Origin: Bacteroidota bacterium
Lineage (GTDB): Bacteria > Bacteroidota > Bacteroidia > Chitinophagales > S012-47
Direction of reading: 5' to 3'
DNA: 32,954 nucleotides
Assembly: GCA_024276745.1 (NCBI GenBank)
Contig: JAJRWN010000117.1
Span: 1 to 32,954, forward strand
The notes below the pieces were generated by a model. The model saw only the letters and a list, made by a program, of their open reading frames with translations. It was not told where the DNA came from and ran no database searches. Position numbers and translations under genes: made by a program. This document shows positions 1-32,954 of this stretch, in pieces; the first letter of the stretch is position 1, and each line of letters starts with the position of its first letter.

Positions 1-867
1 GACAGTTTGCTGGGCCGGCAAGCCCGGTCGTTCACGATAACAACCGATTATCCACTGAATCTGAAAACACAATTATTTCAGTATGGGGTGCGAATCAATT
101 ATGATTTGGTGCAGGACGAACGCTGTGCCGGTATTCCGCTTTATCGCGGCAACAGCAGTACACCCGTATTTTATCCCTGGTATTTTTATCCGATTATTGT
201 CCCCGATCCTACTCATCCGATTACAAAACACCTCGAAGCGATACGGATCAATTTTGCCAGTTCGATAGATACCATCAAAGTACCCGGATTGAAAAAAACC
301 ATTTTATTGCATAGCTCTTCAAGCAGCCGGCTGATGTTTAATCCGGTACGGCTAACCCTGAGTATGGCCGGTACAAAACCCGATCCTGTATTATTCAATA
401 AATCAGATATTCCGGTGGCTGTTTTGGTTGAAGGAAGTTTTCATTCAGTTTATAAAGGACGATTGCCTCAAGAATTTTTAAGAATCTATCGGGATAGTCT
501 GGGTTTAAAATATAAATCATCCAGCGATGAAAATAAAATGATTGTGATTGCCGATGGAGATATAGCTGCCAATGAAGTGGACAGCAAAGGCGTAAAATAT
601 CCATTGGGATATTATCGATATAATCCGAATTATATTTATGCCAACAAAGATTTTCTTCTGAATTGTATCGACTATCTGGCCGATAATTACGGATTGATAT
701 CAGCCAGAAACAAAGAATTCAGAACCCGTCCTTTGAATCGTGAAAAAGTAAAACAACAACGTTTTAAATGGCAAATGATCAATTTGCTCTTGCCATTATT
801 AGTTTTATTATTTTTTGGAGGAATACAGAATATTGTAAGAAGAAAAAAATATACCGGTTCTTTATGA
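1..867 (+). CDS. gldG: Gliding-motility ABC transporter auxiliary protein GldG, C-terminal part (5' end outside window)
   Basis: Frame is open from base 1 (DSLLGRQARSF...). GldG-like soluble region (VAVLVEGSFHSVYKGRLP, IVIADGDIAANEVD) and a C-terminal TM helix (INLLLPLLVLLFFGGIQNIVRRKKY). Lies just upstream of DUF4340 and dnaN, a common Bacteroidota gldFG-dnaN neighbourhood. Confidence 0.85.
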   Translation, partial: DSLLGRQARSFTITTDYPLNLKTQLFQYGVRINYDLVQDERCAGIPLYRGNSSTPVFYPWYFYPIIVPDPTHPITKHLEAIRINFASSIDTIKVPGLKKTILLHSSSSSRLMFNPVRLTLSMAGTKPDPVLFNKSDIPVAVLVEGSFHSVYKGRLPQEFLRIYRDSLGLKYKSSSDENKMIVIADGDIAANEVDSKGVKYPLGYYRYNPNYIYANKDFLLNCIDYLADNYGLISARNKEFRTRPLNREKVKQQRFKWQMINLLLPLLVLLFFGGIQNIVRRKKYTGSL

Positions 868-1892
868 AAACGACCATAAACCTATTTATCATATTAGTAT
901 TTGCACTATTGCTTTGGTGGTTATTTATAGATCAGGATATTGGAAAATTTTATCATCATCAAGATTCTTTTACTTTTCAGGACACTGCCTCTATATCGAA
1001 GATATTTATGGCTGATATGGGAGGACATCATGTAATACTAAACCGAAAATCCAAAGGACAATGGCAGCTTAACGGAAAATATAAAGCAAGAAAAACAGAA
1101 ACACAAACCTTGCTGCATACGCTTGCACAAATGAAAATCAAAAACCCTGTGCCTGAATCAGCATTGGAAAATGTATCCCGTTCGATGGCAAGTATCAATA
1201 CAAAAGTAGAACTATACAATCAAGAGGGAAAGCTTTTACATTCTTTCTATGTAGGGCCTCCGAACGAAAAAATGAATGGTAATTTTATGAAAATGGAAGG
1301 TTCCGATGACTTGTATCTGGTACACATACCCGGATTTGACGGCCAATTATCAACCCGTTTTTTTGTAGATGAAGATTTATGGCGCGACCGTAGCGTTTTT
1401 CAAATCGATCCCAACAGTTTTCAGTATATAAGCCTAAGCTATCCTCAAAGTCCTGACAGTAGTTTTTCTTTATATCGGAATAAGCGGGATAGTTTTACAC
1501 TGAGGTATTCCAACACCGGGCAAAAATTATTAGAAGAACTTAATCAGAAATGGGCCCGGACTTATGCTTCATACTTTAAAAGTTTAAAGTATGAAGTGCT
1601 TGTGAATAATAATAGCAAACGTGATTCCATCATATCGTCAACCGCATATTGTAGCATTGAAGTGGAGCCGGCAGATGGAGATATTCAAAAAATTGAATTG
1701 TATTATAAGCCGGTTGACAAAAGAACCAAAGCACAAATTACCGAAAACGGAGAAGCCATACAATATGACCTCGACCGTTGGTACGGCATAATGAACAATG
1801 GAAAAGAGTTGGTAATCATCCAGCAATTTGTTTTCGGTAAAGTACTGGTAGGGCCAATGAAATTCAAGATAAAAAAACAATTAAACCAATAG
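864..1892 (+). CDS. DUF4340 domain-containing protein, membrane-anchored
   Basis: The ORF track starts at 768, but ATG at 864 (MKTTINLFIILVFALLLWWLF, N-terminal TM) overlaps the gldG stop as ATGA, typical of translational coupling. The body resembles DUF4340 (SRFFVDEDLWRDRSVFQI-type region). Confidence 0.75.
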   Translation: MKTTINLFIILVFALLLWWLFIDQDIGKFYHHQDSFTFQDTASISKIFMADMGGHHVILNRKSKGQWQLNGKYKARKTETQTLLHTLAQMKIKNPVPESALENVSRSMASINTKVELYNQEGKLLHSFYVGPPNEKMNGNFMKMEGSDDLYLVHIPGFDGQLSTRFFVDEDLWRDRSVFQIDPNSFQYISLSYPQSPDSSFSLYRNKRDSFTLRYSNTGQKLLEELNQKWARTYASYFKSLKYEVLVNNNSKRDSIISSTAYCSIEVEPADGDIQKIELYYKPVDKRTKAQITENGEAIQYDLDRWYGIMNNGKELVIIQQFVFGKVLVGPMKFKIKKQLNQ

Positions 1893-1948
1893 CGTGCTTA
1901 GCATTATTCAACATGTTTAAATCGTCCTTTCTATTATCCGAAAAACTT

Positions 1949-1956
1949 TATCTTTG
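1949..1956 (+). promoter_or_regulatory. Candidate Bacteroidota -7 element (TAnnTTTG) for dnaN
   Basis: TATCTTTG about 30 nt upstream of the dnaN ATG (1986); weak -33-like TTTC 17 nt upstream. Confidence 0.45.
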
Positions 1957-1985
1957 CTTTGCATCGTTTCATTAAAAAGTAAAAC

Positions 1986-3101
1986 ATGAAATTCATTGTA
2001 TCAAATACTGCACTGCTTCAGAATCTACAGCTTATCAATGGAGTTATCAGTACAAATACGGTATTACCCATACTGGAAGATTTTCTTTTTGTCATTGAAG
2101 ACAGCAAGTTAAGTATCTATGCTACCGATTTAGAAACCTCCATGTCAACCAGTTTGGAAATTGAAGCCAAAGAAAACGGCCGGGTAGCAATACCTGCTCG
2201 AATTTTACTGGAGACTTGTAAAAATTTACCTGATCAACCGCTAACCATAAGCATAGATGAAAACAATTATGCTATTGAAATCACTACGGAAAACGGAAAA
2301 TATAAACTGGCCGGTGAAAATGGTGATGAATTTCCAAGAATACCTGTTGCTGAAGATGTAAAAAAAGTAAGCATACCGGGCAGTACTTTGCAGCGTGCCA
2401 TCAGCTATACGCTTTTTGCCGTCAGCAACGATGAATTAAGAGCTGCCATGACAGGCGTTTATGTAGAGTTGGGCACTGACGGTGTGATCTTTGTAGCAAC
2501 AGATGCTCATAAACTGGTAAAATACAAAAGAACTGATGTTCAGGCAGAACAAAATGCTTCCTTTATCTTACCCAAGAAAGCACTGAATTTGTTAAAAGCA
2601 TCATTGCCCGAAGATGAACAAGTAAAAATATCCTATAATACATCAAATGCTTTTTTCAGTTTTGGAAAAGTCAGTTTGATTTGCCGCTTGATTGATTCCA
2701 AATATCCTGATTATAACAATGTTATTCCTACTGAAAATCCTAATAAACTTACCCTTACCAAAAAAGATTTTCAGAATAGCTTAAAACGGATTGCCATATA
2801 TGCCAACAAAACCACGCATCAGGTAATTCTTCGTATTACAGGAAGCGAATTACAAGTATCAGCACAAGATCTTGATTTTTCGAATGAAGCTAACGAAAAA
2901 CTAAATTGCCTGTATGAAGGAGAAGATTTAGAAATAGGATTTAATGCTAAATTTCTAATTGAAATGATGAATGTAATCGATAGTAAAGAGGTAAAAATAG
3001 ATATGTCTTCACCTACAAGGGCTGGTTTGCTTTTCCCTACCGAGCACGATGACAATGAAGATATCACTATGTTGGTGATGCCGGTGATGCTGAGTGCCTA
3101 A
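1986..3101 (+). CDS. dnaN: DNA polymerase III beta subunit (sliding clamp)
   Basis: 371 aa with typical DnaN features (MKFIVSNTALLQNLQLINGVISTNTVLPILEDFLF; C-terminal MLVMPVML). Confidence 0.97.
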   Translation: MKFIVSNTALLQNLQLINGVISTNTVLPILEDFLFVIEDSKLSIYATDLETSMSTSLEIEAKENGRVAIPARILLETCKNLPDQPLTISIDENNYAIEITTENGKYKLAGENGDEFPRIPVAEDVKKVSIPGSTLQRAISYTLFAVSNDELRAAMTGVYVELGTDGVIFVATDAHKLVKYKRTDVQAEQNASFILPKKALNLLKASLPEDEQVKISYNTSNAFFSFGKVSLICRLIDSKYPDYNNVIPTENPNKLTLTKKDFQNSLKRIAIYANKTTHQVILRITGSELQVSAQDLDFSNEANEKLNCLYEGEDLEIGFNAKFLIEMMNVIDSKEVKIDMSSPTRAGLLFPTEHDDNEDITMLVMPVMLSA

Positions 3102-3106
3102 TGCAC

Positions 3107-4300
3107 TTAAACCATCATGGCCTGATGAATACTTTTTATTAAAATATTGCAAACCTGTGATATTTCATCTTTTGTAATGGTTAAAGGTGGAGATATCCTC
3201 AGGCAATCTTCGGCAAACAAAAACCAATCGGTAAACAATCCGTTTTCAATACATTTGTCAATAACAGCCTTATTGATTGATGCCGATTCAAAACGAATGC
3301 AAAGCATTAAGCCCTTACCTCTGACTTCCTGAATGGCATGATGCTGCAATAAAGAACGGAAAAGCATTTCTTTTTCTTCGATCCGCTGAAGCAAGTTTTC
3401 GTATTCGATAACTTGTATGGTTGCGAGAGAAGCGGCACAACACAATGGATTACCCCCAAAAGTTGTGATATGGTTAAGGGCCGGATTTTCTTTGAATACC
3501 GACATAATATGCCGGGATGAAATGGTTGCCGACAGTGGAAGCCCTCCGCCCAATCCTTTGGCAAGCGTAATAATATCAGGAACAATACCATAATGCTGAA
3601 AAGCAAACATCAATCCTGTTCTGCCCATTCCGCATTGAATTTCATCAAGTACAAGTAAAGCACCGGTTTCGTTGCAACGCTTTCTCAATACATGCATAAA
3701 TACTTTGCCGGGTAGCAAAACACCTGCTTCTCCCTGAATGGTTTCAATAATTACTCCGGCTGTATTGTTTGTTATTTGTTCCAAGGCTGCAATATCATTG
3801 AAAGGAAGTGTTTTAATTCCGGGCATAACCGGTCTGAAAGCAGCCTTATATTTTTCATCACCAATCAGGCTCAAAGCACCAAAAGTACTGCCATGATAAG
3901 CATTTGAGAAACAAATGATTTCAGTGCGTCCGGTAAATTTTCTAAGCAATTTTATAGCTGCTTCAATAGCTTCGGTGCCGGAGTTAAGGAAATAAACATT
4001 ATCCAATGGTTGAGGCAGTAAGTCAACGAGTTTTTGAGCCAATTGCACCTGAGGACTCTGTACCAATTCGCCATAAACCATAAGGTGCATAAACTTTGAA
4101 GCTTGTTGATGAATAGCCTTCACAACCTGAGGATGACAATGCCCCACGGCACTCACATTAATACCGCTAATCAGGTCATAATACATCTTGCCGTTCTGAT
4201 CATACATTTTCACTCCCCGGGCCCGTACAATTTCAAGGGTTACAGGTTCAGGGCTTGTTTGGGCAATATACTGCAAAAAGAGTTGTCGCTGACTAATCAT
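3107..4300 (-). CDS. Class III PLP-dependent aminotransferase (acetylornithine/ornithine aminotransferase-like)
   Basis: Motifs NSGTEAIEAAIKLLRKFTGR, LVLDEIQCGMGRTG, ITLAKGLGGGLPL (PLP lysine), TTFGGNPLCCAA. Confidence 0.9.
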   Translation of the reverse strand: MISQRQLFLQYIAQTSPEPVTLEIVRARGVKMYDQNGKMYYDLISGINVSAVGHCHPQVVKAIHQQASKFMHLMVYGELVQSPQVQLAQKLVDLLPQPLDNVYFLNSGTEAIEAAIKLLRKFTGRTEIICFSNAYHGSTFGALSLIGDEKYKAAFRPVMPGIKTLPFNDIAALEQITNNTAGVIIETIQGEAGVLLPGKVFMHVLRKRCNETGALLVLDEIQCGMGRTGLMFAFQHYGIVPDIITLAKGLGGGLPLSATISSRHIMSVFKENPALNHITTFGGNPLCCAASLATIQVIEYENLLQRIEEKEMLFRSLLQHHAIQEVRGKGLMLCIRFESASINKAVIDKCIENGLFTDWFLFAEDCLRISPPLTITKDEISQVCNILIKSIHQAMMV

Positions 4301-4339
4301 TAGGAGTTGTAATTTTACATCAGCAATAAATTTAAAACA

Positions 4340-5332
4340 TTGATTCCGATTATGGAAGGTAATAGCTTCAGAAGTGTATATCCGGATTTTAAAGGTGATT
4401 TTTTGATTCAGCCTGAAACCAAAGTAATGAGCATAGGTTCATGTTTTTCGGAACATATTAGTACTAAACTCATGTCAAACGGATTGCAGATTATACAAAA
4501 TCCTTTTGGTATTTTATATAATCCAATATCCATTGCCACCAATTTAAACAGAGCTTTGAATTTTACAAGCTATCAAATGAAAGATTTGGCATATCATGAC
4601 GGTTTATGGCATTGCTTTGATTTTCACGGCCGTTTCAGTCATCCCGACCAAAAAATATGTTTGGATAAAGTCAATCAAGCCATAAGCACAGCAAGCCGGG
4701 CTATAAAGAGTAGCGATGTCGTGTTGTTGACCTTCGGAACCGGATGGGGTTTCCGGATGAAAGAAAGCGGTAAAATTGTAGCCAATTGTCATAAATTCCC
4801 AGCGCTTGAATTTGAAAGAGTATTGCTAAAACCCGGTAAAATTATTGATATCTGGAAAGGTTTATTCAAAAATTGGTTTGCCGTAAATCCGGATATAAAA
4901 TTGCTCATCAGTATTAGCCCTGTCCGTTACTTACGCGATGGTATGCATGGGAATAATCTGGGCAAAGCGAGTTTACAATTGGCAGTTGATGAGCTGGTCA
5001 ATCAATTTGATATGATCAGCTATTTTCCGGCATTTGAATTGATTACAGACGATCTGAGAGATTACCGGTTTTTTGATCATGATTATGCACATCCAAGCCG
5101 GGAAGCCATTGGATATGTTTGGAAACGCTTTAAAAAAGCCTATTTATCGGCAGAGCTGCAAAACATCATCAAGAGTATCGAAAAAATCAAAAAACAATCG
5201 GCACATATTTCTTTGCACGAGCATCAAAGCATGCAAAAAGCAAGACAATCAAAGATTAAAAATTCGTTGGAAAGACTGATAGAGGAATATCCCGTTTTAG
5301 ATAAGCAAATACTATATCAGATTATAGAATAA
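4340..5332 (+). CDS. GSCFA domain-containing protein
   Basis: Diagnostic SIGSCFSEHIS near the N-terminus, LLTFGTGWGF, and SPVRYLRDG. Start could be 4340 or the in-frame ATG at 4352. Confidence 0.85.
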   Translation: MIPIMEGNSFRSVYPDFKGDFLIQPETKVMSIGSCFSEHISTKLMSNGLQIIQNPFGILYNPISIATNLNRALNFTSYQMKDLAYHDGLWHCFDFHGRFSHPDQKICLDKVNQAISTASRAIKSSDVVLLTFGTGWGFRMKESGKIVANCHKFPALEFERVLLKPGKIIDIWKGLFKNWFAVNPDIKLLISISPVRYLRDGMHGNNLGKASLQLAVDELVNQFDMISYFPAFELITDDLRDYRFFDHDYAHPSREAIGYVWKRFKKAYLSAELQNIIKSIEKIKKQSAHISLHEHQSMQKARQSKIKNSLERLIEEYPVLDKQILYQIIE

Positions 5333-5500
5333 AAGATAATGACTGGCTACCGGAAGGAACTGTCCAACAATTTAATCGTAAAAAAAGATTAAATCAATAA
5401 AATGTGGAAATGATTATTGAGGAAGCGGTGAAATGATTTTAGCTTTGAGGCATTAAATTATTTACGACCTATTGTCCCTCATTATATTAGGTAATTCAGG

Positions 5501-5530
5501 AAAAAAGCTCACCTCCGGGTGAGCTTTTTT
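5501..5530. terminator. Bidirectional intrinsic terminator between the GSCFA gene and recA
   Basis: AAAAAAGCTCACC-TCCG-GGTGAGCTTTTTT: perfect 13-bp arms, 4-nt loop, A/T tracts on both sides, 10 bp past the recA stop. Confidence 0.9.
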
Positions 5531-5539
5531 AGATCAAAT

Positions 5540-6535
5540 TCAATTTTGAGACATTTTCGTTCTAATCTTAGTTTCAATTTCATCGGCAAGTTCAGGATTA
5601 TCTTCTAATAAGGCACGAACAGCTTCCCTACCCTGCCCCAGGCGTGTACTGTCATAGCTATACCATGAGCCACTTTTTTGTAAGATATCCAAATCGACAC
5701 CAATGTCGATAATTTCACCAATTTTAGAAATTCCCTTGCCATAAATAATATCAAATTCGGCAATTTTAAAAGGAGGAGCCAATTTATTTTTTACCACTTT
5801 CACACGGGTACGGTTGCCAACCACAGCATCTCGATCTTTGATTTGCCCAATTCTTCGTATATCGAGCCTTACCGAGGCATAAAATTTAAGTGCATTTCCA
5901 CCGGTAGTGGTTTCGGGATTCCCGAACATGATACCAATTTTCTGCCTTAATTGATTAATAAAAAGGCAGCAACAACCGGTTTTGCTAATGGTTCCGGTAA
6001 GTTTACGCAAAGCCTGAGACATCAATCTGGCTTGCATACCCATTTTAGAATCACCCATTTCACCTTCCAATTCGGCTCTGGGTACCAAAGCGGCTACCGA
6101 GTCGATAACAACAATATCCAAAGCACCCGAACGAATCAAATGTTCGGTAATTTCCAATGCTTGTTCACCACTATCGGGTTGCGATATTAAAAGATTTTCA
6201 ACATCAACGCCCAAATTACTGGCGTATAATTTATCAAATGCATGTTCGGCATCGATAAAAGCAGCCATACCACCGGATTTCTGTACTTCGGCAATAGCAT
6301 GTAAAGAGATGGTTGTTTTTCCTGAAGATTCAGGGCCGTAAACTTCCACAACCCTACCTCTGGGAAGTCCTTTGATTCCTAAGGCATAATCTAAGCCAAT
6401 GGAGCCCGATGAAAACGAATCGTTTTCAACAACTATTGATTCGCCAAGCCGCATTACGGTTCCTTTACCATATAATTTATCCAGTTTATCCAGTGTAAGT
6501 TTTAGGGCTTTATCTTTTCCGTTATCGTTACTCAT
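5540..6535 (-). CDS. recA: Recombinase A
   Basis: Walker [41 protein letters not shown]. Confidence 0.98.
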
Positions 6536-6625
6536 AATGTATGATTGAATGATTATTATACGAATTAAATGGGTGAGCTATTAAAATTTTTAAGCTTATA
6601 CTAAACCAAGACCAAGTTAGATTTT

Positions 6626-7276
6626 TTACTTGATATTTAGGTTGCTTTTTTGATAAAATTTGCAAATATCTTTTAATCCGCAATCGCTACAATGAGGATT
6701 TCTGGCAGTACAAACATAACGGCCGTGGAGTATAAGCCAATGATGTGCCCGAGGAATAATTTCTTTTGGGAAATGTTTCACTAATTGCAGCTCACATTGC
6801 AGTGGTGTTTTGGCCCGGTAGCTTAATCCTATCCTGGCCGACACACGGAAAACGTGGGTGTCAACTGCCATAGTAGGTAAATTGAATAATACAGATGCTA
6901 ATACATTGGCAGTTTTTCTGCCAACACCTGGTAATTTTTGAAGTTGATCGACATCAGAAGGAAGGCTACCCTGAAACTCGTTTTCTACCATTTTAGCCAT
7001 GGCAATCAGATGCCGGCTTTTGCTGTTTGGATAGGTGATGCTTTTAATGTATTTAAATACTGTTTCAACATCAGCATCGGCCAATGATTTGAAATCCGGA
7101 AATTGCTTAAAAAAAGCGGGCGTTGTCAGATTTACTCTTTTATCGGTACACTGTGCCGACAGCATTACCGCCACAATTAATTCATAGGGTTTCTGATAGA
7201 CCAATTCAGTATCAGCATCAGGTTGATGTTTAACAAAATATTGAATCAGTGCATGGTAGCGTTCTTTTTGTGTCAT
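6626..7276 (-). CDS. nth: Endonuclease III
   Basis: HhH motif LPGVGRKTANVL, catalytic VDTHVFR, Fe-S ligands C-x6-C-x2-C-x5-C (CTARNPHCSDCGLKDIC). Start placed at ATG 7276 (MTQKERYHALI); the track's extra N-terminus MNFLRNSLFL is encoded by a terminator hairpin. Confidence 0.92.
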   Translation of the reverse strand: MTQKERYHALIQYFVKHQPDADTELVYQKPYELIVAVMLSAQCTDKRVNLTTPAFFKQFPDFKSLADADVETVFKYIKSITYPNSKSRHLIAMAKMVENEFQGSLPSDVDQLQKLPGVGRKTANVLASVLFNLPTMAVDTHVFRVSARIGLSYRAKTPLQCELQLVKHFPKEIIPRAHHWLILHGRYVCTARNPHCSDCGLKDICKFYQKSNLNIK

Positions 7277-7289
7277 GGACGGATACAAA

Positions 7290-7319
7290 AAAAGTGAATT
7301 TCTTAAGAAATTCACTTTT
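7290..7319 (-). terminator. Intrinsic terminator/attenuator hairpin between the 79-aa protein gene and nth
   Basis: Perfect 30-nt palindrome AAAAGTGAATTTCTT/AAGAAATTCACTTTT, 23 bp past the upstream gene's stop, followed on the minus strand by a T run (TTTTTTTG). Confidence 0.75.
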
Positions 7320-7342
7320 ATTTATCCGGTTTTTCAAATAAA

Positions 7343-7582
7343 TCAAATAGCTGCTGCCAATGGTTTACTTTTTTTACTATATTCCATAATCAACTGCACA
7401 GAGGTATCAGAAGGTGTACGTTTTAAGATATTTAGTAAATAAGTACTTTCCAAAAGCGAATTGTACCGGTCTTGTGTATCCATATTCCACTTCATGTGAG
7501 CAGTCATAGAAGCAATTTCTTCGGCAGAAAGCTCTTTGTAGAGATATTGAATTAAGTCACAATCAGAGTAAGTTTTCGTCAT
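7343..7582 (-). CDS. Small (79 aa) soluble protein downstream of an ECF sigma gene; possible degenerate anti-sigma protein
   Basis: LIQYLYKELSAEEIASMTAHMKWNMDTQDRYNSL resembles the anti-sigma zinc-finger fold segment (L-x-YLxGELsxEE...H-x3-C-x2-C), but the cysteines are replaced. Co-directional with the sigma gene. Confidence 0.6.
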   Translation of the reverse strand: MTKTYSDCDLIQYLYKELSAEEIASMTAHMKWNMDTQDRYNSLLESTYLLNILKRTPSDTSVQLIMEYSKKSKPLAAAI

Positions 7583-7681
7583 AGGCTAAAAGTTTTTAAT
7601 TATGCAAACATGTTTTTTATCAATTGCATACCCAAAACGAAAGCCACTGAGTAATATTATCCGGTACCTAAAAATTCTTTA

Positions 7682-8260
7682 CTAAATAGAGATTTGTTTT
7701 TCTTCTAATATTTTTCGCATATTAATCAATGCATATCTCATACGGCCTAAAGCAGTATTAATAGACACATTAGTTAACTTGGCGATTTCCTTAAAACTTA
7801 AATTGGCATAATGCCTGAGAATAACAACCTCTTTTTGTTCTTCAGGCAATTGATCCAGCAAATGACGAACTCTGGATGTAGTTTCATCTCTAATCATGCT
7901 CTGTTCGGCATTAACCGATGAAAACTTCAGTACATCAAAAATATCAAAACCATCCTGGTTTGTAATTTTTGGAGTTCTTTTAGCTTTTCTAAAATAGTCG
8001 ATACACAAATTATGGGAAATACGAAGAGCCCAAGGTAAAAATTTACCTTCTTCTTTGTATTTATCCTTTCTAAGCGTATTGATAATTTTAATAAAGGTAT
8101 CTTGAAAAATATCTTCTGCCAAATACTGATCTTTAACAAATATGTAAATCGTTGTAAAGATTTTCTTTTTATGACGATTGATGAGAGATTCGAGGGCAGC
8201 TTCATCACCTGCCTTGTACATATGGACCAACTCCTGATCACTAAGCACCTGATTGCGCAT
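7682..8260 (-). CDS. RNA polymerase ECF-type sigma factor (RpoE/SigW-like)
   Basis: Region 2 (YLAEDIFQDTFIKI, FLPWALRISHNLCIDYFRK) and region 4 (LPEEQKEVVILRHYANLSFKEIAKLTNVSINTALGRMRYAL). Confidence 0.93.
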   Translation of the reverse strand: MRNQVLSDQELVHMYKAGDEAALESLINRHKKKIFTTIYIFVKDQYLAEDIFQDTFIKIINTLRKDKYKEEGKFLPWALRISHNLCIDYFRKAKRTPKITNQDGFDIFDVLKFSSVNAEQSMIRDETTSRVRHLLDQLPEEQKEVVILRHYANLSFKEIAKLTNVSINTALGRMRYALINMRKILEEKQISI

Positions 8261-8481
8261 AACAATGTAGTTTTAGATTAAAAAAAGCGTAATATCAAGT
8301 AATAGTGTAGAGTTATAAGTCTATAGTTTCAATTTAGGTTAATAAAAAAAGAATTTAATGATTATCCTTACGCTGAATCAAGAGAATGGTTCAAATGATA
8401 TAGTTTTGCGAAACATTGCCCAAAGATCCACGCTTTTCAAGTTATGCACAGTTTTTACAAAAACCAAGCCAAGAAATAATA

Positions 8482-11244
8482 ATGATAAAAGCAATGCCTG
8501 ACATTGAAATAATCGGAGCACGGGAGAATAATTTAAAAAACGTGCATGCCCGAATACCATTTGGCCGTTTTATAGTAGTAACAGGAGTAAGCGGATCCGG
8601 AAAATCATCGTTAATCATAGATACTTTATATGCAGAAGGACAAAGAAGATACGTAGAGTCTTTATCTTCTTATGCCAGGCAATTTTTAATGCGCATGAAC
8701 AAACCCGATGTTGATTACATCAAAGGCATTTGTCCTGCCATTGCCATTGAGCAAAAAGTCAGTAGTGGTTCTTCAAGATCAACGGTTGGTTCTTTAACAG
8801 AAATTTACAGTTATTTAAAGTTATTGTATGCCCGTATAGGGAAAACCATATCACCGGTATCGGGGAAAGAAGTAAAAAGGCATCAGGTAAGTAATGTGGT
8901 TAATTTTATCATGGATAAGGATGACAATACACCCGTTTATATAACATTTCCCATTCAGCAAAGAGAAGAAGAAAAAGCTTTGGAAATATTAATCGCCAAA
9001 GGATATTCAAGACTTATTTTGAATGATAGCATACATACAATATCCTCGCTACTCGAAGATCAGATAAAAATCAAGCAAGCGAATATTCAGGTATTGGTTG
9101 ATCGCCTAATCGTCAACAAAAAGCAAAAGGAGCTACCCAAACGAATAGCTGATTCTGTTCAATCGGCTTTTAATGATGGTAATGGTATTTGTGCTGTGTC
9201 TATTATTGGAGAAAAACTGTACACTTTTTCCAACAAATTTGAAATGGACGGAATGATATTTGAAGAAGCAAGCGAACATCTTTTTAGTTTCAACAGTCCT
9301 TACGGAGCTTGTAAGACCTGTGAAGGCTTTGGAAATATTATTGGTATCAGCGAAACCTTGGTCATTCCCAACCGGAGGCTTTCAGTTTATGAAGGAGCTG
9401 TTGTATGCTGGAGAGGAGAAAAAATGAAACAATGGCAAGAGAAGCTGATTAAGTATGCCGGTAAAGCTGGTTTTCCAATACACAAAGCCATAAGAGATCT
9501 TAGCGAAGCCGAATATAAAATGCTTTGGGATGGTTGTACCTATTTTAAAGGGATTAATGATTTCTTCCGTTTTGTTGAAGAAAATACTTATAAAATTCAA
9601 TACCGCGTATTACAATCAAGGTTTAGAGGAAAAACGATTTGTCCTGATTGTAATGGGAATCGATTAAGAAAAGAAGCCGGATATGTTAAAATAAATGGCA
9701 AGAGTATCACAGAACTTGCTCAAATGTCAATAGCAGATTTGCTATCTTTTTTTGATACACTTTCTCTTTCCGAACACGAAATATCAATAGCAAGCCGGTT
9801 GGTTGATGAGATCAAACTCAGACTTACTTTTATGATGGATGTAGGATTAAGCTATCTTTCGCTGAAACGGGTTTCCAATACCCTGAGTGGTGGAGAAACG
9901 CAACGGATTAATCTGACCCGTTCCTTAGGGTCTAATCTTACGAGTTCATTGTATATTCTCGATGAACCCAGCATTGGATTACATCCGAGAGATACGGGAA
10001 AACTAATCAAAACCTTACAAAAACTCAGAGATTTGGGCAATACCGTGGTTGTAATTGAACACGATGAATCTATCATGCAAGCAGCCGATCATTTGATTGA
10101 TATGGGACCAAAAGCCGGGAGAAACGGAGGTGAAATTGTAGATAAAGGTACCCTGGATGAAATTTGTAAGCGTGGTAAAAGTTTAACGGCAAAATACCTG
10201 AATGGGAGCTTAAAAATTCCGGTACCTGCAATCAGGCGTCAGCCGGTAAATCACATTCACTTATCGGGTGTAGGATTGCACAATTTGAAAGACATAAACG
10301 TTTCTTTCCCGCTCAATTGTTTTGTATTGCTAAGCGGAGTAAGTGGCTCGGGAAAAACTTCATTATTGATTCAGACCTTGTATCCGGCCTTAAAAAATTA
10401 TCTGTTAAACGGTTCTACAAATGGGCTTACCTATAACGAGCTCAGTGGCGATTTATCACAGATAAGCCGTGTGGAGCTGATAGATCAACATCCTATCGGA
10501 AGATCGAGCCGGTCAAACCCCGTTACTTATGTTAAGGCTTACGATATTATCCGGGAGCTTTTTTCTGTTCAATCTTTATCAAAAGTCAGAGGTTTTAAAC
10601 CAAAATTCTTTTCATTCAATGTGGATGGCGGAAGATGCGAAAATTGTAAAGGTGAAGGGGAAACAGTAGTCGAAATGCAATTTCTAGCTGATGTACATCT
10701 TACTTGCGAAGATTGTGAGGGAAAGCGATTTAAACCGGAGGTGCTTGAAGTAAAATATAAGGGTAAAAATATTTTTGAAGTGCTTGAAATGACAGTTGAC
10801 GAAGCTATCGGTTTTTTTGACGGACATAAAGAATTAATCAAACGCTTAAAACCACTTCAGGATGTAGGATTAGGTTATATCACATTGGGTCAATCGTCAA
10901 GTACATTAAGTGGTGGTGAAGCTCAGCGGGTAAAACTTGCATCTTTTCTTGGTCATGGATCCAACACCAATCCGGTATTATTTCTTTTCGATGAACCAAC
11001 AACGGGTTTACATTTTCAAGATATCCAGAAGTTGCTCAATTCTTTTAATGCATTGATTGAAGCCGGACACAGCATTATCGTAATCGAACATAATGATGAA
11101 GTAATAAAATCGGCCGATTGGGTAATTGATATCGGTCCTGATGGAGGATTGAATGGAGGAGAGATTGTGTTTCAGGGCAGACCCGAAGATCTTATCAATT
11201 GTAAAGAATCGTTAACCGGAAAATATTTAAAAGCCAAACTATAG
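8482..11244 (+). CDS. uvrA: Excinuclease ABC subunit A
   Basis: Two ABC ATPase modules (VTGVSGSGKSSLIIDTLYAEGQRRYVESLSSYARQFL; LSGVSGSGKTSLL), two signatures (NTLSGGETQRI; STLSGGEAQRV), and the zinc motif CENCKGEG...CEDCEGKRF. The track start at 8416 is a TTG; ATG 8482 (MIKAMPDIEIIGARENNLKN) fits UvrA N-termini better. Confidence 0.95.
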   Translation: MIKAMPDIEIIGARENNLKNVHARIPFGRFIVVTGVSGSGKSSLIIDTLYAEGQRRYVESLSSYARQFLMRMNKPDVDYIKGICPAIAIEQKVSSGSSRSTVGSLTEIYSYLKLLYARIGKTISPVSGKEVKRHQVSNVVNFIMDKDDNTPVYITFPIQQREEEKALEILIAKGYSRLILNDSIHTISSLLEDQIKIKQANIQVLVDRLIVNKKQKELPKRIADSVQSAFNDGNGICAVSIIGEKLYTFSNKFEMDGMIFEEASEHLFSFNSPYGACKTCEGFGNIIGISETLVIPNRRLSVYEGAVVCWRGEKMKQWQEKLIKYAGKAGFPIHKAIRDLSEAEYKMLWDGCTYFKGINDFFRFVEENTYKIQYRVLQSRFRGKTICPDCNGNRLRKEAGYVKINGKSITELAQMSIADLLSFFDTLSLSEHEISIASRLVDEIKLRLTFMMDVGLSYLSLKRVSNTLSGGETQRINLTRSLGSNLTSSLYILDEPSIGLHPRDTGKLIKTLQKLRDLGNTVVVIEHDESIMQAADHLIDMGPKAGRNGGEIVDKGTLDEICKRGKSLTAKYLNGSLKIPVPAIRRQPVNHIHLSGVGLHNLKDINVSFPLNCFVLLSGVSGSGKTSLLIQTLYPALKNYLLNGSTNGLTYNELSGDLSQISRVELIDQHPIGRSSRSNPVTYVKAYDIIRELFSVQSLSKVRGFKPKFFSFNVDGGRCENCKGEGETVVEMQFLADVHLTCEDCEGKRFKPEVLEVKYKGKNIFEVLEMTVDEAIGFFDGHKELIKRLKPLQDVGLGYITLGQSSSTLSGGEAQRVKLASFLGHGSNTNPVLFLFDEPTTGLHFQDIQKLLNSFNALIEAGHSIIVIEHNDEVIKSADWVIDIGPDGGLNGGEIVFQGRPEDLINCKESLTGKYLKAKL

Positions 11245-11246
11245 CA

Positions 11247-12769
11247 TTAAGGATTCAGCCGCCCGTACATTCTCGGGAAAGGAATTGTTTCGCGTACATG
11301 GTGGATATCACAAATCCACCCTACAAAACGCTCCAGGCCCAATCCAAAACCGGCATGAGGAACAGATCCATAACGTCTTAAATCAAGATACCATTCAAAC
11401 ACATCGACCGGTAAGTTTTGTTCTTTAATCCGTTGAATAAGAAGCTCTTTATCGTTTTCTCTTTCCGAGCCACCTACTATTTCACCAAATCCTTCAGGTG
11501 CAAGCACATCCACCCCTTTCACAAAGCGATCATCATCGGCACGTTTCATATAAAATGCTTTAATTTCTACCGGCCAGTTATAAACCATAACAGGAGTAGA
11601 AAACAAGCGGGTAAGCACCGTTTCGTCAGAACCGCCAAAATCATTTCCAAAAGAAAAATTTCTTGCTGATTCAATCCATTGAGGAATATTGGAAGCTTTT
11701 TCTTCCATTTCTTTTAATTCGGCTTTCAATTTATCGATACGGGCCAAATTCCAATTTCTTTCTCCTTTTTTCATACTGCCCGAAGCCACCTTACTTTCTC
11801 GTTCTGCAATTTCTTTCCGCTGTTCTTCTATTTGGGTATGCAAAGCATCCAAATCATTTTGAAGCGTAGTTAAACTGTTTAAGCCGTTCACATCTTGTTC
11901 ACCTCTTAAAATTTTTACAGCATCGGTATAGGTAATTCTTGGAAATGGTTCACTGACTTTGGCTAATGATTCGGTATTTCGTCCAAGCACTTCAAGGGCT
12001 AAATGGCAATTCGACAATACATCATTTACAACAAAACGAATCATGTCCTCAATCAAATCCATATCCATATCCAAATCGTAAAATGCCATTTCGGGTTCAA
12101 TCATCCAAAACTCAGACAGATGTCGTCTGGTTTTCGATTTTTCGGCTCTAAAGGTAGGGCCGAAAGTATAAATCCGTCCCATAGCCATAGCCATAGCTTC
12201 GCCATATAACTGACCGGATTGTGTTAAATAGGCAGGCTGACCATAAAAATCGGTTTCAAACAAAGTACTTGTTCCTTCAACAGCATTGCCGGTAAAAATG
12301 GGTGCATCCATTTGCACAAAACCTCTTTCCTGGAAAAACCGGTGAATCGTGAAAATAATGTGATTTCTGATTTTTAAAATAGCCCATTGCCTGCGTGATC
12401 TAAGCCATAGATGCCTTTGATCCATCAAAAACTCAACCCCATGCTCCTTTTTACCAATCGGATATTCTTCAGACAGGTGAATGAGCGAAAAATGATTTAC
12501 TTGTATTTCATATCCGCCAAATTGTTTTTCATCTTTCAATACCAGGCCCCGGATGTCAACAGCACTTTCGAGTGTGGTATGTTTGGCAAGATCAAATACT
12601 TCACTTGTAAATTGATTTTCATTAATAACACACTGCACAAATCCACTTCCATCGCGCAATAAAATAAAAACCAAACCTTTACTGGTTCTTTTGTTCATTA
12701 CCCAACCCTTTAAGCGAATTTCTTTCCCTTCGTATTGTGACAATTGGTCGATATATGCAATCTTCATTA
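11247..12769 (-). CDS. asnS: Asparaginyl-tRNA synthetase
   Basis: Class II aaRS: RGWVMNKRTSKGLVFILLRDGSGFVQCV, FTGNAVEGTSTLFETDFYGQPAYLTQSGQLYGEAMAMAMGRIYTFGPTFRAEKSKTRRHLSEFWMIEPEMAF, GFGLGLERFV. ATG at 12769 (MKIAYIDQLSQYEGKEIRLKGWV) preferred over the track start 12803. Confidence 0.95.
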
Positions 12770-12901
12770 ATTTTAATTTAGGAATGAAAAACAAAATTAA
12801 CATTTATCTGAATTGCAATGCAGCCAAAATATTGAAACAAATACATGCTGAAACAAAAAACTAATCTTATGAACGGGCTTTCGTAAATTTGAGGCCATAT
12901 T

Positions 12902-14371
12902 ATGTTACATCAACGACTATCGCAAAAACAAACTCAAAAGCTGTCGCCTCAACAGATACAGCTGATGAAGATGTTGCAAATTCCGGCTGCCAACCTCGAG
13001 CAAAGGGTAAAAGAAGAATTGGAAGCCAATCCGGCCCTGGAACAAGTGGACAATTCACTTGATAATGATACCAACGAAGAAGCCTGGGAGAATAAGGAAG
13101 AAAATCCGGAGGAAAAGGAAGAAAATGAGAAACGTGATGAAATTGATATGAGCGAATACTACTCGGAAGATGACGATGTAGCTGATTATAAATTTAATGC
13201 CAATAATTACTCGAAAGATGATGAATCGAGAGTTATACCGGTAAAAGTAAATCATACTTTTCACGAAAATCTCATCAAACAATTAGGACTTCGAAGATTA
13301 GATGACCGGAAAAGAAAAATTGCCGAACAACTAATCGGCAGCATAGGAGATGATGGATATCTCAGACGCGATTTATTGGCCATTGAAGATGATTTGGCCT
13401 TTTCAGATAATTTGATTTGCGAACAGGAAGAACTTGAAGAAGTTTTAGAAATTATTCAAAGCCTCGATCCTCCCGGTGTAGGAGGCAGAAATTTACAAGA
13501 ATGTTTACAGCTTCAACTCGAAAGGAAACGACAAACCGAAGCCGTAAGGAATGCATTGCGCATTATTGAAAATCAATTTGATGCATTTGCCAAGAAACAT
13601 TACGACCGGTTGGCTCGCTCATTAAAACTAAGCGATGAAGCACTCAGATTGGCCATTGATGAAATTTTAAAACTTAATCCTAAACCCAGTGGCAGTGCCG
13701 GTGATTCGGAAAAAGCCAATCAATATATAATTCCTGATTTTATCATTACTAATGAAGAAGGTGAATTGCATCTTACACTCAATGCAAGAAATGCACCTGA
13801 TCTTCGCATTAGCGGTACTTTCAAGGAAATGATTGATACTTACACAAAGACCAAAAAACCGGATAAAGAAGCCAAACAGGCCATTCTTTTTATTAAACAA
13901 AAAATTGATTCTGCCAAGTGGTTTATTGAAGCGATAAAACAAAGACAAAATACGCTTTATAAAACCATGAGTACTTTGATGAAATATCAATACGAATTCT
14001 TCCTCACCGGTGATGAGACCACCATCAAACCTATGATATTGAAAGACATTGCCGATAAAATAGGTATGGATATATCTACCGTATCGCGGGTAGCCAACAG
14101 CAAATATGTGCAAACAGAATTTGGAACATACTCTTTAAAATTTTTCTTTTCAGAATCTTTAAGCACCGAAAGTGGTGATGAAGTATCGACCCGTGAGGTT
14201 AAAAAAATTCTGAGTAACATGATTGCTGAAGAAGATAAAAAGAAACCTTTATCTGATCAAAAACTGATGGAAAAATTACGGCAAAAAGGCTATAATATTG
14301 CAAGAAGAACCGTGGCTAAATACCGGGAACAACTGAACATACCCGTAGCACGGCTTAGAAAAGAACTATAA
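12902..14371 (+). CDS. rpoN: RNA polymerase sigma-54 factor
   Basis: Region I LSPQQIQLMKMLQIPAANLEQRVKEELEANPALE, acidic region II, SLDPPGVGGRNLQECL, RpoN box ARRTVAKYRE. Confidence 0.97.
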   Translation: MLHQRLSQKQTQKLSPQQIQLMKMLQIPAANLEQRVKEELEANPALEQVDNSLDNDTNEEAWENKEENPEEKEENEKRDEIDMSEYYSEDDDVADYKFNANNYSKDDESRVIPVKVNHTFHENLIKQLGLRRLDDRKRKIAEQLIGSIGDDGYLRRDLLAIEDDLAFSDNLICEQEELEEVLEIIQSLDPPGVGGRNLQECLQLQLERKRQTEAVRNALRIIENQFDAFAKKHYDRLARSLKLSDEALRLAIDEILKLNPKPSGSAGDSEKANQYIIPDFIITNEEGELHLTLNARNAPDLRISGTFKEMIDTYTKTKKPDKEAKQAILFIKQKIDSAKWFIEAIKQRQNTLYKTMSTLMKYQYEFFLTGDETTIKPMILKDIADKIGMDISTVSRVANSKYVQTEFGTYSLKFFFSESLSTESGDEVSTREVKKILSNMIAEEDKKKPLSDQKLMEKLRQKGYNIARRTVAKYREQLNIPVARLRKEL

Positions 14372-14373
14372 GT

Positions 14374-14994
14374 ATGAGCCATATAAGCCGTATATTTTCA
14401 ATCCTCCTTCACCCTTTGCTGATACCGATTTACGGTATTTTAATTTTATTTAATGCATTTCCCGAGATTTTTGATTATCTGGCATATCCAAAATCTCAAA
14501 TCTTAATCAGGATTGTTGTGAATATGGTTTTATTTCCTCTATTTGCCATGTTTTTACTTTCTGCACTGGGATTTGTAAAAGGCATTGGATTGAATGGACA
14601 AAAAGACCGAACTGCTGCATTATTGCTTATTTTATTCTTTTATATCTGGACAGCCGTTTCTTTTTGGTTTGATGATTATACCAGCAAATTGGTGATTATG
14701 TGGGTACTCGGTATCACCATTGCTACCGTATTGGCATTTTTGACAAATATCCTTTTCGGTAAATTAAGCTTGCATACTTTAGCAATGGGTGTGTTTACAG
14801 GCTTTATGCTTAGTATTTTGCCATTAAGCTTGTTCAATCTCGAATGGCTTTTGCTCTTGGTTATCTTAATGTCAGGCATAACGGGAACAATCGGAATTAT
14901 TCATCATCAACACAGCAATTCAGAGGTTTACGGTGCTTATATGCTGGGGGTATTCAGCCAGTTGATTGCTCTGCAAATGGTGCTTAATTTCTAA
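14374..14994 (+). CDS. Conserved multi-TM membrane protein of unknown function
   Basis: 206 aa, several hydrophobic helices; begins 2 nt after the rpoN stop. Confidence 0.65.
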   Translation: MSHISRIFSILLHPLLIPIYGILILFNAFPEIFDYLAYPKSQILIRIVVNMVLFPLFAMFLLSALGFVKGIGLNGQKDRTAALLLILFFYIWTAVSFWFDDYTSKLVIMWVLGITIATVLAFLTNILFGKLSLHTLAMGVFTGFMLSILPLSLFNLEWLLLLVILMSGITGTIGIIHHQHSNSEVYGAYMLGVFSQLIALQMVLNF

Positions 14995-15560
14995 TCTGTC
15001 GATTCCCCAATACTGTTAGATTCTTCAGTATGTAAATCGGTTAATTTAGGTAAATCATCGGCAGAATTAATTCCAAAATAATTCATAAATGTTTCACTGG
15101 TTGCATAAAGCAAGGGGCGGCCTGGTGTAGCAGCTCTTCCCTTAATATCAACCAAACCTTTTTCTAATAATTTATTCAGTGTGTAATCACAATTTACACC
15201 TCTTATGCTTTCTATTTCGGATTTTGTAACCGGCTGTTTATAGGCAACAATAGAAATTGTTTCTAAAGCAGCAAGAGATAAATTTTTATTAGACCGGATG
15301 TTTAATAAGGTAGCAATAAGGGGATGGAATTCTGATTTTGACAAGAATTGATAACCGCCACCGGTTTTGTACAATTGAAACGAAAATCGAGCATCGGCAT
15401 ATTGATTAATCAAATGGTTAATGGCATTTTCAATCAAGTGGGTTTCGATAAAATCTTCACCATTACTGTTTTTTACTAAAACCTGCGTAATTTCCTGTAT
15501 GCTTACCGGTTTATCGCTGCTAAATATTAGTGCTTCTATTTTCCGTTCCAAATGCTCCAT
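14991..15560 (-). CDS. scpB: Segregation and condensation protein B
   Basis: EALIFSSDKPVSIQEI; LAALETISIVAYKQPVTKSEIESIRGVNCDYTLNKLLEKGLVDIKGRAATPGRPLLYATSETFMNYFGI. Confidence 0.95.
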   Translation of the reverse strand: MEHLERKIEALIFSSDKPVSIQEITQVLVKNSNGEDFIETHLIENAINHLINQYADARFSFQLYKTGGGYQFLSKSEFHPLIATLLNIRSNKNLSLAALETISIVAYKQPVTKSEIESIRGVNCDYTLNKLLEKGLVDIKGRAATPGRPLLYATSETFMNYFGINSADDLPKLTDLHTEESNSIGESTD

Positions 15561-15617
15561 GAAGCGGTAAAATTAGCAAAAGCAGAGTAATCTATTAATA
15601 GTAAACCGTAATAATGA

Positions 15618-16502
15618 TTAAGCGTTCAATGCCGCAGCACCACTTACTATTTCTATGAGCTCAGTAGTAATGGCATCTTGCCTTGCCCGGTTATAGGTTA
15701 ATCTTAAATCGCGCAACAATTCATTTGCATTTTCTGTAGCCTGATCCATTGCAGTCATCCGGGCACCATGTTCGGAAGCCACGGTATCGAGCAGCATTCT
15801 GTAAAAATTAGTTCTTAACATCAGTGGTAACAATTCCGCTATGAGCTTATCCCGGTCAGGTTCAAAAATAAAATCTGTTTTTGTTTTTGATGAGAGATCA
15901 CTTTCAACTTTGATAATGGGTAAAAATTGCTCGATTTGGAATACTTGTGAAGCTGCATTTTTAAACCGGCTATAAACCACGTCAACCCGGTCGAATTCAC
16001 CACTAAGAAATGAATCGGTTAAAAAATTGCTCACTTTATTGGCCGCATCGTAAGATAAATCGTGTAACAAATGTACATGATCAGATATTACATTTCCACT
16101 CCATTTGGCAAAGTAATCATTTCCTTTTTTTCCAATCGTGAGTATCGTTACCTGGCCATTTTCAAATTGATTTGCATATTGTTCTTTGGCAAGATTTTCA
16201 GCTTTTCGGTTAATATTCGTATTGAAGCTTCCACATAAACCCCGGTCAGAAGTTAAAACTACAATCAAAATATGCTTAAGTTTTCTGGATTCAGCTAAAT
16301 CTAAAGACATTTGCCCGTCTAATGCAGCGGCCAGATTGCCTAAAATATTGTTCATTTTTTTGGCATAAGGTCTCATCTGTATAATAGCATCCTGAGCTCT
16401 CCTGAATTTGGCAGCCGAAACCATTTTCATGGCTTTAGTGATTTGCTGCGTTGACATCACAGATTTTATTCGGCCTCTTACTTGTTTTAAATTAGCTGGC
16501 AT
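15618..16502 (-). CDS. atpG: F0F1 ATP synthase subunit gamma
   Basis: IKSVMSTQQITKAMKMVSAAKFRRAQ; TSDRGLCGSFN; C-terminal YNRARQDAITTELIEIVSGAAAL. Confidence 0.97.
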   Translation of the reverse strand: MPANLKQVRGRIKSVMSTQQITKAMKMVSAAKFRRAQDAIIQMRPYAKKMNNILGNLAAALDGQMSLDLAESRKLKHILIVVLTSDRGLCGSFNTNINRKAENLAKEQYANQFENGQVTILTIGKKGNDYFAKWSGNVISDHVHLLHDLSYDAANKVSNFLTDSFLSGEFDRVDVVYSRFKNAASQVFQIEQFLPIIKVESDLSSKTKTDFIFEPDRDKLIAELLPLMLRTNFYRMLLDTVASEHGARMTAMDQATENANELLRDLRLTYNRARQDAITTELIEIVSGAAALNA

Positions 16503-16537
16503 GGAAATGTATTTTTTCCTGATTCAAGGGCTGTAGT

Positions 16538-18118
16538 CTACGATTTATAATTTACAATCAATTCGCTAGCAAGTTTTTCAATTGTAGCGGTAATCTCATC
16601 AGTAAGCTTTCCTGAAGCCAAAGTAGTTAATACTTCCGGATGAGTAGCTTGCAACTGATCGAGAAATTCATGCTCAAATTCAATAATCTTATTAACCGGA
16701 ACCTCTAATAATAAACCTTTTACACCAAGATAAATAATTGCAATTTGGCGAGCTACGGGAACCGGAGAAAACTGAGCTTGTTTTAAAATCTCCACATTTC
16801 TAATTCCTTTATCCAAGGTTGCCTGAGTAGCGGCATCCAAATCAGAACCAAATTTTGAAAAAGCTTCGAGTTCACGAAATTGTGCTTGATCCAGTTTTAA
16901 GGTGCCGGCAACTTTTTTCATCGATTTAATTTGAGCATTTCCACCTACACGGGATACCGAAATACCTACATTAATAGCCGGGCGGATACCCGAATTAAAG
17001 AGGTTCGATTCCAGGAATATTTGTCCGTCAGTAATAGAAATTACATTGGTAGGAATATAAGCCGAAACATCGCCCGCCTGAGTTTCAATAATGGGCAATG
17101 CGGTTAAGGAGCCTCCTCCTTTCACCAAATGCTTGATAGATGCAGGCAAATCATTCATTTGAGCTGCCACCTTATCACTGTTAATCACTTTAGAAGCTCT
17201 TTCCAACAAGCGTGAATGCAAATAGAATACATCACCGGGATAGGCTTCACGACCCGGAGGTCTTCTTAAAAGCAAAGATACTTCCCGGTACGAAACGGCT
17301 TGCTTCGATAAATCATCATAAATAATCAAAGCAGCTCTTCCGGTATCGCGAAAAAATTCACCGATAGCACAACCCGCATAAGGAGCATAAAATTGCAGTG
17401 GTGCAGGGTCTGAGGCCGTTGCCGATACAATAACCGTATAATCCATGGCACCATGGCTTTCAAGGGTTTTAGCCAATTTAGCCACAGTAGAACCTTTTTG
17501 ACCTATTGCTACATAAATACAATAAACCGGTTCGCCCCGGTCATAAAATTCTTTTTGATTAATGATAGTATCAATGGCAATAGCCGTTTTCCCGGTTTGA
17601 CGGTCACCAATAATTAATTCACGTTGTCCCCGTCCGATGGGTATCATGGCATCGATAGCTTTAATACCGGTTTGCAATGGTTCCGATACCGGTTCGCGAT
17701 AAATAACACCGGGTGCTTTTCGTTCAATGGGCATTTCGAAACGTTCTCCGGTAATAGGTCCCTTTCCGTCAATCGGTTCTCCCAGTGGATTAATAACCCG
17801 CCCCAGCATTGATTCTCCTACTTGTATGGAAGCAATGTGTTTGGTACGCTTTACCGTATCACCTTCTTTAATAGACTCTGAACTACCCATTAGCACCACG
17901 CCTACATTGTCTTCTTCAAGGTTCAAAACAACGGCCTGAACACCATTTTCAAATTCTACCAGTTCACCGGCTTTTGCTTCGTTCAGACCATAGATACGGG
18001 CAATGCCATCGCCTACCTGTAGCACGGTACCTACCTCTTCGAGTTCTAATGTAGTTTTAAATCCAGCAAGTTGTTGTCTAAGAATTGCCGATATTTCATC
18101 CGGTTTTACATCTGCCAT
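16538..18118 (-). CDS. atpA: F0F1 ATP synthase subunit alpha
   Basis: [61 protein letters not shown]. Confidence 0.98.
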
Positions 18119-18144
18119 TTTATCTTTGTTTTCTTATTATTGAG

Positions 18145-18684
18145 TTATGCTTTAAATTCTTTTTCCAGTAAATCCAATTGATATTTTATGCTTGCATCAA
18201 TTTGTTTGTTTTCAAATGTTAATTTAAATCCACCAATTATATCTTCATCAATACGTTGTTGCAAATCAATTTTTTCCATGTTCAATGCTGCCTTCATTTC
18301 ATCACTAATTCGTTGAGTCAAATCAGGATTAACAGGGCTTGCGGTAGTTAATGCTACATGCTCTATTTTCTTAATTACTTCATATTGAGCAATAAATGCT
18401 TTGGCTATGGAGAATAAATACATTTCGCGCTTTTTACGCAATATTATTTTTATAAAATCCATAGTTATTGAATTAATCTTATCGATAAAAATCAATTCAA
18501 GTACTTTTTGTTTTTTATCGGTATGAATAATGGGCGAATGCAACATAAGTTCCAAATCGCGAGAACTGTCAATAGCACTGTTTAACAAATAAAAGTCTTT
18601 GTAAATCAGCTCCAATTGATTCCGTTCAATTGACAAATCAATAATTGATTTTGCGTAGCGATGTGCTAATCGATGGTTTATCAT
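18145..18684 (-). CDS. atpH: F0F1 ATP synthase subunit delta
   Basis: LAHRYAKSIIDLSIE... and C-terminal IIGGFKLTFENKQIDASIKYQLDLLEKEF; position in the atp operon. Confidence 0.93.
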   Translation of the reverse strand: MINHRLAHRYAKSIIDLSIERNQLELIYKDFYLLNSAIDSSRDLELMLHSPIIHTDKKQKVLELIFIDKINSITMDFIKIILRKKREMYLFSIAKAFIAQYEVIKKIEHVALTTASPVNPDLTQRISDEMKAALNMEKIDLQQRIDEDIIGGFKLTFENKQIDASIKYQLDLLEKEFKA

Positions 18685-18696
18685 GCGGATTTCAGC

Positions 18697-19197
18697 TTAG
18701 TTTTGATTAAAATCTAAATCTTCAATCAGTTTTTTCATATAGCTTTCCTGTTCAGCTTGCCCGGCCAGTTCTTTTTGTAGCAATTTACTGGCAATATTCA
18801 ATGCCAATTTACCGGATTGTATTTTCAGTTCTGCAATAGCTGCTTGTTTTTGATTGTCGATATCTTGCTTTGCATCAGCCGCCAGTTTACGTGCAGCATC
18901 CGAAGCTTTTTCAATAGCATCAGCTACAATTTTATCCGCATTTTCTTTTGCTGCTTTCAATATTTTGCTTCTCTCCTCGCGTGCTTTTTGCAACAGTTTT
19001 TCATTGTCTGCACTCAATGCAGCCATTTCTTCTTTGACCTTTTCGGCTGTTCTTAAAGCTTCATCTATCGAGTTTTCACGTTCTCTTACCGCATTAATAA
19101 TAGGTTTCCATGCATATTTGCTAAGCAGGAATAAAACCAACAGGAATACAATTGTAGTCCAAAAAATTAATCCAAATTGAGGAAGTAGTAAATCCAT
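18697..19197 (-). CDS. atpF: F0F1 ATP synthase subunit b
   Basis: PQFGLIFWTTIVFLLVLFLLSKYAWKPI N-terminal TM helix followed by a long charged helix; operon position. Confidence 0.95.
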   Translation of the reverse strand: MDLLLPQFGLIFWTTIVFLLVLFLLSKYAWKPIINAVRERENSIDEALRTAEKVKEEMAALSADNEKLLQKAREERSKILKAAKENADKIVADAIEKASDAARKLAADAKQDIDNQKQAAIAELKIQSGKLALNIASKLLQKELAGQAEQESYMKKLIEDLDFNQN

Positions 19198-19225
19198 TGA
19201 TATACTTTGTTTGTTAATTAAAAAG

Positions 19226-19256
19226 CCGTACCCTTAACCAACCGTTAAGGGTACGG
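19226..19256 (-). terminator. Terminator-like stem-loop between atpE and atpF
   Basis: CCGTACCCTTAAC-CAACC-GTTAAGGGTACGG: perfect 13-bp arms, 5-nt loop; on the minus strand followed by CTTTTTAATT; begins 8 nt after the atpE stop. Confidence 0.8.
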
Positions 19257-19264
19257 ATGTTTTC

Positions 19265-19522
<258 letters not shown>

Positions 19523-19541
19523 TTAATAATGAATAAAAAAA

Positions 19542-20585
19542 TCAATGTTGTGCATCTTGCACAGCCAACCCAATAAACAGAGCCGACAATATGGTAAAAA
19601 TATATGCTTGTAGTGCCGCTACCAATAAATCAAGCGACAACATAAAAGTTGACATAGCAACAGAAAATAAAGCAATGCCCCAACCCAAGCCCTGACTCAT
19701 TTCTCCAAATAGAAATATCAATCCGATGATACTAAGAATAATCATATGCCCTGATATCATATTGGCAAATAAACGAACCATTAAGGCAAAGGGTTTGGTA
19801 AATATGCCCATAATCTCAACAATCCACATGATGGGTAATAGCCATAAAGGAATACCGGGAGGTAGAAATATTTCGAGCCAATAATGTTTATTACCACTTA
19901 CATTTACAATAATCATTGTAAATATGGCCAAAGTACAGGTAATGGCAATATTTCCGGTTACATTAGCAGCACCGGGCAACAAACCCAACATATTATTAAT
20001 CCAAATAAAGAAAAAGATTGATAGCAGATAGGGCAAATAGAAATAGGTTTTATCCCCTAAAATGGGTTTAGCTACATCGTCTCTGATAAATAAGACCAAA
20101 GGTTCCATAAAAGCCTGCAAGCCGTGAGGGGCTTTCTTTTCATTGCCTTTATACTTTCGGGCCACGCGAATAAATATGAGCAAAAGCAATATTGCACTGA
20201 TAAAAATGCTTGCCACTACTTTAGTAATGGATAAATCAAAGAATTTTGATCCATCCTGTCTGCGCAAATGACCTTCTTCTATTTCATAACCGTGATAAGA
20301 ATTTCCATCACTTACCTTGCGCGATGAAAAGACTTCAAAGCCTTCACCATTTTTATAAGCGATAATTGGTAAATATATGGTCGCATCAAAATTAGCAAGT
20401 GTAAAAAAATGCCATTCGTAGGCATCTTTCACATGATGCATTAACAATTCACCAAAATCGAAGCCTTTTTCTTCCTGATTGGTTGATTCTTTTTGAATGG
20501 CTTCTGAAGCTAAAAGATTCGAAAATCCAAAGAAAAAGAAAAGTACACAAAGAATTGAAAATCTTTTGCTTATCATAATGATCAA
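19542..20585 (-). CDS. atpB: F0F1 ATP synthase subunit a, with N-terminal signal/extension
   Basis: C-terminal MVRLFANMISGHMII and LVAALQAYIFTILSALFIGLAV. N-terminus has a signal-like segment and a periplasmic extension. Alternative ATG at 20577. Confidence 0.95.
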   Translation of the reverse strand: MIIMISKRFSILCVLFFFFGFSNLLASEAIQKESTNQEEKGFDFGELLMHHVKDAYEWHFFTLANFDATIYLPIIAYKNGEGFEVFSSRKVSDGNSYHGYEIEEGHLRRQDGSKFFDLSITKVVASIFISAILLLLIFIRVARKYKGNEKKAPHGLQAFMEPLVLFIRDDVAKPILGDKTYFYLPYLLSIFFFIWINNMLGLLPGAANVTGNIAITCTLAIFTMIIVNVSGNKHYWLEIFLPPGIPLWLLPIMWIVEIMGIFTKPFALMVRLFANMISGHMIILSIIGLIFLFGEMSQGLGWGIALFSVAMSTFMLSLDLLVAALQAYIFTILSALFIGLAVQDAQH

Positions 20586-20672
20586 TGTCCCTACTTTAAA
20601 ATCGGGCGCAAGATAGCACTAATTGCTGATTTCCAAAAGTAAGGAGCCTAAAAATTATATCGATTTCTAAAT

Positions 20673-20709
20673 AAAAAAAGGCTGTCTGATAAACAGACAG
20701 CCTTTTTTT
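20673..20709. terminator. Intrinsic terminator downstream of susD
   Basis: AAAAAAAGGCTGTCTG-ATAAA-CAGACAGCCTTTTTTT: perfect 16-bp arms with A/T tracts on both sides; lies between susD (ends 20727) and atpB. Confidence 0.92.
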
Positions 20710-20726
20710 AAAAATTTATACTAGAA

Positions 20727-22175
20727 TTAATATTTATCCCAGAATAATTTAGTGGTAAGCAAATCGCCTCCAACGGCACTTGCTGCACTGGTATAATTAT
20801 CACCATTCAATGTTTGTTCATTAATGGGATATGTAAAACGGGTAGGAATATCGGCTTGAGTCATTCCTGGTGGTGGATTTAATACCGGGAAGTCTAAACG
20901 TCTCCATTCTGTCCAGGCAACAAAACCACGATTAAATAATGCAAGCCAGGCTTGAGTTCCAACTTTTTCTTGCCAGGTTGAAGCAGCAGTTGCATAGGCA
21001 ACGGATGCCTGACCCAGATAAGTTGTAGCATCACCGGCCGAACCACCCCAATACTCGATAGATGCAGTAACACCATTGTTATAATGATCTTCTGCCGTTC
21101 CACCAACCGAATACCCTCTTTCTACGGCTTCTGCCAAATAGAATTCGACTTCTTCGTAAGAAAGTAATACGCATTCAAGTGTAGGATCTTCCATTTTTGC
21201 TCCTATGTGAGAAAAGCCACCATAAGGATTACTTGCACCATAAATACCACCTAAATAGATCGGAACGCCATTACCTGTATCTACTGTAGTGTAGTAGGAT
21301 GAAATTCTCGGATCATTTAAAGCAAGCATTTTGTCAATAATGGTGCTTGTTGCAACAAAGTCTTTTCTTCCACTTGCGACCAAGTCAACCCATAAAGGAT
21401 TGGTATTTGGTGTAGCACTTTGATAAGGAAGTGTAGCGTTGTCGGCTGATGAAGCAAAAACACCAGCGGCTGCACTTTCACAAGCTGTTTTTGCAGCTGC
21501 ATTATCGGCATCGGCCAGGGTAATTCCAATTTTCAATTTGAGTGAATTGGCGAACATAAGCCATTTTGCAACGTCTCCACCATAATACAAATCGGCACCA
21601 CCGTAGCTTGCATTTGAAGCATCCAAATTGGCAATATCTGTATTAAGACGAGCCAGCAAATCGGTATAAATACCTGCAGCATCGTCATATTTAGGTACTG
21701 TATTGGTAATATCCAACGCTTCGGTGTACGGTACGTCACCAAACATATCAACCAGTGTTTGGTATGTGTATACACTCAGAATATCTGCAATAGCCACTTT
21801 GTTTGCCTGAGCAGCTATATCTGATGGCAATACATACGTTTCTGCGCTAATGATATTGGAAGCTTCTCTCAGATCCATTAAAATGTCTCTGTATAGTCTT
21901 CTCCAATCATTATCCGGAATGGTACGGTTAACTACATCATAATTGGCCTCATCCGTATAGGTTGTTTCTGTCCAATACTGAGCCCAAATATGGAAAATAT
22001 TAATGTTCACGTTTGAACCTGAATACAGGTCTGCAAGGTTTTTCTGGGCGTTCGAGAACAAGGTTTCTCCCGGTACTACTTCCGGGCTTTTTATATTCTT
22101 GTTCATGTCCTCCAGTACACCGTTGCAGGATGCTGTTATCAGCGTTACGAGCAATATATATACTATCTTTTTCAT
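20727..22175 (-). CDS. SusD/RagB family outer-membrane lipoprotein
   Basis: Lipobox ITASC (MKKIVYILLVTLITASCNGVLEDMNKN), SusD-like TPR-type body, immediately downstream of a SusC gene. Confidence 0.9.
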   Translation of the reverse strand: MKKIVYILLVTLITASCNGVLEDMNKNIKSPEVVPGETLFSNAQKNLADLYSGSNVNINIFHIWAQYWTETTYTDEANYDVVNRTIPDNDWRRLYRDILMDLREASNIISAETYVLPSDIAAQANKVAIADILSVYTYQTLVDMFGDVPYTEALDITNTVPKYDDAAGIYTDLLARLNTDIANLDASNASYGGADLYYGGDVAKWLMFANSLKLKIGITLADADNAAAKTACESAAAGVFASSADNATLPYQSATPNTNPLWVDLVASGRKDFVATSTIIDKMLALNDPRISSYYTTVDTGNGVPIYLGGIYGASNPYGGFSHIGAKMEDPTLECVLLSYEEVEFYLAEAVERGYSVGGTAEDHYNNGVTASIEYWGGSAGDATTYLGQASVAYATAASTWQEKVGTQAWLALFNRGFVAWTEWRRLDFPVLNPPPGMTQADIPTRFTYPINEQTLNGDNYTSAASAVGGDLLTTKLFWDKY

Positions 22176-22187
22176 ACTTGATAAATT

Positions 22188-25100
22188 TTAGAATTGTACG
22201 GTTACGTTAATTCCATAATTACGAGTGGTTGGTAAAACACCACTTTGGTAACCTTGAAGATTTCCGGAACTTAAACCGGCTTCAGGATCTGCATATGGTA
22301 AGTTTTTGGAAATAATCCAAAGGTTATTACCAACGAAACTAAAGGTAGCTCCTTTTACAAAGCTTGAACCTAAGTTAGCTGCAGGTATGGAATAGGAAAT
22401 AGATAATTCACGTAGTTTGATATAGGAACCGTCATATACGTAACGTGCATTCGGGTTTCTTGCCCAACCACCAGCTTTGTAGTTGTTACCGGCTATCCTG
22501 ATATTATTAGGAATATAATTACCACTTCCATCATCAATTACTCCGTCTAGAATTAAACCACCGCTTGCAGCAGTATATCCACCACTTCCATCAGAAATCA
22601 CAGGATCGCGAACAGGGTTTCCTAGGTCATTAATATAATCGGTATTGTCATACAATCCGGTTCCCTGACCATACCATTGGTCAAGTGAGAAGATGTCTCC
22701 ACCATGTTGCCAGTCAATCAAAAATCCCATTGACCAGTTTTTATAGCTGAAACTATTGTATAAACCAGCATTCCAATCAGGTGTCATATTACCAATTACA
22801 TTATCAGAAGTTGTTGAAACCTGATAGTAACCTGTACGGCTTCCTGTTGAATAAACAATAGGATTGCCGGCAGCATCACGAACAAAATCAGTACCCTGAA
22901 TAGCTCCGTAAGCTTCGCCTACTCTTGCATTAATGGTAACACCACCTTGGAAACTACCTAACTGAAGATTTTTAACGCTATCAAACAAGGACAATACTAC
23001 ATTGTTATTTTTTGCCCAGTTTAAGCTAACGTTCCAACTAAAATCATCACTTTGTACCGGTTTGGCATTTAAAGCCAATTCAACACCTTTGTTTTGAATT
23101 TCACCGGCATTGACATATTTCGTTGAATAACCGGTTGCAGTAGAAACAGATACCGGAAGAATTTGATCTACCGTATTTGTTTTGTATAATGCTAAGTCAA
23201 AACCGAATTTATTATCAACAAATTGCATTTCCAAACCACCTTCTAAACTTTTAGTCCTTTCCGGTCTTAAGTTGAGATTGTTTTTTGTACTTGGTACAGA
23301 AAATAGTGTGGCACTTCCAAAGGGGCTAGGTTTTGAGTATACGTCTCTGATACTAGCAAAGGGTGCATCGCTACCTACCTGTGCATAATTAAGTCTCAGT
23401 TTACCAAAAGCCAACCAGCTTGCATCCATTACATTGGAAAAGATGAATGAAGTTGAAACAGATGGATAATAATATACACTTTGTCCAACTGGTAATGTAG
23501 AGGAATGATCTCTACGCATGGTTCCGTCTAAATACAAGAAATCTTTGTAGCCAAATGAAACACTACCATAAATTCCATTTACACCAACCAGACTTGCATG
23601 TTCGATAGGTGCTAAGGATAAGTTTACTGAATTGGATAATGAATATAAACCGGGAACTACAAGACCTCCATTAGTTGAAGCATAAATAGTATTTATTTTT
23701 GTTCTTCTAATATTAGTTCCCAACAAAGCGGTAAAGCTCAAATCTTCAGAAAAATCTTTTTTGAAATTAGCAATCAAATCATAGTTATTTTCAACAAAGT
23801 TTCTGTTATATCTTGAGTAACCTGAACCTACATCTAATCCACTGATTCCAAAACGTCTTGCTATACTACCTACAGCCAGTCTTTCTTCTTGTAAAGTGGA
23901 ATAAAGGTCTGTAGCTGCACGTCCCAAGATGCTGATATTATCAGTTATCGTCCAGTTTGCAGTTACATTACCGATTAAACGATCACGGCCATCTGTTTCT
24001 ACATTTTCATAACGATCCCAGTAGTAATTATCCCAATAAATGGGTTCCGGTGTATTTTCATCAATCCGGTTCCAGGTAACGTTGCGGCCTGTTTGTTCAT
24101 ACAAGGTTTTTAATTCCTGTACGTCAACATTGGTTTGCCACCATTGTCTGTAACTGGTCAGGATATTGTTGGCATAACCGGTTGAGTTACGACCTTTACC
24201 CTGCAATTTTGAATAATTTGCAGATGCAGATACAGAAAATTTACTGGTTAAATTTTGTGATGCATTGAAAGAAAGATTATTTTTTTCAATTCTACTGTTA
24301 GGCATGATACCGGTTTGTGTAAGATTGGTATAGCCTAAGCGGAAAGAGCCTTTTTCATTGGCACCGTCAATAGCAACGCTATTATTATAGGTATATGCTG
24401 TATTGAAAAAGGTAATAGCACCATTTGGTGAATTAACCCAAGGAGTGGCTTTGCCAAAATTGGCACTTTCCGGTACGAAAGCATCCCATTGATAAACCAT
24501 CAAAGTAGGATCAAATTTTTCACCTTGTGATGCATCTTCCGTGAAAGGAACGATTAAGTCATCTGTTCCGTCACCATTCCAGTCATATTCATAAAGACCG
24601 GGGTGAGTTCCACCACTATAGTAAGGGCCATAACCGGCACCATAATTAGTTTGATAAACAGGAAAAGTTGATTTATCAATTTTACCAATGGTAACACCTG
24701 TATTTACAGAAACACCTATGGCATTTCCTCCGGCATGTGCAGAACCTTTTTTGGTGGTTATCATAATAACGCCATTGGCAGCACGTGAACCATACAAGGC
24801 AGTAGCGGCAGCTCCTTTCAGTACATTGATTGATTCAATGTCGTTAGGATCAAGGTCAGAGATTGCTGAACCATAATCATAACCTGAACCGGCTACTCTT
24901 TGATAGCCTGTATTGGTGTTTGAATTGTTAATAGGTACACCATCCAGTACAAATAATGCCTGATTGCTTCCGGTAAGTGATGTTGAACCACGAATAATAA
25001 TATTTGTGGATCCACCCAGGTTACCGTTTACCTTAACCTGAACACCGGAAACTTTACCGGAAATGGAGTTTACAAAATTGTCGGTTTTTACAACATTAAT

Positions 25101-25487
25101 ATCATCACCTCCAACTTCTTGAGTGGAATATCCCAAAGATTTTTTCTCTCTGGAAATACCGTATGCCGTTACAACAACTTCGTCAATACCTAATGCATCA
25201 ACTTGCATAACAACATCTACAGAATGAGAGGAGCCGATAGCAACTTCCTGGGTTTTCATACCCACGAAACTGAATACCAATGCTGAACCTCCTGCCGGTA
25301 CATCAATAGCGTATTGACCACTTAAATCAGTGGTAACACCTACTACGGTTCCCTTCACAACAACGCTAACACCCGGCATGGTGCTACCGTCTTCAGCAGA
25401 TGTCACCGTTCCCGTGACGGTCTGCTGGGCTAATGCCTGGAACGCGAACAGTATAGCCGTTAAGGCTACAAACAAAATTCGTTTCAT
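22188..25487 (-). CDS. SusC/RagA family TonB-linked outer-membrane protein
   Basis: Signal peptide (MKRILFVALTAILFAFQALAQ), carboxypeptidase-like domain (VTGTVTSAEDGSTMPGVSVVVKGT), plug (DEVVVTAYGISREKKSLGYSTQEV, DPNDIESINVLKGAAATALYGSRAANGVIMITTKKG), C-terminal beta barrel. Confidence 0.96.
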   Translation of the reverse strand: MKRILFVALTAILFAFQALAQQTVTGTVTSAEDGSTMPGVSVVVKGTVVGVTTDLSGQYAIDVPAGGSALVFSFVGMKTQEVAIGSSHSVDVVMQVDALGIDEVVVTAYGISREKKSLGYSTQEVGGDDINVVKTDNFVNSISGKVSGVQVKVNGNLGGSTNIIIRGSTSLTGSNQALFVLDGVPINNSNTNTGYQRVAGSGYDYGSAISDLDPNDIESINVLKGAAATALYGSRAANGVIMITTKKGSAHAGGNAIGVSVNTGVTIGKIDKSTFPVYQTNYGAGYGPYYSGGTHPGLYEYDWNGDGTDDLIVPFTEDASQGEKFDPTLMVYQWDAFVPESANFGKATPWVNSPNGAITFFNTAYTYNNSVAIDGANEKGSFRLGYTNLTQTGIMPNSRIEKNNLSFNASQNLTSKFSVSASANYSKLQGKGRNSTGYANNILTSYRQWWQTNVDVQELKTLYEQTGRNVTWNRIDENTPEPIYWDNYYWDRYENVETDGRDRLIGNVTANWTITDNISILGRAATDLYSTLQEERLAVGSIARRFGISGLDVGSGYSRYNRNFVENNYDLIANFKKDFSEDLSFTALLGTNIRRTKINTIYASTNGGLVVPGLYSLSNSVNLSLAPIEHASLVGVNGIYGSVSFGYKDFLYLDGTMRRDHSSTLPVGQSVYYYPSVSTSFIFSNVMDASWLAFGKLRLNYAQVGSDAPFASIRDVYSKPSPFGSATLFSVPSTKNNLNLRPERTKSLEGGLEMQFVDNKFGFDLALYKTNTVDQILPVSVSTATGYSTKYVNAGEIQNKGVELALNAKPVQSDDFSWNVSLNWAKNNNVVLSLFDSVKNLQLGSFQGGVTINARVGEAYGAIQGTDFVRDAAGNPIVYSTGSRTGYYQVSTTSDNVIGNMTPDWNAGLYNSFSYKNWSMGFLIDWQHGGDIFSLDQWYGQGTGLYDNTDYINDLGNPVRDPVISDGSGGYTAASGGLILDGVIDDGSGNYIPNNIRIAGNNYKAGGWARNPNARYVYDGSYIKLRELSISYSIPAANLGSSFVKGATFSFVGNNLWIISKNLPYADPEAGLSSGNLQGYQSGVLPTTRNYGINVTVQF

Positions 25488-25724
25488 AAAATAAAGGTTT
25501 TAGTTAGGAATTAAACTATTTAATTAAAATCTAAAGTAGAAAATCTATTTTAGATATTACAATCAATCAAGCAAATTATGCTCATTTCAAATTATTAATA
25601 AAATCTTGAGTGTTTTAAATATGCCAACTAAATCCGCATTTCGCAGATTATCTCACATACTTTGAGTTGTTTTTTTACAAAATCGTTGCATTAGTTTTTA
25701 AAAAAAAAATCAAAGCCAATTACA

Positions 25725-25754
25725 CAAATGTATGCTTTTTACACAAAATCCAAA
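25725..25754 (-). promoter_or_regulatory. Bacteroidota housekeeping promoter for the susCD operon (TTTG-N18-TACATTTG)
   Basis: Plus strand CAAATGTA (25725-25732), then 18 nt, then CAAA (25751-25754), i.e. TTTG-N18-TAnnTTTG on the minus strand. Implies a long 5' UTR of roughly 230 nt. Confidence 0.6.
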
Positions 25755-25774
25755 ATCTTTATGTGCAATTATTG

Positions 25775-27103
25775 TCAAAACTTGATTCTAAATGCGGCTA
25801 CGCCTACCGAAAGGTTTGGTCTTTTGGCACCCAACCAGGTTGAGATATCGCGGGTTGCCAGAGCAAATTCATAACCTTTATGGTTTTTCCCTATAAGGAT
25901 TCTTATTCCAATTGGAACATTCATCCGGTAGTTTCCCCCCATGGTAATACCTGATGACAAGGTAAGAAAGTTAAATAAAGTATATTCTCCTCCTAAACCG
26001 AATGAAGGTTTTGCCATATTACCGGCAGCATGGTTTAAAGGAATGGTCAAATCCAAACCGGCACGAAAATCTTTAAAGGGTTCTATACTTAAACCCAGGC
26101 GCAATTTAGCCGGTAATGATTCTTTTATCAGTTCCGCTCCGGTCATGGTGATTAAATTGATGTTACTATTGAATAAGCTGGAATCAATACCGGTGAAATC
26201 TATGGTATCAATGCTAAAGTCATTGATTGCATATACATTCGATTGCCAGGTCATGTTTCCCAGTTGAGTTAGCGATATTCCTGCACTGAGCATTTTGGTT
26301 TTCAAAGTAAGACCAATATCCACTCCAAAGCCTTTACCGGCAGGTGTAAACCGGCCGGAAGTATCCAAGCTAGGATTTGGGACAGATGAAAAACCAATAT
26401 TAATTAAAGGTGTAAATGCTGAAACGGCTTTTAAAGTATTGTCTCTTGCACCTGCATCTATCATGGCATAACCAATAATATATTGAAGGCCGATGCCTCC
26501 ATAGAGGGTCAGATTATTATTGGAATATATGGTACGGCCATAGCCAAAATTTATAGTAGTAGTTGCCGAAAATGATATCATACTGCTATCGAATAGCTGG
26601 GATGCATTTATTGGATTATTTACAATACCTATGGTATCTCCGGAAGGAGTAACAAGCAGGGTATCTATAAAATCGGTATAATGAAATCCATTGAACAGTA
26701 AATTAGATAATCCGGAGTTGATGTATGAAGTAAATGAAATATTTTGTCTTACACTCAAGGCAAACCCTCCAATTTTTGGTATCATTAACGATAAACCAAT
26801 CGGCATTAAGTTAAAATCAAAAGAATTTCGTGCACCGGCAAATTTTTGAGCAATTTGAGTATTGGAATATTGCTGAATAAAAGTTTGTGGATTTTGACGA
26901 AGGGTTTTGAAATCCAGGTTACTCAAGGCAGAAGAATACATAGAGAGGTTAAGTTCGGTTAAGCCGATGGAAAATTTTGGTCCGTCTTTAAAACCCAGGT
27001 TAGCAGGGTTGATATTCAGTGATTGATAATCGCTTACTGTTGATGTGGCAATGCTGCCGCGTCCGGTTGCCGTTACAACGCTTCCTTCACTTTGAGCAAA
27101 CAC
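25775..27103 (-). CDS. DUF5723-like outer-membrane beta-barrel protein; ORF as given starts at a GTG at the end of an out-of-frame signal peptide
   Basis: FAQSEGSVVTATGRGSIATSTVSDYQSLNINPANLGF followed by barrel-like repeats and C-terminal VGVAAFRIKF. The intended start is probably ATG 27165, in a frame shifted by 1 nt at a T8 tract. Confidence 0.7.
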   Translation of the reverse strand: MFAQSEGSVVTATGRGSIATSTVSDYQSLNINPANLGFKDGPKFSIGLTELNLSMYSSALSNLDFKTLRQNPQTFIQQYSNTQIAQKFAGARNSFDFNLMPIGLSLMIPKIGGFALSVRQNISFTSYINSGLSNLLFNGFHYTDFIDTLLVTPSGDTIGIVNNPINASQLFDSSMISFSATTTINFGYGRTIYSNNNLTLYGGIGLQYIIGYAMIDAGARDNTLKAVSAFTPLINIGFSSVPNPSLDTSGRFTPAGKGFGVDIGLTLKTKMLSAGISLTQLGNMTWQSNVYAINDFSIDTIDFTGIDSSLFNSNINLITMTGAELIKESLPAKLRLGLSIEPFKDFRAGLDLTIPLNHAAGNMAKPSFGLGGEYTLFNFLTLSSGITMGGNYRMNVPIGIRILIGKNHKGYEFALATRDISTWLGAKRPNLSVGVAAFRIKF

Positions 27104-27259
27104 ATTTGGATAAGCAAAGGTTAAAAAAAACAGGAAGCAATTATTTTTGTAAGAAATTGTTTCATAAGCTTTCAGGATTAGATTATACAGTTAATTAACA
27201 GATTTGAATCAATAATCAATGGTTGCAAAACAAGAAGAAATATGAAATAGTATAAACAA

Positions 27260-28429
27260 TTAATAATCGATAACTTGTTGAGCAATTTGTTCCGGTATAG
27301 TTCGTGCTTCGTACTGTTGATCTCTTAATTGAGGAATAAATCCGGCTTCCCGGATAGCCGATTGAATACCTAAAGCAGTAAAACGATGAGGAGCACCGGC
27401 AGCCGACACCACATTTTCTTCAATCATGATAGAGCCAAAATCATTGGCTCCGGCATGCAGGCACATTTGGGCAATATCTTTACCAACGGTTAACCAGGAA
27501 GCCTGAATATTAGGAATATTAGGCAACATTATCCGGCTGACGGCAATCATACGGATATATTCATAAGCAGTCACCCGGTTTCTTACTCCTTTCAGATTGC
27601 GCAACATGGTTCCTTCATCTTGAAACGGCCATGGAATAAAAGCCAAAAATCCTTTAGCTTTTTCAGGTTTTTTATTTTGTACTTCTCTCAATTTCACAAG
27701 ATGTTCCATTCTTTCCATATTGCTTTCTATATGGCCAAACATCATGGTAGCCGATGTAGTCAGATTCAATTGATGGGCTATTTCCATTACCTGCAACCAT
27801 TCAACGGCACTACATTTGCCGTTTGAAATCAATCTTCTTACCCGGTAATCAAGAATTTCGGCACCAGCACCGGGTAATGAATCCAAACCTGCTTCTATTA
27901 GTTTTCTTAATATGTATTCCGGTGTTTTCTTTTCCAATTGACTGATATGCATAATTTCTGGCGGACCCAGTGCATGCAGTTTCATTTGAGGAAATTCTTG
28001 CTTTATTTGTTTAAATATACCGGTATAATAATCAAGCCCCAATTCAGGATTATGTCCGCCTTGCAATAGCAATTGTTCGCCTCCGTAATGTATGGTTTCT
28101 TTGATTTTTTCCCGGTATGTAGCCATGTCGGTTACATAAGATTCGGTATGCCCCGGAACGCGATAGAAATTACAAAATTTGCAATTGGCAACACATACAT
28201 TGGTTGTATTCATATTCCGGTCAATAATCCAGGTAACGATAGGCTCCGGTTTCTGAATCATTCTGAGCTGATGAGCGCATTGCATTAAGTCGCTTGTATT
28301 AGCCTTTTCGAAAAGAAACAAACCTTCCCGGGCTGATAGTTGTTCAAAATGAAGTGCTTTATTAAAAAGTGTTTCAATATCCATATTCATTATTTCCTGT
28401 TCTAAGGATTTGTAGTTTTGATGCCTCAA
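27260..28429 (-). CDS. mqnC: Cyclic dehypoxanthinyl futalosine synthase (radical SAM, menaquinone biosynthesis)
   Basis: Radical SAM CVANCKFCNFYR, GGEQLLLQGGHNPELGLDYY, HALGPPEI, SLPGAGAEIL. Likely start MNMDIETLF (28390). Confidence 0.92.
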   Translation of the reverse strand: MRHQNYKSLEQEIMNMDIETLFNKALHFEQLSAREGLFLFEKANTSDLMQCAHQLRMIQKPEPIVTWIIDRNMNTTNVCVANCKFCNFYRVPGHTESYVTDMATYREKIKETIHYGGEQLLLQGGHNPELGLDYYTGIFKQIKQEFPQMKLHALGPPEIMHISQLEKKTPEYILRKLIEAGLDSLPGAGAEILDYRVRRLISNGKCSAVEWLQVMEIAHQLNLTTSATMMFGHIESNMERMEHLVKLREVQNKKPEKAKGFLAFIPWPFQDEGTMLRNLKGVRNRVTAYEYIRMIAVSRIMLPNIPNIQASWLTVGKDIAQMCLHAGANDFGSIMIEENVVSAAGAPHRFTALGIQSAIREAGFIPQLRDQQYEARTIPEQIAQQVIDY

Positions 28430-28472
28430 AATTAATTCTTCTTAAACAGAATTACTTAAAACAAAATTATTC

Positions 28473-29726
28473 ATGATTAAATTTGAAAGGCATTTATTAT
28501 CAAATGGGTTAACTGTAATATCGCATTATGACGCGAATACTCCCATGGCAACGGTAAATATGCTATACCGGGTAGGAGCCCGCAACGAAGAACCCGGCAA
28601 AACAGGGTTTGCACATTTATTTGAACATTTAATGTTTGCCGGTTCGGCACATGCACCCAGTTTTGATGAACCGCTTGAACGAGCAGGTGGTGAGAACAAT
28701 GCTTTTACCAATAATGATATTACTAATTACTATGAAGTGCTTCCTGCCGATAATATTGAGACGGCTTTATTTCTGGAATCTGATCGTTTACAAGCTTTGA
28801 ATATCAATACCCATTCGCTTGAAGTTCAACGAAAAGTTGTGATGGAAGAATTTAAGGAAAATTATCTGAATCAACCTTATGGTGATACCTGGCATTTATT
28901 AGGCAAACTGGCCTATAAAAAACATCCGTATCAATGGCCTACCATTGGCAAAAAACTTTCACATATTGCACAGGCTTCCCTTGCCGATGTGCAATTATTC
29001 TTTGACCAACATTATGCGGTAAATAATGCCATTTTATCGGTCGCTGGAAATATAAAGTCTAATCATATATTCCGGTTGGCTGAAAAATGGTTTGGAGATA
29101 TACCGGCAAAATCTTTAAAAGAAAATAGTATTCCGGAAGAGCCTGTTCAAAATAAAGCACGTGTTAAAGAGGTGTTTGCCGATGTACCGCTTGATGCAAT
29201 TTACATGGCCTTTCACATGGGTGACCGGATGAGCCGTTCTTATTACTTATCAGATATTCTCAGCGATATTCTTTCGGGTGGAAAAAGCTCACGGCTTTAT
29301 CAAAAGCTGGTTCAAGAGAAACATATTTTCAACGAAATAGATGCATATCTTACAGGCTATCTGGATCCCGGTTTGCTGATTGTAGAGGGCAAACCAGCCA
29401 GGGGTATCGACAGTAACGATGCCATTAAAGCAATCCGGCTGGAGCTGAATAAACTCATGCTTGAAAAAGTAGAAAACCGGGAGCTTCAAAAAGTTAAAAA
29501 TCAAATTGAAGCCCATCATGCTTTCGAAGAAACTAATCAGATGAATAAAGCATTCAGCCTGGCTTATTTCGAAATGTTGGGTGGTGCCGAATTGCTGGAA
29601 ACAGAAAAACAATACTACCGGATGGCCAATGCTGTTTCCATTCGCGATGAAGCCGTTAAAATCTTTAAACGACAGAATGAATCTACATTAATTTATAGAA
29701 GCAATAAGAAAGAAAAAAAATCATGA
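28473..29726 (+). CDS. M16 family zinc metallopeptidase (active-type subunit)
   Basis: Inverted zinc motif H-x2-E-H in GFAHLFEHLMF; downstream SSRLYQKLVQE. Confidence 0.92.
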   Translation: MIKFERHLLSNGLTVISHYDANTPMATVNMLYRVGARNEEPGKTGFAHLFEHLMFAGSAHAPSFDEPLERAGGENNAFTNNDITNYYEVLPADNIETALFLESDRLQALNINTHSLEVQRKVVMEEFKENYLNQPYGDTWHLLGKLAYKKHPYQWPTIGKKLSHIAQASLADVQLFFDQHYAVNNAILSVAGNIKSNHIFRLAEKWFGDIPAKSLKENSIPEEPVQNKARVKEVFADVPLDAIYMAFHMGDRMSRSYYLSDILSDILSGGKSSRLYQKLVQEKHIFNEIDAYLTGYLDPGLLIVEGKPARGIDSNDAIKAIRLELNKLMLEKVENRELQKVKNQIEAHHAFEETNQMNKAFSLAYFEMLGGAELLETEKQYYRMANAVSIRDEAVKIFKRQNESTLIYRSNKKEKKS

Positions 29727-31000
29727 GTCAAATCAGAATACCTGTAATTAATACAATCAAAGCGGTAAAATTTACATTCCCCCCTTTACATAGGCTGAGT
29801 AATCGCATTCCGGTTTATTTTCTACCCTCCGAAGGGCCTGAAATTGTATCCCTTAAATTGATGATACGACATGTGAATTTGGGTATATCGGATTTACTGG
29901 TAAGTGGGGCTACTGCAACACAGTTGAGAGAAGGTATCCGGGGAAAAGAGAAACAAGAAATATCCAATCAGCTTGATTATTACGGGGTCCGGTTTTCTGC
30001 TTCTTCACAAGCAGATTTTACCCTGATTTCAGCCATGTTTTTAAGTAAATTTTCCGAAGAAGTATTAGCGTTAATATCCGATTTGTTGATTCATCCCGTA
30101 TTTCCCGAAACCGCTTTGAATCTTTTTAAACAAAGAGCCATTGAACGGGTGAGATTAAACAAACAAAAAGTAGAATTTTATAGTGGTAAATTAAGCAGAA
30201 AATGTTTGTTTAGCGACAAACATATTTATGGATATACAGCCGAAGAGCCTGATATTGATTCATTAAACCGTAAACAGCTTATCGATTTCCATGCAGAACA
30301 TTACCGGGCCGAAAATATAAGCATATTGCTAACGGCAAATGGAATAAATCATCCGGAAACATTGCTTGATAGGTATCTGGGCATTATACCAAAAGCAAGT
30401 AAAGCTAGCCCTAAGCTCAAAAGTATATATCATCCGGAAGAAGAAAAATACCGGTATCAACAAATGGATAATCCTTTTCAATCGAGTATTGCCCTTGTAA
30501 AGCATTTCCCGGGTCGCGAATCCGATGATTATTATCCGCTTTCCTTGCTTACAACCATACTTGGTGGTTATTTCGGTGCCCGGTTGATGAAAAACCTTCG
30601 CGAAGATAAAGGCTATACTTATGGTATATATTCCACAGTAAGGTCCTTGGTAAATGCCAATTATTTTTCATTAAGAACGGAGGTGGCAGCCAAACATACG
30701 GAATCGGCCTATCAGGAAATGATAAAAGAGATTAAGCAACTCCGTACAAGCCCCGTAGGTAAAGAAGAATTGCAATTGGTAAGAAATTATTTATTAGGTG
30801 CCATGATGCGCAGTATTGATGGTCCCGAACAGATATTAAAAAGAGTATTGAATATGCTGATACTAGGGCAAGATGAAACATCTTTTCAGCGTTATATCGA
30901 AACAATACACACAACAAACTCAAAACAACTTTTGGCATTGGCAAATCAATATTTTGAACCGGATAGTTTTTATCATATTGTGGCAGGACCTAAGAAATAG
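29723..31000 (+). CDS. M16 family peptidase-like protein lacking HxxEH (inactive-type subunit)
   Basis: M16 fold features (FGARLMKNLREDKGYTYGIYSTV), no HxxEH; overlaps the previous gene by 4 nt (ATGA). Confidence 0.88.
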   Translation: MSQIRIPVINTIKAVKFTFPPLHRLSNRIPVYFLPSEGPEIVSLKLMIRHVNLGISDLLVSGATATQLREGIRGKEKQEISNQLDYYGVRFSASSQADFTLISAMFLSKFSEEVLALISDLLIHPVFPETALNLFKQRAIERVRLNKQKVEFYSGKLSRKCLFSDKHIYGYTAEEPDIDSLNRKQLIDFHAEHYRAENISILLTANGINHPETLLDRYLGIIPKASKASPKLKSIYHPEEEKYRYQQMDNPFQSSIALVKHFPGRESDDYYPLSLLTTILGGYFGARLMKNLREDKGYTYGIYSTVRSLVNANYFSLRTEVAAKHTESAYQEMIKEIKQLRTSPVGKEELQLVRNYLLGAMMRSIDGPEQILKRVLNMLILGQDETSFQRYIETIHTTNSKQLLALANQYFEPDSFYHIVAGPKK

Positions 31001-31010
31001 TTAATTTTAA

Positions 31011-32783
31011 ATGATGCTCAAGCGTTGGTCTATAATAATTATAATCCTGTTTCTGACAGTATTGAAAAGTATGGGTCAGAATATCAATCCTCCGGGTCTG
31101 AACTGTGTAACCAATCAGGTAAACGGAGATGTTTTATTGCAATGGTCATTACCGGTTAATACTTGCGGAACATTTGTAAGCTATGATATTTATTTTTCGA
31201 GCAATATTAATGGTCCATATACCTTATTAACATCCATCAGCAATTCAATGAGCACAAGCTGGCTTCATAGCGGAGCCAACGGAAATACGCAGGTTTTGTA
31301 TTATTATATGCGTAGCAATTACAATTGTCCTTCATATAATCAAATATCTTCCGATACGCTGGATAATCAGGATCCGAGTGCACCAATGATCAATTATGTA
31401 AGCGTATCAGGAGGAAAAGCCGTTTTGAACTGGCAAATATCGCCATCGGCAGAAACCCGTTCCTATATAATATATAGGTATAATGGCGGATTTAATCCCA
31501 TCGACACAGTATGGGGAAGATTAAGTACCGGCTATACCGATGCCGGCTCGAAGCCTGATATACAATCGGAAGAATATACCATAGCCGCTATGGACAGTTG
31601 CTTTAATACAGGGCCATTTGCATTGACCGCACACCATACCATATTGCTACATGCCAATGCCGATCCCTGCTCCGGATTAATTCAATTAAATTGGATAAGC
31701 TACGGGATATGGAATCAGGGGGTTGACAATTATAAGATTTATTTAAGCCTTAACGGAGGTCCATTTGTACTAGATGCTACGGTGTCATCAAACAACAACA
31801 ATACGTATCAGCTTGCACTTAACAACGATAATGATTCAATATGTATTTATGTAGAAGCATTCCAAAAAAACGGAACATTTACTTCCAAATCAAACAAATT
31901 ATGTTTTAGAGCAAATCTATTGCAAGCGGTTCAATATACTTTTTTGAACCGGGCAAGTGTAGAACTTGATGCTTCCGTCACCATTGAATGGCTACCCGAT
32001 ATAAACGCTTCCATAACCAATTTTCAAATACAAAAAGGGAGTACACCCAATAATCTAAACGGTATCTACAGCAAAGTAGCCCCCAATCCAATTCCCGGTC
32101 TTATGTCCTACAATGATCAAAATGTAAGCACAGATAAACGTGCTTATTATTATGCGGTATTGACTAGCGACAGTTGCAATAATAAATCGCTGACCGGATT
32201 GGTGCATACCATACATTTGAATACCCTCCCAAGACCGGATTTAAAAAATTATCTGAAGTGGAATGCCTACGAGATTGAATACGGACAGGTTGATGCCTAT
32301 AATATTTACAAAATGGATGCAAGTGGATCATGGATATTAGAAACATCCGTAGCCGGCATTGAGAACTCCTTTATTGATGATATTTCTGATGAAATAAATG
32401 GCATTGGAACATTTTGTTATCGCATTGAAGCAAGTGGAAACTTAAACTTACCCAATGGCCAAACCATTGCTTTCTCAAGTTTTTCAAATAAAGATTGTCT
32501 CGATCAATTGCCAATCATTAGAGTACCCACTGCCATTGTTCCTTCCGGAACAAACCATACTTTTAAACCCGTAATGCTCTTTACAGACCTTAATTATTAT
32601 TTGCTTCAAATATACAATCGCTGGGGTCAGCAAATATTTGAAAGTACTGATTATGCCACCGGATGGAATGGAACTATCAACGGTCAGATAGCCATACAGG
32701 ATGTATATACTTATTTAATCCGGGTACAATCAGTAGCCGGAAAAGAATATACACAAACGGGGACATTCATGCTCATCAGGTAA
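31011..32783 (+). CDS. Secreted fibronectin-III-like protein with gliding-motility-associated C-terminal (CHU_C, T9SS type B) domain
   Basis: Signal peptide (MLKRWSIIIIILFLTVLKSMGQ), repeated FnIII-like segments, C-terminal YYLLQIYNRWGQQIFESTDYATGWNGTINGQIAIQDVYTYLIRVQSVAGKEYTQTGTFMLIR. Confidence 0.9.
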   Translation: MMLKRWSIIIIILFLTVLKSMGQNINPPGLNCVTNQVNGDVLLQWSLPVNTCGTFVSYDIYFSSNINGPYTLLTSISNSMSTSWLHSGANGNTQVLYYYMRSNYNCPSYNQISSDTLDNQDPSAPMINYVSVSGGKAVLNWQISPSAETRSYIIYRYNGGFNPIDTVWGRLSTGYTDAGSKPDIQSEEYTIAAMDSCFNTGPFALTAHHTILLHANADPCSGLIQLNWISYGIWNQGVDNYKIYLSLNGGPFVLDATVSSNNNNTYQLALNNDNDSICIYVEAFQKNGTFTSKSNKLCFRANLLQAVQYTFLNRASVELDASVTIEWLPDINASITNFQIQKGSTPNNLNGIYSKVAPNPIPGLMSYNDQNVSTDKRAYYYAVLTSDSCNNKSLTGLVHTIHLNTLPRPDLKNYLKWNAYEIEYGQVDAYNIYKMDASGSWILETSVAGIENSFIDDISDEINGIGTFCYRIEASGNLNLPNGQTIAFSSFSNKDCLDQLPIIRVPTAIVPSGTNHTFKPVMLFTDLNYYLLQIYNRWGQQIFESTDYATGWNGTINGQIAIQDVYTYLIRVQSVAGKEYTQTGTFMLIR

Positions 32784-32824
32784 AAGTCTTGAACAAGCTA
32801 TTCACTCACTCGGCTTTAATTTCT

Positions 32825-32832
32825 TAACTTTG
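32825..32832 (+). promoter_or_regulatory. Candidate -7 element for guaB
   Basis: TAACTTTG (TAnnTTTG) about 33 nt upstream of the guaB ATG; no clear -33 TTTG. Confidence 0.45.
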
Positions 32833-32864
32833 CCGGCATTATCCGGCCATCAAAATCCCTGACC

Positions 32865-32954
32865 ATGCCAAATCAAAATGATAAATTTTTCAAAGAGGGT
32901 CTTACATTCGATGATGTACTCATTATACCTGCACATTCAGACGTATTGCCTCGC
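32865..32954 (+). CDS. guaB: IMP dehydrogenase, N-terminal fragment (continues past window)
   Basis: MPNQNDKFFKEGLTFDDVLIIPAHSDVLPR, a canonical IMPDH N-terminus (GLTFDDVLIIP); not in the ORF track because it is truncated. Confidence 0.9.
   Translation, partial: MPNQNDKFFKEGLTFDDVLIIPAHSDVLPR

What the first reader, a model, noticed from the sequence alone, without database searches (positions are those of the whole stretch)
27100..27165. Signal peptide split from a DUF5723-like outer-membrane protein by one missing base in a T8 tract
On the minus strand, ATG at 27165 reads MKQFLTKIIASCFF and then hits TAA directly after TGTTTTTTTT. Adding one T (T8 to T9) gives MKQFLTKIIASCFFLTFAYPNVFA^QSEGSVV..., a textbook Sec signal peptide joined to the 25775-27103 ORF: ATG to GTG is 62 nt, so 63 restores frame as 21 codons. 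The tract is 27123-27130 on the plus strand (A8). Options are a sequencing or assembly homopolymer error, a slipped-strand phase-variation switch for a surface protein, or transcriptional slippage restoring frame.
Basis: partly seen in the sequence, partly recalled or inferred. Interest (0 to 1): 0.65.

Follow-up and report, generated by a model that had tools for sequence, protein, structure and literature searches.

The report
Export signal broken by missing T
In the assembled genome of an uncultured Bacteroidota bacterium, an ordinary outer-membrane protein gene has lost one T in a run of Ts inside its export signal and so looks switched off; this is probably a chance slip rather than an evolved switch, although the same genome carries what look like real switches of this kind built from runs of C in at least eight other secreted-protein genes.

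Summary
ATG 27165(-) reads MKQFLTKIIASCFF, then TAA at the end of T8 (27123-27130). The next frame carries the rest of a Sec signal peptide (LTFAYPNVFA^Q) and a 442-codon ORF with no in-frame ATG before codon 55. DUF5723 is supported through relatives: 14 of 14 aligned homologues hit PF18990. The model is a FadL-like barrel.

All 80 relatives from named genomes, and the others read in full, keep the signal peptide joined in frame. The T run is not conserved, and T8 near ATGAAA is no commoner in this genome than in a reversed-pattern control. A survey of about 1,400 coding A/T runs in 28% of the genome found no other broken gene, and run lengths match those of relatives, so wholesale homopolymer miscalling is unlikely. 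A single consensus error cannot be excluded.

Best reading: an ordinary barrel gene with an accidental one-base slip in its signal peptide. A dedicated T-tract switch is possible but unsupported; recoding is weaker.

The striking result lies outside the window. Eight signal-peptide genes in this genome carry C8-C12 tracts just after the start codon, five with a near-identical leader, in mixed in-frame and out-of-frame states. Similar loci recur across the order, mostly on type IX secretion cargo.

The parts
27163..27165 (-). ATG start codon of the signal-peptide reading frame
27121..27165 (-). Short reading frame MKQFLTKIIASCFF followed by TAA (n-region and half of the h-region of a Sec signal peptide)
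27123..27130 (-). T8 run (A8 on the + strand); one T short of joining the frames; also holds the -1 slippery heptamer T TTT TTT before TAA
27092..27122 (-). Remainder of the signal peptide in the other frame, ending ...AYPNVFA before Q (predicted signal peptidase I site VFA^QSEG; approximate boundary)
   Evidence: homologues end AQ/GQ at the same place
25775..27103 (-). 442-codon ORF, DUF5723-family FadL-like outer-membrane beta-barrel; first listed start is GTG, first in-frame ATG at 26941
27260..28429 (-). Upstream gene mqnC (cyclic dehypoxanthinyl futalosine synthase), intact; ends about 95 nt before the ATG; context only

Best explanation
This is an ordinary gene for an exported DUF5723 outer-membrane barrel. 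Its signal peptide is Phe-rich and so contains a run of T. In the assembled copy the run has contracted by one base (8 instead of the 9 needed), so translation from the normal ATG stops after 14 codons and the barrel is not made with an export signal. Shown: the broken frame, and the intact signal peptide in every relative. Inferred: that the base is missing in the DNA of at least part of the sampled population, that it arose by ordinary polymerase slippage and could revert the same way, and that there is no selected switch here, since the tract is neither conserved nor enriched.
For: Frame break exactly in the T run. All 80 relatives from named genomes and the whole-genome relatives read in full have a continuous signal peptide, most ending at AQ/GQ, with no tract at the same place. 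The 442 codons are free of stops and the barrel model is good (pLDDT 85.5), so any break is recent. About 1,400 coding A/T runs of 6 or more in 645 kb gave no other clear broken gene, with 89% of simulated deletions detected. The A/T run-length profile equals that of relatives. ATGAAA...T8 occurs 15 times against 13 for the reversed control.
Against: No reads or second strain, so the base could simply be missing from the consensus. Coding runs of 9 or more are few (7 in the sample), so the error rate for that length is poorly bounded. The same genome appears to tolerate slippage tracts at this position in other genes, which raises the prior for a switch.
Confidence: 0.5

Rival explanations
1. 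Consensus or assembly error: the population has A9 and the gene is intact and always exported.
For: The assembly is in 164 contigs at 90% completeness with no named source; the correction restores a perfect family signal peptide; only 7 coding runs of 9 or more were called in the sample, so long runs are a small test set.
Against: No other homopolymer frameshift in 645 kb; 71 coding runs of 8 are intact; the run-length profile is the same as in relatives; a T9 signal-peptide run elsewhere is called in frame (L277).
Confidence: 0.25
2. Evolved phase-variation switch: slippage between T8 (off) and T9 (on) randomly turns export of this barrel on and off.
For: Position in the signal peptide: the tract begins about 35 nt after the ATG, much like the poly-C tracts of other genes in this genome that begin 26-32 nt after it; surface proteins are typical targets of phase variation (PMC3711429).
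Against: Tract not conserved in about 100 relatives; T8 not enriched near starts; a single short A/T tract; it does not share the leader of the poly-C genes.
Confidence: 0.13
3. Recoding: T8 DNA is read as if T9 by transcriptional slippage on the T run, or by -1 ribosomal frameshifting on U UUU UUU before UAA, so some full-length protein is made.
For: The slippery heptamer is exact and the shifted peptide is the correct one.
Against: No stable structure downstream (z = +0.39); no Rfam match; no conservation of the site in relatives, which need no recoding.
Confidence: 0.07
4. The ORF starts at a rare codon (CTG or ATT) in its own frame and uses ...NNCFLFFLTFAYPNVFA as the signal peptide, so nothing is broken.
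For: The frame is open 60 nt upstream of the tract and its translation is hydrophobic there.
Against: No ATG, GTG or TTG in that stretch; most relatives read start at ATG with a typical signal peptide; chance of an ATGAAA in the right place by accident is about 1%.
Confidence: 0.05

Closest known systems
DUF5723 (PF18990) outer-membrane proteins of Bacteroidota
   Same: Homologous over the full mature length (about 25-40% identity to relatives that hit PF18990); same predicted beta-barrel
   Different: Signal peptide is out of frame only in this copy; the window protein itself falls below Pfam thresholds
FadL/TodX family outer-membrane channels
   Same: Best fold matches, Foldseek E 9e-9
   Different: TM-score only 0.43-0.48 and 10-13% identity; fold resemblance, not shown membership
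Neisseria pilC and opa phase-variable genes (poly-C/poly-G and CTTCT tracts within the reading frame; PMC5953494)
   Same: One-unit change in a repeat within a surface-protein gene turns it on or off
   Different: There the tracts are long (G9-20, CTTCT 7-21) and recur across strains; here a single T8, not conserved. The poly-C genes elsewhere in this genome are a much closer match
Poly-C signal-peptide genes of the same genome (contigs C1, C14, C88, C113, C130, C153, C158, C163)
   Same: Homopolymer in the first 10-15 codons, before or in the hydrophobic core; on/off by frame
   Different: C8-C12 rather than T; five share a near-identical leader; the proteins with a recognised domain are type IX secretion cargo, proteases and a DUF7948 protein, not barrels

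Membership tests
DUF5723 (PF18990) | Match to the Pfam model | tested here: inconclusive
   Window protein: no hit at E up to 10; all 14 of its aligned homologues hit, best 6.8e-22
DUF5723 (PF18990) | Outer-membrane barrel with N-terminal Sec signal peptide | tested here: inconclusive
   Barrel predicted and all relatives have the signal peptide; in this copy it is out of frame
Slipped-strand phase-variable (contingency) locus | Simple repeat whose unit change shifts the reading frame | tested here: met
   T8 splits the frames exactly
Slipped-strand phase-variable (contingency) locus | Tract longer or commoner at gene starts than composition predicts | tested here: not met
   ATGAAA...T8: 15 against 13 in the reversed control; T8 runs are not in excess of expectation in the genome
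Slipped-strand phase-variable (contingency) locus | Tract kept in orthologues | tested here: not met
   No relative has the tract at this place; no very close relative was available
Slipped-strand phase-variable (contingency) locus | Length polymorphism within a clonal population | not testable with these tools
   No reads held
Programmed -1 ribosomal frameshift | Slippery heptamer X XXY YYZ in the zero frame | tested here: met
   T TTT TTT then TAA
Programmed -1 ribosomal frameshift | Stimulatory structure downstream | tested here: not met
   Fold no better than shuffles, z = +0.39
Programmed -1 ribosomal frameshift | Conserved frameshift site | tested here: not met
   Relatives encode the signal peptide in frame
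FadL family | Sequence or close structural homology | tested here: inconclusive
   Foldseek E 9e-9 but TM 0.43-0.48; no sequence match in PDB

The most novel reading that the evidence does not exclude
The T8 gene belongs to a genome-wide set of signal-peptide slippage switches: bacteria of this order place homopolymers (mostly C9-C15, here T8/T9) in the first codons of exported proteins, so that replication slippage decides cell by cell which surface and type IX cargo proteins can enter the Sec pathway. The poly-C part is well supported on its own (my estimate about 0.85 that those loci are real switches); the probability below is for the T8 gene being part of it.
Probability: 0.12. Interest if true: 0.6.

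Novelty: new member of a known kind. Interest (0 to 1): 0.38.

Why it matters
On its own the T8 break is one missing base in one gene, and matters mainly as a warning that an annotation would lose the signal peptide. Following it up exposed a repeated design in the same genome and order: poly-C tracts inside signal peptides of large secreted proteins, with paralogous leaders, different tract lengths and mixed in-frame and out-of-frame states. I found no report of slippage-driven phase variation of type IX secretion cargo in the searchable literature (limited to open PMC papers). If real, it would show stochastic switching of surface proteins in uncultured Bacteroidota, directly testable by counting tract lengths in existing reads.

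Tried and rejected
Single-protein scan of genome contigs found no relative; the alignment scan did. Search of viral contigs for the site with a variable tract: nothing. Pfam on the window protein alone: nothing. PDB sequence profile: only a chance hit. RNA structure downstream: none. Sigma-70 promoter scan: none, but not suited to Bacteroidota. Apparent frameshift candidates elsewhere (L084, L080, L018, window 768-867 and others) were rejected: each has its own in-frame start or is a normal adjacent or overlapping gene pair. Systematic under-calling of runs above 8, suggested by the drop from 111 runs of eight to 13 of nine, was rejected because relatives show the same drop.

Full report
Observation. 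On the minus strand the ATG at 27165 reads MKQFLTKIIASCFF and stops at TAA, whose T is the last base of a T8 run at 27123-27130. The adjacent frame is open for 471 codons and contains ORF 25775-27103. In that frame there is no ATG, GTG or TTG upstream of the GTG at 27103, and the first ATG is at 26941, codon 55 of the ORF, inside the first strand of the predicted barrel. One more T joins the frames to MKQFLTKIIASCFFLTFAYPNVFA^QSEGSVV. An ATGAAA in a suitable place in one given wrong phase has a chance of about 1%.

What the gene is. The window protein alone has no Pfam or NCBIfam match, but its relatives do: all 14 other members of the alignment hit DUF5723, PF18990, best E 6.8e-22. AlphaFold2 on a 44-sequence alignment gives a beta-barrel, mean pLDDT 85.5, pTM 0.86, nearest in the PDB to the TodX/FadL channels, E 9e-9 but TM-score 0.43-0.48. 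The upstream gene is mqnC; downstream lie a SusC/SusD pair and ATP synthase genes. The genome is a 2.3 Mb, 164-contig, 90%-complete assembly. A same-order genome's contig (G043:C211, 8,176 bases) has the length of a record titled Chitinophagales bacterium (JAIBBA010000136.1), so the order is probably Chitinophagales (inference).

Relatives. Whole-genome searches gave 25 relatives in the order, some of them partial matches, and the alignment scan gave 80 loci from named genomes (a few are the same loci). In 79 of these 80 a script found an in-frame signal peptide; the eightieth, L095, has one by eye (MKKRLLLALFTGNSCIAFAQTEM). The whole-genome relatives read in full agree. Most end in AQ or a similar cleavage site, just where the window protein would. 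None is split. T runs of 6 or more occur here and there but not at a fixed place. The nearest relative is only about 40% identical and the family holds four genomes, so a tract shared only by sister strains cannot be excluded.

Is it an error? In 645 kb of this genome (28%) there are about 1,400 A/T runs of 6 or more inside coding ORFs: 974 of six, 349 of seven, 71 of eight, 7 longer. A frame-change detector that recovers 268 of 300 simulated one-base deletions flagged 30 places; on inspection these were pairs of neighbouring genes with a start codon near the junction. A separate scan for broken signal peptides found this gene as the only clear A/T case. The run-length profile is the same as in relatives of similar GC. 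So the assembly is not riddled with homopolymer errors. The test for runs of nine is small, and one site can still be wrong.

Is it a T-tract switch? ATGAAA followed within 36 bases by T8 occurs 15 times in the genome, against 13 for the reversed pattern. A/T runs of nine or more are rarer than composition predicts (16 seen, about 80-115 expected). Other signal peptides carry T8 or T9 in frame (L075, L277). The T run is what Phe codons produce, not an evident selected feature. The run does form a perfect -1 slippery heptamer before a stop, but there is no supporting structure and no conservation.

What the follow-up showed. G/C runs behave in the opposite way. C or G runs of nine or more are in large excess (4 seen in the sample, about 0.13-0.2 expected), and ATGAAA...C9 has 12 matches (nested lengths of one tract counted apart) against none for the control. 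Eight genes carry the tract 26-32 nt after the ATG, ahead of or in the hydrophobic core: C153 (C12, in frame, 1,198 aa), C158 (C9, in frame, 1,220 aa), C163 (C9, in frame, 947 aa), C14 (C10, in frame, 846 aa), C88 (C8, in frame, 158 aa), C1 (C10, out of frame, 769+ aa downstream), C113 (C9, out of frame, contig ends) and C130 (C9, out of frame, contig ends; a restart ATG follows the tract). Five of them (C1, C113, C153, C158, C163) share the leader TTTAACCCTTCAAAGCAAATAATCATGAAAAG with 0-2 mismatches, and that leader was found nowhere else in the genome at up to 3 mismatches. C14 and C130 share a second leader. Products include T9SS type A cargo, a subtilase, an M43-like protease and a DUF7948/SBBP protein.

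The same layout recurs in other genera of the order: three loci with one shared start in G133 (C11-C13, one in frame, two not), four in G200 (C9-C13, one in frame, three not), and single loci in G014, G190 and G222. Seven of eight of the downstream proteins tested match the T9SS type A sorting domain, five above the curated cut-off and two just below. Over 399 genomes the pattern is found in 64; by my count of that table the reversed control is found in 22. Neisseria pilC and opa are the known precedent for repeat tracts within the reading frame of surface genes (PMC5953494). Searches of open literature found nothing on such tracts in Bacteroidota type IX cargo.

Verdict. The T8 break is real in the assembled sequence and the protein assignment is right. 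The best explanation is an ordinary one-base slip in a Phe-rich signal peptide (0.5), then a consensus error (0.25), an evolved switch (0.13), recoding (0.07) and a rare start codon (0.05). The poly-C loci found on the way are the better case for phase variation; their tract lengths also rest on an assembly without reads.

Noticed in passing
G000 contigs C1:2312-2321(-) = L019, C153:6511-6522(-) = L213, C158:4462-4470(+) = L085, C163:4190-4198(-) = L214, C113:24146-24154(+) = L209: Five secreted-protein genes share a near-identical leader (TTTAACCCTTCAAAGCAAATAATCATGAAAAG) followed by C9-C12 in the signal peptide; three in frame, two out of frame. Looks like a multi-locus slipped-strand phase-variation family.
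   Followed up: partly
G000 C14:8842-8851(+) = L203 and C130:151-159(-) = L032: A second leader (TTTAACCCAAAATCAAAAT..ATGAAACGTTTTTGTATGGGG) with C10 (in frame) and C9 (out of frame) before DUF7948/SBBP type IX cargo; an ATG directly follows the tract.
   Followed up: partly
L246-L248 (G133), L252-L255 (G200), L262 (G190), L263 (G222), L264 (G014): Other genera of the same order have ATGAAA + C9-C15 in signal peptides of large proteins, mostly with T9SS type A tails, with shared starts between paralogues and mixed frame states.
   Followed up: partly
L249 (G272), L251 (G286): Small lipoprotein-like genes starting ATGAAAAAGTCAATTTTTG + C9 or C12 in repeated copies, all complete ones in frame.
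   Followed up: no
G000 C5:11524-11532 = L049, C83:23409-23419 = L205, C95:12180-12188 = L207: C/G runs of 9-11 well inside genes, one within a 1,115-codon open frame with DUF7948, PKD and T9SS type B domains.
   Followed up: no
G000 C141 near 1077 = L212: Copies of a 37-base repeat (CTTCGAGAACCTAATCCACCAAAACAAGGATTGAAAC) that looks like a CRISPR repeat.
   Followed up: no
G000 sample of 645 kb: A/T runs of 9 or more are at least five-fold rarer than composition predicts while C/G runs of 9 or more are far commoner.
   Followed up: partly
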